From an uncultured Burkholderiales bacterium (GTDB taxonomy: Bacteria > Pseudomonadota > Gammaproteobacteria > Burkholderiales > Burkholderiaceae_C): a DNA stretch of 64,000 bases. Shown piece by piece: positions 1 through 64,000 of this stretch (position 1 is the first letter of the stretch; the number at the start of each line of letters is the position of its first letter). A program made the position numbers and the translations under genes. Below the pieces are notes generated by a model. The model was not told the DNA's origin and made no database searches. It saw nothing but the letters and a program-made list of their open reading frames with translations. The DNA lies in NCBI GenBank assembly GCA_945952065.1, contig CAMFGY010000001.1, positions 310,001 through 374,000 on the forward strand. The letters are read 5' to 3'.

Positions 1-1
1 C

Positions 2-34
2 CAGCTGCCCGCGCCTGCGAGGCCATGCGCATGA
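2..34 (+). CDS. 3' tail of an unidentified gene (copy 1, partial)
   Basis: Last ten codons and TGA stop of a gene that starts before the window. The peptide ends in QLPAPARPCA, matching the end of the longer fragment in copy 2. The TGA overlaps the ATG of the SemiSWEET gene (ATGA), an arrangement typical of translational coupling, so the two genes were probably co-transcribed originally. The family cannot be recognised from this short piece. Confidence 0.6.
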   Translation, partial: QLPAPARPCA

Positions 35-357
35 ACGACTCCTCCCACGCCCAGGGCGCTCAGCCCACAAGCTCAGCTTCCGCCGCCGCGCCGGCTCGGC
101 AGCGTTTGTTTGAGAAGTACTGGGACCGCGCCGGGGTCTTGATCGGCCTGCTGGGCTGCTTGGCGCAATCAACCCAGGTGATCAGCGAATGGCAGCGCAG
201 CGGCCCCAGCAGCTTGTTGCTGCCTTTTGTGGTGGCCTATTGGCTGTCGTTCGCCTTCTGGTTGGCCTATGGCCTGTTCTTCAAGCGCACGGCCATCATC
301 GTCACCAACAGCATCGCCCTGCTCTTGCAAACCGCCCTGCTCTTGGCGCCCCGCTGA
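31..357 (+). CDS. SemiSWEET-type small transporter, copy 1
   Basis: 108-residue membrane protein with the pattern of bacterial SemiSWEET sugar transporters, which work as dimers of three-helix units. A polar N-terminus (about 1-35) is followed by three hydrophobic helices: about 36-52 (IGLLGCLAQSTQV), 63-85 (a PFVVAYWLSFAFWLAYGLF segment) and 89-106. The SFxxWLxYG stretch and the Asn in TM3 (VTNSIALLLQT) fit the family. I chose the ATG overlapping the preceding stop codon (ATGA); an in-frame ATG lies 6 bases upstream. The substrate is unknown. A nearly identical second copy lies at 1570-1899, and the convergent methyltransferase ends 85 bases downstream. Confidence 0.75.
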   Translation: MNDSSHAQGAQPTSSASAAAPARQRLFEKYWDRAGVLIGLLGCLAQSTQVISEWQRSGPSSLLLPFVVAYWLSFAFWLAYGLFFKRTAIIVTNSIALLLQTALLLAPR

Positions 358-441
358 GCCGCGAGGCTTGCAGCGCAAGCGCTGTCACGCGCATGCACTC
401 GCCCTGACCCGGCGGCGGCACGCAGAAAAGCAAACGAAGAG

Positions 442-1158
442 CTACGCCCGCTGCGCCCAGAGCGTCCAAAGAAAGGACTTGCCGAACAAGCCAGAGTCGG
501 GCGCTGGCTCCGTCATTGGGCGAATGCTGTGAATCTGTAGCGAGCCCGACCAATGCTCTCGCAGCTGGTCTTCGGTGAAGCCCAGCCCGCCGCCCAGCGA
601 GCGGTGCTGGTAAACCTCGGCGTCCGAATAACCGCTGCCCCCCTCGGGCCTAAAGCAAGTCAGGCCGAACCACCCGCCCGGCTTGAGCAATGTGCCAACG
701 GCGGCGATGTACTGCGGGCGCCGATGCGGCGCGATGTGGTGAAAGCAGCCGGAGTCATAGACCAAGTCATACGAACCCGGTGCCGCCTTGAAGTCCAACA
801 CCGATTGGCAATGCCAGGTCAGCCGCGCTTGGGCTTGGGCTTGCGCTTCAAGCGCCCGCTCTTGGGCCCAGGCAATCGCCGTGGGCGAATAGTCCAGCCC
901 TTCAACGACGAAGCCGGCGCGCGCCAGATGAATGGCGTTTCTGCCATTGCCGCAACCCAAATCAATCGCGCGGCCGGCCCTCAAAACCCCCGACTGGAGC
1001 CACGCGTCCAAGCTTTCATCCGGGGCCCCACCAAAGAACTCACAAGGCCGGGCTCTCAGGGCATAAAACGTATCCCATCGATCCTGCCCCTGGCCTAGCA
1101 GCAAGGCATCGAGGGCTTTGAGTTCGGCCTCGGTTGAAGCGGGGAATGGGGTGTTCAT
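442..1158 (-). CDS. Class I SAM-dependent methyltransferase, copy 1
   Basis: About 238 residues with the Rossmann-fold methyltransferase pattern: motif I DLGCGNGRNAIHLA (SAM binding), an acidic residue after strand 2 (VEGLDYSPTAI), motif for strand 4 (YDLVYDSGCFHHI) and a post-motif LLKPGGWFGL. This layout resembles the TehB/thiopurine-type small-molecule methyltransferases, but the substrate cannot be told. Start set at the ATG of MNTPFPAS, conserved in both copies; ATG codons 6 and 15 bases upstream also exist and no strong ribosome site decides. Convergent with the SemiSWEET gene in the same duplicated unit. Confidence 0.8.
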   Translation of the reverse strand: MNTPFPASTEAELKALDALLLGQGQDRWDTFYALRARPCEFFGGAPDESLDAWLQSGVLRAGRAIDLGCGNGRNAIHLARAGFVVEGLDYSPTAIAWAQERALEAQAQAQARLTWHCQSVLDFKAAPGSYDLVYDSGCFHHIAPHRRPQYIAAVGTLLKPGGWFGLTCFRPEGGSGYSDAEVYQHRSLGGGLGFTEDQLREHWSGSLQIHSIRPMTEPAPDSGLFGKSFLWTLWAQRA

Positions 1159-1456
1159 GGTCATAGATCGCATGCCTTCGGTCGATGCCCGATGTTGAGT
1201 CGGCGGGTTCTTCGGAGTGGGCGTGTGAAGCGACGGGGCTGGAGCGCGAGCGTCAAGCCAGCCGATCTTGCGACACCGATTGGGAGGGAGTCTGCCTCAC
1301 AGCCGATGAAACCAAAAAAGCCCTTTTGCTTCCGATCCAGTGGCGCGCCAAGCTCACGGAGTTAAGCGCGAGGTCCGACCTTGCGTTTCAAGTCCTCGTA
1401 GATCTTGATCAATTGCTTTGTGGCCCATTGGGGGCTTCAGATTTAAGGCCTGACCC
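1159..1456. other. Gene-free segment of the repeat unit (copy 1)
   Basis: About 300 bases upstream of the methyltransferase. No reading frame is conserved between the copies because a 1-base indel separates them, so it is unlikely to code. It holds an A-run/T-run pair near 1310-1330 (CCAAAAAAGCCCTTTTGC) and ends at the repeat boundary with TTTAAGGCCTGACCC. It should contain the methyltransferase promoter, but I cannot point to a convincing one. Confidence 0.5.
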
Positions 1457-1573
1457 TCGAGCCGCGTGTGGACCCAAGCCCTGCAAGCTCAACACCGCCA
1501 GATTCAAGCAACGCTGCGCAACTATCTCGGCCTGCTGGACCATCTGCCCGCACCTGCGAGGCCATGCGCATGA
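1457..1573 (+). pseudogene. 3' fragment of an unidentified gene at the repeat junction
   Basis: About 38 codons are open up to the TGA at 1571-1573, and the peptide looks like a real protein end, probably helical (QAQHRQIQATLRNYLGLLDHL, split here: QAQHRQIQAT then LRNYLGLLDHL). In-frame TGA at 1451 and loss of homology at ~1459 show that the 5' part is missing: duplication joined the right end of one unit to the middle of this gene. The stop overlaps the start of the SemiSWEET gene. I do not recognise the family; a short C-terminal helix of a regulator would be one possibility. Confidence 0.55.
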
Positions 1574-1899
1574 ACGACTCCTCCCATGCCCAGGGCGCTC
1601 ATCAGCCCACAAACCCAGCCGCTGCCGCCGCGCCCGCTCGGCAGCGTTTGTTTGAAAAGTACTGGGACCGCGCCGGGGTCTTGATCGGCCTGCTGGGCTG
1701 CTTGGCGCAGTCAACCCAGGTGATCAGCGAATGGCAGCGCAGCGGCCCCAGCAGCTTGTTGCTGCCTTTTGTGGTGGCCTATTGGCTGTCGTTCGCCTTC
1801 TGGTTGGCCTATGGCCTGTTCTTCAAGCGCACGGCCATCATCGTCACCAACAGCATCGCCCTGCTCTTGCAAACCGCCCTGCTCTTGGCGCCCCGCTGA
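1570..1899 (+). CDS. SemiSWEET-type small transporter, copy 2
   Basis: 109-residue paralogue of the protein at 31-357, with one extra residue (3-base indel) and a few substitutions in the polar N-terminus (HQPTNPAAAAAP against QPTSSASAAAP) and an identical three-helix membrane part. The conservation of the membrane part with changes only in the tail suggests that both copies could still be functional. Start at the ATG that overlaps the upstream TGA; an ATG also lies at 1564. Confidence 0.75.
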   Translation: MNDSSHAQGAHQPTNPAAAAAPARQRLFEKYWDRAGVLIGLLGCLAQSTQVISEWQRSGPSSLLLPFVVAYWLSFAFWLAYGLFFKRTAIIVTNSIALLLQTALLLAPR

Positions 1900-1983
1900 G
1901 CCGCGAGGCTTGCAGCGCAAGCGCTGTCACGCGCATGCACTCGCCCTGACCCGGCGGCGGCACGCAGAAAAGCAAACGAAGAG

Positions 1984-2700
1984 CTACGCCCGCTGCGCCC
2001 AGAGCGTCCAAAGAAAGGACTTGCCGAACAAGCCAGAGTCGGGCGCTGGCTCCGTCATTGGGCGAATGCTGTGAATCTGTAGCGAGCCCGACCAATGCTC
2101 TCGCAGCTGGTCTTCGGTGAAGCCCAGCCCGCCGCCCAGCGAGCGGTGCTGGTAAACCTCGGCGTCCGAATAACCGCTGCCCCCCTCGGGCCTAAAGCAA
2201 GTCAGGCCGAACCACCCGCCCGGCTTGAGCAATGTGCCAACGGCGGCGATGTACTGCGGGCGCCGATGCGGCGCGATGTGGTGAAAGCAGCCGGAGTCAT
2301 AGACCAAGTCATACGAACCCGGTGCCGCCTTGAAGTCCAACACCGATTGGCAATGCCAAGTCAGCCGCGCTTGGGCTTGGGCTTGCGCTTCAAGCGCCCG
2401 CTCTTGGGCCCAAGCAATCGCCGTGGGCGAATAGTCCAGCCCTTCAACGACGAAACCGGCGCGCGCCAGATGAATGGCGTTTCTGCCATTGCCGCAACCC
2501 AGATCCAGTGCGCGGCCGGCCTTCAAAACCCCCGACTGGAGCCAAGCGTCCAAGCTCTCATCCGGCGCCCCGCCAAAGAACTCACAAGGCCGGGCTCTCT
2601 GGGCATAAAACGTATCCCATCGATCTTGCCCTTGGCCCAGCAGCAAGGCATCGAGGGCTTTGAGTTCGGCCTCGGTTGAAGCGGGGAACGGGGTGTTCAT
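1984..2700 (-). CDS. Class I SAM-dependent methyltransferase, copy 2
   Basis: Second copy of the methyltransferase, about 238 residues, with all SAM-binding motifs unchanged (DLGCGNGRN, LKPGGWFGL) and a few replacements (QRARP for LRARP near residue 35, KAGRALDL for RAGRAIDL). The start at MNTPFPAS is chosen because it is shared by the copies. The open frame shows no disruption. Confidence 0.8.
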   Translation of the reverse strand: MNTPFPASTEAELKALDALLLGQGQDRWDTFYAQRARPCEFFGGAPDESLDAWLQSGVLKAGRALDLGCGNGRNAIHLARAGFVVEGLDYSPTAIAWAQERALEAQAQAQARLTWHCQSVLDFKAAPGSYDLVYDSGCFHHIAPHRRPQYIAAVGTLLKPGGWFGLTCFRPEGGSGYSDAEVYQHRSLGGGLGFTEDQLREHWSGSLQIHSIRPMTEPAPDSGLFGKSFLWTLWAQRA

Positions 2701-3000
2701 GGTGATAAATCGCATGCCTTCGGTCGATGCCCGGTGCTGAGTCGGCGGGTTCTCTGGGGTGGGCTTGTGAAGCGACGGGACTGGAGCGCAAGCGTCAAGC
2801 CAGCCGATCTTCCGACACCGATTGGGAGGGAGTCTGCCTCACAGCCGATGAAACCAAAAAAGCCCTTTTGCTTCCGATCCAATGGCGCGCCAAACTCACG
2901 GTGGTAAGCGCGAGGTCCGACCTTGAGTTTCAAGTCCTCGTAGATCCTGGTCAATTGCTTTGTGGCCCATAGGGGCTTCAGATTTAAGGCCTGACCCTCT
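2701..3000. other. Gene-free segment of the repeat unit (copy 2)
   Basis: Counterpart of 1159-1456. A 109-codon minus-strand open frame crosses it but is broken by an indel in copy 1, so I do not call it a gene. Nothing else is recognised. Its near-identity with copy 1 is explained by the duplication. Confidence 0.5.
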
Positions 3001-3300
3001 AGCCCCTTGAAATGCGGGTTCAGCACGCTTTTTTAGTATTGCGTTTATGGCGTCCGAAAGGTACGGCTCCAACGATGCTGGGCGGTTATCGTCCGGCACC
3101 AACTTTTTCGAATCATCCTCTTTGTATCCAAATAGGAGAAAGCCCCCGCCATGATTCTCTAGCGCAATGAGTGCCTTGGCCACTATTCCGTGTGACTCCG
3201 CATCTGACATGTCTAGCCATTGCTTTATTTCGAAGTCTAGAGTCTCAGAAGGACTGAGAAGCCAGTCTTCGAAGCGCGAGTTAACGTCCCTATTCAGCAC
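3001..3300 (-). pseudogene. AlbA_2/Schlafen-type DNA-binding domain protein, truncated
   Basis: The first ~100 residues match the start of AlbA_2 (Schlafen AAA_4) proteins: ETLDFEIKQWLD, then IVAKALIALENHGGGFLLFG, the usual ESxxLDFKxxxx...xxxALANxxGGxLLxGV layout. These domains sit at the N-terminus of putative ATP-binding or transcriptional regulators and in some defence-associated proteins. After residue ~98 (LKKRAEPAFQG) the sequence runs into the repeat unit and continues out of homology to a stop at 2896, so the C-terminal part is lost. It starts with GTG behind a clear AAGGAG (3309-3314). The fragment and its upstream region are AT-richer than the surroundings, which suggests recent acquisition. 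Confidence 0.65.
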
Positions 3301-3308
3301 GTGCGTTG

Positions 3309-3314
3309 CTCCTT
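3309..3314 (-). promoter_or_regulatory. Ribosome binding site of the AlbA_2 fragment
   Basis: On the minus strand AAGGAG stands 8 bases before the GTG at 3300. It decides the GTG start. A possible sigma-70 promoter lies upstream on the same strand (TTGTTA, 18 bases, TATACA, about 3330-3365). Confidence 0.55.
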
Positions 3315-3866
3315 TGAGTTGTGTATGCCTAACTAGTTGTATATCGACAGCAAATGCCGCATAACAAAGTCAGTGTCGTAATAACAGACTCTGTAAACAC
3401 TGAGGCAACTGCTTGATTTGGCTGAATATTCTTCTGTTTCGATGCGACTTCAAACTGTATTAATTTTCCCGACAAAAACCGCAGCTATTACAAACAGCCC
3501 GCCCGGCACGCGAGACCCACACAGGGGGAAGCAGGTAAGCATCTTGCCGTCAGATTATGACGTTAGCTTCCACCAAAATCTGCGCGCCACGGGTTCCTCG
3601 GGATGAAACAGAGCCACATTTGTTTCAACGCAACCTTCGCTTAGACGCCCCTCGCAGCATCGACTTGCATAGGCCAGCAAGTGTCGGGCCCGTTACGACA
3701 CTGATCCTCGCAGCTCACGAGCCCGTGGGCGATAAACCCAAGACCCCGAGCCCACCTCATAAGCTCAGTCATCTTCCTCATATCCCCGCCGCCGACTTGG
3801 CCGCACAATGCGGCACCGCCATTTTTTGAAATTCGGCCCCATCCGGGCTGAACCGAGACCGGAACG
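3315..3866. other. AT-richer intergenic region without a recognised gene
   Basis: About 550 bases between the truncated AlbA_2 gene and the thioredoxin gene. The left half (to ~3560) is clearly AT-richer than the rest of the window. Short open frames are present but none has a start site, codon bias or domain that supports it. The promoters of both flanking genes must lie here. Confidence 0.5.
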
Positions 3867-5465
3867 ATGCTCACCATGAAGAAACCGAACCGCACTGTGC
3901 TGGCCATTGCCTCCTTGAGCTTGGCTGCTGCTTTATCCGGGGGCCTGCTGCTGCCACAGGCGGCCATGGCGGCCAGCGCCACGGCCAGCGTGGCTTGGCA
4001 GGCGGCCAGTGCCGATGCGGACATCGAGAAGGCTTTTGCCCAGGCCAAGGCCGAGAAGAAGCCGGTGCTGCTGTACTGGGGTGCCAAGTGGTGCCCGCCG
4101 TGCAATCAGCTGAAGGCCACGCTGTTCAACCGGCAAGACTTCATCGAGCAGACGCAGGCCATCGTGCCGGTGCATATCGACGGCGATTCGCCCGGTGCGC
4201 AAAAGCTGGGCACACGCTTCAAGGTGCGCGGCTACCCGACCATGATTTTGTTCAGCGCCGATGGCCGCGAGATCACCCGTCTGCCGGGCGAGATCGATGC
4301 GCCGCAGGTGATCAAGGTGTTGCAGCTGGGCTTGGCTGGTGGCCGCCCGGTGGGTGATGTTTTGGCCGACGCCAAGGCCGGCAAAAAGCTCAGCGCCAAT
4401 GAGTGGCGCTTGCTGGGCTTTTACTCCTGGGAAACCGGCGAGTCGCAGCTGGTGCCCGCGGCGGAGCTGCCGGCGCTGCTGGGCCAGCTGGCGGTGGCTT
4501 CGCAAGGCGTGGACGCCGAAACTACCACCCGCTTGTGGCTCAAGGCCCTGGCCGCCAACAACGAAGGCAAGGCCGGCTTGAAGGTCGATGCCAAGCTGAG
4601 CGACTTGGTGCATCAGGTGCTGGCCAACCCGACCGAGGCGCGCGCGCAGATGGACGTGCTGAGCAACGGCGCGGGCGATATCGTCAAAACGCTGGCGCCA
4701 GAAGCCGGCGCTGCCCGCAACAAACTGATCGGCGAATTTGAAGTGGCGCTCAAGCGCCTGGAAGCCGACGCCAGCTTGTCGCGCGCCGACCGCCTGGGCG
4801 CTTTGGGCGCTCGGGTTGATTTGGCCCGGCTGGACGTCGCCAAGACCGAGCTGCATCCCAAGCTGAGCCCGGCCTTGGTCAAAGAAGTGAAAGACGCCGC
4901 CGCCAAGGCAGACCGCGAAATCACCGATGGCTACGAGCGCCAAGCCGTCATCACCTCGGCCGCCTACCTGCTGGGCCAAGTGGGCCAGTGGAAAGACAGC
5001 GATGACTTGCTCAAGGCCAGCCTGAGCAAGAGCCACTCGCCCTACTACCTGATGAGCTCGCTGGGCGGCAATGCCAAGAAGCAGGGCCGCAAGGACGAAG
5101 CGCTGCAGTGGTACGAGCAGGCCTTCAACAAGAGCGAAGGCCCGGCCACGCGCTTGCAATGGGGTTCGGGCTATGTGGCCGCGCTGACCGAGCTGGCGCC
5201 GCAAGACGCCGCCCGCATTGAAAAAGCCGCCGCGCAACTCTTCAACGAAGCCGCGCAAGACAAGGGCAGCTTCTACGAGCGCAGCGCCCGTTCGCTGCAG
5301 CGCGTGGGCAGCTCGCTGCTGAAGTGGAATGCCGATGGCAAGCATGACGCTTCCATCGCCCGGCTGAAGACCCAGCTGGACGGCATCTGCAGCAAGGTGG
5401 ACAGCGCCGACAAGCAGCGCGCCACCTGCGAAGGCTTGCTGAAGGCGCCTGGCAAAAAGGCCTAA
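3867..5465 (+). CDS. Secreted thioredoxin-fold protein with C-terminal helical repeats
   Basis: 532 residues. A signal peptide (about 1-36, cut after AAMA) leads a thioredoxin-like domain at about 45-160 with the active-site motif WCPPC at residues 75-79 and the cis-Pro region (GYPTMILF). Residues ~170-530 are alpha-helical with TPR-like stretches (for example DEALQWYEQAFNKSEG), a common arrangement in periplasmic thiol-disulfide proteins of unknown partner. It is likely a periplasmic thiol reductase or isomerase; the substrate is unknown. It stands alone and is followed by a hairpin shared with the convergent gene. A downstream ATG (3876) is an alternative start. Confidence 0.8.
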   Translation: MLTMKKPNRTVLAIASLSLAAALSGGLLLPQAAMAASATASVAWQAASADADIEKAFAQAKAEKKPVLLYWGAKWCPPCNQLKATLFNRQDFIEQTQAIVPVHIDGDSPGAQKLGTRFKVRGYPTMILFSADGREITRLPGEIDAPQVIKVLQLGLAGGRPVGDVLADAKAGKKLSANEWRLLGFYSWETGESQLVPAAELPALLGQLAVASQGVDAETTTRLWLKALAANNEGKAGLKVDAKLSDLVHQVLANPTEARAQMDVLSNGAGDIVKTLAPEAGAARNKLIGEFEVALKRLEADASLSRADRLGALGARVDLARLDVAKTELHPKLSPALVKEVKDAAAKADREITDGYERQAVITSAAYLLGQVGQWKDSDDLLKASLSKSHSPYYLMSSLGGNAKKQGRKDEALQWYEQAFNKSEGPATRLQWGSGYVAALTELAPQDAARIEKAAAQLFNEAAQDKGSFYERSARSLQRVGSSLLKWNADGKHDASIARLKTQLDGICSKVDSADKQRATCEGLLKAPGKKA

Positions 5466-5481
5466 CCCTGAGGCTGAACGG

Positions 5482-5501
5482 CGAGGCTGGCCTCAGCCTC
5501 G
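5482..5501. terminator. Bidirectional hairpin between convergent genes
   Basis: CGAGGCTG, loop GCCT, CAGCCTCG: a perfect 8-bp GC-rich stem with a 4-base loop, followed by TTCTT on the plus strand. It sits exactly between the stop codons of the thioredoxin gene (5465) and the convergent GGDEF-EAL gene (5506), as expected for a shared terminator. Confidence 0.65.
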
Positions 5502-5505
5502 TTCT

Positions 5506-7914
5506 TCAACCCAAGGCGCCCAGCAGGGTCTCGACCGATTCCTGGCTCAGGTCGGGCGCGCGCCAGGCTTGCAGCCACGCGGCCAGCTGCTCTTGCGGCA
5601 TGGGCTTGGCAATGAAGTAACCCTGCCCCTCGTCGCAGCCCAGCTCGGCCAGCATCTTCCAGGCTTTGCCGGTTTCCACGCCTTCGGCTACCACGCTCAG
5701 GCCCATATTGTGGGCAAGCTCGATGGTGGAGCGCACGATCTTGGCGTCGCCCACATCACGCTCCATCGCCAGCACAAAGCTCTTGTCGATCTTCAGCTCG
5801 GAGACCGGCAGGCCCTTCAAATAGGCCAGCGAGGAGTAGCCGGTGCCGAAGTCGTCAATCGACAACTTGAAGCCCATGGCGTGCAGCTCATTGAGCGTGT
5901 CGAGCGCGCGCTGCGGGTCGTCCATGATGGCGCTCTCGGTGATCTCCAGGCACAGCGCCTCGGTGGGCGCTTGGTGCTCGGCCAGCAGAGCGGCGATCTT
6001 GGCCGGCAGGTCCACGTCCATCAAATCGCGGGTGGAGAGATTGACGCTGATGCGCAGGGCCAGGTCTTGCTGCCGCAGCTGCGCCCAGGCGCGCACCGAC
6101 TCGGCCATCACCCAGCGGCTGAGCTCGCGGATGAAGCCGGTTTGCTCCGCAAACGGAATGAACTGCATGGGCGGCACCAGGCCGCGCTCCGGGTGCAGCC
6201 AGCGCACCAAGGCCTCGGCGCTGATGACTCGGCCGCTTTGCAAGTCCACCTTGGGCTGCAAATACAGGCGCAGCTGATGGCCTTCCACCGCACGGCGCAA
6301 ATCGCCCAGCAATGACAGTGACTCCTGGCTGCCCACGTCCAGCTGCGCGGTGTAGACCACACAGCCGCTTTGGCGCTTTTTGGCCGCATACATGGCCAGG
6401 GCGGCGCGACTCAGCAGCTGCTTGCCGTCTTGGCCGTGCAGCGGCGCCAAGACGATGCCGATGCTGGCACTGAGGTCCACCGTCTGGTCTTGCAAGGACA
6501 CGGCGGTTTCAAAGTCTTTGCGGATCTGCTCGGCGGCGGCGCGGGCGGCGGCTTCGTCAGCCGGGGCCAGCAGCAACACGAATTCATCGCCGCCCAGGCG
6601 CGCCAAGCGGTGCTCGCGGCCCGCAAACAAACGCTGCAAGCGCTCGGCCACCGCGCACAACAAGGCGTCGCCAAAGTCATGGCCTTGCACATCATTGACA
6701 TGCTTGAAGCGGTCCAGGCCCAGCAGCAACACGGCCAGCGGCTGCGCCCCATCGCCCCGCAAGCGCTGCTGCAGGCCTTCGCTGAAGCCCGTGCGGTTGG
6801 GCAGGCCGGTCAAGGCATCGGTGTAGGCCAGGGTGTTGAGCCGCGCATCGCGGGCCTGGATGCCTTGGCGCATGGCCTCAAAGGCGGCGGCCAAGTCGCC
6901 CACCTCATCGCCCGAGGCGCGCTGGACCGGGGTTTGGTAGTCGCCGCGCCCGAGTTGCTCGGCGGCGCGGGCCAAATCTTTCACCGGCCCGCTGATGCGC
7001 CGCGCCATCAACACCGAGCCCAGCGCAAACACCGCCACGCCGATGAGCGTCAGCGCCAGCAGGGTCAGTTGCAATTCGCGGTAAGGCGCCACGGCCTCGT
7101 CAAACGAGCGCAGCAGCAACACGCCCAGGCGCTGCTGCGCGCCCTGCACCGGGTCCAACAGCGGCGCCAGAAAGCCGCGCATGTTTTCGCCGCCGGCCGC
7201 CGTGGCGAAGAGGCCGCTGTCGGCCGGGATTTGCGCCACCAAAAGGGCGGCGCTGGCCTCGGGCAAGAGGCTGAGCAAGCTTTGCCAATGCCCGGGTTGG
7301 TCTTGCCGCACCACCACGGCCCGCAGCTCTGAGAGCTGCTGCAAGTCGCTGAGCAAGGCGCGCTCCAAGGCAAAACCCATCAAGATCCAGCCGACCTGGG
7401 CCGGCGTCTTCACCGGCGCCCAGGCCAGTTGATAGACCTGGCCGCCCAGCAGCGCCAGCCGGGCGGTTTCGCCGCTGGGCTTGGCGCCGGGCTTGAGTTC
7501 GGTTTGCAGCTGTGCAATCAGCGCAGCGTCGTCGCGGGTGGCGGCCACCAGCTTCAAGTCATTGTCAAAGTAGGCCACGACGCTGGCGCCCACGCGATCG
7601 CCCAGGTTGCCCAAGGCGTCTTTGATGGTCTCCACCGTGCCCTGTTCGGCCAGCGGCAGGCCCACGGCGTCGATGAAGCCATAGTCCTTGGCCAGCAGCT
7701 CGGCGGCGTCATGCAGCTTGTCGGCCCGCTGGCTCAGCAGGCGGCGGAAGATGCGCTCGCCGGTTTTCAGCTCGGTGGCAATGGAGGCATCGGCATTGCG
7801 GGCAATGCTGGAACGAATCAAGCCAAAGCTGGCGAACTGCACCACCAGCAGCAGCGCCAAGAACAGCGCAACGATGCGGCCTTCCAGGCGGCGCAGGTTC
7901 AGGTAGTCAGGCAT
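5506..7914 (-). CDS. Membrane GGDEF-EAL protein (cyclic-di-GMP turnover)
   Basis: 802 residues. TM1 at about 14-36, a periplasmic sensor domain of ~240 residues, TM2 at about 281-305, HAMP (RISGPVKDLARAAEQLGRGD), then GGDEF (intact motif at 441-445) and EAL (motif EAL at 567-569, DDFGTGYSS later) domains. Both catalytic signatures are complete, so it could make and break c-di-GMP; such hybrids often use one activity. Last gene of a minus-strand operon after the globin and the cupredoxin-like genes (gap of 31 bases), which suggests its periplasmic domain responds to a signal handled by those two. Confidence 0.92.
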   Translation of the reverse strand: MPDYLNLRRLEGRIVALFLALLLVVQFASFGLIRSSIARNADASIATELKTGERIFRRLLSQRADKLHDAAELLAKDYGFIDAVGLPLAEQGTVETIKDALGNLGDRVGASVVAYFDNDLKLVAATRDDAALIAQLQTELKPGAKPSGETARLALLGGQVYQLAWAPVKTPAQVGWILMGFALERALLSDLQQLSELRAVVVRQDQPGHWQSLLSLLPEASAALLVAQIPADSGLFATAAGGENMRGFLAPLLDPVQGAQQRLGVLLLRSFDEAVAPYRELQLTLLALTLIGVAVFALGSVLMARRISGPVKDLARAAEQLGRGDYQTPVQRASGDEVGDLAAAFEAMRQGIQARDARLNTLAYTDALTGLPNRTGFSEGLQQRLRGDGAQPLAVLLLGLDRFKHVNDVQGHDFGDALLCAVAERLQRLFAGREHRLARLGGDEFVLLLAPADEAAARAAAEQIRKDFETAVSLQDQTVDLSASIGIVLAPLHGQDGKQLLSRAALAMYAAKKRQSGCVVYTAQLDVGSQESLSLLGDLRRAVEGHQLRLYLQPKVDLQSGRVISAEALVRWLHPERGLVPPMQFIPFAEQTGFIRELSRWVMAESVRAWAQLRQQDLALRISVNLSTRDLMDVDLPAKIAALLAEHQAPTEALCLEITESAIMDDPQRALDTLNELHAMGFKLSIDDFGTGYSSLAYLKGLPVSELKIDKSFVLAMERDVGDAKIVRSTIELAHNMGLSVVAEGVETGKAWKMLAELGCDEGQGYFIAKPMPQEQLAAWLQAWRAPDLSQESVETLLGALG

Positions 7915-7945
7915 CTTCCCTTGGCTCTTTGTTTCATTCGGCGGA

Positions 7946-8587
7946 TCAGTCGCTCAAGACCAGCTTGCTGGCCGCGCCACTGGCCTGGCCGTCCGGCGCC
8001 ACAGTCAAGGGCTGCGGCAAGGTCTGCAAGACGGGGGCCTTGAGGCTGGCATGCCAGGCCTTGACGCGGTGCTCACCCGCCGGCAGCTCGAACCGGGCCA
8101 GGCCCTGGGCGTCGGTGATGGCAAAAACCGGGGTGTCCACCACCACGATATGGGCGCTCATGCGGTCGTGGATATTGCAGCCCAGCGCGGCCACGCCGGG
8201 TTTGTCAAACACCACCGGCTCGGCCGGCGTGCCCGAGTAGAGCTTGATGTCAAAGGCTTTGATCGGCGAGAAGGAATAGACATGATGCCGCACCACATCA
8301 AAGTTAGGAAATGACACCGCCGTGCCGGTCTGCACCACCAACACCGCGGGCTGAAACTGGCGGTCGCGCTGGCCGACTTCCGCCTTGGCCGTGCTGGTCT
8401 TGCTGCTGCGCCCGGCGACTTCGACCGCCACGGCCGCACCGGCCAGCGGCTTGCCGGCGGCGTCGCTGACTTGCACCGTCCAGGGCAACGCTTGGGCCCT
8501 GCTGCAAGCCAGGGCGATGAGGCCCCAGGCGCAGCCCTGGGCCAGCAAGGGCCATGGCTGCGACAGACGCTGATCTGATGCTTGCAT
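7946..8587 (-). CDS. Cupredoxin-like secreted protein (methylamine utilisation protein type)
   Basis: 213 residues with a signal peptide (about 1-31, ending AQA). The body has an Ig/carboxypeptidase-regulatory-like start (VQVSDAAGKPLAGAAVAVEV) and a cupredoxin-like part: FPNFDVVRHHVYSFSP supplies His ligands, and LGCNIHDRMSAHIVV holds the Cys and His usually found at the C-terminal copper loop. This pattern is annotated in many betaproteobacteria as methylamine utilisation protein, but no methylamine genes are nearby. The ATG start gives a good signal peptide; a TTG at 8623 overlapping the upstream stop (TTGA) is possible. Copper binding is inferred. Confidence 0.75.
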   Translation of the reverse strand: MQASDQRLSQPWPLLAQGCAWGLIALACSRAQALPWTVQVSDAAGKPLAGAAVAVEVAGRSSKTSTAKAEVGQRDRQFQPAVLVVQTGTAVSFPNFDVVRHHVYSFSPIKAFDIKLYSGTPAEPVVFDKPGVAALGCNIHDRMSAHIVVVDTPVFAITDAQGLARFELPAGEHRVKAWHASLKAPVLQTLPQPLTVAPDGQASGAASKLVLSD

Positions 8588-8619
8588 GATCTTCCGTTCC
8601 AAGCCAGCGGAGGCCAAGC

Positions 8620-9075
8620 TCAAGGCTTGACGATAGCCGGTTTCATCGGCGCCAGCAGGCGCAGCAGCTCATTCTTCTCGCGCGCGGCCACGTCGGCGGC
8701 GTCCAGCTCCTGGCGCAAGATCTCGACAAAGGCGTCGAACTCCGCATGCGTGATGCCCAGGTCGCGGTGCACCGGCCCCATGGCCTGGCCCTGGTACTTG
8801 CAGCCGCCGCCCGCCAGCGCGCAGAGCTGCTCGGTCAGGCTTTCTTGCAGCGGTGCCAGCTTGATGCCCTCAAAGCTGCGCCGGGTGCGGGCGTCTTGTG
8901 CCGCCCGGCCCAAGGTCTTGCCCATCAAGGCCGAAACCCCGGCCTGGCCGCCCAAACGCTCGTACAAGCTGGCGCTTGGCGGCGGCGTCATCACACAAGC
9001 CGACAAGAGCACAGCAGCGCAGATCAAATACAGCAGGCCTTGGCGGCGGGGGGTGCGATCGAGGTCGGCAAACAT
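8620..9075 (-). CDS. Lipoprotein group 1 truncated hemoglobin
   Basis: 151 residues. The start at MFADLDRTPR gives a lipoprotein signal (LICAAVLLSAC, lipidated Cys about residue 27) followed by a 2-over-2 globin domain: LYERLGGQAGVSALM at the front, CKYQGQAMGPVHRDLGITHAEFDAFV in two parts (CKYQGQAMG; HRDLGITHAEF) in the middle, with the proximal His in HRDLGITH as candidate heme ligand. Truncated globins bind O2 or NO; membrane anchoring of one outside the cytoplasm is unusual. First gene of the operon with the cupredoxin-like and GGDEF-EAL genes, divergent from the DUF3034 gene. Confidence 0.85.
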   Translation of the reverse strand: MFADLDRTPRRQGLLYLICAAVLLSACVMTPPPSASLYERLGGQAGVSALMGKTLGRAAQDARTRRSFEGIKLAPLQESLTEQLCALAGGGCKYQGQAMGPVHRDLGITHAEFDAFVEILRQELDAADVAAREKNELLRLLAPMKPAIVKP

Positions 9076-9234
9076 GGTGGGTGGCAAAAATCGTAAGAAA
9101 AAAGTGTGGGGGCTGACGCTTTTGTGCTTCAGCCGCGGGGAAAAAGTCCGATGACGGAAGAGGCACGGGGCAGGCGACAGCAAGCCATCACCCCCAGCCC
9201 CCTCTTATCGACCCTCGCCCCCCTGACTTGAGAC

Positions 9235-10122
9235 ATGTGCGCCATGCTTGCGACTTTTGCCCTCCCCGCCCGATTGTTCTGCGCCGTGAGCCTGGCCCTG
9301 CTGGCCGCGAGCCCCCCGCTCGCCCGAGCCGGCGAGCGGCTGCTGGGCAGCTCGGGCGTGAGCCAGGTGGAAGGTGCGGCAGGCGGAGGCTTGAGCCCCT
9401 GGGCCCTGATCGCCGGCAGCGGCAGCCGCGACCAGATCGGCGCCTCGGCCTTTGCGACGCGGGTGCAAACGCGCGGCGGCTATGTGCTGGAAGCCGGCGG
9501 CGCGGCCGTGGGTTTTTATGACCGGCTGGAGCTCTCACTGGCGCGCTGGCGCTTTGGCCTGTCTGACACCGTGCCGGGCCAAAGCCTGGGCCTGGAGGTG
9601 CTGGGGCTGAAGTGGCGGGTGATGGGCGACGCGGTCTATGACGCGGACAGCTGGCTGCCGCAAATTGCCCTGGGCCTGCAGCACAAACGCCACCGCGACC
9701 CCGCCGTGCCGCGTTTGCTGGGCGCGCAGCAAGACCAAGACACCGAGCCTTATGTCGCCGCTACCAAGCTCTGGCTGGGTGCTGCCGGGGGCTTCAATCT
9801 GCTGGGCAATCTGACGCTGCGCGGCACCCGCGCCAATCAAATGGGCTTGCTGGGCTTTGGCGGCGACCGCGGGGCTTCACGCCAGCTACATGCCGAAGCG
9901 GCCTTGGTGCTGCTGCCGCGCGACAACCTGGGCCTGGGCCTGGAGTGGCGCAGCAAGCCCAGCCTGCTGAGCGCCGCGCCGGAAACACGCGCGCTGGACC
10001 TGTTTGTGACTTGGTGGCCGCAGGCGAACCTCAACCTCACCGTGGCCTATCTGGACCTGGGCCAGATCGCCAACAAGACGCAGCAGCGCAGCAGCTATGT
10101 CTCGCTGCAGGCGCAGTTCTGA
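9235..10122 (+). CDS. DUF3034 family outer-membrane-like protein
   Basis: 295 residues with a signal peptide (about 1-32, ending ARA). The body has the DUF3034 pattern: GERLLGSSGVSQVEGAAGGG at the mature start (quoted in full at 20 residues), LSPWALIAG, and alternating beta-strands ending in aromatic QAQF, consistent with an outer-membrane beta-barrel. Function is unknown. It is divergently transcribed from the globin-cupredoxin-GGDEF/EAL operon, sharing the 159-base promoter region, which suggests common control. Confidence 0.8.
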   Translation: MCAMLATFALPARLFCAVSLALLAASPPLARAGERLLGSSGVSQVEGAAGGGLSPWALIAGSGSRDQIGASAFATRVQTRGGYVLEAGGAAVGFYDRLELSLARWRFGLSDTVPGQSLGLEVLGLKWRVMGDAVYDADSWLPQIALGLQHKRHRDPAVPRLLGAQQDQDTEPYVAATKLWLGAAGGFNLLGNLTLRGTRANQMGLLGFGGDRGASRQLHAEAALVLLPRDNLGLGLEWRSKPSLLSAAPETRALDLFVTWWPQANLNLTVAYLDLGQIANKTQQRSSYVSLQAQF

Positions 10123-10146
10123 GCGCTGCGCCTGAGACGCGTCGGG

Positions 10147-12084
10147 CTACCAGCGTGTGTCCAGCGTCAGCGCCAGCAGGCGGCCGGGCCGTTCGGCATA
10201 GCTGCCGCTGCCGCGCAGCTCGTAGCTGCGGCGATTCAAGGCATTGCTGAGCAGCACGCGCAGGGCTGAAGGCTGGGCGCCGAGCTGGAAGGGCCAGCGC
10301 AGGCCCAAGTCCAGCTCGGTGATGGCGGGCAGCTCGACCTGGTTGTCGCGAGTGGCGGGCATGGGGCCGTTGTGGGTCAGACCCGCGTCCAGGCTCAGGC
10401 CGCCCAGGGCGGCGGGCCGCCACACGGTGTTGAGCTTGAAGACCCGCTCGGGCTGGCCCACCGGCCGGGCACCCACGCGACCCAGGCTGACGCCCTCGCC
10501 CAAGACGCGCGGCCGCATCAGCACCGCGCCGCCCACCAGCTGCCACTCGGGCGCCGGCTGGCCGTTCAGCGAGAGCTCCACGCCGCGATGCCGGACCTCG
10601 CCCAGCTCGGTGAAGAGCTGCTTGGCATCGAGGTTGTAATAAGGCTTGCTGACTTCAAAGACCCCGGCCACCAGCTTCATCTTGGGGTGCAGCTGCCAGC
10701 GCAGACCGGCATCGTGCTGCGAGGTCTTGATGGCGGGCATGGCCTGGTTGCGGTTGCTGGCATTGCCCGGGGCCACGCCGCTTTCTTCCAGGCCATGGGT
10801 CAGGCCGGCGTAAAAGGCCAGCGTGGGGCTCCAATGCCAGGCGGCGCTGAGGTTGTAGAGCAAGGGCTGGTCGGTGGTCTCGGCCTGCGGCTGCTCGGGG
10901 CGGCTGACGCGTTTGCGGTAATGGGTTTGCTGCACGCCGGCGTTCAGCTCCAAGTGCTGCGCCCAGCGCAGCTCATAGGCCAGGCCCAGCCAAGTCTGGC
11001 GCACCTCGTCGCGGCTGCTTTTGTCCGAGAAATTGAACACCGGCTCGGGGGGCTGGAAGGACGCGGTCTGGCTCACGCGGCCGTAATCAAAAGTCTGCGA
11101 ATCCCCCAGGCGCCGGTCGCGCGCGCGGCCCGCAGCCTGCAGATGCAGACGCTGCGCCCAGGGCGCCGGGCTGAAGGCCCAGCTCAGACGCACTTCGCCG
11201 CTGTCGGAGGCGACCTTGCTGGGTGCATCGGCAATGATCAGGCGCTGCGCCGTGCCGTCGGGGCTCATGTTCAGCAAGAGATTGCTGAAGCCCGCCCGGT
11301 CATCAAACTCGGAGTGAAACAGGCCAGCCCGCACTTGCCACTGCGCATCAAAAGCATGGCGCAGCAGGCCCCCGAAATTGCGCCCGGTGCCGCGGTAGCT
11401 GGCCCAGTCGGGCCCTTGAAATTTGCGTTGCTCGCCCAGCGGCGGCAGCTCGGCGCCAGCGCTGGAGACCTGCGGGCCGGTGCGGTCAAACGGAGTGTCG
11501 ATGGCGGAGGCGAACACCATGGCCTCGGTGTTGTGCTGCGGCCGCCACCACAAGGCCAGGCTGCCGGTGCCATAGCGGCCATTTGTGCCATTGGTGTACT
11601 CCGGCAAGCCCAGCGAGACCCCGCCGGTCAGGGCCAGCTGGCCTTCGACCAGGTTTTGATTGAAGTCCAGATCCAAATACTTCGCGCCCCAGCTGTCGGC
11701 GGTGAGCATCAGCTGGCCGCTGCTGCGCCCGTCTTCATGCGGGCGGCGCAGGCTGTAGTCGACGATGCCGGTGGGCGCCGGGAAGGCAAAGCCCTGGGCC
11801 GACAGACCGACCCGCACCCGGCTGGACTCGCGCAGCCGCGCACTGATGCCCCAGACCTGGTCGAAGTACAGGCCCTCCACCCGCACATTGCCCGCCGCCG
11901 TGGGTGAGAAGCCGCGCACGCTGCTGCTGGTGTAAAGGCCAATGGTCTCGCGGCCAATGCTGGTGCCAAAGGCATCGTTGGCGGCTTGCACGGCGGCGTC
12001 ATTGGCTTGGGCGCTCAGGCTCAGGGCCGCGAGGCTCAGGGCGAGAGTCGTCGGCAGGGCCGGGGCTGGAAATCGAAACGTCAT
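10147..12084 (-). CDS. TonB-dependent outer-membrane receptor
   Basis: 645 residues with a signal peptide (about 1-27, ending SAQA). An N-terminal plug region (about 30-150: SIGRETIGLYTSSSVRGF, FDQVWGIS) precedes a long beta-barrel ending in aromatic LALTLDTRW, the usual C-terminal assembly signal. The ligand cannot be told; no siderophore genes are adjacent. The start at MTFRFP is chosen for the signal peptide; upstream in-frame codons to 12165 look non-coding. Convergent with the DUF3034 gene. Confidence 0.85.
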   Translation of the reverse strand: MTFRFPAPALPTTLALSLAALSLSAQANDAAVQAANDAFGTSIGRETIGLYTSSSVRGFSPTAAGNVRVEGLYFDQVWGISARLRESSRVRVGLSAQGFAFPAPTGIVDYSLRRPHEDGRSSGQLMLTADSWGAKYLDLDFNQNLVEGQLALTGGVSLGLPEYTNGTNGRYGTGSLALWWRPQHNTEAMVFASAIDTPFDRTGPQVSSAGAELPPLGEQRKFQGPDWASYRGTGRNFGGLLRHAFDAQWQVRAGLFHSEFDDRAGFSNLLLNMSPDGTAQRLIIADAPSKVASDSGEVRLSWAFSPAPWAQRLHLQAAGRARDRRLGDSQTFDYGRVSQTASFQPPEPVFNFSDKSSRDEVRQTWLGLAYELRWAQHLELNAGVQQTHYRKRVSRPEQPQAETTDQPLLYNLSAAWHWSPTLAFYAGLTHGLEESGVAPGNASNRNQAMPAIKTSQHDAGLRWQLHPKMKLVAGVFEVSKPYYNLDAKQLFTELGEVRHRGVELSLNGQPAPEWQLVGGAVLMRPRVLGEGVSLGRVGARPVGQPERVFKLNTVWRPAALGGLSLDAGLTHNGPMPATRDNQVELPAITELDLGLRWPFQLGAQPSALRVLLSNALNRRSYELRGSGSYAERPGRLLALTLDTRW

Positions 12085-12189
12085 AGGTTTGCGGGCCGAC
12101 TCTGGCGCGGCCGCCTGGGGTTCATGGGCGCCTTGGCGCAAAGCCGCGCAGTCTAGGTGATCCACCGGCTGGGCGCGAAAGTCAGGGCA

Positions 12190-12798
12190 TCAGGTCGCCA
12201 CCAGCGCCTGCAGTTTTTCGCCCAGCAACCGCATGCGCTGATCGGGCAGCTGCGCCAGATCGGCCAGCGGCACCCAGGCCGCCGCGTGCACCTCGGCGAT
12301 CTGTGGGTTCAGCGGCGCATGGCGGTCGGCCAAAAGCAAATAGGCATAGTCGTGGTGCCAGTGGGGGCCCTCTTGCTTGCGCGGGTTGGCGGGGATGGGG
12401 TGGCTGTCGATGTCGAAGGGCAGCGCCAGCCCTGTGGCCGGGTCTCGCCAGGCCGGATGCGGCTGCAGCTCGCTCACCCCTGTTTCTTCGCAAGCCTCGC
12501 GCAGGGCCGAGGCCCAGAGAGGGTCGGCCTCCTCATTGGGCTCGAAATGCCCGCCCGGCTGCAACCAGCGGCCCAGGGTTTTGTGGTGAATCAACAGCAG
12601 CTGCTGGGCCAGCGGGTCCCAGGTCACCGCGCTGGTGGTGATGTGACCGCGCAGATTGCGCCGACAAAACAGGTCTTGCGCCTCGTCAGCCAGTTGTTGA
12701 GTCAGGGCGGCGAGGCGCGCGGTTTCTGCGGCAGCACTTTGCGCCAGATAAGCACTCAAGACCTGCTGCGCTTGCAAACGAAGAGACGGTGTAGACAT
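12190..12798 (-). CDS. Nudix hydrolase
   Basis: 202 residues. The Nudix box is GGHFEPNEEADPLW then ASALREACEETGV, i.e. GX5E and REXXEEXG are present with three more residues between them than in the canonical spacing, as in a known subgroup of Nudix proteins. An N-terminal ~45-residue helical segment precedes the domain. Likely a pyrophosphohydrolase acting on a nucleoside diphosphate-linked compound; the substrate is unknown. An ATG at 12807 is an alternative start. Divergent from the exporter operon. Confidence 0.85.
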   Translation of the reverse strand: MSTPSLRLQAQQVLSAYLAQSAAAETARLAALTQQLADEAQDLFCRRNLRGHITTSAVTWDPLAQQLLLIHHKTLGRWLQPGGHFEPNEEADPLWASALREACEETGVSELQPHPAWRDPATGLALPFDIDSHPIPANPRKQEGPHWHHDYAYLLLADRHAPLNPQIAEVHAAAWVPLADLAQLPDQRMRLLGEKLQALVAT

Positions 12799-12912
12799 GG
12801 CGCGCATTGTCTGCGCAGGCGCTCGGCTCTGTGGCCCCGTCTTGATCTACCGCAAGACCAAGCCGGCCGCGCCGCCCGAGACTGGCGGCAGCTTCACCCT
12901 GGACTGCGCTGC

Positions 12913-14181
12913 ATGAAATTGACGCCCTCGACATGGCTTCACGGCTTGGGATGGAAATCCTCTGGGGCGCTGCTGGCCGTGCTGCTGGGCGGCTTGCTGA
13001 TCGCTTGGCGCAGCTGGCAGGGCCCGGAGGTGAGCACCGAGCGGGTACTGCGGCGCGACTTTGTGCAGTCGGTCGTGGCCAGCGGACGGGTCGAAACGCC
13101 GCACCGGGTGGACATTGCCGCGCAGATCACCGGCACCGTGGCCCGCGTGCCCGTGGCCGAGGGGCAGTTTGTCGAGGCCGGGGCCGTCTTGGTGGAGTTG
13201 GAGTCCAGCGAGTTGCGCGCCAGCCAGCGCCAGGCCGAGCTGGCGGTGCGCCAAGCCCAAGCGCGGCTGCGCCAGGTGGCCGAGCTGCAGGCGCCGGTGG
13301 CCGAGCAGCAGCTGCGTCAGGCCCAAGCCAATTGGTCCAATGCGCAGGCCCAGATGCGGCGCCAGCAAGCGCTGTTTGAGCAAGGTTTTATTGGCGAGGC
13401 CGCCCTGGACCAAGCCCGCACCGCCCTGGTGTTGGCCGAGTCACAGTGGCGCCTGAGCCAAAAGCAAAGTGAATCGCTGCGCCCCAGCGGCAGCGACCAT
13501 GCCCTGGCCGAAGCCGCACTGGCCCAAGCCCAGGCCAGCGCCGAGGCCGCCGCTGCACGCAGCCGTTATGCCCGCATCCTGGCGCCCAGCGCCGGCACCT
13601 TGATCGCCCGCGATGTCGAGGTGGGCGATGTGGTGCAGGCGGGCAAGCGCTTGCTGATCTTGTCGCCCGAAGGGCGCAGCCAGCTGGTGTTGAGCATCGA
13701 CGAACGCCATCTGCGCTTGATCAAGCCGGGCCAAAAGGCGCTGGCTTCAGCCGATGCCTACCCAGACCAGCGCTTTGCTGCCGAGCTGGTCTACATCAAC
13801 CCCGGCGTCAATGCACAAACCGGCGCCGTCGAAGTGAAGTTGAACGTCCCCCAGCCATCCGCCACGCTGAGCCAGGACATGACGGTGTCGGTGGACATTG
13901 AAGTGGCGCGCAAACCGCAGGCGCTCTTGCTGCCGCTGACCGCGGTGCATGAGCCCAACAGCGCCCAGCCCTGGGCGCTGCGGCTGGATGCCGACCAGCA
14001 CCTGAGCCGCCGCGAGCTGCGCCTGGGCTTGCGCAGCGGCGGCTATGTGGAGCTGCTCGCGGGCTTGGACGAGGGCGACACCGTGGTGCTGAGCCATGAA
14101 GCCGTGGCCGCCGGGGCACGGGTGCGCCCCAAGCCCGCAGCGGCCAAGCCCGGCGCCGCGCCGCTGGCCAAGCTGCCATGA
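12913..14181 (+). CDS. ABC exporter membrane fusion protein (HlyD/MacA family)
   Basis: 422 residues. One N-terminal membrane helix (about 17-33), then a lipoyl/barrel-sandwich half (VDIAAQITGTVARVPVAEG), an alpha-helical hairpin rich in Ala and Gln (about 95-210), the second lipoyl half (ILAPSAGTLIARDVEVG) and a beta-barrel/MP domain. It would link the FtsX-type permease encoded next to an outer-membrane channel. The ATG at 12913 gives the membrane helix; the long open frame upstream overlaps the Nudix gene antisense and is not coding. First gene of a three-gene operon (39-base gap to the next). Confidence 0.88.
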   Translation: MKLTPSTWLHGLGWKSSGALLAVLLGGLLIAWRSWQGPEVSTERVLRRDFVQSVVASGRVETPHRVDIAAQITGTVARVPVAEGQFVEAGAVLVELESSELRASQRQAELAVRQAQARLRQVAELQAPVAEQQLRQAQANWSNAQAQMRRQQALFEQGFIGEAALDQARTALVLAESQWRLSQKQSESLRPSGSDHALAEAALAQAQASAEAAAARSRYARILAPSAGTLIARDVEVGDVVQAGKRLLILSPEGRSQLVLSIDERHLRLIKPGQKALASADAYPDQRFAAELVYINPGVNAQTGAVEVKLNVPQPSATLSQDMTVSVDIEVARKPQALLLPLTAVHEPNSAQPWALRLDADQHLSRRELRLGLRSGGYVELLAGLDEGDTVVLSHEAVAAGARVRPKPAAAKPGAAPLAKLP

Positions 14182-14219
14182 GGGTCGCCGCCTGAACCGC
14201 TGGGCTGAAGCCGCACTGT

Positions 14220-15503
14220 ATGAACCGCCAACTGCCGTCCTATCTGCCTTTTGAATGGATCGTGGCCCTGCGCTTTTTGCGCGAGGGGCGCTTGCAAACG
14301 CTCTTCATCATCGTGGGCGTGGCCATTGGCGTGGGCGTGATCGTGTTCATGTCGGCGCTGTTGTCGGGGCTGCAGGGCAACTTCATCCGGCGCGTGTTGT
14401 CGGCGCAAGCGCATATCCAATTGCTCCCACCGCAGCAGCTGACGCGGGCCCTGCGTCCGGCGACGCCCACGGAGCAGCCGGGCGCCATCGTTCAGCCGCC
14501 CTTGCAAAAGCTCAAATCGATGGACCAATGGCAGGCCGTGGCCGCGCAGGTGCGCAGCACCCCCGGCGTGCATGTGGTCTCGCCGCTGGCCAATGGCTCG
14601 GCACTGCTGCTGCGCGGCAATGCCAGCCGGGCCATCGCCATCAACGGCATCGAGCCGGAGCTCTACTACCGCATCGTGGACCTGCAAGACAAGCTGGTGC
14701 GCGGCCAAGCCCAGATCAATGCCACCGACATCTTGATCGGGGTGGATTTGGCCACCGACCTGGGCGTCGACGTCGGCGACAAACTGCGGCTGAGCACCGC
14801 CAGCAACAACACGAGCAACAACACGAGCGCCAGCAGCGCTGCACCCGTCAACATCAGCACCCTGAACATTGCCGGCATTTTTGACCTCGGCAACAAGGGC
14901 GCCAATCTGCGCAGCACCTTTGTCACCCTGCACACCGCGCAAAGCCTGCTGGGCCTGCCGGGCGGCGTCACCAGCCTGGATGTGACGGTGGCCGATGTCT
15001 ACGCGGCCGAGCGCATCGCTCAGCAGATTGCCGCCAGCACCGGGGTCGAGGCGGACAGCTGGATCAAATCGAGCGCTCAGTTTTTCTCGGCCATCAGCGC
15101 GCAGACCACGGCCAATACGGCGATTCGATTCTTCGTCGGCCTGTCGGTGGCCTTTGGCATCGCCAGTGTGCTGGTGGTGGTGGTGGTGCAGAAGTCGCGC
15201 GAAATCGGCATCTTGCGGGCCATGGGCATTTCGCAGGCGCAGATCCTGCGGGTGTTTTTGCTGCAAGGCGGTTTGCTGGGCCTGGGCGGCTCACTGGCAG
15301 GCAGCGCCATCGGCGCGCTCGCCTTGTTGCTGTGGCAGCGCTATGCCCGCAATGCCGATGGCACGCCGCTGTTTCCGCTGGTGTTCGAGCCAGGTCTGTT
15401 CGCCATTGCCTTGCTGCTGGCGACCCTGACCGGCTTGATCGCAGCCTTTGCACCGGCGCTGCGCGCGGCCCGGCTGGACCCGGTGGTGGCCATCCGTGCT
15501 TGA
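14220..15503 (+). CDS. ABC transporter permease (FtsX/MacB type)
   Basis: 427 residues. TM1 at about 23-45 ([18 protein letters not shown]), a large periplasmic domain (46-295), and three C-terminal helices (about 300-325, 342-372, 392-415), the standard four-helix MacB/LolCE layout. An in-frame 12-base tandem repeat inserts a Ser-Asn-Asn-Thr pair at residue ~195 in the periplasmic domain. Together with the flanking fusion protein and ATPase it makes a MacAB- or DevBCA-like exporter. The substrate is unknown. Confidence 0.9.
14802..14825 (+). repeat. 12-base in-frame tandem repeat in the permease gene
   Basis: AGCAACAACACG occurs twice head to tail and is followed by AGC, encoding SNNT-SNNT-S in a periplasmic loop of the permease. 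Slippage here would change the loop by four residues without frameshift. Confidence 0.85.
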
Positions 15504-15504
15504 A

Positions 15505-16230
15505 ATGCCGCCCTCCATGCCTGCGGGGCTGGCCGCCACGGCAGCCGAGCGCGACGAGATCGTGCGGCTGCATGCAGTGCGCAAAGTCTTCAACCCCGGC
15601 ACCGCCATCGAGGCCGAGATCCTGCACGGCATTGACCTGACGCTGCACCGCGGCGAGTTCTGCGCGGTGATGGGCCCTTCGGGTTCCGGCAAAAGCACCT
15701 TGCTGAATATCGTGGGGCTGTTGGACCGCCCCAGCAGCGGCACCCTGGCCATCTGCGGGGAAGAGACCACCGCGCTGGACGACCCGGCGCTGACCCGCTT
15801 GCGCGGCCACAGCATCGGCTTTGTGTTCCAGTATCACCACCTGATTACCGCCTTCACCGCGCTGGAAAACGTGATGATGCCCATGCTGGGCGCGGCGGGC
15901 TTCCCCGATGCGGCCATGTACGAGCGGGCGCAAGCGCTGATCGCCAGCGTCGGCCTGACGCCCTGGCAAGACCATCTGGCCGGCAAGCTCAGCGGCGGTC
16001 AGCAGCAGCGGGTGGCCGTGGCGCGCGCCCTGGCCATGAAGCCTGCACTCTTGCTGGCCGATGAACCCACCGGCAATCTCGACACCAAGAGCGCCGACGC
16101 GGTGTTTGAGCTGCTGCGCCGCGTCAACCGCGAGCAGGGCACGGCCATCCTCTTCGTCACCCACAACCCCGAACTGGCGGCGCGCTGCGACCGCACCATT
16201 CAGGTGATCGACGGCATGGTCAGCGGCTGA
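15505..16230 (+). CDS. ABC transporter ATP-binding protein (LolD/MacB type)
   Basis: 241 residues with Walker [10 protein letters not shown], signature [14 protein letters not shown], Walker [13 protein letters not shown] and the switch His (THNPEL). The sequence belongs to the lipoprotein/macrolide-export ATPase family, which pairs with FtsX-type permeases. The start ATG at 15505 is one base past the permease stop (TGAAATG), so translation is probably coupled; an ATG at 15517 is an alternative. Last gene of the exporter operon, convergent with gstA. Confidence 0.92.
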
Positions 16231-16249
16231 AGCCGCCGACCCTGAGGAT

Positions 16250-16858
16250 TTACTTGATCAGGCCTTCGGCCTTCATGGCCTCGAGCACGGTCGGGCGCGC
16301 TGCCACGCGGGCACGGAAGGCCACCAAGTTCGGGTAGCCCGCCACATCGACGCCTACATACTGGCCCCAGTTCGACACCACGAACAAATAGACATCGGCC
16401 ACAGTGAACTGCTCGCCCATCAGGTAGGACTTGCCTTCGAGTTGGGCATTGACCCAGGCGAAACGCTCAGCCAGCTTGGCGCGCACCTGCGGCTTGTACT
16501 CTTCGGTGGTGGCCGGGTTGAACAGCGGCGAGAAGCCTTTGTGTAGCTCGGAGGTGATGAAGTTCAGCCACTCTTGCAGGCGGTAGCGGGCAAAAGTGCC
16601 ATGGGCCGGAGCAAGGCCGGTGGCCGGGGCCTGGTCGGCAATGTATTGCACGATGGCCGGGCCTTCGGTCAGGCGCTCGCCATTGTCCAGCTCCAGCACC
16701 GGCACCGACCCCTTGGGGTTGATGGTGAGAAAGTCGGTGCCGTCTTGCAGCTTCTTGGTCTTGGTGCTGGCCAGCACCAGCTCAAAGGGCAGACCGGCTT
16801 CGCGCAGCGCGATGTGGGGCGACAAAGAGCAGGCACCGGGGCTGTAGTAGAGCTTCAT
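16250..16858 (-). CDS. gstA: Glutathione S-transferase, beta class
   Basis: 202 residues, the full length of bacterial beta-class GSTs. The start MKLYYSPGACSLSPHIALRE with Cys10 (the catalytic/mixed-disulfide Cys of this class), NPKGSVPVLELDNG with the cis-Pro, TEGPAIVQYIAD (glutathione binding) and EWLNFITSELHKGFSPLF are close to the E. coli GstA pattern. It conjugates glutathione to electrophiles in the cytoplasm. Single gene, convergent with the ABC ATPase gene. Confidence 0.9.
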   Translation of the reverse strand: MKLYYSPGACSLSPHIALREAGLPFELVLASTKTKKLQDGTDFLTINPKGSVPVLELDNGERLTEGPAIVQYIADQAPATGLAPAHGTFARYRLQEWLNFITSELHKGFSPLFNPATTEEYKPQVRAKLAERFAWVNAQLEGKSYLMGEQFTVADVYLFVVSNWGQYVGVDVAGYPNLVAFRARVAARPTVLEAMKAEGLIK

Positions 16859-16930
16859 GGTTCAGGGTTCCTTGCAGATGAACAAACGCGTAAGCCTACG
16901 CGGATTTGCAAACACCGGCATGAGCCTGGT

Positions 16931-17266
16931 TTATTGATCTTCGGGGACGAAGATCCACATCAAGAGGTAAACGAACAGGCCGGTGCCCACGCACAAGACC
17001 AGCAGGGTGAACAAGAGCCGCCAAATCCAGGCGTCGATACCGGTGATGCGCGAGATGCCGCCGCACACACCGCCCAGCCAGCGGTCCTCACGGCTGCGGC
17101 GCAGCTCATTGATGGCAGCCATGGCCGGGATCTCGCTCGCAGACCCCTGCGGCCTGGCCGCCGTGCCGTTCAGCAAGCGCTCTTTGGCGCGCGCAAATTC
17201 TTCGGCGCTCAAAACACCGCGCTGGTGCAGTTCGGCCAGTTTTTCAAGTTCAATGCTGTCAGACAT
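16931..17266 (-). CDS. PspC-domain membrane protein with SHOCT-like N-terminus
   Basis: 111 residues. An N-terminal short helical segment (LEKLAELHQRGVLSAEEFARAK, within 5-27) is SHOCT-like; the PspC domain follows at about 58-110 with RWLGGVCGGISRITGID and a membrane helix (LLFTLLVLCVGTGLFVYLLMW split across 85-105). PspC proteins sit in the inner membrane and sense envelope stress, but no pspA/B is adjacent. The ATG at 17266 is preceded by AGGAAA (minus strand). Confidence 0.85.
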   Translation of the reverse strand: MSDSIELEKLAELHQRGVLSAEEFARAKERLLNGTAARPQGSASEIPAMAAINELRRSREDRWLGGVCGGISRITGIDAWIWRLLFTLLVLCVGTGLFVYLLMWIFVPEDQ

Positions 17267-17555
17267 GGCAGTTTCCTGTGGCTGTGACACTTCATTCACA
17301 TGGTGTCGCGCGGCCGGATTCCAAGCCTCCAAGCGCGCGATGCCGAGAGCTTAACTCGACACTTGTGCGGCATCTTGCCGCTGCGATGAAACGAAGAACG
17401 AGGCCGCTAAACGCTGGGTTTTGAATGCTGGTCGGGCCTTGAGCGTCTGAGGCTGCGGCCTAACTTTCAGCATCCCGCAGGCCAGGGAGTGCCGAATGGT
17501 GCAAGGCTCGCTATAACCCTGAGCCTTGTCGTCACCTTCTCCGCATTGGAATTTC

Positions 17556-18530
17556 ATGACTTCCCATCGCCTTGCCCTCGCCGCCCTGCTTTGCTGTTCA
17601 GCGCTCAGCGCCCAGGCCGGAGCCACGCTGGCTTTTGGCTCCTCCGCCGAAAACCAAGCGACCCAGCAGTTCGTCTACAACTTCCCGGACGCGGTGACTT
17701 CGGGCAATTTCAGCAGCAACGGCCCGGTTCAGGCGGTCGCAGGCGGCGTGGCCGCTTCGGTGAATGTATGGGCCGACCCCAGCACCGGCATGTTCAAGTC
17801 AATCGCCAAGGTCGACATGAACGGTTTCACCAACCCAAGCAATATTGCCGATGCCTACAGCCGCCTGGATGTCAACGACCGCCTGCGCTTTCAAGGCACG
17901 GGCAGCCATGTGAATGCGACCTGGACCTTGAACTACGACACCGTGTTCGCGGGCCTGGGCTTCGAAGCCTTTCAGCCGGGCGACAGTGCCTCGCACTTCA
18001 TGCAGGCCAGCTCCTTCCGGACGCTGAACCTCAGCTACCAGGTGCTCAACCCCGATTTCGACCCTGGCGCTACTTGCATCGACTACGGCAGCGATGGCAT
18101 CTACTGCCCGCCCGAAACCCAGCAATACATCACCAAGCGCGAATCGCTGAACAAAGACCTGTTTCGTGAGGTGGCCCTGGGCGGGCCCAACGGCATTTAC
18201 ACCAATGGCAATGAAGACAATGGCCGCTACACCGGCGCGCTGACGCTGTCGCTCTTGCTGCCCACCAATACCGATATTGAACTCAGCTACACCGCCTACA
18301 ACGGGGTGCGCTGCTTCCATCTGGCCAACTGCGCCCTCAGCAGCGATGCCAGCCACTCGGACTATCTGGGCCTGCAAGTGGGCGAGGGCGCCAGCTTCAG
18401 CTCAGACAGCGGCTACCAGTACCTAGGCGCGGCCGCTGCGGTGCCCGAGCCCGGCAGTGCCGTGCTGGCCGCCTTGGGCCTGATCGGCCTCTTGGCCCGC
18501 ACCCGCCTGCAAAAGCGCGACGGACGCTGA
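17556..18530 (+). CDS. PEP-CTERM sorting domain protein
   Basis: 324 residues. Signal peptide (about 1-22, ending AQAG), a ~270-residue extracellular domain without a recognised fold, and a C-terminal sorting tag: VPEP at ~296-299, a membrane helix (AVLAALGLIGLLA) and a basic end (RTRLQKR). Such proteins are processed by exosortase, which is not encoded in this window. A TATAAC box lies about 40 bases upstream of the ATG (17511-17516). Its role (often exopolysaccharide-associated surface protein) is inferred only from the tag. Confidence 0.85.
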   Translation: MTSHRLALAALLCCSALSAQAGATLAFGSSAENQATQQFVYNFPDAVTSGNFSSNGPVQAVAGGVAASVNVWADPSTGMFKSIAKVDMNGFTNPSNIADAYSRLDVNDRLRFQGTGSHVNATWTLNYDTVFAGLGFEAFQPGDSASHFMQASSFRTLNLSYQVLNPDFDPGATCIDYGSDGIYCPPETQQYITKRESLNKDLFREVALGGPNGIYTNGNEDNGRYTGALTLSLLLPTNTDIELSYTAYNGVRCFHLANCALSSDASHSDYLGLQVGEGASFSSDSGYQYLGAAAAVPEPGSAVLAALGLIGLLARTRLQKRDGR

Positions 18531-18560
18531 CGCTGCCAAGGGCCGGCACTTGGCGCCGGC

Positions 18561-19088
18561 TCAGACCGGGCGGTAGAACACCGTGGTGCCACACAGGCCG
18601 CCCTGGGGCCAGAGCGCATAGCCGGGGATGACGCCCACCGAGGTCCAGCCCAGCCGGGCGTAGAGCCGCTCGGCCTCACTGCCGGTGGCGGTGTCCAGCA
18701 CCAGCAAGGTTTTGCCGCAGTCGCGCGCCATCGCTTCGGCGGCCCGCATCAGCGCGGCGCCCAAACCTTGGCGGCGCGCGCGACGGTGCACCAGCATCTT
18801 GGACAAGTCGGCGCGGTGCGGCTGGTTGTCGGGCTGGTCCAGCACCAATTGCACCGTGCCGACGATGCCCTGCGCATCTTCCGCCACCAGCAAGGCGCGC
18901 CGGCCTTGGCCCACATCGGCGCCGACGCGGCGCCAAAACGCACGCGCTTTTTCCGCGTCCAAGGGCTGCATAAAGCCGACCGAAGCGCCACCGTTGACGC
19001 AGTCCAGCAGCACCTCGCTCAGCTGTTCGATTTGAAGCTCGCTCAAGCCTTCGAGACGTTGGATGGGGGGCGTTGCAACAGCGTTCAC
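18561..19088 (-). CDS. GNAT family N-acetyltransferase
   Basis: 175 residues with the GNAT acetyl-CoA site VHRRARRQGLGAALMRAAE (R/QxxGxG/A). The front (SVGFMQPLDAEKARAFW) resembles GNATs found next to XRE-cupin regulators. GTG start directly after the regulator's TAA, preceded by GGGAG, so the two genes form a translationally linked pair. The acetyl acceptor is unknown. Confidence 0.85.
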   Translation of the reverse strand: MNAVATPPIQRLEGLSELQIEQLSEVLLDCVNGGASVGFMQPLDAEKARAFWRRVGADVGQGRRALLVAEDAQGIVGTVQLVLDQPDNQPHRADLSKMLVHRRARRQGLGAALMRAAEAMARDCGKTLLVLDTATGSEAERLYARLGWTSVGVIPGYALWPQGGLCGTTVFYRPV

Positions 19089-19712
19089 TTACTTTCTCCC
19101 TGACTGGGCCTCGGTCACGATGACCACGGCATAACGGGCGCTGTGTTCGCCCGGGTTGTAAAAAAAGTTGGGGCGGTCCAGGCTGAAGGCCAAACAATCC
19201 CCGGCGCGCAGGTGGTAAGTGGCCTCGCCCACGCCACAGTGCATCTCGCCGTCCAAGATCCACACCTGCTGGTGCTGCAACAAGGCGCCCGGCGCGTTCT
19301 CAAACGCCACTCTTTGTCCGGGCGGAAACAGCACCTCGACGATTTGGATCGGCGAGCCCACGCCCGCCGGTGAGACGCTGCGGCGCTGGTAGCCACTCAG
19401 CGGGTCTCGCCAGAGCAGCTGTTCATCACGGCGGGCCAAGGGCGAAGCCGGCGCTAACTTCGATGCGTCGTCTGCCGGCATGGGCGCCTCTTCCAGCAGC
19501 GACGACAGGGTCACGCCCAGGCCGCTGGCCAGCTTGTTCAGCACCACCGCCGTCGGGCTGCTTTCGGCCCGCTCGATCAAAGACAGGGCCGAACGGCTGA
19601 CACCACAGCAGTTCGCCAGCGCCTCCAAAGACAAGCCACGCTCCGCGCGCAGCTTGCGCAAGCGGGTGGCGATGCGCTGATTCAGCGCTTGATTGGGGTC
19701 AAATTCCATCAT
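19089..19712 (-). CDS. XRE-family regulator with C-terminal cupin domain
   Basis: About 207 residues: an N-terminal helix-turn-helix (RIATRLRKLRAERGLSLEAL, CCGVSRSALSLIERAESSP) at about 12-70 and a C-terminal cupin at about 125-200 (HQQVWILDGEMHC, LRAGDCLAFSLDRP). Cupin-XRE regulators bind small ligands and usually repress themselves and a neighbour. The start is placed at the ATG at 19712 (a second ATG follows immediately) because a sigma-70 promoter ends only 9 bases upstream. Followed without a gap by the GNAT gene, its likely target. Confidence 0.85.
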   Translation of the reverse strand: MMEFDPNQALNQRIATRLRKLRAERGLSLEALANCCGVSRSALSLIERAESSPTAVVLNKLASGLGVTLSSLLEEAPMPADDASKLAPASPLARRDEQLLWRDPLSGYQRRSVSPAGVGSPIQIVEVLFPPGQRVAFENAPGALLQHQQVWILDGEMHCGVGEATYHLRAGDCLAFSLDRPNFFYNPGEHSARYAVVIVTEAQSGRK

Positions 19713-19713
19713 G

Positions 19714-19750
19714 ATGGATGAAGTATCCATAAAACTGGATGAATTGGCAA
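19714..19750 (-). promoter_or_regulatory. Promoter and candidate self-operator of the XRE-cupin gene
   Basis: On the minus strand TTGCCA (19745-19750), 17 bases, GATACT (19722-19727). Overlapping it are an inverted repeat ATGGAT-5-ATCCAT (19714-19730) and a third half-site TGGATGAA at 19736-19743, spaced 21 bases (two turns) from TGGATGAA at 19715-19722. The geometry fits autorepression by the XRE protein. The start ATG is 9 bases beyond the -10 box, so the mRNA would have almost no leader. Confidence 0.6.
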
Positions 19751-19891
19751 GCCAGGGTCGCCGGTCCTGACGCTCACCGAACCGAGCCGAACCGGGCCAA
19801 GCCGGGCTGAATCGGAGGGAAACGATGCTTTGGCACCACGCTGACTTGATGGAAGACAAGCTTTCACGAAGTTCCGTCAATCGATGCAGAT

Positions 19892-19910
19892 GCGAATCGT
19901 TATCATTGCT
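19892..19910 (+). promoter_or_regulatory. Candidate Fur box before the di-heme peroxidase operon
   Basis: GCGAATCGTTATCATTGCT matches the 19-base Fur consensus at 11 positions, including the ATCATT half and the AAT of the other half. It lies 22 bases before the ATG at 19933, where a bound repressor would block transcription. The binding is inferred. Confidence 0.5.
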
Positions 19911-19932
19911 TTATTCAATTCAGTTCTTTGTC

Positions 19933-21168
19933 ATGCAGCTTTTTCCATCGAAAGCCCGCTCGGCGGGCCGTCTGCTGCCTCTTGCCCTGGCGGCCTTGTT
20001 GACGGCCTGCGGCGGCGGCAGCGGCGGCCCCAGTGCCGACGCCCAGCCCAGCACCGGCAGCAGCAGCGCCAGCAAGGACGGCGAGCGCAGCGCCCAGGCC
20101 CTGCTGGGCGAAAAAATCTTCAAGGATGTGTCGCTGTCCGCCTCAGGGCGGCAGGCTTGCATCAGTTGCCACGCGCCGGAAACCGGCCACGCGGGTGCCA
20201 ACACCTTGTCAGCCCAGCTGGGCGGCGCGCTGCTCGACCAGCAAGGCGGGCGCAGCTCGCCCGGCATGCGCTATCTGGCCAGCAACAAGCCCTTCCAGAT
20301 TGCCGCCGACGGCACGCCCAGCGGCGGCTTCTTTTGGGATGGCCGCGCAGGCTCTTTGCAGGAGCAAGGCACCAAACCCTTTTTGAACCCCAAGGAAATG
20401 GCCAATCTCGACGCGGCGGACTTCACCCGCCGTTTGGCCAAGGCCGATTACGCCGCTGAGCTGCGCCAGATGTTTGGCGCCGACTTCTTTGACAAGCCCG
20501 AGCAGGCGCTGCAACGCGCCGGCCTGTTGCTGCAGGTCTTTCAGCTGGAGTCCAGCGAGTTCCGCCCTTTCAGCAGCAAGTTTGACGAGGTGCTGCGCGG
20601 CCGCGCCAGCCTGAGCGAGCAGGAGCTGCGCGGCCTGGCCCTGTTCAACGCCAAAGACAAGGGCAATTGCGCCGCCTGCCACCCATCTGCCAAAGGCGCC
20701 GATGGCAGCTTCCCTCTGTTCACCGATTTCACCTATGACAACCTGGGCGTGCCGCGCAACCTCAAGCTGAGCCAGAACGCCGACCCGGCCTTTTTCGACT
20801 TGGGTCTGTGTGCGCGCGATGGGGGCGACTTGGCCGGCAAGCCCGAGCTGTGCGGCAAGTTCAAAGTGCCCTCGCTGCGCAATGTGACGCTGCGCAAGGT
20901 CTTCTTCCACAACGGCAGCTTCAGCTCGCTCAAAGAGGTGCTGAACTTCTACGTCAGCCGCGACACCGATCCGGCGCGCTGGTATTCGCGCAATGCTGAC
21001 GGCAGCATCAACCGTTACGACGATGTGCCCGAGGCCTACAAGGCCAATGTCAACGTCAAAGAAGGCCCCTACAACCGCAAGCCCGGCGAAGCCCCGGCCC
21101 TCAATGAGGCCGAGATCGACGATGTCTTGGCCTTCTTGGCCACGCTCAGTGATGGCTACAAAAAATAA
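19933..21168 (+). CDS. Di-heme cytochrome c peroxidase, MauG/CcpA family, lipoprotein
   Basis: 411 residues. The ATG at 19933 gives a lipoprotein signal (LAALLTAC; Cys about residue 21). Two c-type heme sites: C76-C79-H80 (CISCH) and C246-C249-H250 (CAACH), in the two-domain layout of bacterial di-heme peroxidases; LRNVTLRKVFFHNG and the C-terminal DDVLAFLATL match the family. It would act in the periplasm, anchored in a membrane. First gene of an operon with a porin, an FMN-binding protein, ApbE and a membrane protein, all behind a candidate Fur box, so a role in iron-limited redox chemistry is likely; the substrate is unknown. Confidence 0.9.
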   Translation: MQLFPSKARSAGRLLPLALAALLTACGGGSGGPSADAQPSTGSSSASKDGERSAQALLGEKIFKDVSLSASGRQACISCHAPETGHAGANTLSAQLGGALLDQQGGRSSPGMRYLASNKPFQIAADGTPSGGFFWDGRAGSLQEQGTKPFLNPKEMANLDAADFTRRLAKADYAAELRQMFGADFFDKPEQALQRAGLLLQVFQLESSEFRPFSSKFDEVLRGRASLSEQELRGLALFNAKDKGNCAACHPSAKGADGSFPLFTDFTYDNLGVPRNLKLSQNADPAFFDLGLCARDGGDLAGKPELCGKFKVPSLRNVTLRKVFFHNGSFSSLKEVLNFYVSRDTDPARWYSRNADGSINRYDDVPEAYKANVNVKEGPYNRKPGEAPALNEAEIDDVLAFLATLSDGYKK

Positions 21169-21214
21169 GCGCCCTGAGCGCGCCACGTTCTCTATGTCTG
21201 CCCCGCATTTCCCC

Positions 21215-22531
21215 ATGAAAAACCGCCTGACCCTCTCCCCCCTCGTGCTCGCCCTCAGCTTGGGCTTGAGCGCCGTGAATGCCCAGGCCCAAAGCGCCAG
21301 CGAACAAGAGCTGATGCGCCGGCTCGACCAGTTGGCGGCCGAGCTGAACAAAGTGCGCGCCGAACTGGGGCAACTGCAACAACAACAGCAGCAACAGCAA
21401 CGGGCGGCCGAAGCCAGCAAGGCCCAAGCCAGCAGCGCCGCCGCAGCCGCCCCCAGCACCGCCATTGAAGCCGAGCGGCGCGCCGAGCCCAGCACCGTGC
21501 TGGGCGGCTATGCCGAACTGAACTACAACCGCCCACGCACGCACAGCCAAGATGCCCAGGCCGATCTGCGCCGCTTGGTCTTGTCGCTGCAGCACCGCGT
21601 CGATACCAAGACCAAAATCGTCACCGAGATCGAGCTGGAGCACGGCGTCAGCAGCGCGGGCGATCCAGGCGAGGTGGCCATCGAGCAGGCTTACGTCGAA
21701 CATCAGCTGACACCCACCTGGGCGGTGCGCGGCGGTCTGTTCTTGATGCCCATGGGGCTGCTGAACGAAAACCACGAGCCGCCGGCCTTCTTCGGCGTGG
21801 AGCGCAATTTCGTCGAGACCGCCATCATCCCCAGCACTTGGCGCGAAGGCGGCTTCCAGCTGGTGGGCAATTTCGACAACGGCATCACCGTGCAAGGCGG
21901 CCTGTCCACCAGCTTTGACCTGAACAAATGGAACGCCAGCGCCAGCGAGGGCCGTGAGTCGCCGCTGGGCGCCATCCACCAAGAGATGGCGCTGGCCAAA
22001 GCCCATGACCTGGCCTGGTTCGGCGCGCTGAACTGGCGCGGCATCCCCGGCCTGCAACTGGGCGGCGGTGTGTTCAGCGGCCAGGCCAGCCACAAGCAGG
22101 CAGCCGCCGATGCCCGCATCACGCTGTGGGACTTGCACGCCCGCTGGACGCCCGGCCGCTGGGACCTGAGCGCGCTCTACAGCCGTGGCAGCATCTCCAA
22201 CACCGCGCGCCTGAATGCGCCGCTGGTCGGCGGCAACACGCTGATCCCCAAGAGCTTTGAGGGCTGGTATGCCCAGGCGGGCTACAAGCTGTGGGAGCAC
22301 GCCAACTACGCGCTGCTGCCTTTTGTGCGCTGGGAGCAATTCAACACTGCCAGCGGCTACGCCGATTTGGGCCAGGGCCTGACCCCGGCGGCTCAGCCCC
22401 ATGAACGCGTCATCACCCTCGGTGCTAACTTCAGAATTGCACAGGGCGTGGTGCTGAAGACCGATGTGCAGCGCTTCCGCGAAAACAAGGAGGGCGACCG
22501 CTTCAACCTCGGCGTCGGCTGGAGCTTCTGA
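21215..22531 (+). CDS. Porin-like outer-membrane protein with N-terminal coiled coil
   Basis: 438 residues. Signal peptide (1-26, ending AQAQ), a coiled-coil with a run of eight Gln (LGQLQQQQQQQQRA, about 48-61), an Ala-rich linker, then a beta-barrel starting VLGGYAELNYNRPR and ending FNLGVGWSF with terminal Phe. The coiled coil suggests a trimeric, peptidoglycan-linked porin of the phosphate-selective/OprP-like type. An in-frame ATG at 21194 is possible. It lies 46 bases after the peroxidase gene and its stop overlaps the next start (TGATG). Confidence 0.8.
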   Translation: MKNRLTLSPLVLALSLGLSAVNAQAQSASEQELMRRLDQLAAELNKVRAELGQLQQQQQQQQRAAEASKAQASSAAAAAPSTAIEAERRAEPSTVLGGYAELNYNRPRTHSQDAQADLRRLVLSLQHRVDTKTKIVTEIELEHGVSSAGDPGEVAIEQAYVEHQLTPTWAVRGGLFLMPMGLLNENHEPPAFFGVERNFVETAIIPSTWREGGFQLVGNFDNGITVQGGLSTSFDLNKWNASASEGRESPLGAIHQEMALAKAHDLAWFGALNWRGIPGLQLGGGVFSGQASHKQAAADARITLWDLHARWTPGRWDLSALYSRGSISNTARLNAPLVGGNTLIPKSFEGWYAQAGYKLWEHANYALLPFVRWEQFNTASGYADLGQGLTPAAQPHERVITLGANFRIAQGVVLKTDVQRFRENKEGDRFNLGVGWSF

Positions 22532-23097
22532 TGCGCCTCCATCTGGCGCCGGTCACTGCGCTCGCGGCAAGCGCCTGCGTGGTCATGGCCACGGCGCCGA
22601 GCAGCGCCTTTGCCGTGGACTACTTGAGCGCCGAGCAGGCCGCCAAGCTGCTGTTCCCGGAGGCGGACCGCTTCGAGCCGCGCGACTTGAACCTGGATGC
22701 CGATCAGCTGCAGCAGTTGCGCCAAACCGGCATCAAGCCACGCAGCGCCCGCTGGGCCCTGCGTCTGGCCTGGCGCGGCAAAGACTTGCTGGGCGTGGTG
22801 GTGGCCGATGAGGTCTTGGGCAAGTTCGAGCTGATCAGCTATGCGGTCGGCCTGGGGCAAGACGGCCGCGTGCGCGGCGTCGAGATCCTGTCTTACCGCG
22901 AAAGCCACGGCCATGAGATCCGCCTGCCCGCTTGGCGCAAACAATTCGTCGGCAAGAACGCGGCCGCGCCGCTGCAGGTTGGCGAAGACATTGCCAATAT
23001 CAGCGGCGCAACGCTGAGCTGCAGCCATGTGGCCGAAGGCGTCAAACGCATCGTGACAGTGCTGGACCTGGCCCGGCGCAACGGCCTCTTGGCCTGA
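22531..23097 (+). CDS. Periplasmic FMN-binding domain protein
   Basis: 188 residues with a signal peptide (about 1-28, ending AFA). The FMN-binding domain ends with DIANISGATLS: Thr161 in the SGAT motif is the residue to which ApbE attaches FMN through a phosphoester bond in this family (established for NqrB/C- and RnfG-type domains). The gene starts on the last base of the porin stop and is followed 9 bases later by apbE, so modifier and target are encoded together. It would carry electrons in the periplasm. Confidence 0.9.
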   Translation: MRLHLAPVTALAASACVVMATAPSSAFAVDYLSAEQAAKLLFPEADRFEPRDLNLDADQLQQLRQTGIKPRSARWALRLAWRGKDLLGVVVADEVLGKFELISYAVGLGQDGRVRGVEILSYRESHGHEIRLPAWRKQFVGKNAAAPLQVGEDIANISGATLSCSHVAEGVKRIVTVLDLARRNGLLA

Positions 23098-23106
23098 ACC
23101 CCGGCC

Positions 23107-23868
23107 ATGCAAGTGCCGCCCCTTGATGCCGCAGCGGCGCAGCGCCGCGCCCGGCCCCTGCTGGGCACGCTGGTGGAAATCAGTCTGCCGGCCGAGGCGC
23201 CAGCCGCTTTGTTTGAGCGGGGCTTTGCGGCCATCGCCGCGGTGCAGACAGCGTTGTCACGCTTTGAGTCGGGCAGCCTGATCGCGCGCTTCAATGCCGC
23301 CGCGGCCGGCACGGCACTGACGGTGCCGGCTTCCAGTCTGCGTCTGCTGTGGGTGGCCCAGTCACTGCAAAGGGCCAGCCACGGCCTGTTTGACCTCAGC
23401 CAGGGCAGCGGCCTCGGCCCGGATTGCGGCTGGCAGCTGTGCGCCGGCCAATTGCACAAGCTGCAAGCCGAGACCCAGCTGGACCTGGGTGGCATTGCCA
23501 AAGGCTGGGCCGTGGACCTCGCCCTCCAGGCTTTGCGCCAGGCTGGAGCCACCTGGGTCTGCGTCAACGCGGGCGGCGATTTGCGGGTGAGCGGGCCGCG
23601 CAGCGTCAGCCTGCGCCTGCGCGACGAGCGCAGCGGCGGCGTGCGCGAGTTTGGGCGGCTCGAGCAAGGCGCTTTCGCGACCAGCCACTTTGCCCCCGGC
23701 AGCCGCAGCCGTTTGAGCGGCAAGCGTTCCGAGGGCAGCGCCTGCCATGTCAGCGTGGCCGCGCCGCGCTGCCTCTGGGCCGATGCGCTGACCAAAGTCG
23801 TCGCTGCCAGCGGCGATACTGCTCACCCCTTGTTGGCGCGCCTGGGCGCTCAAGCCTGGCTGCACTGA
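23107..23868 (+). CDS. apbE: FAD:protein FMN transferase (ApbE)
   Basis: 253 residues, somewhat short for ApbE. It has PLLGTLVEISL at the front, LDLGGIAKGWAVD and NAGGDLRVSG (FAD binding) and DALTKVV (Mg2+ site) near the end. The enzyme splits FAD and transfers FMN to Thr in extracytoplasmic proteins; the FMN-binding protein upstream is the obvious substrate. Canonical ApbE is exported, but I see no signal peptide with this start (MQVPPLDAAAAQR), so either export uses an unusual leader or flavinylation occurs in the cytoplasm. Confidence 0.9.
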   Translation: MQVPPLDAAAAQRRARPLLGTLVEISLPAEAPAALFERGFAAIAAVQTALSRFESGSLIARFNAAAAGTALTVPASSLRLLWVAQSLQRASHGLFDLSQGSGLGPDCGWQLCAGQLHKLQAETQLDLGGIAKGWAVDLALQALRQAGATWVCVNAGGDLRVSGPRSVSLRLRDERSGGVREFGRLEQGAFATSHFAPGSRSRLSGKRSEGSACHVSVAAPRCLWADALTKVVAASGDTAHPLLARLGAQAWLH

Positions 23869-23906
23869 GGCTCAGGCAAAACCTGACCCCGTAAACCATC
23901 TCCGCT

Positions 23907-24350
23907 GTGACTCCGCCGCTTTTCTTACTGAAACTCCCACGCTGGCAAAAGCGCTGGTTCTACCTGGGCTTTGGCCTGCTGCTGGGCAGCGGTCTGGCTT
24001 GGTTGTGGATTCATCTGGGCCGAGCTGAAGACGCCCTGCCCTCACCCGCCGAACCTTGGCTGATGCGCCTGCATGGCCTGGCCAGCTTCCTCACCCTGCT
24101 GGCCCTCGGCGCCATTGGCGGCCAGCACATTCCAGCCGGCTGGAAGCTCAGCCGCAGGCATCGGCGCACCCGGCAACGCAATACTGGCCTGCTGCTGAGC
24201 ACCCTGCTGAGCCTGACGGTGTTGACGGCCTATGTGCTGTACTACTTCGCCCCCGAGGGCCTGCGCGATCCGCTGGGCTGGGCGCATGCGACGCTGGGGG
24301 CGTTGGCGCTGACGGTTTGGTGGCTGCATCGGCGTCGCAAAAGGCCCTGA
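23907..24350 (+). CDS. Four-helix membrane protein with conserved-type His pairs
   Basis: 147 residues. Four predicted helices at about 18-38, 54-75, 94-114 and 123-141. His56 and His74 flank helix 2, and His127 and His141 lie 14 residues apart in helix 4, the spacing of heme b ligands in many membrane cytochromes. I infer a possible b-type cytochrome that passes electrons across the membrane to the flavinylated protein; I do not recognise a named family. GTG start, 38 bases after apbE, same operon. Confidence 0.6.
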   Translation: MTPPLFLLKLPRWQKRWFYLGFGLLLGSGLAWLWIHLGRAEDALPSPAEPWLMRLHGLASFLTLLALGAIGGQHIPAGWKLSRRHRRTRQRNTGLLLSTLLSLTVLTAYVLYYFAPEGLRDPLGWAHATLGALALTVWWLHRRRKRP

Positions 24351-24373
24351 TCGATCGTCTAGAGTGCCCAGCC

Positions 24374-24844
24374 ATGAGTGCAAAAACCTACGCCTTCGAA
24401 GACTTCACCCCCGGCCGCGTCTTCGATCTGGGCCAGAAAACGGTCAGCCGCGAAGAGATGCTGACCTTTGCCGCCGCTTTTGACCCGCAGCCCCTGCATC
24501 TGGATGAGGTGGCGGCCGAGGCCTCGGTGCTGGGCGGTTTGTCGGCCAGCGGCTGGCACAGCTGCGCGATGCTGATGCGCATGATGTGCGAGGCCTATTT
24601 GCTCGACTCGACCAGTCAGGGCTCGCCCGGCATCGACAACCTGCGCTGGCTCAAGCCGGTGCGGCCCGGCGACACGCTGCGCGCCCGAATGACGGTGTTG
24701 GCGGCACGCGGCAGCCAGAGCCGGGCGCAGATCGGCTTGGTGCGCTCGGAATGGGCAGTCTTCAACCAAGCCGATGAGCAGGTGCTGAGCATGGAGGGCT
24801 GGACCATGTTCGCCCGCCGCGGCGCGGCATCAGCGTCGGCTTAG
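24374..24844 (+). CDS. MaoC family dehydratase (hot-dog fold)
   Basis: 156 residues with the MaoC pattern: YAFEDFTPGRVFDLG, then FAAAFDPQPLHLDEVAA where Asp and His form the hydratase site, and GLSASGWHSCAMLMRM. MaoC proteins hydrate enoyl-CoA or related compounds. TAGAGT ends 8 bases before the ATG and may be the -10 box of a leaderless mRNA. Its stop overlaps the stop of the convergent GST gene. Confidence 0.85.
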   Translation: MSAKTYAFEDFTPGRVFDLGQKTVSREEMLTFAAAFDPQPLHLDEVAAEASVLGGLSASGWHSCAMLMRMMCEAYLLDSTSQGSPGIDNLRWLKPVRPGDTLRARMTVLAARGSQSRAQIGLVRSEWAVFNQADEQVLSMEGWTMFARRGAASASA

Positions 24845-25491
24845 TACCAGGGCGCGCTGAGCTGCTCGGTGGCCAGCATGCGCTGGGTGGCGGGGCGCTC
24901 GGCCATGCGCTGCAGATAAGCGCCGATCTGGGCAAAGCTGCGCGCCGGGCGGCTGGCGAAGCCGCGCGTCCAGCGGCACAGCATGAAGGCCAAGGCATCC
25001 GCCGCGCTGTAATTCGCGCCCAGCAGCCAGGCCTGGCCATGGCCGGCCAATTGCGCTTCGAGTTGGTCCAGCAAGCCCACCACCCGCGCCTCGGCCTTGG
25101 CCTTGACCTCGGCGGCGCCGCTGGCATTGCCTTCGTTCACCCAACGGTCCGGGTAGAAGTAGGCCAGCAAAGCCGGCTGCAAGGTGTTGGTCAACCAGAC
25201 CATCCATTTGTAAAACTGCGCCCGCTCGGCGCTGCCCAGGGCCGGGGCGAGTTGTGCGGCCGGGTGGGTGTCGGCCAGATGCATCAGGATGGCGGCGGTC
25301 TCGTACAAAACAATGTCACCATCGACCAGCACCGGGATCAAGCCATTCGGATTGAGCTTCAGGTACTCGGGCGATTTGTGCGCATTGTTGTCGCGGTCCA
25401 CCTTCTTCAGCTCAAAGGGCTGGCCGATTTCTTCCAGCAAAAGATGCGGGGCCATGCTGGCATTGCTGGGGTAGTAGTGCAGTTGGATCAT
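24841..25491 (-). CDS. Glutathione S-transferase family protein
   Basis: 216 residues with N-terminal thioredoxin-like domain (IQLHYYPSNASMAPHLLLEE, NPNGLIPVLVDGD, ETAAILMHLAD) and a C-terminal helical domain (WLLGANYSAADALAFMLCRW). It differs from gstA in having Ser (SNAS) at the position of the beta-class Cys, which points to a Ser- or Tyr-type or noncatalytic member. The role is unknown. The ATG at 25491 is preferred over a longer frame to 25548 because homologous starts lie there. Downstream of the M2 peptidase gene on the same strand (53-base gap). Confidence 0.85.
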   Translation of the reverse strand: MIQLHYYPSNASMAPHLLLEEIGQPFELKKVDRDNNAHKSPEYLKLNPNGLIPVLVDGDIVLYETAAILMHLADTHPAAQLAPALGSAERAQFYKWMVWLTNTLQPALLAYFYPDRWVNEGNASGAAEVKAKAEARVVGLLDQLEAQLAGHGQAWLLGANYSAADALAFMLCRWTRGFASRPARSFAQIGAYLQRMAERPATQRMLATEQLSAPWY

Positions 25492-25544
25492 GGTGAAAAG
25501 AAGCCGGTGGCCTGTGGGGGTGTCGAAGAAAAAAATGCCCTGAC

Positions 25545-27401
25545 TCAATGCCCTTGGGCGGCCCGCGCATTTTGCTGGTCCAGCCAGAGCTTCAAGGGTG
25601 CGAAGTAGTCGATCAAGGCGCTGCCGTCGAGCTGGGTTTCACCCGTCATGGCCTGCAGCGCTTGCGGCCAAGGCTTGCTGGCGCCCAGGGCCAAGAGGGC
25701 CTGAAATTTTTGCCCAGCTTTTTGATTGCCAAAGATCGAGCAACGGTGCAGCGGGCCGGTGTAGCCCGCCTCGCGGCACAAGGCGCGCTGAAACTGAAAC
25801 TGCAGCAGGTGCGCCACAAAGTAGCGTGCATAGGAGGTATCGGCCGCGACGTGGTACTTGGCGCCCGCGTCAAAGCCCTCGGCCTGCCAGGGCACGGGTC
25901 GCGAAATGCCCTGATAGCGTTCACTCATGGACCACCAGGCTTTGTCAAAGTCTTGCGGCTTGATCTGGCCGGCATAGACCTGCCAGCGCCACGCATCCAC
26001 CTTGTAGGCAAAGGGCAAGAAGGACACTTTGGCGAGCGCCTGCTTGAGCAGGTTGTCGATGTCGTCGCCGGGGCGATCGTCGGCCTTCATCAAACCCACG
26101 GTTTGCAAATAGCTCGGGGTGATGGACAGTGCCACGGTGTCGCCAATGGCCTCATGAAAACCGTCATTGGCCCCGTTGCGGAACAGGACAGGCTGCGCCC
26201 GGTAGGCCAGGTTGTAGTAGACGTGACCAAGCTCGTGGTGGATGGTGATGAAGTCCTCTTCATTCGGGCGGATGCACATCTTCACCCGAACGTCCTGCTG
26301 CAAGTCAAGGTCCCAGGCCGAGGCGTGACACACCACTTCGCGGTCTTGCGGCTTGGTCAAAAGCGAGCGCTCCCAAAAGCTCGGGGGCAAAGCCTGCATG
26401 CCCAGCGAGGTGTAGAAGGCCTCGGCAAACTGCACCATGGCTTTGGCGGACACGCCGCGCTGCACCAAGGCTTGGCTCAAATCAAAATCGCCGGCTTGGG
26501 TGTCGGGCTTGACCAGTAGGTAGATGTTCTCCCAGCTCTGGCTCCACATATTGCCCAAGAGGTGCGCCGGGATCGGCCCGGTGGCCGGCACCAAGTCCGG
26601 CCCATAGGTCTGACGAAGCTTGTGGCGCACATAGGCATGCAGCGAGTCGTACAAAGGCTTGACTTGCTGCCACACCCGCTCCAAATCCGCGGCGAAGGCC
26701 TCGGGACTCATGTCATAGCCTGAACGCCAGAGCGCACCGGTGTCTGCATAGCCCATGGCGCGTGAGCCCTTGTTGGCGAGGGCCACAAAGTCCACATAGT
26801 CTTGCTTGTAAGCCTTGGCCTGCGCATGCCAACCAATCCAGGCGTCCTTCAGCTGCTCAGGATCACGGCTTTCCGCCATGATTTTTTCAAGCGCATCCAA
26901 GGGCAGGCACACCCGCTCGGCCCCTGGGCTCGGCTGCGGGCAGTACTTGGCCATGCCGTAGGCGCCGGTCATGCGGCTGGCCAATTGGGTGAAGCGGGCG
27001 CGCTCCTGGTCATTCGGAATCATCAGGGTGCGCTGCATCAGCTGCAGCTTTCTGGCGGTCTCCTCTGGCAGCTTCTTCAAGCCCTGATACGACCTGGCCG
27101 CCAAGGCGATTTCACCGTTGGCTTTGAGCAGGGCTTCATTGGCTTCGGCGCTGATCTGCTGGGTGTCCTCCGTGATGAAGTTCTGCGCCACCCAATCGGC
27201 GCGCTGCGCTTTGATCTGCAGCGCTTCCAGGCGCGCTTCGGCCTGCTGCACAAAGCGCTCGGCTTCTTGGACGCTTGGCGCCTTGCGTGTGCCTGCCTTG
27301 GGCCCGGATTGCCCTCCGGCCGCAAGCAGAGGCGAATGGCCAAGTGCGAAGAGAGCCACAGCCGCAAGTGAGTTGCGGATCAACGGGCGAGAACGATGCA
27401 T
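25545..27401 (-). CDS. M2 family peptidyl-dipeptidase (ACE-like)
   Basis: 618 residues. Signal peptide (about 1-27, ending LAAG) and an all-helical M2 domain. The zinc site is H389-E390-L-G-H393 with the third ligand in GFHEAIGD about 25 residues on; WYRRL-type and YFVAHLLQFQFQ segments fit the family. Bacterial ACE homologues cleave C-terminal dipeptides from peptides in the periplasm. The start at MHRSRPLIRN gives the signal peptide; frames upstream to 27626 are not coding. Confidence 0.9.
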   Translation of the reverse strand: MHRSRPLIRNSLAAVALFALGHSPLLAAGGQSGPKAGTRKAPSVQEAERFVQQAEARLEALQIKAQRADWVAQNFITEDTQQISAEANEALLKANGEIALAARSYQGLKKLPEETARKLQLMQRTLMIPNDQERARFTQLASRMTGAYGMAKYCPQPSPGAERVCLPLDALEKIMAESRDPEQLKDAWIGWHAQAKAYKQDYVDFVALANKGSRAMGYADTGALWRSGYDMSPEAFAADLERVWQQVKPLYDSLHAYVRHKLRQTYGPDLVPATGPIPAHLLGNMWSQSWENIYLLVKPDTQAGDFDLSQALVQRGVSAKAMVQFAEAFYTSLGMQALPPSFWERSLLTKPQDREVVCHASAWDLDLQQDVRVKMCIRPNEEDFITIHHELGHVYYNLAYRAQPVLFRNGANDGFHEAIGDTVALSITPSYLQTVGLMKADDRPGDDIDNLLKQALAKVSFLPFAYKVDAWRWQVYAGQIKPQDFDKAWWSMSERYQGISRPVPWQAEGFDAGAKYHVAADTSYARYFVAHLLQFQFQRALCREAGYTGPLHRCSIFGNQKAGQKFQALLALGASKPWPQALQAMTGETQLDGSALIDYFAPLKLWLDQQNARAAQGH

Positions 27402-27577
27402 ACGCTTCCTTGATCGGTTCAGAACAGTGCCAAGCCAAGGGCTCACTGCGCGCCAAGGCCGGTCAAGGCCCGGATCACCCACCGGGCACACAAAACATCG
27501 GCGATTGTGACCGCTCCATCGCCCGGGCCCGGATGGCCTGCACCCGAGGCATTCCAAATGCGCTTGCTTCCGGCCAT

Positions 27578-27633
27578 GTAAAGCATGCTTTACAAGCCCC
27601 AAAGAACTCGCTACATTGGAAAGCATGCTTTAC
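27578..27633 (+). promoter_or_regulatory. Promoter flanked by twin AAAGCATGCTTT operators
   Basis: Two copies of the palindrome AAAGCATGCTTT lie at 27580-27591 (within the 16-base perfect palindrome GTAAAGCATGCTTTAC at 27578-27593) and 27620-27631, 40 bases apart centre to centre (about four turns). Between them sits a strong sigma-70 promoter: TTTACA (27589-27594), 17 bases, TACATT (27612-27617). The small XRE protein encoded second in this operon is the likely ligand, giving autorepression by binding both sites. Confidence 0.7.
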
Positions 27634-27653
27634 ACCCCAAGGAGCAAGAAAAC

Positions 27654-28034
27654 ATGAAACACACACAGTACTTGAAAGAACTCGGTATGGCATTGCTCGC
27701 TTACGCAGGGATCTTGATCGGCTCGATCAGCTGGCTGAACAGCCACAGCGAGATGGCCTCGCCGGGGCGCGACCTGCTGGCCCTGAGCCCCATGTTGCCG
27801 GCGGGCTTGATGGTCTGGGTCATGTTGCGGCAGCTCAGGCGCATGGACGAATTGCAGCGCCGGGTGCAGCTTGAAGCGCTGGCCATGGCTTTTGCCGGCA
27901 CCGCCTTCATCAGCCTGAGCTACGGCTTTCTCGAGGGCCTGGGCTACCCGCGATTGAGCATGTTCGTGGTCTGGCCCTTGATGGCCGCTTTGTGGATGCT
28001 GGGCTTGCTGCTGGCGTCAAAACGCTACAAATGA
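27654..28034 (+). CDS. Four-helix membrane protein paired with an XRE regulator
   Basis: 126 residues with four predicted helices (about 9-27, 45-61, 76-95, 101-122). No recognised domain beyond a small uncharacterised membrane protein family that is commonly encoded just before a short XRE regulator. AAGGAG lies 9 bases before the ATG. Its TGA overlaps the XRE start (ATGA). Function unknown. Confidence 0.75.
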   Translation: MKHTQYLKELGMALLAYAGILIGSISWLNSHSEMASPGRDLLALSPMLPAGLMVWVMLRQLRRMDELQRRVQLEALAMAFAGTAFISLSYGFLEGLGYPRLSMFVVWPLMAALWMLGLLLASKRYK

Positions 28035-28222
28035 AGAATCTTTTGCGTGAACTGCGCGCCCAGCGCGGCTGGTCGCAGACCGAATTGGCCGAGCGGCTGA
28101 GGGTCTCGCGCCAGACCATCAATGCCATCGAGAACGAGCGCTACGACCCCAGCCTGCCCTTGGCCTTCGATATCGCCAAGGTGTTCCAGATGCCCATCGA
28201 GGCGATTTTCTCGGCCGACTGA
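28031..28222 (+). CDS. Small XRE/Cro-CI type regulator
   Basis: 63 residues, essentially one helix-turn-helix domain: LRELRAQRGWSQTELAERL, then RVSRQTINAIENERYDPSLP, ending IEAIFSAD. This is the YozG-type compact regulator. It is translated from an ATG overlapping the stop of the membrane protein gene and most likely binds the twin palindromes in front of the operon. Confidence 0.9.
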   Translation: MKNLLRELRAQRGWSQTELAERLRVSRQTINAIENERYDPSLPLAFDIAKVFQMPIEAIFSAD

Positions 28223-28308
28223 AAGCCAGGGAGGGTGGCGCGAGAAGCTGGCCCGGCGCAGCCCTGTTCCGACCAAGCAATAGCAAAAGGCTGGTGTAAA
28301 TTGCGTCC

Positions 28309-29100
28309 GTGTCTCCCTCCCGCGCCTCGTTGGTCTCAACCCTGTGCCGCCCGCTTTGGCGCTGCCTCGCGGCCTTGCTGCTGTGCAGCGCCCTGCCCTG
28401 CGCCAGCGCTGCCGAGTTCAAGGTCGATCTGATCCAGTTCGACCCCTGGGCCAAGCCCAACCCCGACCCGGCGCAGGCCGCCCAAGAGCCCTATGTGGGC
28501 ATCATCGTCGACCTGCTCAAAGAGTTTGAACGCCGCAGCGGCCACAGCACCGTGCGCACGCTCACACCCTACGCCCGCGTGGAGCGCGATCTGCAAGTGG
28601 GCGATATTGACTTCTCCATCATGGCCTGGGGCGATGCGCGCGCCGTCTATGCCAATCGAGGCACGGCCTTGGTGCCCCTGGACTTTGGCGTCATCGCACG
28701 CCGGGGCGTGCGCCTGAAAACGTATGAGGACCTGTTGAACATCGTCACTGCGGCGCCGCGTGGGCTCAAGGTGGACCCACGCTTTGATGTCGATCCGGCG
28801 CTGCGCAAAGAATTGGTCTTGGATTACACCCAAGCCATCCGCATTTCGGTGGCGAACCGCGACGCCAAAGCGGTGGCAGGCTCACTGTCCACCCTGGGTC
28901 ATCTGATTCACAAATTCGGCCTGGAGGCCGAGTTCGGTGACGTGCTGATACTCAACACCACCCACCTGACCGTGGCCTTCTCGAAAAAGTCCAAGCAGCT
29001 GGGCGCCGAGGCGCAGGTGAACGCCGTCTTCAAAAGCATGGTGGACGACGGCAGCGCCAAGAAGATCTATGAACGCTGGATGTTCCCGCCCAAACCTTGA
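28309..29100 (+). CDS. Periplasmic solute-binding protein (SBP_bac_3-like)
   Basis: 263 residues with a signal peptide (about 1-34, ending SAA) and the type 3 binding-protein pattern: GIIVDLLKEFERRSG, RVERDLQVGDIDFSIM, and a C-terminal VNAVFKSMVDDGSAKKIYERW. Without adjacent permease genes it may act as a stand-alone sensor or share a transporter elsewhere. GTG start with TAAATT only 6 bases upstream, so possibly leaderless. The ligand is unknown. Confidence 0.8.
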   Translation: MSPSRASLVSTLCRPLWRCLAALLLCSALPCASAAEFKVDLIQFDPWAKPNPDPAQAAQEPYVGIIVDLLKEFERRSGHSTVRTLTPYARVERDLQVGDIDFSIMAWGDARAVYANRGTALVPLDFGVIARRGVRLKTYEDLLNIVTAAPRGLKVDPRFDVDPALRKELVLDYTQAIRISVANRDAKAVAGSLSTLGHLIHKFGLEAEFGDVLILNTTHLTVAFSKKSKQLGAEAQVNAVFKSMVDDGSAKKIYERWMFPPKP

Positions 29101-29129
29101 GGGCCTGTGACGGGCCCAGCCTCACCAGC

Positions 29130-29954
29130 TCAGGCGCCCTCGCCCCGTTGCAAAGCCACGGCCAGGGCACCATCGGCGCGACGCAGCTCGAGGCGAGAAC
29201 CTTCAATCTGCAAGCTCGACACCGATTCCAAGGCCTGCAAGAACGCCCGCTCCTGGGCGGCCACTTCGGCATTCGGGCAGGCCATGCGGGTGCTGACCAC
29301 CGGGCCAATGGCCAGACGGGTCTTGCCCTCCAGCCGGTAAGCCCCCTGGAATTGATTGCAGCCCGCCGAGCCGAACACCCGCCCTTCGGCGCTGAAATTC
29401 AAACTGACGCTGCTGCCCGCCACCAAGCTCACCACCGCCTGCTTGCCGTTGTTAATGCCAGTGGCCTGCCAAGCATTGCCCACCAGAGAGAAAGACTGGG
29501 GCGCCAAGGCTTGCAGCACTTTACCGTCCGCCGCCAAGAACTCCAGCTGACCCTGGGCATTGAGGCGATAAGACTTGGCCTGGCCGAGGGCCGCCACAAA
29601 GGCTTCGGCGCGAGCCATCACCTCGGGCGGACAGGCCATCATGGTGCTGGGGCCGCGGCCACCCAGCTCAAAGCTGTGACCCTGGGTTTTGTAGGGCGCG
29701 GAAAAACGGTTGCAGCCGTCGCTCCCCTGCACGCGCCCGCCCTCAAAGCGCAGTGTGGCGCCCTGCTTCTGGGCGCCGCCCGCTTCGCCCACGGTTTGCA
29801 CCCAGGCCGTGCCTTCGAGCGCCGGCGGCACGCTGGCCGCCTCAGCGGGCTTGGCTTTGTCCATGGCGGTACATCCGCTGAAACTGAAAGTCAGCACCAA
29901 GCCGGCCGCAAGCAGCGCCTTGCGTTGGGGCTTCAACAACACCAAACCATTCAT
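29130..29954 (-). CDS. Lipoprotein with two META domains
   Basis: 274 residues. Lipoprotein signal (LVLTFSFSGC; Cys28) and two META (HslJ-like) domains at about 45-150 and 155-270, each with the typical Cys-Asn-x-Phe (GSDGCNRFSAPY; GSAGCNQFQGAY) and MACP (TMMACPPE; TRMACPNA). HslJ is linked to heat shock and novobiocin resistance in E. coli; here the role is unknown. The internal duplication is clear in the sequence. Confidence 0.85.
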   Translation of the reverse strand: MNGLVLLKPQRKALLAAGLVLTFSFSGCTAMDKAKPAEAASVPPALEGTAWVQTVGEAGGAQKQGATLRFEGGRVQGSDGCNRFSAPYKTQGHSFELGGRGPSTMMACPPEVMARAEAFVAALGQAKSYRLNAQGQLEFLAADGKVLQALAPQSFSLVGNAWQATGINNGKQAVVSLVAGSSVSLNFSAEGRVFGSAGCNQFQGAYRLEGKTRLAIGPVVSTRMACPNAEVAAQERAFLQALESVSSLQIEGSRLELRRADGALAVALQRGEGA

Positions 29955-30018
29955 GCATACGCTCCTGAATCGGGGTCAACATCGCAAGGCCTACCCTAAC
30001 ACCAAAACGCTCAGCGGC

Positions 30019-30417
30019 TCAGGCACGCTGGGCATCGATGTTTTGCCGCAGCTGAAACACATTGCCCTCCGGGTCATAGGCATTGCGCACCGTGAAGCCT
30101 GGCCCCTGGTAGCTGGGCCCAAACACCTCGCCCCCCAGGGCCCGCACCTGCTCGGCCGCTTGCGCCAAATTGGGCACGGTAAAGAAGAGCTTGATGGACT
30201 GCTCCTCACGCACCACCGGCGGCGTGCTGATGCTGAAGCTGGCCGCAATGAGCTCAGGCAGGGCATGGATGATGAGCTGCAAGTCGGGCGACTCGATCAC
30301 ATGGTGCTCGGCGCTGGCATGCAGGCGCTTCATGCCCAGAACTTTTTGATAAAACGCGGACAAGCGCGTCAGGCTGTGGGCATAAATCATCGCGCCGGCG
30401 CGAGCGGGTCCTGGCAT
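30019..30417 (-). CDS. VOC/glyoxalase superfamily protein
   Basis: 132 residues with the paired beta-alpha-beta-beta-beta pattern of VOC proteins: MIYAHSLTRLSAFYQKVLGM at the front and VRALGGEVFGPSYQGPGFTV then DPEGNVFQLRQ at the back. Often a metal-dependent dioxygenase or resistance protein, but the activity cannot be predicted. The start at MPGPARAG is likely; MIYAHS (30390) is possible. Confidence 0.8.
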   Translation of the reverse strand: MPGPARAGAMIYAHSLTRLSAFYQKVLGMKRLHASAEHHVIESPDLQLIIHALPELIAASFSISTPPVVREEQSIKLFFTVPNLAQAAEQVRALGGEVFGPSYQGPGFTVRNAYDPEGNVFQLRQNIDAQRA

Positions 30418-30527
30418 GGTGCTAACTTCCAAATCAAAGGCCTGGCGATTATGCGGCGCCGGGCCCGGGTAAAACTTCACATCGATTCAGAAAACGCTGG
30501 CACTGTCCATCAGGCTCTCAAGGTCCT

Positions 30528-31043
30528 TCAAGGCCATTCAATCCCATAGAGCAGCAGCTTGCGGCTGCCGTCTGGGTGATCGATCTCGCGCAAGCGGCGC
30601 AGGCCGAGCTTTTCCAACAAGGCTTGTGAGGCCTGGTTGTAGTCCCGGGTGGTCGCCAACACGCGCCGCAAGCCCAGCTCATGCTGCGCAAACTGCAGCA
30701 CCGCATTTGCCGCCTCGAAGGCATAGCCCTGGCCACAAAACTGCGGCAACAAGGCAAAGCCGATATCGGGTTCGTCCAAGTAGTCGCGCTGCGCCAAACC
30801 GCAAATGCCGATGAGCTCAGCCGAGCCCTTGAGCGCCACCGCACAAAAGCCAAACCCCAGGCGCCCATACATCTCCACCGGACCGCTGAGGATGTAGCGC
30901 TCGGCGTCCTCCAGCGTTCTGACGCCGCGATCTCCGATGTAATGCAGCCAGCTCGCATCGTTCAACAGGCGCAGCATGAAGGCGGCATCGCCTTGGGCGT
31001 CCAGCCGGCGGATCTGCAAGCGCGGGGTTTCAATCGTTCTCAT
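30528..31043 (-). CDS. GNAT acetyltransferase, RimJ/RimL type
   Basis: 171 residues: ETPRLQIRRLDAQGDAAFML at the start and LPQFCGQGYAFEAANAVLQF as the acetyl-CoA motif (QGYA), then ALLEKLGLRRL. RimJ/RimL-type enzymes acetylate ribosomal proteins or small molecules; the target here is unknown. Single gene in a minus-strand series. Confidence 0.85.
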   Translation of the reverse strand: MRTIETPRLQIRRLDAQGDAAFMLRLLNDASWLHYIGDRGVRTLEDAERYILSGPVEMYGRLGFGFCAVALKGSAELIGICGLAQRDYLDEPDIGFALLPQFCGQGYAFEAANAVLQFAQHELGLRRVLATTRDYNQASQALLEKLGLRRLREIDHPDGSRKLLLYGIEWP

Positions 31044-31110
31044 CAGCGCTCCAAGGCGTCAAGGCTTTGATCGATGAAAGGCGGGGCCGGCCGTACCGTG
31101 TGCGCGCCCA

Positions 31111-31542
31111 TCAACCCACCTGAAAAATAAAGTCTTGCGCGGCCCGCGTCCTGGTCGGCTGGCCCTTCTTCAGCGGCACTTCAAAACGCCAGCGCAAAAT
31201 CGCCTCCACCGACAAGGCCGCAAGCGCCGGGGGCGGCGCGCCCAGCACGGTCGGATCGCTGACGCGACCGTCCTCCCCGACCCAGAAAAGCACCCGCACA
31301 CGCCCACTGATATGGGCATCGCGGAGTTGCTGCGGATAGTCAGGAAAGGGCGAGCTCAAGGTCTTGAGCGGTTTGTCCAAGTCCGCAATATTGGGCATTT
31401 GGCTCACCAGCTCGGCATGGCTGCGCTCTGCGGCGGCACGCGACTCCGATTCGCCCTCCAGGCGAACCCGGTAATTGGGCTCCGAGGCATGGCCCGCCGC
31501 CATCATGGCGAACAGTGCAAAGTTCAGCAGCAGTCTGTGCAT
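31111..31542 (-). CDS. Secreted TonB C-terminal domain protein
   Basis: 143 residues. A cleavable signal peptide (MHRLLLNFALFAMMAAGHAS) replaces the membrane anchor and Pro-rich linker of a true TonB; a TonB C-terminal domain follows at about 62-143 (FPDYPQQLRDAHISGRVRVL, AILRWRFEVPLKKG). It is therefore a periplasmic protein with a TonB fold, not a complete energy transducer. Partner and role are unknown. Confidence 0.75.
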   Translation of the reverse strand: MHRLLLNFALFAMMAAGHASEPNYRVRLEGESESRAAAERSHAELVSQMPNIADLDKPLKTLSSPFPDYPQQLRDAHISGRVRVLFWVGEDGRVSDPTVLGAPPPALAALSVEAILRWRFEVPLKKGQPTRTRAAQDFIFQVG

Positions 31543-31635
31543 CGGCTTGGGCTGAGACGTTGGGGGAATGCATGAGTCCATGGCTGACTCGCGCGCGGCT
31601 GCGGCGATGATACCGAGCCCCGCTGAAGGACAAGA

Positions 31636-31650
31636 CCCGCGCGCAGCGGG
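31636..31650 (-). terminator. Possible terminator after the lipoprotein gene
   Basis: On the minus strand CCCGC, loop TGCGC, GCGGG is followed by TCTTGTCCTT. It lies 17 bases past the stop of the lipoprotein gene at 31667. The stem is short and the T-run imperfect. Confidence 0.35.
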
Positions 31651-31666
31651 CCCTGCTTGTGCGCGC

Positions 31667-32590
31667 TTACAAGAGCTTTTTTAGCGCCGCCTCAAGCTCT
31701 GGCTTTTGCACCGTCTTGGTCGTGACCCCGCCCTCTTTGCTGCGCAATGAGAGTTGCAGCAGCTCGCCATCACGGGTGATCGTCAGTTCGGCGCCGTCAA
31801 CCGAAGTGACTCGCGCCGGCAGTTCGAGATAGCTTTCCTTGTCCGCGCCGGCACCAATTGGCCGACTCACCACGGCGGTTCTGCTGATCTTCAAGGCCTG
31901 CGCAAAGCTGCTGTTGGCAACGGTCGATTGGGTCACGACAAGCATTTGCTCGGTATCGCCTTGCACTGTGAATTTCTGGTCCACCCGATACACCATCGAG
32001 ACATCAATGGACTGGCTGCCCCGGCTGAGGCTGTAGTTGGCCGTGCGTTCATACGCACCATCTGCGGCGGCTCGAACGGTGCTCATGCCGTTGAGCAGCG
32101 GCGCATCCGCCCCCACATACCCCCCCTCTGAGAGAAAGTTGTACGAGCCCTTCCAGTGATCAAAGCTGGCAACCGCGATGGGCTTGCCTACTTGTTGCGA
32201 GCCCTTCCAAGCGTAGATGCCGGAGCTCAGTTCCAAGTCCCGGGACTCTATGCGGTGCTTGCAGGCTTGGGGCTGCAAGGTGATCTCATCATTGTTCTGG
32301 CTAAAGCTCACCGAACCTGAGACCGAACAATTCTTCTTGCCGCTGCCATTCACGCCGTTGGAAAACTCCTTTTGTATCGCCAACAAGGGGCCAACGTAGG
32401 CGCTTTGCCTGTTCTCGAACTCACTCAAAGCAGCGACTTCCACCATGTTCTGGGCGGTGATCCGTGAGGTTGGGACGGGCTCTTCCGAGCCCCCTCCGCC
32501 GCAAGCCGTCAAAGCCAGGCTCAAACTCAGGCCAAGCGTGCCGCCGAGGATACGCTTGCGATTGCATGTGTCGAACGGATGAGTTCGCAT
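31667..32590 (-). CDS. Uncharacterised lipoprotein
   Basis: 307 residues. Lipoprotein signal with LSLALTACGGGG (Cys about residue 30) and a Gly-rich linker; the mature part is beta-rich with no recognised domain. Codon use is ordinary for the region. The C-terminal half contains many Ser/Thr-rich strands (ADKESYLELPARVTSVDGA). Function unknown. Confidence 0.75.
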   Translation of the reverse strand: MRTHPFDTCNRKRILGGTLGLSLSLALTACGGGGSEEPVPTSRITAQNMVEVAALSEFENRQSAYVGPLLAIQKEFSNGVNGSGKKNCSVSGSVSFSQNNDEITLQPQACKHRIESRDLELSSGIYAWKGSQQVGKPIAVASFDHWKGSYNFLSEGGYVGADAPLLNGMSTVRAAADGAYERTANYSLSRGSQSIDVSMVYRVDQKFTVQGDTEQMLVVTQSTVANSSFAQALKISRTAVVSRPIGAGADKESYLELPARVTSVDGAELTITRDGELLQLSLRSKEGGVTTKTVQKPELEAALKKLL

Positions 32591-32744
32591 CTGGAGGGAC
32601 TCCCTGTTGGTATGGACAGGGCAGTGTCTTGGCCGAGTGGGCGAGCGTCAAAGCAAGCGGGCAAGGTATCGCCAGGCGCGCTGGCAAGCGTCGCTAGGCG
32701 CTACTTCACATCGCCAAGCCCGCTCAACATCATGGAAAACCTCT

Positions 32745-32762
32745 TGCCGACCTGTGTCGGCA
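32745..32762 (-). terminator. Hairpin after the acyl-CoA ligase gene
   Basis: On the minus strand TGCCGAC, loop ACAG, GTCGGCA: a perfect 7-bp stem with a 4-base loop, followed 5 bases later by TTTT. It stands 49 bases past the ligase stop at 32811, in a 220-base gap in which I see nothing else. Confidence 0.5.
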
Positions 32763-32810
32763 CCAACCGCCGCTTTCTTCACCGCGAGCAGCGGTGCAGC
32801 AACACCGTGC

Positions 32811-34523
32811 TCAAGCCCACTGCACCGCCCGACCCGCGGCATACCAAGCGGCGATGCGCTCGGCCACTTCGGCTTCGATGCGGTTGCGGCGGATCTTCAT
32901 GGTCGGGGTCAGGCAGCCGTTCTCGATCGTCCAAGGCTGCTGGGCGATCACCAACATGCAGAGCTTTTCATAGTCGGGCAGCTCGGCATTGACGGCTTGC
33001 AGGTGCGCGCTCAAGGCCTGCTCCACCTCGGCATGCAGGGCCGAGCCGGGCGCGGCTTGGCTGAGCTTGGCGCGCCAGTCTTCACTCAGCACCACCAGGC
33101 CAAAGGCGGCCGCCTGGCCCACACCCGACACCAGGGTGATCTCAACCATCGGATGCGCGTTCAGCCGGTTTTCCACCGGCGCTGGCGCCACATATTTGCC
33201 CTTGGCGGTTTTGAACAGCTCTTTCACACGCCCGGTCAGCTTGAGCAGGCCGTCGCCGGCGCGGCGCTCGCCCTTGTCGCCGGTGCGGAAGAAACCATCC
33301 GCGGTGAAGCATTCCGCATCCAGATCGGGCCGCTTGTAATAGCCCACCAGCTGGCCCGGCGACTTGATCAGAATTTCACCCTCCTCGCTGAGCTTGCATT
33401 CCACACCCGGCAGCGGCACGCCGACATAACCGGTTTCTTGAAGGGTGTTGGTGGAGCTGTGCGAGTAGGCAAAGTCTTCGGTCATGCCATAGCCTTCCAG
33501 CAAATTCAGGCCCAGGCGGCGATACCAAGCGATCAGCTCGGGTGGGATAGGCGCCGAGGCGCTCATGGCCGCCCGGACCTGATCCAGGCCCAAGCCCTTG
33601 AGCACTTTTTTGCGCACGATGCCGCCCAGGATGGGAATCTTCAGCAGGCGGTCGAGCTTCTTGGCCGGCATCTTGCTGAACACCCCTTGCTGGAACTTCA
33701 GCCACAGCCGCGGCACCGAACAAAACAGCGTGGGCCGGGCACGTTGCAGGTCATGCACAAAGGTGTCCAGCGACTCGGCGAAGAACACATGGGTTTTGCC
33801 TTCCATCAGCGTGGTGCATTCCACGCAAGCCCGCTCATACACATGGGCCAAGGGCAGATAAGACAGCACCCGCTGCTCGGGCAACTCACCGCTGAGGCTG
33901 CGGATGAAGGCCACCGAGCCGGCCGTGGCCGCGCTGATGCGCCCAAAACTGTGCATGGCACCCTTGGGCTGGCCGGTGGAGCCAGAGGTGTAGATCAACA
34001 TGGCCAAGTCATCGGGCCGGCGCTGCGGGCGCCCGGCCAAGGGCTGGGTGCGCGCAATGATGGCGTCCCAGCGCTCAAAGTCGGGCCGCGCCTGGGCCTC
34101 GGCAGGCGCCAAGGGCAAGCTGATGCAAGGCAGATGGGCCGGCACGCCTGGCGCTTGGGTCGACCAGGTGTCGAGCTTGCCGACGAACAAGAGACTGGCC
34201 TCGCTGTGTTCGAGCACAAAGCGCACGGTCTCGGCAGTTTCGGTGGGAAAGATGGCCACCGTGGTGCCGCCGGCCATCCAGATGGCCAGCTCCGCCATGA
34301 TGAAGTGCGCGCAATTCTTGGACAGAATGCCGACCCGCGCACCTGGGGCCAGGCGCAGGCTTTGCAGATGCGCCGCCATGCGCCGCGCTTGGTTCAGGGT
34401 CTCGGCCCAGGTGTAATCCAGCACCTGCCCGCCGCCGATGGGCTGGGTCAGATAGACCCGATTCGGCTGTGCGGCTTCATGGTCGTAGACATGGTCAAGA
34501 ATCAGCGGGGCGCTGGAATTCAT
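32811..34523 (-). CDS. AMP-dependent acyl-CoA synthetase (long-chain fatty acid type)
   Basis: 570 residues of the ANL superfamily: P-loop IYTSGSTGQPKG (A3), LEGYGMTEDFAYS (A5), DGFFRTGDKGERR (A7) and the C-terminal lid KLTGRVKELFKTAKGKYVAP (A8). The length and KELFKTxxGKYV motif match long-chain fatty acyl-CoA ligases. It activates fatty acids to acyl-CoA, with an AMP intermediate. On the minus strand ATAATT and AGGAG lie upstream of the ATG. No beta-oxidation genes are next to it. Confidence 0.88.
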   Translation of the reverse strand: MNSSAPLILDHVYDHEAAQPNRVYLTQPIGGGQVLDYTWAETLNQARRMAAHLQSLRLAPGARVGILSKNCAHFIMAELAIWMAGGTTVAIFPTETAETVRFVLEHSEASLLFVGKLDTWSTQAPGVPAHLPCISLPLAPAEAQARPDFERWDAIIARTQPLAGRPQRRPDDLAMLIYTSGSTGQPKGAMHSFGRISAATAGSVAFIRSLSGELPEQRVLSYLPLAHVYERACVECTTLMEGKTHVFFAESLDTFVHDLQRARPTLFCSVPRLWLKFQQGVFSKMPAKKLDRLLKIPILGGIVRKKVLKGLGLDQVRAAMSASAPIPPELIAWYRRLGLNLLEGYGMTEDFAYSHSSTNTLQETGYVGVPLPGVECKLSEEGEILIKSPGQLVGYYKRPDLDAECFTADGFFRTGDKGERRAGDGLLKLTGRVKELFKTAKGKYVAPAPVENRLNAHPMVEITLVSGVGQAAAFGLVVLSEDWRAKLSQAAPGSALHAEVEQALSAHLQAVNAELPDYEKLCMLVIAQQPWTIENGCLTPTMKIRRNRIEAEVAERIAAWYAAGRAVQWA

Positions 34524-34649
34524 GGCGGGCGCACTCCTGAGATGAGGGTGGCAAATTATGGGCAGCGCCAGCCCGCAGCGCCGATAGGCTTCACCCTAGG
34601 TGACGTGATCTGTTGAACCCCCTGGCTTGACCCTGTTTTCTCGCGCCGC

Positions 34650-37223
34650 TCACTCGCCCAACCAACGGCGCAAGAGGTCGCGCTCCACGGCCGGCAACTG
34701 GTGCACCGAGATCCAAGTCGACTTGTCGGCCCGGTAGAGATACTCGGGCGGCGCCTGGGCGGCGATGCGCTGACGCAGCGGCGCCACCGTGGCCTGGGCC
34801 TCGGCCTCTTGGCCTTGCGCGCGCAGGGCCGCAGCCTTGACGATCAGGGCCAAATCGCACCAAGGGCCATGCTTCAAGGCCTGCTCGGCGGTGCGAACCG
34901 CGCCTGCGGCGTCGCGCTCGGCCAAGGTCAGCCAGGCTTGCAGCGCCAGCAGGCGGGGGTCATGCTCGTCCAGCAAGCGTGCCTCTTTCAGCTGGGCGCG
35001 GGCTTGCGGCAGGCGTCCAGCGCGCAAGAGGTCTTGCACCCCATCGGCGCGCAGCTCCACAACGCCGGTGCGCAAGCGCAGCGCCTGCTCATAGACCCCA
35101 AAAGCCTCGTCCCAGCGTTCGGCCAGCGCCAAGGCGGCTGCGCGGCCCCACAGCGCCTCGGGGCTGTCCGACTGGTAGCCCAAGGCGGCCTCAAACGCGG
35201 CCAGGGCGCGCGGCGCATCCCCCAGCTTGCGGTAGGCCTCGCCCAGGGCCAAGTCGACCCGGTAGCGGTCTTCGCCATCCAGGCGTTCTCGGCTGGCGCT
35301 CAGCGTCTGACTCAGCGCTGCCAAAGGCTGGCCGCCATGCCAGCCGGCCTCCAGGGCGCCCACCAGCAACTGCCCGCTGCGGGGATGGCGGCTCAAGGCC
35401 TTGGCGGCCACGGCGCGCGCCTCGGCCTGTTGGCCCAAGATGGCGTGTCCATTCAAGAGCGCGGCCAGCACCTGTTCATCTTCCGGCGCCACCTGGGCGG
35501 CACGCGCAAACAGCGCTTGCGCCGCCGCGGCCTGGCCCTCTTCCAGCTTTTGATTGCCGGCGTTCACCAGCGCAATCGGCAGGCTGGCGCGCACATCGCT
35601 GCGCGCGAAATGCCGCTGCACCAAGGCCATCAAGTCGGGGTCTATGGCTTGCAAACGCTCGCGCACGATCTCGCGGTTGTCATAGGCGTCGCGGCGCGGT
35701 GAGTCATAACTGTTGGCGCCCTCGGCAAAGTACTCCCACACCGAGCCGCCGGCATAGCGCGACAAAAAGCCCGCGTGGCTGGCTTCGTCGCGGGCTTTGG
35801 CGCGGCGGTACAGCTCTTGAATCTCGCGCGCTTGGTCGGCCGTCAAGATGCCATGCACCTGGTGCGTGAGTTCATGCAGCACCGTGTTGTATTGGTCAAA
35901 GATGGAGCGCTCCACATCCTCGATGCCGGTGACGGTGTTGAAGCCGCCCGCGCCGCGCACATCGTCCCAAAGCCGCGAGTCGTAGTTGATGCGTGCGTCT
36001 TTCAAGGCCTGCGCGCCCGGCGTCTCCGACAGCTTCATATGCAGCGGCTTGATGAAGTGCGTCAGCCCGCCCTCCAGCAAGACCGGGATGTAGGCCTTCC
36101 AAGGCGCCACCGACAGGGCGACGCGCTTTTGATGGCGCGGCGACAGCTCGGCCCAGTTCAGCACATAGCGTTCGATGCCGGGCACCTCGGGCATGGGCGT
36201 GGCGGCAAAGCGGGCTTCGGCCGCCGCGCGGTGGATGTCCATGGCCATGCGTTGCGACTCGATGGCTTTGGCCAGCACCGCATGCGCGCGGCCATAGCCG
36301 GGCTGCTGGCGCAGCGCCTGAAAGCTGAGGCTTTCGGCGGCCTTGAAGTCGCCGCGCACAAAGGCCTCGGAGGCTTGGCGCGTCAAGTCTTGCGCGGCGG
36401 CAAAGGCCTTGGGATTGAGCTTGGCCAGCTCGCTGTAGTTCTTGCGCGCATAGCCATTGCCGAGGTGGTAATGCGCCTGCTCGTGGCGCGGGTTCAAGGC
36501 CACGGCGCGCTCCGAGGCGCTGATGGCCTCGTCGGTGCGGCCCAGGCGAATCAAGGTGTCGGCCATGGCCATCAGGCCATCGGCCCGGGGGTATGCCTTG
36601 ACGCTGGCTTCCAGCAGCTTCAGCGAGCCCTCGTAATCGCGCAGCTGCAAGGCGAGCTGGCCTTGGCCTTGCAGAGCGGCGGCACGGTCTTGCGGGCTCG
36701 TGCTCAGTTGCAAAGCGCGTTCGAAGCAGGCTTTGGCGCGCTCAAAATTGCGCTGCTCCAGCGCCAAGCGGCCGGCGGCCTGCGCATCCGCGGCCATCAC
36801 GCCTTGGGCCTTGGGCTCCAGCACCGCGCGGGTTTGCGCATCCAGGGTGGCCAGATCTTGCCGAATCCAATGCCATTGGTAGAGCTGGCTGCGCTCGGCA
36901 TTGCTGAGCTGCTGCGGCTTGCTTTGCAGCGCTTCGATCAGCGGCGCGGCGGCGCGGTAGTCCTGCTGGATGAGCAAGCGCTCGATCTTCAAGGCGGTGT
37001 CGGAGGCTTGAGGCTGAGACATGGTTTTGGCCGCAGCGGCCTTTTTGGGCGCGGCCTTGCCGCTCGCTTTGTTGGCCGCTTTGGCGCTGGGCTTGGCCGC
37101 AACTGGCGCCGCCTTCTTGACGGGCGCCGCCAGCGCCAGCGGCGCAGCACTGCTGCAGCCCAATGCGAGCATCACACTCAGCCAGAGCGTGCTTGAGGGT
37201 TTGGCCTTGCGAAACTTTTGCAT
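34650..37223 (-). CDS. Secreted TPR protein with internal gluzincin-type metallopeptidase domain
   Basis: 857 residues. Signal peptide (about 1-32, ending ALA), Ala/Lys-rich low-complexity segment (33-66), TPR-like repeats (about 80-320), a central domain with H450-E451-L-T-H454 and W496-E497-x-x-A-E501 (EYFAEGANSY), and further TPR repeats (about 545-830). HExxH followed ~45 residues later by ExxAE is the gluzincin zinc site, resembling the anthrax lethal factor-like/ATLF fold. A periplasmic peptidase flanked by protein-binding repeats is the best reading; the substrate is unknown. It is the largest gene of the minus-strand run. Confidence 0.75.
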   Translation of the reverse strand: MQKFRKAKPSSTLWLSVMLALGCSSAAPLALAAPVKKAAPVAAKPSAKAANKASGKAAPKKAAAAKTMSQPQASDTALKIERLLIQQDYRAAAPLIEALQSKPQQLSNAERSQLYQWHWIRQDLATLDAQTRAVLEPKAQGVMAADAQAAGRLALEQRNFERAKACFERALQLSTSPQDRAAALQGQGQLALQLRDYEGSLKLLEASVKAYPRADGLMAMADTLIRLGRTDEAISASERAVALNPRHEQAHYHLGNGYARKNYSELAKLNPKAFAAAQDLTRQASEAFVRGDFKAAESLSFQALRQQPGYGRAHAVLAKAIESQRMAMDIHRAAAEARFAATPMPEVPGIERYVLNWAELSPRHQKRVALSVAPWKAYIPVLLEGGLTHFIKPLHMKLSETPGAQALKDARINYDSRLWDDVRGAGGFNTVTGIEDVERSIFDQYNTVLHELTHQVHGILTADQAREIQELYRRAKARDEASHAGFLSRYAGGSVWEYFAEGANSYDSPRRDAYDNREIVRERLQAIDPDLMALVQRHFARSDVRASLPIALVNAGNQKLEEGQAAAAQALFARAAQVAPEDEQVLAALLNGHAILGQQAEARAVAAKALSRHPRSGQLLVGALEAGWHGGQPLAALSQTLSASRERLDGEDRYRVDLALGEAYRKLGDAPRALAAFEAALGYQSDSPEALWGRAAALALAERWDEAFGVYEQALRLRTGVVELRADGVQDLLRAGRLPQARAQLKEARLLDEHDPRLLALQAWLTLAERDAAGAVRTAEQALKHGPWCDLALIVKAAALRAQGQEAEAQATVAPLRQRIAAQAPPEYLYRADKSTWISVHQLPAVERDLLRRWLGE

Positions 37224-37315
37224 GGAGGAATCGAAACCACGGGTGAAAAGAAGGGGCCGAAGGCCTGAGCCTCAGCGCGCCCCGGCACTGTGCCAGAAGA
37301 AAAAGACCTTGCGGC

Positions 37316-38008
37316 TCAAGGCGAACGCAGCGCCTGTCCGTTGACCGCACGGCAGCGCTGGATATCGCAGGCCGTGGGCAAGATGCTGCGGTACTCGGTC
37401 ACCGAATTCAGCAGCGATCGGTCGCGCGCATAACACTGGCCGCCCTTGCCGTCGTGGTAGTAAGAGGTGACGTCCACACAGCGACGTGAATGCGCCATCA
37501 GGCCAAAGAAGTGGCCCATCTCATGCGAAATCACCATCTGCAAGGTTTGCTCGGCGGGGTGTTTGGGATTGCGGGTCTTCAAGAGCTGGAAGGCCGCCGC
37601 ACTCAGCGCCAAGGTGCGTTGGCCCAGGTTCGCCAAACCAAAATTGCCCCGGCTGCCAGGCTCGCTCCACTGCACCACGATGGCCCCGGCGGGCAGGTCT
37701 TCGTCCGGGCCGAGCTGCTGCACCCGGCTCTCAACCCCGCAGCCCGACCACGCTTTGGACGCGCGCTTCAAGCTGGCCATCACATCCGCTGCAGAGAACC
37801 AGGCCGGCGCGCCGCTGTGCCAGTACACGAAGCGCAAAGACCTGCTCAGGGCCGGGCGGTCCTGCCCATCGTTCCAGGTAGCGATTTCACCGGGCCGGCA
37901 TTCGGCAATCTCTTGCTCACGCACCGAGGGCTGGGCACGCGCCGCGCCCGACAGAAGCAGACTCAGGCCCAGACTCAGCAGCAGGGCCGCTCCCCGCTCA
38001 GATCGCAC
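37316..38008 (-). CDS. Secreted small zinc metallopeptidase-like protein
   Basis: About 230 residues with a signal sequence (GAALLLSLGLSLLLSGAARA). The zinc site is H162-E163-M-G-H166-F-F-G169-L-M-A-H173: HExxHxxGxxxH, one residue longer than the metzincin HExxHxxGxxH, so the third ligand may be out of canonical register. Cysteines near the end (QCYARD, PTACDIQRC) suggest disulfides. The start is uncertain: I take the GTG at 38008, overlapping xdhC by 11 bases; an ATG at 38059 would overlap by 62. Activity is inferred. Confidence 0.65.
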   Translation of the reverse strand: MRSERGAALLLSLGLSLLLSGAARAQPSVREQEIAECRPGEIATWNDGQDRPALSRSLRFVYWHSGAPAWFSAADVMASLKRASKAWSGCGVESRVQQLGPDEDLPAGAIVVQWSEPGSRGNFGLANLGQRTLALSAAAFQLLKTRNPKHPAEQTLQMVISHEMGHFFGLMAHSRRCVDVTSYYHDGKGGQCYARDRSLLNSVTEYRSILPTACDIQRCRAVNGQALRSP

Positions 38009-38996
38009 AACCACTCTCGGCACCCGAGCGCAGCTGCGAGCTGCTGACTTGCACGCCATAGCGCTCCGCCGTCATATGGGCCAAGATCGACAGCGCAATC
38101 TCGGGCGGGGTGCGCGCGCCAATGTGCAAGCCCACCGGCCCATGCAGGCGCGCCAGCTGCTCTGGGCTGAGATCGAAATGCTCGGCCAACCGCGCCTTGC
38201 GTTTGGCCTGGTTGACGCGCGAGCCAATTGCGCCCACATAGAAGGCCGGGCTCTTCAGCGCCTCCATCAGCGCCAGATCGTCGAGCTTGGGGTCGTGGGT
38301 GAGGGCCACCACGGCACTGTGGCCATCGGGCGCAAAGGCGTTGACCACATCGTCGGGCATCTCGCGGGTCAGTGTGCAGCCGAGCAGCTCAAAGCCCTCG
38401 GCGTATTCCTCTCGTGGATCGCAGATCAAGACCTGGTAGTCCAGCCCCAAGGCCATTTGCGCCAGGTACTGGGTCATTTGCCCGGCGCCGATGATCAGCA
38501 AACGCCACTGCGGGCCGTGGTGGGTGATGAGCTGCTGCTCGCTCAGGCTCAGCAGATCGGCGCCCGCCACCGGCACACTCAGCTGCACCGCGCCGCTGGC
38601 CAAGTCGAGGCTGCGGCAGACGCGTTCGCCGCGATCCAGCCGCGCCAGCAATTCGCTGATTTGCGAGCCCGGCCTCAAGGGCTCCAGCATCAGTTCCAGC
38701 GTGCCGCCGCAAGGCAGGCCAAAACGGGTGGCCTCCTCCGCGCCCACGCCATAGCGCAGCAGCTCGGGTTTTTGCAAGCGCAAAGCGCCTTCACGGACCT
38801 TGGCGATCAAATCATCTTCGATGCAGCCGCCCGAGACCGAGCCGGCAATCTGCCCATCGTCCCGCACGGCCACCACCGAGCCCACCGGGCGCGGCGCCGA
38901 ACCCCAGGTGCGGGTGATGGTGCCCAGCACCACGCGGCGGCCTTGCGCCTGCCAAGCCTGCACCTGACGCAACACTTGCAAATCGACGTTGTCCAT
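37998..38996 (-). CDS. xdhC: XdhC-family molybdenum cofactor maturation protein
   Basis: 332 residues in two domains: an N-terminal part with VVAVRDDGQIAGSVSGGCIE and GLPCGG, and a C-terminal Rossmann-like part with LLIIGAGQMTQYLAQ and GAIGSRVNQAKRKARL. XdhC proteins bind Moco, insert the terminal sulfur or equatorial ligand and hand it to molybdenum hydroxylases; the divergent coxSLM operon next door is the expected client. ATG at 38996 chosen; the frame upstream is non-coding. Confidence 0.9.
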   Translation of the reverse strand: MDNVDLQVLRQVQAWQAQGRRVVLGTITRTWGSAPRPVGSVVAVRDDGQIAGSVSGGCIEDDLIAKVREGALRLQKPELLRYGVGAEEATRFGLPCGGTLELMLEPLRPGSQISELLARLDRGERVCRSLDLASGAVQLSVPVAGADLLSLSEQQLITHHGPQWRLLIIGAGQMTQYLAQMALGLDYQVLICDPREEYAEGFELLGCTLTREMPDDVVNAFAPDGHSAVVALTHDPKLDDLALMEALKSPAFYVGAIGSRVNQAKRKARLAEHFDLSPEQLARLHGPVGLHIGARTPPEIALSILAHMTAERYGVQVSSSQLRSGAESGCAI

Positions 38997-39199
38997 GGCG
39001 CCATCGTACTGCGCGCTGCCGCAGCCCGGCGCTTGTGCCAAAGCGGCACAGCCGCCCGCCCAGCAAACCACCCATGTATGGACATACATGCGGGTAAACG
39101 GCGGGTAGCGCCGCGCCAAAGCTGCGGCGACGATGGCCTTGGCCCCTGCGCCCCCTATGCACAAGCACCACTCGAGTGCCAGCCTCCAGGAGACAAGCC

Positions 39200-39694
39200 A
39201 TGAGCACGCACAAGATCACGCTCAAGATCAACGGCCGAACGCTGACGCGCGAGATCGCGCCAGACCGCCTGCTGTCGCAGCTGCTGCGCGAAGACCTCGC
39301 CCTCACCGGCACCCACATCGGTTGCGACACCGGCCAATGCGGCGCCTGCACCGTGCATCTGAACGGGCGCGCGGTGAAGAGTTGCGTGGTGCTGGCGGTG
39401 CAGGCCCAAGGCGCCGAAGTCACCACCATCGAGGGGCTGGCGGCCGCCGATGGCACGCTGCACCCCATGCAAGCCGCCTTCAAAGAATGCCACGGCCTGC
39501 AATGCGGCTTTTGCACGCCCGGCATGGTGATGAGCGCGGTGGACCTGGTGCAACACCATGGCGGCCCGGCGTCTCTCTCCGAGGTCCAGGTGCGCGAGGC
39601 CTTGGAAGGCAATCTGTGCCGCTGCACCGGCTACCAAAACATCGTCAAAGCGGTGCAACTGGGCGCCGCAGCCATGCAAGAAGGGAGCCAGTGA
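39200..39694 (+). CDS. coxS: Molybdenum hydroxylase [2Fe-2S] subunit
   Basis: 164 residues carrying two [2Fe-2S] clusters: a plant-type site ([15 protein letters not shown] plus a later Cys) and the C-terminal domain ([13 protein letters not shown], then [10 protein letters not shown]). It passes electrons from the molybdenum centre to the FAD subunit. AGGAG lies 8 bases before the ATG. Its TGA overlaps the ATG of the large subunit (TGATG). The gene order S-L-M is preserved except that M follows L. Confidence 0.92.
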
Positions 39695-42057
39695 TGACCA
39701 CGACCCCCAGCCCTCAAGCCGGCCTGATCGGCCAAAGTGTGCGCCGCCGCGAGGACGGGCGCTTTCTGACCGGGCGCGGCCAGTACACCGATGACATCGT
39801 CTTGCCGCGCCAAAGCTATGCCTACTTCCTGCGCTCGCCCTATGCCCATGCGCGCCTGGGCCGCATCGACACGGCCGCTGCGGCCGCCGCCGAGGGCGTG
39901 TTGGCGATCTTCACCGGCGAGCACTTCCGGGCCGTGGGCGGCCTGCCCTGCGGCTGGCTGATCAACAGCCTGGACGGCTCGCCGATGAAGGAGCCCAAGC
40001 ACCCCATCCTGGCCGATGGCAAAGTGCGTTATGTGGGCGACGCCGTGGCGCTGGTGGTGGCCGAGAGCTATGCGCAAGCCAAAGCCGCCGCCCAGCTGAT
40101 CGAGGTGGACTACGAAGAGCTGCTGCCGGTGGTGGACACCGCGCGTGCCAAAGACTTCGCCAGCAGCGTGCACGCCGAGGCGCCCGACAACGTCTGCTAC
40201 ACCTGGGGCTGCGGCGACGCAGCGGCCACCGACGCGGCCTTTCAAGGCGCCACCCATGTGACGCGGCTGCAGTTCCGCAACAACCGGCTGGTGCCTAACG
40301 CCATCGAGCCACGGGCCGCCAATGCCAGCTACAACCCGGGCGATGAGAGCTACACCCTCTATGTGGCCAACCAAAACCCGCATGTCGAGCGCCTGCTGAT
40401 GTGCGCCTTTGTGCTGGGCATTCCCGAGCACAAGGTGCGGGTGGTGGCGCCCGATGTGGGCGGCGGCTTTGGTTCCAAGATTTTTCTCTACGCCGAAGAA
40501 ACCGCGCTGACCTGGGCCAGCAAGCAAGTGGGCCGGCCCATCAAATGGACCGCCGAGCGCAGCGAGAGCTTCCTCACCGACGCGCATGGCCGCGACCACG
40601 CCACCACGGCCGAGCTGGCCCTGGACGCCCAGGGCAAGTTCCTGGGCCTGCGGGTGCACACCACGGCGAATCTGGGCGCCTATCTGTCCACCTTTGCCAG
40701 CAGCGTGCCGACGATTCTGTACGCCACGCTTTTGGCCGGGCAGTACACCACGCCGGCCATCTACGCCGAGGTCACAGGGGTGTTCACCAACACCGCGCCG
40801 GTGGACGCTTACCGGGGCGCGGGTCGGCCCGAAGCCACCTATGTGGTGGAGCGTCTGGTGGAAACCGCCGCCCGCGAGCTGGGCATCGACCCGGCCGAGC
40901 TGCGCCGGCGCAACTTCATTCGCAGCTTCCCCTATGCCACGCCGGTGGGCCTGAGCTACGACACGGGCGACTACGAGGCCACGCTGAACCAAGTCATCGA
41001 GCTGGCCGATGTGGCCGGCTTTGCCGCGCGCCGCGCCACCAGCGAGGCCAAGGGGCTCAAACGCGGCCTGGGCTACAGCACCTATATCGAGGCCTGCGGG
41101 CTGGCACCCAGCAATATCGCGGGGGCCTTGGGCGCGCGCGCCGGGCTGTTTGAAGCCGGCGAGGTGCGGGTGCACCCCACCGGCAAGGTCACCATCTTCA
41201 CCGGCAGCCACTCGCATGGCCAGGGCCATGAAACCACCTTTGCCCAGCTGGTGGCCGACAAGCTGGGCATCCCCTTTGACGATGTGGACATCCAGCATGG
41301 CGACACCGGCAAGGTGCTGTTTGGCATGGGCACTTACGGCAGCCGCTCACTCTCGGTGGGCGGCACCGCCATCGTCAAGGCCGTGGACAAGGTGATTGCC
41401 AAGGGCAAGAAGATCGCCGCGCATTTGCTGGAAGCGGCCGACACCGACATTGAGTTTGAGAACGGTGTGTTCAAAGTGGCCGGCACCGACAAGAGCGTGC
41501 CCTTCGCCTCGGTCTCGCTCACCGCCTATGTGCCGCACAACTACCCGCTGGCCACGCTGGAGCCCGGCCTGAACGAAAACGCTTTCTACGACCCGAGCAA
41601 CTTCACCTACCCCGCCGGCAGCTATGTCTGCGAGGTGGAGGTGGACCCGCTCACCGGCCGGGTGCGGGTGGACCGCTTCAGCGCGGTGGACGACTTCGGC
41701 AATATCGTCAACCCGATGATTGTGGAAGGCCAGGTGCACGGCGGCATCGCCCAGGGCATTGGCCAAGCGCTGCTGGAGCATGGCATTTACGAGGTGGACA
41801 GCGGCCAGCTGCTGACCGGCAGCTATATGGACTATGCCATGCCCCGCGCCGATGACCTGCCGCACTTCCAGGTGAAAACCGCCAAGGGCACGCCCTGCAC
41901 CCACAACCCGCTGGGCGTGAAGGGCTGCGGCGAAGCGGGTGCCATCGGCTCACCGCCCGCGGTCATCAACGCCATCTGCGACGCCTTGGGCCTGAAAGAC
42001 CTGCCCATGCCGGCCACACCGCACACCGTGTGGCAAGCCATCCAGGCGCAACGCTGA
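39694..42057 (+). CDS. coxL: Molybdenum hydroxylase large subunit (form II CoxL-like)
   Basis: 787 residues. It has the molybdopterin-binding pattern, including GGGFGSK and [13 protein letters not shown], whose Glu (about 746) is the base of the family. The active-site loop reads AYRGAGR (about 372-378), the form II signature; bona fide CO dehydrogenases have AYRCSFR with the catalytic Cys. So this enzyme is probably an aldehyde or other heteroaromatic/organic oxidase rather than a CO dehydrogenase, despite the cox gene order. Cytoplasmic, in complex with CoxS and CoxM. Confidence 0.9.
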
Positions 42058-42080
42058 GCATTGACGAGGAGCAAAGCACC

Positions 42081-42872
42081 ATGAGCACCTTCTCTTACCT
42101 GCAAGCCAGCAGCCTGGCAGAGGCCGCCAAGGCCGCCGCCGCCAGCGAGGCCAAGATCATTGCCGGCGGCCAGTCTTTGCTGGGCGCCATCAAGCTGGGT
42201 CTGGCCGCGCCAGAAGCCTTGGTCGATTTGAGCGCCTTGGCCGAGCTCAAAGACATACGCCGCGACGGCGCCACTCTCAGCATCGGCGCCCTGTGCACCC
42301 ATGCGACGGTGGCCGCCTCCGCCGAGGTGCAGCAGGCCATCCCGGCGCTGGCCGAGCTGGCGGGCCAAATCGGCGACCGCCAGGTGCGCAACCGCGGCAC
42401 CCTGGGCGGCAGCCTGGCCAATAACGACCCCGCCGCTTGCTACCCGGCCGCCGTGCTGGGCCTGGGCGCCACGGTGCACACCGACCGGCGCAGCATCGCC
42501 GCCGACGACTTCTTCACCGGCTTGTTTGAAACCGCCCTGCAGCCCGGCGAGATCATCCGCTCGGTGAGCTTCCCGCTGCCGGAAAAAGCCGGCTGGCAAA
42601 AGTTCAAGCAACCTGCTTCGCGCTTTTCCATCGTCGGCGTCTTCGTCGCCAAGACCAGCGGCGGCGTGCGCGTGGCCGTCACGGGCGCCGGGCCGGGCGT
42701 GTTTCGCGCCAGCCCGCTGGAAGCCGCTTTGAATCAACACTGGAGCCCAGCCGCCGCGCAAGGCCTGAGCCTCCGCGCCGAGGGCCTGAACAGCGATCTG
42801 CACGGCTCGGCCGAGTACCGCGCGGCGCTGATCCCGGTCTTGGCCGGGCGGGCGGTGGCGGCGGCGCGGTGA
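42081..42872 (+). CDS. coxM: Molybdenum hydroxylase FAD subunit
   Basis: 263 residues with the FAD-binding signatures AGGQSLLGAIKLGL and GGSLANNDPAACYPAAVL (form of TLGGSLANNDPAA), plus the CO_deh_flav_C part. GAGGAGC precedes the ATG. Its stop overlaps the GTG start of coxD (GTGA). It takes electrons from CoxS to the quinone pool or another acceptor. Confidence 0.92.
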   Translation: MSTFSYLQASSLAEAAKAAAASEAKIIAGGQSLLGAIKLGLAAPEALVDLSALAELKDIRRDGATLSIGALCTHATVAASAEVQQAIPALAELAGQIGDRQVRNRGTLGGSLANNDPAACYPAAVLGLGATVHTDRRSIAADDFFTGLFETALQPGEIIRSVSFPLPEKAGWQKFKQPASRFSIVGVFVAKTSGGVRVAVTGAGPGVFRASPLEAALNQHWSPAAAQGLSLRAEGLNSDLHGSAEYRAALIPVLAGRAVAAAR

Positions 42873-43774
42873 GTGCGCTGCCGGCCTCGATCGATGAGGC
42901 GGCCGCCGGCCTGTGGGCGCAAGGCTATGTGGCGCCGCGTGAGCTGAGCACGGCGGTGTTTCTGGCACTGCGCCTGCAGCGGCCGCTGTTTTTAGAGGGC
43001 GAACCCGGCACCGGCAAGACCGAGATCGCCAAGGCCCTGGCCGCATGGCTGGGCCGGCCGCTGATCCGCTTGCAATGCTACGAAGGCCTGGACCTGGCCG
43101 ATGCCGCTTATGAATGGAATTACGCCCGCCAGATGCTGGAGATCCGCATGGCCGAGGGCGAAGCGCGGCAAGCCCTGGCCGATGATTTGTTTGCGCCGCG
43201 CTTTTTGATCCCACGCGCCCTGCTCCAAGCCATTGCCCCCACCCAGCCGGTCGCGCCGGTGCTGCTGATCGACGAGTTGGACCGTGCCGACGAGCCCTTT
43301 GAGGCGTATTTGCTGGAGGTCTTGAGCGACTACCAGATCAGCATCCCCGAGCTCGGCACCATCGCCGCACCGGCGGGCCGCCCGCCCATCGTCATCATCA
43401 CCTCGAACCGCACCCGCGAGATCCATGATGCGGTGAAGCGCCGCTGCCTCTATCACTGGGTGGACTTCCCCGATGCGGCCCGCGAATTGAAAATCTTGCG
43501 CCAACGCGTGCCGCAAGCGCCCGAGACACTGGCGCGCCAAATCGTCGCCTTCATCCAGAGCCTGCGCGGGCTGGAGCTGTACAAGCGGCCGGGCGTGGCC
43601 GAGACGATTGAATGGTCGCGCGCCCTGCTGGAGCTGAACGCCCTGGTGCTGGACCCGGCCACGCTGCAGTCCACCCTGGGCGTGCTGCTGAAGTACCAAG
43701 ACGATATCGCCCGGGTGCAGGGCTCCGAGGCGGCGCGCCTGCTGGAGCAGCTGCGGGTGGCGGGCCGTGACTGA
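42869..43774 (+). CDS. coxD: MoxR-type AAA+ ATPase (CoxD)
   Basis: 301 residues. Walker A GEPGTGKTEIAK, Walker B LLIDELDRAD and SNRTREIHDAVKRR (sensor 1/arginine finger). CoxD with CoxE assembles or sulfurates the molybdenum-copper or molybdenum site of this enzyme class in Oligotropha; the same pairing here implies a maturation role. GTG start overlapping the coxM stop. Confidence 0.9.
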   Translation: MSALPASIDEAAAGLWAQGYVAPRELSTAVFLALRLQRPLFLEGEPGTGKTEIAKALAAWLGRPLIRLQCYEGLDLADAAYEWNYARQMLEIRMAEGEARQALADDLFAPRFLIPRALLQAIAPTQPVAPVLLIDELDRADEPFEAYLLEVLSDYQISIPELGTIAAPAGRPPIVIITSNRTREIHDAVKRRCLYHWVDFPDAARELKILRQRVPQAPETLARQIVAFIQSLRGLELYKRPGVAETIEWSRALLELNALVLDPATLQSTLGVLLKYQDDIARVQGSEAARLLEQLRVAGRD

Positions 43775-45008
43775 GTTCGGCGCCAAGCCCGCTGCCGCTG
43801 AAACGCAGGGTTATTTGGCGGAGAACGTCATGCACTTCGCCCGCGTGCTGCGCCAGGCCGGCATGCCGGTGGGCAGCGACCGGGTCTTGCTGAGTCTGCA
43901 GGCCTTGCAACTGGCCGGCATTGCCTCCCGCCAAGACTTTCATGCCACCCTGGCCGCCTGCCTGATCAGCCAGGCCGAACACCGGGCCCTGTTCGAGCAG
44001 GCGTTTCACATCTTCTGGCGCGAGCCCGATCTGCTGGGCCGGGTGATGCGCATGCTCTTGCCGCAATCGCAGGCCAAGCCCGGCATGCCGGCGCTGCCGG
44101 AAAACCGCCGCCTGGCCCAAGCGCTGTTTCCGCATGCGCCAGCGCTCCAGCCAAAGTCCGAGCCCGAGCAAGAGCTTGAGATCGACGCCCGGCTGAGCTG
44201 GAGCGACCGTGAGCGCTTGCGCCAGCAAGACTTTGACACCATGACCGCCCAAGAATGGCAAGCCGCCAAGCGCTTGCTGGAGCGTTTGCAAGCCAGCCTG
44301 CTGTTTGAACAGCGCCCGACCCGCCGCTGGACGCCCGCCGCACAAGGTCGCCTGGACTGGCGCGCCAGCCTGCGCGCCCAGGCTCGAGGTGCAAGCCCGG
44401 CCTTGAAACGCCAGCAAAGGCAAACCAGGCCGGGCTCGCTGCTGATCCTGGCTGATATCTCCGGCTCCATGGGCCGCTACTCGCGCATGCTCTTGCATCT
44501 GGCCCATGGCCTGAGCAACCCGGCTCAGCGCAGCGGCTGCAAAGTGGCCCCGCGCGTTGAGAGCTTTGTCTTCGGCACCCGCCTCACCCCCATCACCCGC
44601 CTGCTCAAGCAGCGCGACCCGGACCAGGCCGTGGCGGCGGTATCGCGCCGCGTGCAAGACTGGTCCGGCGGCACCCGCATCAGCGCCTGCCTGCAAGCCT
44701 TCAACCAGCACTGGGCGCGCCGCCTTTTGCACAGCGACAGCACCGTGCTGCTGATCACCGACGGCCTGGAGCAAGGCAGCGAGGCAGACCCCCGCTGCAC
44801 CGCCCTGGCCTTTGAAGCCGAGCGCCTGCGCCTGAGTTGCCGCCGCCTGATTTGGCTGAACCCGCTGTTGCGCTTTGAGGGCTTTGAGCCCAAAGCGGCC
44901 GGCGTGCGGGCGCTGCTGCCGCAGGTGAGCCTGCACCTGCCGACGCACAATCTGGCCAGCCTGGAAGCGCTGGTGCAGCTGCTGGCCGGCGCTCAGCGCA
45001 AGGGCTGA
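43767..45008 (+). CDS. coxE: VWA-domain maturation factor (CoxE)
   Basis: 413 residues: N-terminal helical part and a C-terminal von Willebrand factor A domain with the metal-ion site DISGSMGRY (DxSxS) and TDGLEQGSEAD. Overlaps the end of coxD by 8 bases (GTG start) and works with that ATPase as a chaperone pair. Its end overlaps the convergent VOC gene by 16 bases. Confidence 0.9.
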   Translation: MTEFGAKPAAAETQGYLAENVMHFARVLRQAGMPVGSDRVLLSLQALQLAGIASRQDFHATLAACLISQAEHRALFEQAFHIFWREPDLLGRVMRMLLPQSQAKPGMPALPENRRLAQALFPHAPALQPKSEPEQELEIDARLSWSDRERLRQQDFDTMTAQEWQAAKRLLERLQASLLFEQRPTRRWTPAAQGRLDWRASLRAQARGASPALKRQQRQTRPGSLLILADISGSMGRYSRMLLHLAHGLSNPAQRSGCKVAPRVESFVFGTRLTPITRLLKQRDPDQAVAAVSRRVQDWSGGTRISACLQAFNQHWARRLLHSDSTVLLITDGLEQGSEADPRCTALAFEAERLRLSCRRLIWLNPLLRFEGFEPKAAGVRALLPQVSLHLPTHNLASLEALVQLLAGAQRKG

Positions 45009-45361
45009 TGGCAGCCCACTTCGATCGTCAAGCCGCAAGGGCCCTGCACAAAGAACTGCTCCCCTCTGCGGCTGCGCTCGACCGGCCCGACACCGGGCAC
45101 GCCAGCGTCCAGCAAGCCCCGGTGCAGCGCATGCACGCTGTCGCTGGTGGGCCGGATGAAGCCGAAGTGAAAGCCTGCCGGGTAGGCGGCGGCAGCGCCG
45201 CCCTCGCTTTGCTGCAAGACCAGATCAAAGTCGCCAGCACGCAGCGCGATCAGGCTTCGGTCGGGTTTTTCCAGCACGATGTGCGCGCTGAAGTAACGGG
45301 TCAAAAAGTCGGCACATTGCGCCGCATCGCTCACTTGCAGATTCAGGTGGTTCAGTTGCAT
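44993..45361 (-). CDS. VOC family protein
   Basis: 122 residues: LNHLNLQVSDAAQCADFLTR at the front and FFVQGPCGLTIEVGC at the end give the two VOC half-modules (likely metal ligands His5 and Glu near the end). Translated from an ATG that overlaps the monooxygenase stop region by 10 bases, so the two genes are probably coupled. Substrate unknown. Confidence 0.8.
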   Translation of the reverse strand: MQLNHLNLQVSDAAQCADFLTRYFSAHIVLEKPDRSLIALRAGDFDLVLQQSEGGAAAAYPAGFHFGFIRPTSDSVHALHRGLLDAGVPGVGPVERSRRGEQFFVQGPCGLTIEVGCHQPLR

Positions 45362-46638
45362 GTCGGTTCATCCATAGTTTCAGGGGTGGCCGGGAAGGCC
45401 GGGCTTGCATTCAGTGCGCCAACGCGGGCGAATTGGCACAGCGCTTGGTGGCTCTCATCCGAGGCCGCCATGGCGGCGTTGGCGCGCTGCCAGAGGCGCT
45501 GTTGGCAGCGCCGCAGTGCCTCAGCCCCTGCCTCTGCCCTGGCCGCTCCTTGCTGGGTCAGCTCAGCCAGGGTGCGCGCCAGGTCTGCGGCGTCTTGCAA
45601 AGCGGTGTTGGCGCCGAGTCCGCCCGCCGGGCTCATCAGGTGCACGGCGTCGCCGATGGCCATGACCGGCAACCCCGGCTCGGCCGCCCGCTCGCCTTCA
45701 TCCAAGCGCCCGCCACTGAAGACCGGCACCGCTCGAAGCGCCGTGGGGCGCGTGCTCTCGATCAAGGCCCGCAGCGGCGCGGCCCAATGCTGGCAACGCT
45801 GCAGCAAGTGCGCTTGCAATTTGGGCCCTTCTGCAAGCGCAGCGCCCGGCGCTGGCGCGTCCGGCAGCAACAAGGCCCAGTACACATAGTCTGCAAGCGC
45901 GGACCCGGCGGGGAAATGCATGGCATCCACAATCGCCACCGCAGCGGGGTCCACCACCACCTGGGTGGCGCTGAGGAATCCCGCGGGCAGTTGCTGCAAA
46001 GCGGGCGCCTCCCGGTCAAGCCGGCCATAGACGCAGCTCGCCACGGCTTGCGGCGGCGCCAAAGCCGGCTGCGCGATGAGCCCCGAATGGGCGCCATTGG
46101 CCACCACCAGCAGATCAAAGTCCTCGCTCTGGCCTTGCGCCCAAGTCACACGCAGCGCCCCGCCGGGCAAGCGCTGCCAGCCCAGCGCCTCCTGAGCCCA
46201 ATGGACTTGTGAATCCAGCGCGAACAGCAAGGCATCGCGCAGCAGACCGCGGTCGGCGCGCAGATCGGGGCTGAGCTCTCGGCCCCTTGCTTCGTCACCG
46301 GCCTCGGCCTGCTCCCAGGCGCGAGTCCAGGGCGTGGTGATGGGGCGGAGCTGGGCGTCATGGGCGAGCAGCGGCAGCGCTGGCGCACAGGCCGCTTGAA
46401 AACGCTTGAATCCCTCCTTGCACAAGCATTCGTGCAGGGCCGCGCGGCCACCGCTGTCGATGCGCAGGCGGTAGCCTTGGCTGCGCGCCAAGGGGTGGGC
46501 ATCGCGCTCAAACACATGGGCCCGCATGCCGCGCTTGCGCAAGCCTTGGGCCAAGGCAAGCCCGCTCAGGCCTGCGCCCACGATGGCGATGCGCATGGGC
46601 GGTGGGCCCCCTGGGTGGGTGATGTGGGCTTGGGTCAA
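45352..46638 (-). CDS. FAD-dependent monooxygenase (PHBH/UbiH-like)
   Basis: 428 residues. FAD site GAGLSGLALAQGLRKRG (GxGxxG) near residues 20-25, the middle DG-like motif region and the C-terminal GDAVHLMSPAGGLGAN. Group A flavin hydroxylases use NAD(P)H and O2 to hydroxylate aromatics. It is divergent from an AraC regulator and followed by the VOC gene, making a small catabolic unit. An ATG at 46596 (MRIAIVG) is an alternative start. Confidence 0.85.
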   Translation of the reverse strand: MTQAHITHPGGPPPMRIAIVGAGLSGLALAQGLRKRGMRAHVFERDAHPLARSQGYRLRIDSGGRAALHECLCKEGFKRFQAACAPALPLLAHDAQLRPITTPWTRAWEQAEAGDEARGRELSPDLRADRGLLRDALLFALDSQVHWAQEALGWQRLPGGALRVTWAQGQSEDFDLLVVANGAHSGLIAQPALAPPQAVASCVYGRLDREAPALQQLPAGFLSATQVVVDPAAVAIVDAMHFPAGSALADYVYWALLLPDAPAPGAALAEGPKLQAHLLQRCQHWAAPLRALIESTRPTALRAVPVFSGGRLDEGERAAEPGLPVMAIGDAVHLMSPAGGLGANTALQDAADLARTLAELTQQGAARAEAGAEALRRCQQRLWQRANAAMAASDESHQALCQFARVGALNASPAFPATPETMDEPTCN

Positions 46639-46745
46639 GGCACTTCCTTTTCATTCGGTTTCAAGAGCCTTGATCTTGGCGGCGCCCGCCGTGATGAAAT
46701 ATCTATGATTTGCCTTTAAATATTGAATTTTTGTCAAAGCAAACC
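46639..46745. promoter_or_regulatory. AT-rich divergent promoter region (monooxygenase/AraC)
   Basis: 107 bases between divergent starts, much AT-richer than the flanks (AAATATTGAATTTTTGTC around 46717-46735). Both promoters and any AraC binding site must lie here. No repeat strong enough to call an operator. Confidence 0.4.
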
Positions 46746-47588
46746 ATGAGCCGGCGCCCCGTACCGCCCCGAGACTTCAGCGAATCCTTGGACGGCCCCG
46801 CGGTGATCGCACTGCGCAGCGACCCCGCACCCGGCAGCCAATTCAGCTTGGGCACACAGCACTACGCAAAACACAGCCACCGCCGCACTCAACTGTTTTG
46901 CATTGACAGCGGGCTGATGCAAGTCAGCACCGGGCGCGGCTCCTGGGTCATGCCCGCGCAACGCGCCGCCTGGATCCCCGCTGGCTTGGAGCACCAAGTC
47001 CAGGTCAGCGGTGTGCTCAGCGGCTGGAGTGTGCTCATCAAGCCCGAGCGCTGCACTCAGCTGCCGCAACAGCCTTGCGTCTTGGCCGTCAGCGAGTTGC
47101 TGCGCGCCCTGGTCCAACGTGCCGCCAGCTGGGCCCAGGAAACCCAGCTGAGCGAGCACCAAAACCGCCTGTGCGAGCTGTTGTTGGACGAGCTGGCACT
47201 GAGCCCGCAACTGCCCTTGCATCTGCCCCTGCCCGCCGACCGCCGCTTGCTCAAGCTGGTCAAAGCGGTGCTGGCCCAGCCGGCCTCGTCGCGCAGCCAG
47301 CAAGACTGGGCGGCATGGGCCGGTCTCTCGGTCAGCACGCTCAACCGCCTGTGCGTCGAGGAAACTGGCCTGAGCTTCGCACGCTGGCGCCAGCAAGCGG
47401 CGCTCAATCACGCCCTGCAAGCCTTGAGCGCCGGCACGCCGGTGGCGCGCGTCGCCCAGGCCCTGGGCTATGGCTCGGCCAGTGCTTTTGTGGCCATGTT
47501 CAAACGAGAAATGGGCCACAGCCCGAGGCGCTATCTGCAAGCCCGCCAGCCGCAGACGCCGCCCACCCAAGAGCCCCGGCGTCCATGA
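46746..47588 (+). CDS. AraC family transcriptional regulator
   Basis: 280 residues: cupin-like sensor domain (about 10-100: HSHRRTQLFCIDSGL, AAWIPAGLEHQ) and a C-terminal double helix-turn-helix (about 180-275: AGLSVSTLNRLCVEETGLSF, VARVAQALGYGSASAFVAMF). Members with this sensor control efflux or catabolic operons. Divergent from the monooxygenase gene, which it probably regulates. The first Met of the frame (46710) is possible; MSRRPVPP is chosen. Confidence 0.85.
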   Translation: MSRRPVPPRDFSESLDGPAVIALRSDPAPGSQFSLGTQHYAKHSHRRTQLFCIDSGLMQVSTGRGSWVMPAQRAAWIPAGLEHQVQVSGVLSGWSVLIKPERCTQLPQQPCVLAVSELLRALVQRAASWAQETQLSEHQNRLCELLLDELALSPQLPLHLPLPADRRLLKLVKAVLAQPASSRSQQDWAAWAGLSVSTLNRLCVEETGLSFARWRQQAALNHALQALSAGTPVARVAQALGYGSASAFVAMFKREMGHSPRRYLQARQPQTPPTQEPRRP

Positions 47589-47695
47589 GCACGCTGATGC
47601 CCCGGGAAAACGCCAGCCCCTGCCCCAGGGCAAGGCGGCACACTTTGCGCTCCCCCTCGCTCAAGCGCTGACACCCAAAAGCCCTACCTCCTCCC

Positions 47696-48277
47696 ATGAA
47701 GCTCACCGGCCAAGAAACCCTGCCCGTCTCGCAAGCCCAGGCCTGGGAAGCGCTGAACGATCCCGCCCTGCTGCAAGCCAGCATCAGCGGCTGCGAAAGC
47801 CTCACGCTGATCGGCGAGCATGAGTTCGAGGCCTTGCTGACCGTGGCCATCGGCCCGGTCAAAGCCAAGTTCAAAGGCAAGCTCAAGCTCGCCGATCTGC
47901 AGCCGCCCGAAAGCTACCACCTCGCCTTTGAAGGCAACGGCGGCGCCGCCGGCCACGGCAAAGGCACGGCCCAAGTGCGACTCGAGCCCCAAAGCCCCAG
48001 CCAAACCCTGCTGCACTACGAAGTGCAAGCCAGCGTCGGCGGCAAGATCGCCCAAATCGGCTCCCGCTTGGTGGACATGGCCGCGCAAAAAATGGCCGGC
48101 GATTTCTTCTCGGCGTTCAACACCGCTTTGCAGGGGCGTTATGGGGTGACGGCGGCGGCGCCTGTTCCGGCAGAGGAAGGAGCGGATGAGGTGGAGAAGA
48201 AAAACAAGAGCCTGTTCCAGCGGGTGCTGGATTGGTATTTGGGCTGGTTGGGGCGGGTGTTTACCGGCAAGATTTGA
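47696..48277 (+). CDS. coxG: SRPBCC-fold CoxG-like protein
   Basis: 193 residues: a START/SRPBCC domain (about 1-145: MKLTGQETLPVSQAQAWEAL, KGTAQVRLEPQ, IGSRLVDMAAQKMAGDFF) with a C-terminal helical tail that may bind the membrane (RVLDWYLGWLGRVF). CoxG anchors CO dehydrogenase-type enzymes to the membrane in Oligotropha. Separated from coxSLMDE by the VOC, monooxygenase and AraC genes, so it may have its own promoter. Confidence 0.85.
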   Translation: MKLTGQETLPVSQAQAWEALNDPALLQASISGCESLTLIGEHEFEALLTVAIGPVKAKFKGKLKLADLQPPESYHLAFEGNGGAAGHGKGTAQVRLEPQSPSQTLLHYEVQASVGGKIAQIGSRLVDMAAQKMAGDFFSAFNTALQGRYGVTAAAPVPAEEGADEVEKKNKSLFQRVLDWYLGWLGRVFTGKI

Positions 48278-48516
48278 GAGCCAGGGGCCGCAAGTCCTTC
48301 CCGCGGGCAGCCGCCCAAAAGCACCAAGCCCGAGCCACCTGGGCTTGCACGGCGCGGGACAAATGGGTGACAAGAGGAGCGATGCGCGGCAAAAGGGCCG
48401 ATAGCAGGTCGGCTGTTGTGAACACGATTTGAATCCGATCCCAGTTCGATTCCTTTCGTTGCCGGTTTGTGCCGCTTTGTCGCAAGGCGCGACGCCGGCA
48501 AGCCCTGACGCAGAAG
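48278..48516. other. Gene-free region with an inverted repeat
   Basis: About 240 bases. CAAGCCC, 9-base loop, GGGCTTG (48325-48347) is a perfect 7-bp stem without a T-run, so I do not call a terminator. The stretch GAATCCGATCCCAGTTCGATTCC (in two parts: GAATCCGATCCCAG, TTCGATTCC) recalls a tRNA T-arm but no acceptor or anticodon arm can be built around it. Confidence 0.4.
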
Positions 48517-48996
48517 ATGCAGCCCATGGATACGCTGCACACCCCCTCCCCCAAGGCTCATCTGCTGCAACTGACGCTGCGCCAAGACGGCATCACGCAG
48601 GTCTTGCAATTGCATCGCGAGGTCTTGTCCTTCTGGTTCTCATCGCACAAAACCGCCGGCGACTTGCTGCAGGTGTTTGAGCGCTACCAAGGCCCCATCA
48701 AGGAGGCCGCGCTGCGGCGCCTGGCGCTGAACAAGAGCAGCAAGGGCAAGGCCTGCGCGCGCATCCAGCTCGCCGATTTCAGACCCTTCTTCATTGCCGA
48801 TGCACTCGTCGCCGATGCCGAATTGGCCGAGGTCAGCGCCATGCTTGAGCCGCAACAGCATCAAGCCCCTGAGCAGCCCCGGACGCAGGGCAGCACCCGC
48901 CCCTCTGGCCTGCTGTCCTGGCTGTTCAACTGGAGCCCCAAGAAGAAGCCCAACAGCCTCCCCGAGGGCCAGCACGCGGCGTTCAAGATCGCCTGA
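48517..48996 (+). CDS. Uncharacterised protein, 159 residues
   Basis: The frame is open and uses the region's codon bias; no domain is recognised. The first 90 residues are mixed with many Leu/Gln (VLQLHREVLSFWFSSHK), and the C-terminus is Lys/Pro-rich (NWSPKKKPNSLPEGQ). No signal peptide. The start may be at MQPMDTL (48517) or an ATG 9 bases later; frames upstream look non-coding. Single gene before the convergent GNAT gene. Confidence 0.6.
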   Translation: MQPMDTLHTPSPKAHLLQLTLRQDGITQVLQLHREVLSFWFSSHKTAGDLLQVFERYQGPIKEAALRRLALNKSSKGKACARIQLADFRPFFIADALVADAELAEVSAMLEPQQHQAPEQPRTQGSTRPSGLLSWLFNWSPKKKPNSLPEGQHAAFKIA

Positions 48997-49110
48997 TCGT
49001 TCGCTTTGGGGGCCGGCCCGGATGAGGGCCGATGCCACGACTTCATGGCCCAAGACGCCCGAACACCCCGCCAGCTCAATCGCCCACCGCCCGCCTTTGC
49101 ATCACGCGCC

Positions 49111-49671
49111 TCACACAGCCTGAGCGCGCTGCGCCTGCCAGTCCGGCCGCAGGATGCCGTAGACGGCGCCATCGATATAGGCGCCCCGCACAAAGATCAC
49201 ACCGCGCAGCAGGCCTTCGTACTGCAGGCCGGCTTTTTCCGCGATGCGGCGCGAGGCGGTATTGGCCGGGTCGGTGTTGCAGCAGATGCGGTGTACCGAC
49301 TCGAAGTTCTCGAACAGATAGTCCACCAGGGCGCGCGCCGCCGCCGTGCCGTAACCGCGGCCGCGCAGCGCCGGGTCGTGGATGCTCCAGCCGATCTCTC
49401 GGGCGGTGGAGTAACAGTGCGCGAGAAAGTGCGAAACACTGCCAATCACTGCCCCGCTCTCATCGCAGACCAGCAGGCGCTCGCTCGCATCGCTGCAAAA
49501 GCCATCTTCGGCAAAACGCTTTTTGACCGATTGCTCACCGCTCATGCGGCCGGACTCAAACTCGCTGCGCCATTCGGTGCCGCCGGCCAGTTGAATCAAC
49601 AAAGGCAGGTCAGCCTCGTGCACCGGGCGCAGGCTGACCTTGCGGACTGAAGAAGAAGTCGAGGCGTTCAT
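49111..49671 (-). CDS. GNAT acetyltransferase, RimJ/RimL type
   Basis: 186 residues: VSLRPVHEADLPLLIQLA and the acetyl-CoA site HDPALRGRGYGTAAARALVD, then NTASRRIAEKAGLQYEG. Probably acetylates a small molecule or N-terminus; target unknown. ATG at 49671; frames upstream to 49704 lack support. Its promoter region also faces the serine hydrolase gene. Confidence 0.85.
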   Translation of the reverse strand: MNASTSSSVRKVSLRPVHEADLPLLIQLAGGTEWRSEFESGRMSGEQSVKKRFAEDGFCSDASERLLVCDESGAVIGSVSHFLAHCYSTAREIGWSIHDPALRGRGYGTAAARALVDYLFENFESVHRICCNTDPANTASRRIAEKAGLQYEGLLRGVIFVRGAYIDGAVYGILRPDWQAQRAQAV

Positions 49672-49727
49672 GTGCGCCAGCCTAACAGCTGGGCACCGTG
49701 GCACGCACCGACTTCATGGCAAAGCGC

Positions 49728-51677
49728 TCAATGCGCTACGAAACGGTACTCGTGCTGCGCATCGCGCATCACCAGCGTCGGCTTGGCAGCCTTGTCGTCG
49801 CGCACCAGCTCAAAGCCGGCCTCGCCCGGGTCGACGGTGATGTAGCTGTGCGTGCCGTCTTCGTTCTTGCGCAGGGCCACCTCGCTGTCCCAATGGGCAA
49901 ACTTGAAGATCAGCTTGCCGCCCTTGGCCTTCTTCACCTGCAGCGAGCCCAGCTCGGGGCTGTGGTAGCGGGCGGCCAAGGGCTTGAGGGCCTGCGCCGG
50001 CACCGGCAGGGTCAGCAGCGAGCGCTGCTTGTCGTTCTCGGCCTTGCGGTTGGCGATGGCGACTTGCAAGCGCTCATCGGCCTCGGGCTTGCCGTCGAAC
50101 ACCAGCTCCAAGAGCTTGCGCAGCAAGGGGCCGCGCAGCAGCACGCCGGCATCGGAATTGGTCAGAATAGTCACGCCCATGCCGTACTCGGGCAGCCAGT
50201 TCATGTTGGAGTGGAAGCCCAACATATCGCCGCCATGCGAGGCCACGGTGATGCCGTACTGCTTGTCGATGAACAGGCCCATGCCGTAGTAGGCGTCTTC
50301 ACCCACCATCACCTGGGGCTTGTAGCGCTCAGCCCAGTTGGGTTCACTGATCACCACTTTGCCATCGGGGCCGCGGCCCTTGCCGAGCTCCATCAGCACC
50401 CATTGGCTGAAGTCACGCGGGCTGGTCCACACCGCGCCGGCCGGGCGCGCCGGCACGATGGTGTAGTTGACGTCCATGCTGGCCCGGCGGGTGCTGCCGT
50501 CAAAGGCATCGCCATGCGGCTCGGCGTGGTTGCCGCTGAGTGCTTGCTTGTAGTCAAAGGTGGTGCGCGTCATGCCCAGGGGCTTGAACAAGAGCTCGCT
50601 CATGGCCTGGTCATAGGCTTGGCCCACTTCCAGGCCCGGCTTCAGAGCCGCCGCCGCGATATAGCCGCCCGCGCCCACCATCAAATTGCTGTACTGGAAC
50701 ACTTCACCAAACTTGGAGGTGGGCTTCATGCCGGCCAGCTGGTCAAACGTGCTCTTGGCCGGGGCAGCACCGTTGGCAAAGATCCAGTCCAGGTCTTGGC
50801 GCGGCATGCCGGTGCAGGCGCACACCAAATGCTTGATCTGCACGCTTTGCGTCACCTCGGGGTTGGCCAGCTTGAAGCCCGGGTAGGCCTGGGCGGCCGG
50901 CTGATCCCAGCGCAGCTTGCCGGCATCCACGGCCTTGGCGAGCAGGCCGGTGGTCATGGCCTTGGTGTTGCTGGCCGCCATGAACAAGGTGTCGGCGTCC
51001 ACCGGCTCGGGCTTGCCCAGCGCGCGCACGCCCAGGCCGCCAGCCCAGACGACTTTGTTGCCATCGATAAAGCTCAGGCCCACGCCGGGCACGTCGAGCT
51101 TTTTCATGCCGTCCGCCACAAAGGCCTTGAGCTGCTCGATGCGCTCGGGCGTCAGCGGCTTGGCCGTGCGGCCGGCAAAGCTCTCACGCTCATAGCCCTT
51201 GGGACGCAGGCTGGTGTAGAACTTGCCGATCGGCGAGCCGCGCTTTTCCAAAGTGGCTTGCGAGGCCTGCAACAGCAAGACCACCCAGCTGCCGTCAGTG
51301 CTGGAGCGCCGCGCCAGCGCCTGAATCACCAGCTTCTCGTTCGGTGAGGTCTCGTAGTCAAAAGCGGTCTGGTCCACCCAGCCATTGCGCTTGGGGCGTG
51401 GCGTGGCCAGCAACAGGGTGCGCTTGAAATCCGGCTGCACCTGCCGCCAAGCCTGCGCCACGGCATCTGCCGCATCCTTGACCTGGTCCTTGCCAAACTC
51501 CAGCACGGTGACCGTGGCGTCCCCCTCGGGTGCTGTGAAACGCAGCTGCGAGCCGCTCTGGTTGAGCGCAAAGGCTTCGGGTGGTGTGTAGCTATGCCCG
51601 GCGGACGTGGTGTCGGCCTGGGCCCCCATCGCAAAACAAGCGGCGGCCAAGGCCGTCACGATCAGCAAACGACGCAT
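49728..51677 (-). CDS. Large secreted serine hydrolase (class C beta-lactamase-like)
   Basis: 649 residues with a signal peptide (about 1-19, ending AQA). Beta-lactamase/esterase-like domain: S236-N-T-K239 (SxxK), YSN (QYSNLMVG) and HGG (ASHGGDMLG). An extra ~150-residue N-terminal domain (LRFTAPEGDATVTVLEFG) precedes it, and ~130 residues follow. This is typical of the serine hydrolase family annotated near beta-lactamases but acting as esterase or peptidase; substrate unknown. Followed by a divergent membrane protein gene. Confidence 0.85.
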   Translation of the reverse strand: MRRLLIVTALAAACFAMGAQADTTSAGHSYTPPEAFALNQSGSQLRFTAPEGDATVTVLEFGKDQVKDAADAVAQAWRQVQPDFKRTLLLATPRPKRNGWVDQTAFDYETSPNEKLVIQALARRSSTDGSWVVLLLQASQATLEKRGSPIGKFYTSLRPKGYERESFAGRTAKPLTPERIEQLKAFVADGMKKLDVPGVGLSFIDGNKVVWAGGLGVRALGKPEPVDADTLFMAASNTKAMTTGLLAKAVDAGKLRWDQPAAQAYPGFKLANPEVTQSVQIKHLVCACTGMPRQDLDWIFANGAAPAKSTFDQLAGMKPTSKFGEVFQYSNLMVGAGGYIAAAALKPGLEVGQAYDQAMSELLFKPLGMTRTTFDYKQALSGNHAEPHGDAFDGSTRRASMDVNYTIVPARPAGAVWTSPRDFSQWVLMELGKGRGPDGKVVISEPNWAERYKPQVMVGEDAYYGMGLFIDKQYGITVASHGGDMLGFHSNMNWLPEYGMGVTILTNSDAGVLLRGPLLRKLLELVFDGKPEADERLQVAIANRKAENDKQRSLLTLPVPAQALKPLAARYHSPELGSLQVKKAKGGKLIFKFAHWDSEVALRKNEDGTHSYITVDPGEAGFELVRDDKAAKPTLVMRDAQHEYRFVAH

Positions 51678-51966
51678 CAGAAGAGCTCCCGTGATTGGAA
51701 GCGGCGATGTTAGAGCGTGGCGGCGCCGTATGTCTGCGGTCATACCCTGCTTGAAAAGGCGCGAAGCCGCCATGCCAACCAGGCCGGGGGCCGGAGGCGG
51801 TGCTGGGGTCAGGTCTTGCCGCCCCAGGCGCTGCGGCCGTCGGGCCGTTCCTCCCCGCGGATCTGCAGCTCATCCCAGCCAATCGACGCTTTGTCGCCGC
51901 AAGCTGGAACAGCAGCGCCGCCCTCCCGAGACTGCGCGGATGGCCCATGCCGAAACGGAGGCTCCC

Positions 51967-52785
51967 ATGTCTGCCCTGCCCTTGAGCGCCGCCCATGCGC
52001 AAGCGCATGTCATGCCCTTGCCCAGCCACCGACTCTGGCTGCGGCGCAGCGTCGTTTTGTGGTTCAGCATCGCGGCCACAGGCTTGGCGTTGTTTGCGCT
52101 CTATATCGCGGTGTCCTACGGACGCTCGCTGCTGGGCGGGCCACCCGGGGAGTCGGCCTGGAAGGCGGGCGACACCTTGGGCAACGGCCAGCTGGGCCTG
52201 CATCTGCTGGCCGCGTTCTTGCTGAGCGGCCTGGGCGTGATGCAAGTGCTGCCCGCGCTCAGACGCAGAGCGCCCGCCCTGCATCGGACCCTGGGCCGCG
52301 TCTTCATGGTCTCGGCCCTGGCTGCGAGTTTGAGCGGCTTCTACCTGGTCTGGGTGCGCGGCACGGTGGGAGATGCGTCCCTGCACCTGGCGATCTCGCT
52401 CAATGGCCTGCTCATCCTGGGCTTTGCCCTCATGGCCTGGCGCGAGGCGCGCGCACGCCGTTTTGATGCGCACCGCCGTTGGGCCTTGCGGCTGCTGTTC
52501 GCCGTCTGCGGCGTTTGGTTCTTCCGCATCGGTTTTATGTTGTGGATGTTGATCTGGCGCGCGCCCGTGGGCTTCGACCCCAACACCTTTACCGGCCCCT
52601 TTGTGACCGGATGGACGCTGGGCCAGTACCTGCTGCCACTGGCCTTTTTGGAAGCCTACTTCCGAGCCCCGAGCTGGCGGCCTGGCGCGGTGCACGCCCT
52701 GAGCGCGGCCATCTTCTTGGCCAGCCTGGCCACGGCCGCAGGCATTGCCGGCGCCTGGATGGGCATGTGGTTGCCGCGGCTTTGA
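51967..52785 (+). CDS. DUF2306-type membrane protein
   Basis: 272 residues with about seven hydrophobic helices (first 29-48, last 245-268). HRTLGRVFMVSALAASLSG and DAHRRWALRLLFAVCGVWFF fit the DUF2306 family of uncharacterised membrane proteins. GGAGG lies 6 bases before the ATG at 51967; upstream in-frame ATGs extend into the promoter region. Function unknown. Confidence 0.75.
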   Translation: MSALPLSAAHAQAHVMPLPSHRLWLRRSVVLWFSIAATGLALFALYIAVSYGRSLLGGPPGESAWKAGDTLGNGQLGLHLLAAFLLSGLGVMQVLPALRRRAPALHRTLGRVFMVSALAASLSGFYLVWVRGTVGDASLHLAISLNGLLILGFALMAWREARARRFDAHRRWALRLLFAVCGVWFFRIGFMLWMLIWRAPVGFDPNTFTGPFVTGWTLGQYLLPLAFLEAYFRAPSWRPGAVHALSAAIFLASLATAAGIAGAWMGMWLPRL

Positions 52786-52903
52786 GGCCTACGAAAAGGG
52801 GCGTGAGGCATGAACGGGCGGCGCTAGCAACAGGCCTCGTCCAGCAGTACCAGGCAAAAACGCCAGTTGTGCCGCCTCCCCGGCCCTGCTACACCCATCC
52901 CCC

Positions 52904-53293
52904 ATGCCACACCGCTTCTTCGCCGCCACCTTCCGCCCCTTCTTCCTGCTGACCGGCGCCATCACGGCCGGGGCGGGCGCTTTGGCCTTCATGCCCGAGT
53001 GGACGCTGAAGACGATTTTTCAGCTGGACTATGTGCCGGCCTACACGGTGCTTGCGCAGCATTGGGGGGCGATGGTGGGGTTGGTCGGGCTGGCGATGCT
53101 GCTGGCGGCGCTGCGCAGCGAATGGCGCAGCCCGATCTTGGTGTTTGTCGGTTTGGAAAAAGCCTGCATGGTGCTGCTGGTGGCAGCGCATTGGGGTGAG
53201 CCGGCCGCCGCCGGCTTCCTGGGCGGGGCGCTGATGGATGCGCTGGTGTCGCTCTACATCGCGGGTTACTTCTGGAGCCAGCGCCGCGGCTGA
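52904..53293 (+). CDS. Four-helix membrane protein of unknown function
   Basis: 129 residues with four hydrophobic segments (about 12-30, 55-70, 82-95, 108-125) and no recognised family. TACACC followed by 8 bases then ATG may give a leaderless mRNA. It lies between the DUF2306 gene and the czc operon but shares no overlap with either; the role is unknown. Confidence 0.6.
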   Translation: MPHRFFAATFRPFFLLTGAITAGAGALAFMPEWTLKTIFQLDYVPAYTVLAQHWGAMVGLVGLAMLLAALRSEWRSPILVFVGLEKACMVLLVAAHWGEPAAAGFLGGALMDALVSLYIAGYFWSQRRG

Positions 53294-53350
53294 TTCGGCA
53301 TTCGCCCCGGGCCGCGCAAGGCCTTGGGGCGCGACCCTATACTGCCGCCC

Positions 53351-53740
53351 ATGTTGCGCCGCTGGGTCATCGTTGTGCTTTTGGCCATCTGCCTGCCGCT
53401 CCAAGGTTCTTTGGCCTTGGCGCTGGGCTATTGCCTGCATGAAGACGAATCCAGTGCACCGCAACAGACCGTGCACGCCGGTCATCATGAGCACCAGCAT
53501 GCACAGCCCAGCAAGCCGCCCGTTGACAGCCAGAAGAAGGCCGACGCCGCCTCGCTGGAGCATGGCGACTGCGCCCAGTGCCATTTCGCTTGCAATCTGG
53601 GCGTGCCCAGTGACTGCGCCCCGCAGTTCGCGCGGATGCGCGAGATCCTGCGCCCCCAAGACGCGCCGCCGCGTGCCGGCATGGCGCCCGAGGCCATCGA
53701 GCGCGTGCCGCTTGCCGCGCCGACTTCAGCCTCGTTCTGA
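53351..53740 (+). CDS. czcI: CzcI-like periplasmic protein
   Basis: 129 residues with a signal sequence (about 1-23) and the CzcI pattern: ALGYCLHEDES then the His-rich HAGHHEHQHAQPS, and a CAQCHFACNLG cluster. CzcI heads czcCBA in Cupriavidus metallidurans and is thought to control it by sensing metal. TATACT ends 7 bases before the ATG, so the mRNA may be leaderless. 132 bases separate it from czcC, with an AT-rich patch that could hold a further promoter. Confidence 0.75.
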   Translation: MLRRWVIVVLLAICLPLQGSLALALGYCLHEDESSAPQQTVHAGHHEHQHAQPSKPPVDSQKKADAASLEHGDCAQCHFACNLGVPSDCAPQFARMREILRPQDAPPRAGMAPEAIERVPLAAPTSASF

Positions 53741-53872
53741 AGCCGGCCACGCGCAGCTCTCCATTCCGTTTCATTTTTTGTGATTCGTCCGCCCTCGACT
53801 TGAGGCGGAGCACTTCCTGCGTGTTTGTTTCGCTCGCCGGCTTCTCCCGTTTCGACCTTCACGGAGAAGTCC

Positions 53873-55171
53873 ATGTCTTTACGACGACCTGTTTTTTTGA
53901 AGCAGCCCTGGCCGGCCCTGGCCTTGGGCTTTTGTCTGGCGCTGCCCAGCCTGCCGCTGCGTGCGGCTGAAGCACCCAGGGCAAACCCAGCCGCGATCAC
54001 CACCTTGGCCGAGGCCCTGGCCCAGGCTTGGCCGCGCCATCCGGCAGCGCGCAGCGCCAGTGCGGCGCAGGCGCTGATGGCCCAGCAGAGCGAAGCCGCC
54101 GAGCGCTGGCTGGCCGCACCGCCCAGCTTGCAACTGTCACGCCGCAGCGATGGCTGGGGTGGTTCGTCCCAAGGCTTGCGCGAGGACGAAGCTGCTTTGG
54201 AATTGCCCCTGCGCTGGCCGGGTGAGCGCCAGGCCGAGCGCCGCAGTGCCGAGGCCCAGGGCCAGCATTGGAGCCGCGCCCAAGCCGCGGCCCGTTGGGC
54301 CTTGAGTGGCGAGCTGCGCGAGGCCTGGTGGGCGCTGCGCTTGGCCGCTACCGAGCAGACAGCAGCCGAGCAGCAGCTGGCCAATCTGCAAGCGCTGCGT
54401 GCCGATGTGCAGCGGCGCCTGAAGGCCGGCGACCTGGCTCGGCTGGACCTGAACCAGGCCCTATCCGCCGAGCAAAGTGCTCAAGCCGCATGGGCCGAGG
54501 CTCAGGCGGCAAGGGCTGCAGCACAAAGCAACTGGGCCTTGCTGGTGGGTTCGGCCAGCACCTGCCCTGAGTCGCTGGACTCGGGCTTTGACCCCGCCAG
54601 CGCTGAGGTACCCACCGATGCAGCCGCCGCGACGTCGACCCCCGAGCATCCGGCCCTGAGCCTGCTGCAAGCACGCTCTGCGCTGCTGAGCGCCCAGCTG
54701 GCGCGCGCCCGAGCAGGCAGCTACGCCGGCCCCACCGTGGGCCTGGCCTTGCTGCGCGAACGCGGCTCCAGCCTGGAGCCCGCCGCCAACAGCGCGCGGC
54801 TGACGCTGCGCCTGCCGCTGGGCCGCCAGCCCGAGCTGGATTTGCAAGCCGCCCAACTCGCCACCGAGCGGGCCGAGCTGGAGGCTGAGCTTGCGCGCTT
54901 CCAAGAGCGCCAAGCCGCCGCCATCGTGCAGGCCCGCCAGCAGCTGCAGCGCAGCGCCGAGCAAGCCGCGCGGGCCGAAAGCCGTCTGGCCCTGGCCGCC
55001 GACAGCTTGAGCCTGCAACGCCACGCCTTCAGCCTGGGCGCCATCGATCTGCCGACCCGGCTGCGCGCCGAGGCCGAGCAAGCCCAGGCCCAGCTGGCCC
55101 TCGCCCGCGCCCGCATCGAACAACAACGCAGCGCCTCGCGCCTGAACCAAACCCTGGGCCTGATGCCATGA
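53873..55171 (+). CDS. czcC: Outer-membrane efflux factor (CzcC/TolC family)
   Basis: 432 residues: signal peptide (about 1-29, ending LRAA) and two long Ala/Gln-rich helical repeats characteristic of OEP proteins (TTLAEALAQAWPRHPAARS, LQARSALLSAQLARARAG). It would form the trimeric outer-membrane channel of the heavy-metal efflux system. The ATG at 53873 follows CACGGAGAAG (ribosome site). Its TGA overlaps the ATG of czcB. Confidence 0.88.
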   Translation: MSLRRPVFLKQPWPALALGFCLALPSLPLRAAEAPRANPAAITTLAEALAQAWPRHPAARSASAAQALMAQQSEAAERWLAAPPSLQLSRRSDGWGGSSQGLREDEAALELPLRWPGERQAERRSAEAQGQHWSRAQAAARWALSGELREAWWALRLAATEQTAAEQQLANLQALRADVQRRLKAGDLARLDLNQALSAEQSAQAAWAEAQAARAAAQSNWALLVGSASTCPESLDSGFDPASAEVPTDAAAATSTPEHPALSLLQARSALLSAQLARARAGSYAGPTVGLALLRERGSSLEPAANSARLTLRLPLGRQPELDLQAAQLATERAELEAELARFQERQAAAIVQARQQLQRSAEQAARAESRLALAADSLSLQRHAFSLGAIDLPTRLRAEAEQAQAQLALARARIEQQRSASRLNQTLGLMP

Positions 55172-56370
55172 AGCCCACCGCTTTCAATAAATCTGCCACC
55201 GCTATGAAACCCACCCCAAACGCCTCCCCCTGGCTGGCCGCGCTGCTGATCGCTTTGACGCCGCTGCTCTCGCACGCCCATGGCGACGGCGATCACGAGG
55301 ACGAACCCAAGGCCAAGGCCAAGGCCCCCAGCAGCAGCGCCACGGCCACCGGCGAGCGGCCCAGCCGCCAGCCCGATGGCAGCGTGCATTTGCCCGCCGC
55401 CAGCCAAGCCCAGCTGGGCGTTCGCAGCGCCACTGCCGAACTCAAAAGCCTGCCGCGCAGCATCCGTTTGAACGGCCGGGTGCTGATGGACCCGAACGCT
55501 GGCGGCAAGGTGCAAGCCCTGTTCGCCGGCCGCGTCGAGGCCGGGCCGCGCGGCCTGCCGGCTTTGGGCCAGACCGTGCGCAAGGGCGAAACCCTGGCCT
55601 GGGTGCGCGCCAGTCTGAGCCCCGCTGAGAAGGCCGCCTTGGGCGCCACGCTGGCCGATTTGCGCGCGCAAGAAACCTTGGCGCAAAGCAAGCTGGCGCG
55701 CCTGCAACAGCTCGAAGGCAGTGTGCCGCAACGTGAGATCGAAGCCGCGCGGCTGGAGCTGGACGGTCTGCACCAGCGCCTGCAAGCCCAGGCCACGGCA
55801 CCGCAAGGCGGCGAGCCGCTGCAAGCGCCGGTCAGCGGCGTGATCGCGGCCCGCCATGTGGTGGCCGGTCAGGTGGTGGAGGCCAAAGAGGCGCTGTTTG
55901 AGATCGTCGACCCGGCGCGCCTGATCGTCGAAGCCGATGCGTTTGACGCTGCGCTGCTCGGTCAGATCGGCAGCGCCACAGCCTGGGTGGGCAGCGGCGA
56001 GAGCGCGCGCAGCCTGCCGCTGCGATTTGTCGGCGCGGGCCTGAGCGTGCGCGAGGGCGCCCTGCCGCTGCAGTTCCGCACCCTCGCAGCCACAGGCCCG
56101 GGCGGCCCCGCCTTGGCCCTGGGCCAGACGGTGCAAGTGCTGGTGCAGACCCGCGAACGCCAAGACGGCATCGCCCTGCCGCAAACCGCCGTGGTCAAGA
56201 GCGCCAGCAATCTGGACATGGTCTGGGTGCAGACCGGGCCGCAGCGCTTTGAACCCCGGTCGGTGCGCTGGCTGCCGCTGGACGGTGCTTTGCTGAGCGT
56301 GCAAGACGGCCTGAAAGCCGGCGAGCGCGTGGTGGTGCAAGGCGCGGCCCTCTTGCGCCAAGTGCGCTGA
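55168..56370 (+). CDS. czcB: Metal efflux membrane fusion protein (CzcB family)
   Basis: 400 residues. A membrane-anchoring/signal segment (about 20-37) is followed by HAHGDGDHEDEPKAKAKAPS, a His/Asp-rich stretch that may bind metal, then barrel-sandwich, helical hairpin and beta-barrel domains typical of CzcB. An ATG at 55204 (MKPTPNAS) may be the true start. It joins CzcC and CzcA across the periplasm. Confidence 0.88.
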   Translation: MKPTAFNKSATAMKPTPNASPWLAALLIALTPLLSHAHGDGDHEDEPKAKAKAPSSSATATGERPSRQPDGSVHLPAASQAQLGVRSATAELKSLPRSIRLNGRVLMDPNAGGKVQALFAGRVEAGPRGLPALGQTVRKGETLAWVRASLSPAEKAALGATLADLRAQETLAQSKLARLQQLEGSVPQREIEAARLELDGLHQRLQAQATAPQGGEPLQAPVSGVIAARHVVAGQVVEAKEALFEIVDPARLIVEADAFDAALLGQIGSATAWVGSGESARSLPLRFVGAGLSVREGALPLQFRTLAATGPGGPALALGQTVQVLVQTRERQDGIALPQTAVVKSASNLDMVWVQTGPQRFEPRSVRWLPLDGALLSVQDGLKAGERVVVQGAALLRQVR

Positions 56371-56387
56371 AATCAGGAGTCAGGACG

Positions 56388-59300
56388 ATGTTTGCTTGGC
56401 TGTTGAATTTCTCTTTGCACAAGCGCCTGCTGGTGCTCGTCGCCGCCCTGGCCCTGATGGTTGTGGGCGCCCTGCTGCTGCAACGCACGCCGGTGGATGT
56501 GTTCCCCGATCTGAACCGGCCGCAGGTGACGCTGCAGATCGAGGCCGGCGGCATGGCCCCCGAGGAGGTGGAGCAGCGCATCACCGTGCCGCTGGAAGCC
56601 GCCATGGGCGGCCTGCCCGGCGTGGCCTCGGTGCGTTCGGTCTCTTCGGTGGGCTTGGCCTTTGTCTACATCAGCTTCGGCTGGGACACCGAGATCTACC
56701 GCGCCCGCCAGATGGTGGCCGAGCGCCTGAGCAGTGTGCGCGAGCAGCTGCCGGCCGGCATCAGCCACGCCGGCATGGGGCCGGTGAGTTCCATCATGGG
56801 CGAGATCATGTTGATCGCGATTCCCTACGACGCCCAGCCCGAGGCGAAGGCAGGCGCCGAAGCGATCAAGCCCGAATTCGCCACCCGCGAGTACGCCGAC
56901 TTCGTGCTGCGCCCGCGCCTGCTGGCCCTGCCCGGCGTGGCGCAGGTGATCCCCATCGGCGGCGAGTTGCGCCAGTACCAAGTGCAGCCCGATGCGGTGC
57001 GCATGGCGGCGCTGGGCGTGTCGCTGGACGCGCTCACCACGGCGCTGCGCGGCTTCTCGGGCAATAGCTCGGGCGGCTATGTGGAGCTGGGCGGGCGCGA
57101 GGTCTTGATCCGCCACATTGGGCGCGAAGGGGGCGCCCAAGGCCGGCTGCAAGACCTGCAACGCCTGCCGGTGGCCTATGCCAATGGCCGGGCGATTCTG
57201 TTGGAGCAAGTCGCCCAGGTCGGTTTTGCGCCGGCACTGAAGCGCGGCGACGCCGGCTTCAACGGCCAGCCTGCGGTGATGCTGGGCGTGCAAAAGCAAC
57301 CCGGTGCCGACACGGTGGCGCTGACGACACAGATCGAACGCGCCTTGGCTGAAATGAAGCCGGGCCTGCCCGCCGGCATCTCGGCGCCGCAGGTGAGCTT
57401 TCGCCAAGCCAGCTTCATCGAAGCCTCCATCGGCACGCTGCAAGCCAAGCTGCTCAGCGCCGCTGTCATCGTGGCGGTGGTGCTGTACTTCTTCTTGGCG
57501 AATGCACGCACCACGCTGATCTCGCTGGCGGCGATTCCGGTCTCGCTCTTGATCACCGTGCTGGTGCTGCGTTACTTCGGCTTGTCCATCAACACCATGA
57601 CCCTGGGCGGCCTGGCGATCGCGCTGGGCGAGCTGGTGGACGACGCGGTGGTGGGCGTGGAGAACACCTTGCGCCGCTTGAAAGAAAACCGCCAGCAAGG
57701 CTCGCCGCAAGCGGCCCTGCACTTGATTCTGAAAGCGACGCTGGAGGTGCGCTCGGCCATCGTGTTGGCCACCTTGATCATCGTGCTGGTGTTCCTGCCG
57801 CTGTTCTTCCTGCCCGGCATCGAGGGGCGGCTCTTCATGCCGCTGGGCTTGGCCTATATCGTCGCCATCTTGGCTTCCATGCTGGTCAGCGTGACGCTGA
57901 CGCCGGTGCTGGCGTTTTACCTGCTGCCGCAGATGAAGAGCCTGGACCACGCCGAGCCGCGCGCGGTGCGCTGGATCAAGCGCCACTACGAGCGCGCGCT
58001 GCGCTGGGTCTTGGGCCATGGTCGAGGGGTGCTGGCCGGGGCGGGCGTGGCCGTGCTGCTGGCGGTCGCCAGCCTGCCTTTTTTTGCGCGCACGTTTTTA
58101 CCGCCCTTCAATGAAGGCGCGGTGCTGGTCGGCCTGCGCCTGAACCCCGGCACCACGCTGGAAGAGTCGGTGCGCATCGCCAAGCTGGCGGAGCAGGCCC
58201 TGGCCGAGGTGCCCGAGGTGGTGCATGTGGGGCGGCGCTCGGGCCGCGCCGAGCTGGACGAACATGCCGAAGGCGTGCACACCTCCGAGCTGGACCTGAA
58301 GATGCGCCCCAGCGCGCGCAGCAATGACGCGGTTTACGCCGAGATGCGCGCGCGGCTGGCGCCGCTGCCGGTGGCCGTGAGCATCGGCCAGCCGATCAGC
58401 CACCGCATCGACCACATGCTCTCGGGCGTGCGCAGCCAGATCGCGCTGAAGCTCTATGGCGATGACCTGGACCTGCTGCGCGCCGAGGCCGAGCGCCTGC
58501 GCACGGCGCTGGCCGGCATTCGCGGCCTGGGCGATTTGGAGGTCGAAAAACAGGTGCTCACGCCGCAGCTGCTGCTGCGGGTGGACAGCAATGCCGCCGA
58601 GCGCCACGGCCTGGCCCCCGCACAGCTGCTGGCGCAGTTGCAGACCCTGGTGGCCGGCGAGCAGCTGGCCCAGGTGGTGGAAGGCAAGCGCAGCTTTGGT
58701 CTGGTCTTGCGCCTGGCCGAATCGGCGCGTGGGCCAGAAGCCCTGGCCGGGCTGATGATCCAGACCCCGGCCGGGCCTTTGCCCTTGGCCAGCCTGGCGC
58801 GCATCGAAGACAGCGATGGCCCCAACCAGATCCTGCGCGACGAAGGCAAGCGCCGCATCGTGATCTCGGCCAATGCCTCGGAGCGGCCCTTGTCCGAGGT
58901 GGTGGCCGAGGTGCGCCAGGTGTTGGCCGCGCAACCGCTGCCGCCGGGCTACTACACCGAGCTGGGCGGGCAGTTCGCCGCGCAGGAAGAAGCCAGCCGC
59001 TTGATTGGGCTTTTGTCGCTGGCCTCGGCGGCCCTGGTCTTGATGCTGCTGTACAGCCGCTACCAAAGCCTGGGGCTGAGTTTGCTGATCATGGCGAACG
59101 TGCCGTTGGCCCTGGTGGGCTCGGTGCTGGCGCTGTGGATCTCGGGCCAGCCGCTGAGCGTGGCGGCGCTGATCGGCTTCATCACCCTGGCCGGCATCTC
59201 CACACGCAACGGCATTTTGAAGATCAGCCACTACGTCAACCTCTGCGCCTTTGAAGGCCAGCGCTTTGGCCCGGCCCTGCTGCTGCGCGGCTCGCTGGAG

Positions 59301-59558
59301 CGGCTGACGCCGGTCTTGATGACGGCGTTGGTGGCGGCGCTGGCCTTGGCGCCGCTGCTGTTCGAGGCCGAGCGCCCGGGCACCGAGATCTTGCATCCGG
59401 TGGCCGTGGTGATCTTTGGCGGCCTGATCAGCTCGACCCTGCTGGACAGCTTTTTGACCCCGGTGCTGGTGTCGATGTTTGGCCGCGCCGCGATCGAACG
59501 GCTGGTCGGCCAGATCGCCGCGGACAGCGCGCAGGGCCGGGCGGTGGAGGCTTTTTAA
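56388..59558 (+). CDS. czcA: Heavy-metal efflux RND pump (CzcA/CusA family)
   Basis: 1056 residues, the normal size of HME-RND pumps, with two sets of membrane helices and large periplasmic loops. DVFPDLNRPQVTLQIEA and PLEAAMGGLPGVASVRSV match the family start. In TMH4 the proton-relay signature is ALGELVDDAVVGVEN: the DFG of zinc/cobalt/cadmium pumps (DFGxxxDGA) is replaced by ALG as in copper/silver pumps (AxGxxxDAA), with DDA in place of DGA or DAA. So the metal cannot be assigned with confidence. Convergent with the MocR gene; the stops overlap. Confidence 0.88.
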   Translation: MFAWLLNFSLHKRLLVLVAALALMVVGALLLQRTPVDVFPDLNRPQVTLQIEAGGMAPEEVEQRITVPLEAAMGGLPGVASVRSVSSVGLAFVYISFGWDTEIYRARQMVAERLSSVREQLPAGISHAGMGPVSSIMGEIMLIAIPYDAQPEAKAGAEAIKPEFATREYADFVLRPRLLALPGVAQVIPIGGELRQYQVQPDAVRMAALGVSLDALTTALRGFSGNSSGGYVELGGREVLIRHIGREGGAQGRLQDLQRLPVAYANGRAILLEQVAQVGFAPALKRGDAGFNGQPAVMLGVQKQPGADTVALTTQIERALAEMKPGLPAGISAPQVSFRQASFIEASIGTLQAKLLSAAVIVAVVLYFFLANARTTLISLAAIPVSLLITVLVLRYFGLSINTMTLGGLAIALGELVDDAVVGVENTLRRLKENRQQGSPQAALHLILKATLEVRSAIVLATLIIVLVFLPLFFLPGIEGRLFMPLGLAYIVAILASMLVSVTLTPVLAFYLLPQMKSLDHAEPRAVRWIKRHYERALRWVLGHGRGVLAGAGVAVLLAVASLPFFARTFLPPFNEGAVLVGLRLNPGTTLEESVRIAKLAEQALAEVPEVVHVGRRSGRAELDEHAEGVHTSELDLKMRPSARSNDAVYAEMRARLAPLPVAVSIGQPISHRIDHMLSGVRSQIALKLYGDDLDLLRAEAERLRTALAGIRGLGDLEVEKQVLTPQLLLRVDSNAAERHGLAPAQLLAQLQTLVAGEQLAQVVEGKRSFGLVLRLAESARGPEALAGLMIQTPAGPLPLASLARIEDSDGPNQILRDEGKRRIVISANASERPLSEVVAEVRQVLAAQPLPPGYYTELGGQFAAQEEASRLIGLLSLASAALVLMLLYSRYQSLGLSLLIMANVPLALVGSVLALWISGQPLSVAALIGFITLAGISTRNGILKISHYVNLCAFEGQRFGPALLLRGSLERLTPVLMTALVAALALAPLLFEAERPGTEILHPVAVVIFGGLISSTLLDSFLTPVLVSMFGRAAIERLVGQIAADSAQGRAVEAF

Positions 59559-61153
59559 GAAAAGGACGCGGGCGGCTCGGCCGGCAGCGCGGTAGCCTGC
59601 AGCAGCGGCCGCCAGGCCCGCCCCAAGGCCTGGGCGGCGCGGCGGATCTCGGCCGGGCCCACGGTGGCAAAGCCCAGGGTCAGGCCGGCCTGCGTGCTGT
59701 GCGCGGGCAGGCCGCCCACCTGAGCCAGGCTGCCGACCTCGATGCCCGCGTCCCGCGCGGCGTGCGCCAGTTGCAGCTCCAGCGCCCGGCTGGGCAGAGG
59801 CAAAAAGGCTTGCAGCCCGGCATCCACCGGCTGCAGCTTGAGCAGCGCTGCCCAAGCCGGCGGCAGCTGTGGCAGCAAGAGCTGGCTCCAGGCCTGCATC
59901 AGCGCATCGCGCCGCTGACGGGCGGCCCGCCGCATGCGCCGCACATGGCGCAAGAAGTGGCCCTCGGCCATGAAGTCGGCCATCACCACCTGATCGGCAA
60001 TCGACGACTGCCGGTCCAACATCGAGCGCAGCCGCGCCAGCTGCGGCAGCCATTCCGCCGGCGCGACCAGATAGCCCAAGCGCAGCCCCGGAAACAAGAG
60101 CTTGGAAAAACTGCCGACGTAGAGCGTGCGCTGCTGCGCGCGTGCATGCAGCGTCGCCAGCGGCGCCAGCGGCAGGCCGCTGAAGCTGTATTCACCGTCG
60201 TAGTCGTCTTCCAGCAGCCAGGCCTGATGGCGCTCGGCCCAGTCCAGCAAATCGAGGCGGCGCTGCAGCGGCATGGCCACGCCGGTGGGGTATTGGTGCG
60301 AAGGGGTGAGGTAGAGCAGCTTGAGCGCCTGCGCCCCACCCGGCCGGCTCAAAGCGTCCAAAGCCGCAACGCGCAGGCCCTGCGCATCCACCGGCACGGG
60401 CAGCACCGTGGCGCCGCTCAAGCCCAAGGCCGCAGCGGCCGCGCGGTAGCCGGGCGACTCCATGCCGACACGGTCGCCCGGCTGCAGCAAGGCCAGCGCG
60501 GCCATGGCGATGGCTTGCTGCGAACCCGCCGTGACGATGACCTGCTCGGCGCTGCAGCTCAGCCCGCGTGAATGGCTCAGATAGCTGGCGATCAAGGCGC
60601 GCAGGCGCGGCAGCCCGGCGGCGTCAGAGTAGCTGAGGCTGGCCAGCGCCGCATCACCCGCCCGGCCTTGCGCCTGACGGCGCCAGAACCGGGCCTGCAG
60701 CCTCGCCCACAGCGCATGCGGAAATTGGTCCAGCGCCGGCAGACCGTAGCGAAAAGCACGCGGCAGCGGCGGCGCCACCGGGGTGGGCTGGTAGTCCTGC
60801 AGGCGCTGCCAGAGTGGCGTGGCGGGTTGCGCCGCGGCGCGTGCCGATGCGGTGTGCGCCACGGCCCTCAAACCCTCGATGGGGGCGACGAAGCAGCCCG
60901 CACCGATGCGGCCCAGCAGCATGCCTTCGCTGCTCAATTGCTCATAAGCGCGCAACACGGTGTTGCGTGACACACCCAAGGCGCGCGCCAAGGCTCGGCT
61001 GGTGGGCAATTGGGTGCCCGCCTTCAACTCAGCGCTCAAGATCTTGGCCTTGAGCTGCGCATGGACTTGCTGGCTCAGGCCGGCACCCGCCTCCAGGCGC
61101 AAGCCGGTGGCGTCAAAGGGCAAGGGCGCCGGGGCTTTTGAAATTGGCTCCAT
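59555..61153 (-). CDS. MocR-type PLP-dependent transcriptional regulator
   Basis: 532 residues: an N-terminal GntR winged helix (about 25-90: QVHAQLKAKILSAELKAGTQL, split as QVHAQLKAKI and LSAELKAGTQL, then SRNTVLRAYEQLSSEG) and a class I aminotransferase domain with the PLP Lys at 351 (GSFSKLLFPGLRLGYL). MocR/PdxR-type regulators bind PLP and an amino compound. It may regulate itself and the divergent PaiB-like gene. Frames upstream of the ATG at 61153 to 61180 are possible as the first start. Confidence 0.88.
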   Translation of the reverse strand: MEPISKAPAPLPFDATGLRLEAGAGLSQQVHAQLKAKILSAELKAGTQLPTSRALARALGVSRNTVLRAYEQLSSEGMLLGRIGAGCFVAPIEGLRAVAHTASARAAAQPATPLWQRLQDYQPTPVAPPLPRAFRYGLPALDQFPHALWARLQARFWRRQAQGRAGDAALASLSYSDAAGLPRLRALIASYLSHSRGLSCSAEQVIVTAGSQQAIAMAALALLQPGDRVGMESPGYRAAAAALGLSGATVLPVPVDAQGLRVAALDALSRPGGAQALKLLYLTPSHQYPTGVAMPLQRRLDLLDWAERHQAWLLEDDYDGEYSFSGLPLAPLATLHARAQQRTLYVGSFSKLLFPGLRLGYLVAPAEWLPQLARLRSMLDRQSSIADQVVMADFMAEGHFLRHVRRMRRAARQRRDALMQAWSQLLLPQLPPAWAALLKLQPVDAGLQAFLPLPSRALELQLAHAARDAGIEVGSLAQVGGLPAHSTQAGLTLGFATVGPAEIRRAAQALGRAWRPLLQATALPAEPPASFS

Positions 61154-61174
61154 TGAATTGCTCAAAATTGGATC
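61141..61174 (-). promoter_or_regulatory. Candidate direct-repeat operator between MocR and PaiB-like genes
   Basis: AAATTGGCTC (61141-61150) and AAATTGGATC (61165-61174) are direct repeats 24 bases apart; the first overlaps the first MocR codons, the second lies in the 95-base divergent region. MocR proteins commonly bind direct repeats. The role is inferred. Confidence 0.45.
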
Positions 61175-61248
61175 TTTCATCGTACCAAGGCCGGGCCTAT
61201 GCTGAGCGCCAATCCAGCCCCTCGCGCACCGACTGAAAGCCTCCGCCC

Positions 61249-61872
61249 ATGTACCAGCCCGCCCATTTCGCCACCCAAGACCTGAATTTGGCCAAGCGCC
61301 TGATGGCCACCTACCCTCTGGCCCTGCTGCTCGGCCCCGATGCGCAAGGTCAGAGCTTCGGCACCCATGTGCCCTTGACCGTCATCGAAGGCGAGGCCCT
61401 GGTGCTGGAAGGCCATATGGCACGCGCCAATCCGCACTGGGCCTGGCTGGCGGCCCTGCATGCGCAAGGCCAGGATGTGCACGCGGTCTTCAATGGCCCG
61501 GGCGCCTATATCTCGCCCAGCCACTACGACAGCGCCTTGAACGTACCGACTTGGAACTATGCCGCGGTTCACCTGTATGGCCGCCTGGAACTGGTGCAAG
61601 ACGCCGAGGCCAAGGATGCTTTGCTCAAGCGCCTGATCGCACAACACGAGCCCGGCTACGCCGAACAATGGCGCGCTCTGCCCGAGGACTTTCAGCACAA
61701 GCTGCTGGGCGCCATCGTCGGCTTTCGCCTGCATGTGCAGCGCTGGGAAGGCAAGTTCAAACTCAGCCAAAACCGCAGCGCCAGCGAGCGCGCCCGCATT
61801 CAAGCGGCCCTGGCCCAAGGCTCGCGCAGCGAACAAGATGTGGCCGTCTGGATGCATCACTTGGGGCTTTGA
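61249..61872 (+). CDS. PaiB-like FMN-binding negative regulator
   Basis: 207 residues with the FMN_bind_2 pattern: MYQPAHFATQDLNLAKRLMA, FGTHVPLTVIEGEALVLEGH, PTWNYAAVHLYGRLELVQD and QRWEGKFKLSQNRS. PaiB proteins are FMN-binding regulators linked in Bacillus to an acetyltransferase (PaiA) operon; here three GNAT genes follow. Divergent from the MocR gene. Confidence 0.85.
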   Translation: MYQPAHFATQDLNLAKRLMATYPLALLLGPDAQGQSFGTHVPLTVIEGEALVLEGHMARANPHWAWLAALHAQGQDVHAVFNGPGAYISPSHYDSALNVPTWNYAAVHLYGRLELVQDAEAKDALLKRLIAQHEPGYAEQWRALPEDFQHKLLGAIVGFRLHVQRWEGKFKLSQNRSASERARIQAALAQGSRSEQDVAVWMHHLGL

Positions 61873-61881
61873 GCCCGCAGC

Positions 61882-61926
61882 CCTGCGCGCGCAGCCGGCC
61901 CCTGCGCGCGCAGCCGGCCCCTGCGC
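61882..61926. repeat. 19-base tandem repeat between PaiB-like and GNAT genes
   Basis: CCTGCGCGCGCAGCCGGCC occurs twice head to tail (61882-61900 and 61901-61919), followed by a partial third (CCTGCGC, 61920-61926). Each unit is nearly self-complementary in the middle (GCGCGC). It lies just after the PaiB-like stop. Confidence 0.85.
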
Positions 61927-61966
61927 CCGCCCTGTTCCCGTTTCAACCTTTGCTTTGGATTCCCTC

Positions 61967-62584
61967 ATGAGCCTGCCTCTCATCACGCCCATGCAAGTGA
62001 GCCCGCTCACCTTGCAAGGCCCGCATCTGCGCCTGGAGCCCTTGTCGCTCGACCATCTTGCCGGCCTCACCGCGGTGGGCCTGGACCCCGAGCTGTGGCG
62101 CTGGGTGCCCAACCAAGTGCGCAGCGCCGCCGATATGCGGGCCTATGTGGAACAAGCGCTGGCCGAGCAAGCCGCGGGCAGCAGCCTGCCCTTTGCCTTG
62201 GTGCTGGCCGGCCCGGACCAAGCCGCCGGCACCGTCATCGGCAGCACCCGCTTCGGCAATATCTCGCTGCGCGACCGGCGGCTGGAAATCGGCTGGACCT
62301 GGGTCGCCAAACCCTGGCAGCGCAGCGCCGCCAACACCGAAGCCAAGAGCCTTTTGTTGACCCACGCCTTCGAAACCCTGGGCGCGCACCGGGTCGAGTT
62401 GAAGACCGACTTTCTGAATGAGAAGTCACGCACCGCCATCGCCCGCATTGGTGCGCAGCAAGAAGGCATCTTCCGCCGCCATGTGCAGACCGACACCGGC
62501 CGGGTGCGCGACACCGTCTACTTCGCCATCATCGACAGCGATTGGCCGGCCGTGAAAGCCCATCTGGCCAAGCTGCGCGCTTGA
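61967..62584 (+). CDS. GNAT acetyltransferase, RimJ/RimL type
   Basis: 205 residues: LQGPHLRLEPLSLDHLAGL, IGSTRFGNISLRDRRLEIGW (20 residues) and the AcCoA site KPWQRSAANTEAKSLLLTHA, with AHRVELKTDFLNEKSRTAIA at the end. The target is unknown. An ATG at 61991 is possible. First of three acetyltransferase genes in a row after the PaiB-like gene. Confidence 0.85.
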   Translation: MSLPLITPMQVSPLTLQGPHLRLEPLSLDHLAGLTAVGLDPELWRWVPNQVRSAADMRAYVEQALAEQAAGSSLPFALVLAGPDQAAGTVIGSTRFGNISLRDRRLEIGWTWVAKPWQRSAANTEAKSLLLTHAFETLGAHRVELKTDFLNEKSRTAIARIGAQQEGIFRRHVQTDTGRVRDTVYFAIIDSDWPAVKAHLAKLRA

Positions 62585-62624
62585 TCAGCCCACAACAGCC
62601 CGCAACCCCATCGAAGTAAAAGAC

Positions 62625-63086
62625 ATGACGGCTCCCCTGCTTGTGCGCCCCTTGGCGCCCAGTGACTTTGACGCTTGGCTGCCACTCTGGGACGGCTACA
62701 ACGCCTTCTACGGCCGCGCCGCCGAGACCGCGCTGGACCCGGCGATCACCGAGACCACCTGGGCCCGCTTCCTCGATCCCCAAGAACCGGTGTTCGCCCT
62801 GGTGGCCGAGCGTGAGGGCCAGTTGCTCGGCCTGAGTCACTACCTGTTTCACCGCAGCACCACCCGCCTGAACCCGGTGTGCTATTTGCAAGACCTGTTC
62901 ACCGCGCCGACACAGCGCGGCCTTGGCATCGGCCGCGCGCTGATCGCCGGGGTCAGTGAGGCCGCTCGGCAGGCCGGCATCGACCGGGTGTACTGGCACA
63001 CGCACACCAACAACGCGGCCGCCCGGGAGCTCTACGACAAGGTCGGCAAACATGGCGGCTTCATCGTCTACACCGGCACGCCATGA
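62625..63086 (+). CDS. GNAT acetyltransferase
   Basis: 153 residues: PSDFDAWLPLWDGYNAFYG and the acetyl-CoA loop TAPTQRGLGIGRALIAGVSE; YWHTHTNNAAARELYDKV is the conserved end. Small-molecule acetyltransferases of this type act on amino compounds. Its TGA overlaps the ATG of the next GNAT gene (ATGA), so the two are coupled. Confidence 0.87.
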   Translation: MTAPLLVRPLAPSDFDAWLPLWDGYNAFYGRAAETALDPAITETTWARFLDPQEPVFALVAEREGQLLGLSHYLFHRSTTRLNPVCYLQDLFTAPTQRGLGIGRALIAGVSEAARQAGIDRVYWHTHTNNAAARELYDKVGKHGGFIVYTGTP

Positions 63087-63541
63087 GCAAGCTCGACCTT
63101 CGCAGGCCTGAGGCAGCGAGCCCAACGCGGCTGTGCGCCGACATCGAGCACGTGGATTGGTTGGCACTGATTGAGGTGTTCGAACGCGCGCCGCTGGGCA
63201 AGCGCGACCCCAAGCTCTTGGAACAGAGCTTTCGCAACAGCAGCGTGGTTTGCTTTGCCTATCACGGGGGTCAGATCATCGGCGCCGGGCGCGCCTTGAG
63301 TGACCGGCTGACATGGACCGTGATCTTCGACCTGGCGCTGGCGCCGGAGTTCCAAGGCCGGGGCCTGGGCCGCGCCATCCTGCAAGACCTGCAGGCCCGC
63401 GCGGGGGGCGCCAGCACCATGCTGCATTCCGCCCCAGGCAAAGAGCCCTTCTACCAACACCTGGGCTTTCGCCGCATGAAGACCGCCATGGCCCAATTCG
63501 CCAAACCCGAGCTCGCCCGAGACCGGGGCTTCACCGATTGA
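63083..63541 (+). CDS. GNAT acetyltransferase
   Basis: 152 residues: VDWLALIEVFERAPLGKRDP, VIFDLALAPEFQGRGLGRAI with the QGRGLG acetyl-CoA motif, and KEPFYQHLGFRRMKTAMAQF. Translated from the ATG overlapping the preceding stop. Together with the two upstream acetyltransferases and the PaiB-like protein it suggests a small-molecule acetylation locus. Confidence 0.87.
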   Translation: MSKLDLRRPEAASPTRLCADIEHVDWLALIEVFERAPLGKRDPKLLEQSFRNSSVVCFAYHGGQIIGAGRALSDRLTWTVIFDLALAPEFQGRGLGRAILQDLQARAGGASTMLHSAPGKEPFYQHLGFRRMKTAMAQFAKPELARDRGFTD

Positions 63542-63679
63542 GTCGCATGGCCCCGGCCAGTGATGCATCGCCGGCGCCCATTCAACCCAGGTATCCGCCA
63601 CTCGCCGCTTTCTCGCAGCCGCAAATGCGGCGCTGCCCATAATCCGCCCCAGTCCAAAACAACAAGACTGGAGTGAGCA
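63542..63679. other. Short gap before the hydrolase gene
   Basis: CATAATCC near 63639-63646 may be a -10 box for the following gene, about 35 bases ahead of its start, with GGAG 6 bases before the ATG. Nothing else is seen. Confidence 0.35.
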
Positions 63680-64000
63680 ATGTCTGACCGACACCGGAAT
63701 CGAGGCGCTGCGTTCGTCGGCCTTGCCGTGGCAGGGGCGCTCAGCGCGCCCCTCGCGCACGCGGCGCCGGGCCCCGCAGCCAAGGCAGCGCTGACCCAGC
63801 CCTGCCGCATCGAAGGCATCGCCAACGAGTTGCAATGCGGCAGCATCAAGCGCCCGCTGAACCCGGCGGACGCGCAAAGCCCGCAGATCGACATCCATTT
63901 TGTGGTGGCGCCCGCCATGGCACGCAACAAGCAGCCCGATCCGGTGCTGATGCTGGCCGGGGGGCCGGGCCAAAGCGCCATCGAGATCGCGCCGCTCATC
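63680..64000 (+). CDS. S33/TAP-type alpha/beta hydrolase (5' part, partial)
   Basis: First 107 codons; the gene continues beyond the window. Signal peptide (about 1-28, ending AHAA), CRIEGIANELQCGSIKRPL as in tricorn-peptidase-like secreted hydrolases, and the oxyanion motif LAGGPGQSAIE (HGGPG-type). The rest of the catalytic triad lies outside. Likely a secreted proline iminopeptidase-like hydrolase. Confidence 0.75.
   Translation, partial: MSDRHRNRGAAFVGLAVAGALSAPLAHAAPGPAAKAALTQPCRIEGIANELQCGSIKRPLNPADAQSPQIDIHFVVAPAMARNKQPDPVLMLAGGPGQSAIEIAPLI

Follow-up and report, generated by a model that had tools for sequence, protein, structure and literature searches.

Five genes, here termed A to E, lie together on the plus strand between positions 19933 and 24350 of the window (the whole 64-kb stretch of DNA that was analysed), preceded by a Fur-box-like operator (Table 1). 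They encode a di-heme c lipoprotein of the BthA/MauG type (A), an outer-membrane porin (B), an exported FMN_bind protein (C), an ApbE-like protein (D) and a predicted di-heme cytochrome b (E), and the start of C overlaps the stop of B by one base. The original prediction had described this region as a same-strand operon of five genes, with coordinates that were correct when re-checked against the sequence. Among the best 80 of 457 relatives found, the order A-B-C-D-E with each gene present once is kept in 57, and in 65 when split hits are counted, so the arrangement exceeds chance. An apbE and an FMN_bind gene adjoin the gene of a membrane electron-transfer protein, which is the gene content of flavinylation-associated transmembrane cytochrome systems. 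No iron transporter is found within the five genes, and TonB receptors are close to just 6 of these 80 loci.

Table 1. Position of the genes and sequence features of the locus, numbered from the first base of the window.
Feature	Position	Strand	Basis
Fur-box-like operator AATGATAACGATTCGCA	19891..19907	-	Sequence match; 25 bp before the gene A ATG at 19933
Gene A, BthA/MauG-type di-heme c lipoprotein	19933..21168	+	Pfam CCP_MauG, E 2.4e-30
First heme c site of A, CISCH, residues 76-80	20158..20172	+	Sequence; columns conserved
Second heme c site of A, CAACH, residues 246-250	20668..20682	+	Sequence; columns conserved
Gene B, outer-membrane porin of 16 strands plus an N-terminal helix (coiled coil)	21215..22531	+	Pfam Porin_O_P, E 6.5e-8
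Gene C, exported FMN_bind protein	22531..23097	+	Pfam FMN_bind, E 2.4e-8
SGAT flavinylation site of C, Thr161	23002..23013	+	G159, A160 and T161 invariant in 14/14
Gene D, ApbE-like protein without a leader, active site altered	23107..23868	+	Pfam ApbE, E 3.8e-26
Gene E, predicted di-heme cytochrome b of four helices	23907..24350	+	Four invariant His in 121/121
His56 of E, predicted periplasmic-side heme ligand	24072..24074	+	121/121
His74 of E, predicted cytoplasmic-side heme ligand	24126..24128	+	121/121
His127 of E, predicted periplasmic-side heme ligand	24285..24287	+	121/121
His141 of E, predicted cytoplasmic-side heme ligand	24327..24329	+	121/121

With as many as 3 mismatches allowed, the operator is the window's sole match to the Fur box, where 0.01 would be expected by chance. 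The genome (5.27 Mb) contains two copies of the strict Fur pattern, the other one directly before a TonB receptor gene, and one FUR-family gene was found. Upstream of A in 66 relatives, the mean best Fur score is 12.95, compared with 10.91 (sd 0.27) for the shuffled consensus, and none of 1000 shuffles reaches it. The corresponding control over whole loci is weaker: the Fur consensus is top at 54 of the 66 loci, against an average of 19 and a maximum of 42 for 30 shuffles, and 36 for the reversed consensus. In another test, the mean score over all 22 loci is 12.14, and the highest of 200 shuffles narrowly exceeds it (12.18); a good Fur site is absent at several relatives, as well as at a second C-D-E copy carried by the same genome. 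The enrichment upstream of A, the copy before the TonB receptor gene and the FUR-family gene support the candidate Fur box of the original prediction, and the operon is probably induced under iron scarcity through the predicted Fur control.

The A protein possesses a lipobox (LTAC) whose Cys26 is found in 75/75 sequences aligned at that column; together with the two CxxCH sites and the CCP_MauG match, this bears out the proposal of a lipoprotein di-heme enzyme. Its closest solved relative is BthA of Burkholderia thailandensis (PDB 6nx0, E 1.2e-74; PMC6405878); MauG (3l4m, E 2.6e-45) and the di-heme enzyme 6e1c (E 2.2e-18) also match. The features of BthA are retained in A: Tyr340, present in 77/77 sequences, is equivalent in the alignment to 6nx0 to Tyr463, the ligand of the Tyr-His six-coordinate heme; the acid-base residue Glu155 is present in 75/76; and both cysteines of the BthA-specific disulfide, Cys293 and Cys307, are present in 75/75. 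By these conserved residues, A is an enzyme of the BthA/MauG class and a predicted peroxidase. In contrast, the serine located between the hemes of BthA (Ser257) is found in none of 75 A sequences, which possess Trp (46), Arg (20), His (7) or Leu (2) at this position; the window's A has Trp135, as in MauG. A is therefore BthA-like at the other residues, but by this residue not a BthA orthologue. The genetic setting also differs, as the BthA gene is reported to adjoin a phosphatase gene (PMC6405878), whereas the lipoprotein A is encoded in an operon for flavin-linked proteins. The same paper calls BthA a very good peroxidase once supplied with electrons, and states that the function of BthA-type di-heme enzymes is undiscovered (PMC6405878).

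Gene A is found in 72 of the best 80 of 457 relatives, and A and B co-occur in 72. This co-occurrence, the Tyr-His heme and the similarity to MauG and 6e1c would fit a role for A in oxidising residues of B or of another partner, as MauG and MbnH do, with C to E resetting its redox state. The best NCBIfam match of A is indeed the MbnH family, although far under that family's cut-off. However, B is present without A at two loci (L031 and L032), and just 46 of the 75 A sequences have the inter-heme Trp of MauG, making such a modification role very improbable.

For B, the structure model consists of a helix at residues 28–73 and 16 long strands, predicting the 16-strand barrel of OprP/OprO porins. 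The closest known porins are of the OprP/OprO type and DcaP (PDB 2o4v, 4rjw, 6eus). Both this model and the Porin_O_P match agree with the coiled-coil porin initially proposed.

In C, a hydrophobic N-terminal segment was identified by a crude hydropathy test in 77/80 relatives. The FMN_bind match and the invariant Thr161 uphold the original assignment as an FMN-binding protein carrying an SGAT site. Within the flavinylation motif D-x-x-[ST]-G-A-[ST], the SGAT part is kept, but the Asp is absent in 78/79 sequences (Ala in 68/79, Asp in 1/79). According to a review (PMC12052999), a Klebsiella enzyme was little affected when this Asp was replaced by Ala.

The D protein shares with canonical ApbE flavin transferases the profile match, the GG(I/V)AKG motif, the fold motifs GG-AKG and NAGGD, Ser193 (115/118) and Asp226 (118/118). 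Canonical ApbE possesses in addition a signal peptide, a catalytic histidine in an HxxDP loop (His257 in V. cholerae) and a Thr at Asp+4. The loop is missing in 111/118 D sequences, including that of the window, and Lys230 occupies the usual Thr place in 118/118. Of the seven sequences with an HxxDP hit, one (L039) looks spurious. None of 78 D sequences has a lipobox; 14/78 pass a crude hydropathy threshold for a signal peptide, with a segment that is the fold's own RRA-PLLGTLVE stretch or a split hit. In the window, an in-frame stop lies 9 bases ahead of the D ATG. The ApbE of the original prediction thus stands as a profile match, but an atypical one, which weakens the assumption that D would flavinylate C in the periplasm: D is leaderless and mostly devoid of the His loop, and C is devoid of the motif Asp in 78/79.

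These same deviations would be expected if D were no FMN transferase, and C either bound FMN weakly or received it through another ApbE. The window's own genome does encode other ApbEs, and the His-DP loop is intact in two of them (L162 and L164). Against this, a D-type gene is the sole ApbE match in 13 of 24 chosen genomes, and 8 of the 11 D sequences readable among these lack the His loop; Thr161 of C is invariant, and the loss of the motif Asp may matter little, given the Klebsiella result. I regard this possibility as doubtful, and distinctly unlikely. A further reading is that the leaderless, mostly His-less ApbE flavinylates C in the cytoplasm, prior to Sec export and with a catalysis other than that of periplasmic ApbE, as part of a widespread Fur-controlled module of barrel, flavin protein and di-heme cytochrome b, which the A-containing version extends to an outer-membrane BthA-type di-heme enzyme, thereby supplying this orphan class with a physiological donor; taken as a whole, it also seems unlikely.

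The structure model of E (pLDDT 85) shows four long helices, and in a second structural comparison of this model, di-heme bundles rank first. As in the known flavinylation-associated cytochromes, four conserved histidines are located in the membrane helices. The original prediction had noted that His127 and His141 of a four-helix protein are spaced as heme b ligands would be; the helices and both residues are retained, but there are four candidate ligands, and E is predicted to bind two hemes b rather than one. From the distribution of positive charges, the N-terminus, the loop between helices 2 and 3 and the C-terminus are likely cytoplasmic. Of 13 members of the E family, six match DUF4405 (PF14358; best 2.7e-5) and four match cytochrome b561 (PF01292; best 8.9e-11) at E<=1, while the window's E matches neither profile. 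Heme b binding has been demonstrated for a DUF4405 cytochrome, but these proteins possess six helices (PMC11334425), against four in E.

The core formed by C, D and E also exists without the peroxidase gene A, often beside DUF6662, another outer-membrane barrel. E is encoded within 3 kb of C at 59/67 places (C hits of at least 170 bits), D lies beside both in most loci, and among 150 genomes DUF6662 was found within 3 kb of C in 10/10 of those that have it. This distribution bears on a reading in which the operon serves mainly to reduce H2O2: E would pass electrons from quinol through the FMN of C to A, a route that would stand in for cytochrome c donors during a shortage of heme iron, and B would merely allow substrate entry. 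The conserved peroxidase residues of A, its presence in most relatives, the activity of BthA and a peroxiredoxin gene that adjoins E in one distant relative are in line with it. Nonetheless, the existence of the core and barrel without A makes peroxide unlikely as the general substrate, and the apparent regulator is Fur, not a peroxide regulator; I consider this reading rather unlikely.

I therefore favour, tentatively and at somewhat under an even chance, a Fur-repressed operon for electron transfer in the envelope under iron limitation, based on the gene order, the conserved Fur-like sites, the four invariant histidines, the SGAT site, the BthA-class residues and the porin fold. Because no NAD(P)H-binding partner is encoded in the operon, quinol is the most likely source of the electrons that E would draw. 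These would cross the two b hemes of E, from His74/His141 on the cytoplasmic side to His56/His127 on the periplasmic side, and be handed over in the periplasm to the covalent FMN of C, which D would have loaded. C may partner the outer-membrane barrel, B here and DUF6662 elsewhere, and would most likely reduce a ferric or other iron-bearing substrate entering through its pore; the Fur box makes ferric or heme reduction, as originally suggested, a plausible role. In the A-containing version, the gene order suggests that C might also feed A, which, anchored in the outer membrane, would clear H2O2 at the site of Fe(II) production. Four hemes are an odd choice when iron is limited, and the export and catalytic features of D fall short of the usual ApbE definition; both speak against this model, as do the rarity of nearby TonB receptors, the lack of an iron transporter gene and the weaker Fur results given above. 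At the level of sequence comparison, covering the operon, Fur box, A, B, the FMN site and E, the original observation is confirmed and its interpretation partly supported.

If correct, this model would provide a dedicated electron route for BthA-type di-heme enzymes, and would tie two outer-membrane families, one of porins and the uncharacterised DUF6662, to iron metabolism based on flavin. It also raises the question of how an exported protein is flavinylated where the sole ApbE found in the genome has no export signal, and usually no general base.

Flavinylation-linked membrane cytochromes of the PepSY-like, MsrQ-like and DUF4405-like types have been published (PMC8238504, PMC11334425), with the same set of four-His membrane cytochrome, extracytosolic FMN protein and apbE as found here, and the PepSY-like clusters are described as tied to iron and Fur-repressed (PMC8238504). 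The arrangement had been thought not clearly described; this does not hold for the step from a transmembrane cytochrome to covalent FMN. The operon differs from those systems in its linked BthA-type enzyme and porin or DUF6662, and in its leaderless D. Neither survey (PMC8238504, PMC11334425) uses the words 'peroxidase' or 'porin' in its main text, and the combination of BthA-type enzyme, porin and Fur box was not found in literature searches, judged mostly from listings and the openings of abstracts.

By role, the operon can also be likened to the extracytosolic ferric reductases VciB, FoxB and FpvG, in which a membrane protein leads to periplasmic iron reduction; here, in contrast, the electron path would include a protein with covalent FMN and an outer-membrane barrel dedicated to it. 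FpvG is a membrane protein that feeds periplasmic iron reduction. VciB is described in the same terms (PMC8238504), and FoxB as a PepSY-like heme protein (PMC11334425).

Five genes lie head to tail in the window (table), with a one-base overlap between B and C and gaps of 9–46 bp elsewhere. A MaoC-like gene follows 23 bp downstream of E, but has no match among 14 fetched loci (L020–L033). Further off are a gene of the angiotensin-converting-enzyme family (E 2.4e-218) and a TonB-receptor-barrel gene beside MacB-type permease, HlyD-type and ATPase genes, the last two by reading of the sequence; this second neighbourhood resembles a pair of systems for taking up and exporting a metallophore or peptide.

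Features of the operon, its surroundings and related loci
Feature	Location	Strand	Description	Basis
Fur-like box	window 19891–19907	minus	upstream of A	
Genes A–E	window 19933–24350		head to tail	
A (first)			di-heme lipoprotein	Pfam + NCBIfam
B (second)			porin	Pfam + NCBIfam
C (third)			FMN_bind protein	Pfam + NCBIfam
D (fourth)			ApbE-like	Pfam + NCBIfam
E (fifth)			small membrane protein	Pfam + NCBIfam
Peptidase M2 gene	window 25545–27626	minus		
TonB-receptor-barrel gene	window 10147–12165	minus		
MacB-type permease gene and neighbours	window about 12900–16230	plus		
Second C-D-E copy	L030:2793–4517 (G000:C33)		own genome	
B with PepSY_TM protein	L031:5903–8921		with FMN_bind gene	
B with Fer4_5 (NapH-like) protein	L032:7071–10730		with FMN_bind and E-like genes	
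Rieske [2Fe-2S] gene	L174:6344–6757		downstream of E	
Peroxiredoxin gene	L172:7316–7921		AhpC-TSA, 1-Cys type	

GTDB species genomes were scanned for C, yielding 457 relatives, and the best 80 were retained, with genes called using profiles made from nearer relatives. The predicted same-strand set proved well conserved: within these best 80 of 457, A-B-C-D-E occurs in order and exactly once each at 57 loci, and at 65 when split hits are merged. At the remaining 15, at least one gene is missing from that strand; several of these sit at contig ends, and at L057 D and E are on the opposite strand. A and B occur together at 72 of the 80. Most of these relatives are, by name, betaproteobacteria, the five-gene loci including Roseateles, Azohydromonas, Acidovorax, Ideonella, Massilia, Duganella, Rugamonas, Undibacterium, Derxia and Ralstonia. 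A plasmid of Ideonella dechloratans carries five such consecutive genes, annotated in order as cytochrome c peroxidase, hypothetical, FMN-binding, FAD:protein FMN transferase and hypothetical. Closer to home the distribution is patchy, with a C match in 13 of 59 related genomes and in 4 of 18 within the genus (own genome counted in both).

The core of the system is C-D-E, with A as an extra. When 399 genomes of the order were searched with profiles, E turned up in 68 and C in 87, some of the matches being weak; at 59 of the 67 places where C matches strongly (at least 170 bits), E lies within 3 kb. Phylum-wide, E matches occur in 14 of 398 genomes, among them the own genome plus six from its order. 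Eighteen further loci were fetched around E, and 12 of them have a roughly 300-codon frame upstream of C; all ten of these frames that were scanned are DUF6662, two with an outer-membrane-barrel match below cut-off. B is present at others of the 18, and L188 has both. A search of 150 genomes of the order found DUF6662 in 10, each time within 3 kb of C; the name was not found in the literature searched. Because one or other barrel lies upstream at most loci, while neither is directly upstream at L028, L029 or the own-genome paralogue L030, an outer-membrane barrel is the usual, not universal, partner. The L030 copy adjoins a Tn3-type transposase gene and has no porin, peroxidase or good Fur site. 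Family B also occurs in other company, at L031 and L032, whose C proteins retain the flavinylation-motif Asp. In one distant relative (L174), a Rieske protein is possibly another redox partner.

The candidate Fur box of the original prediction is backed by these relatives. The box (AATGATAACGATTCGCA) ends 25 bp upstream of A, and no other site in the window matches with 3 mismatches or fewer. Two copies of the strict pattern AATGANAANNATTNNCA are present in the 5.27 Mb genome, and none of its reversed control; the second copy falls between an AraC-type gene and a TonB receptor, with 12 bases separating it from the receptor's likely ATG (the mechanical ORF begins earlier, at a TTG). Of eight close relatives, most have a similar site upstream of A; L024 lacks a convincing one. 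Upstream of A at 66 of the best 80 loci (the other 14 lacking a usable A or enough upstream DNA), the textbook 19-mer has a mean best match of 12.95, versus 10.91 (sd 0.27) over 1000 shuffled consensuses, all of which stay below 12.95. A whole-locus test was less clean: the Fur site is best or tied-best in 54 of 66, versus 36 for the reversed consensus and an average of 19 (maximum 42) for 30 shuffles. The DUF6662-type loci (12 taken as such, ten scanned), whose gene starts are approximate only, average 12.58 versus 11.58 (sd 0.30), exceeding all 200 shuffles, and a good site is missing at single loci among them, including L181, L183 and L187; all 22 loci of that run average 12.14, the best of 200 shuffles reaching 12.18. 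The genome has a single FUR-family match. Fur control of this operon type is likely.

C may be flavinylated by an ApbE partner as proposed, but C and D make an unusual pair. The SGAT of C is invariant, and by a crude hydropathy test 77 of 80 (best 80 of 457 relatives) start with a hydrophobic segment, none with twin Arg; however, the position normally starting the ApbE motif with Asp carries Ala in 68 of 79 sequences and Asp in a single one. D shares the fold motifs of canonical ApbEs, with Ser193 (115/118) and Asp226 (118/118), but differs by Lys230 (118/118; Thr in the compared L162, L164 and PDB 4xdt), by a His-DP loop missing in 111 of 118, one of the seven positives looking spurious, and by the absence of a lipobox (0/78). 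The hydropathy threshold is passed by 14 of 78, but in these the stretch concerned belongs to the fold or comes from a split hit. A review (PMC12052999) gives Ser241, His257 and Asp285 as the conserved ApbE residues, with His257 as general base; it describes the characterised enzymes as mostly lipoproteins and cites a Klebsiella one, located in the cytoplasm, whose partner is a soluble fumarate reductase. The D-type gene is the only ApbE match in 13 of 24 chosen genomes (two-piece matches of one gene counted once); D is readable in 11 of these, eight without the His loop and three (G110, G259, G377) with it. Either D may flavinylate in a different way, possibly ahead of export, or the flavin of C may be non-covalent there.

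The closest solved protein to A is BthA (6nx0, E 1.2e-74), followed by MauG (3l4m, 2.6e-45; mutant chain 7.7e-46). A retains the Tyr ligand (77/77), acid-base Glu (75/76) and disulfide Cys pair (75/75) of BthA; the inter-heme position is variable, with Trp in 46, Arg in 20, His in 7 and Leu in 2 of 75. The lipobox Cys is present in all 75 sequences aligned there (58 of 70 by a stricter motif search). Gly at +2 after this Cys suggests that A is sorted to the outer membrane. BthA forms a bis-Fe(IV) state and performs well as a peroxidase, its gene neighbours a phosphatase gene, and its function is given as undiscovered (PMC6405878).

The arrangement had been thought not clearly described. This is true only in part: membrane cytochromes with covalent FMN, and a link of PepSY clusters to iron and Fur, are published (PMC8238504, PMC11334425 for the former; PMC8238504 for the latter). 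The words peroxidase and porin are not in the main texts of these surveys, and no description of this operon was found in the literature searched, judged by listings. Two points are unusual: a BthA-type enzyme at what may be the end of the path, and the leaderless, mostly His-less predicted ApbE.

By analogy with PepSY-, MsrQ- and DUF4405-type systems (PMC8238504, PMC11334425), electrons would likely pass from quinol through two hemes b to FMN. An iron-bearing substrate would enter through the outer-membrane barrel and be reduced, and A, fed by the same flavin, would remove peroxide. I favour reduction of such a substrate as the main role, given that an outer-membrane barrel is the usual partner and Fur control is probable. 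Close behind is peroxide reduction as the main purpose, which is weakly favoured by the peroxiredoxin gene adjoining E in one distant relative (L172).
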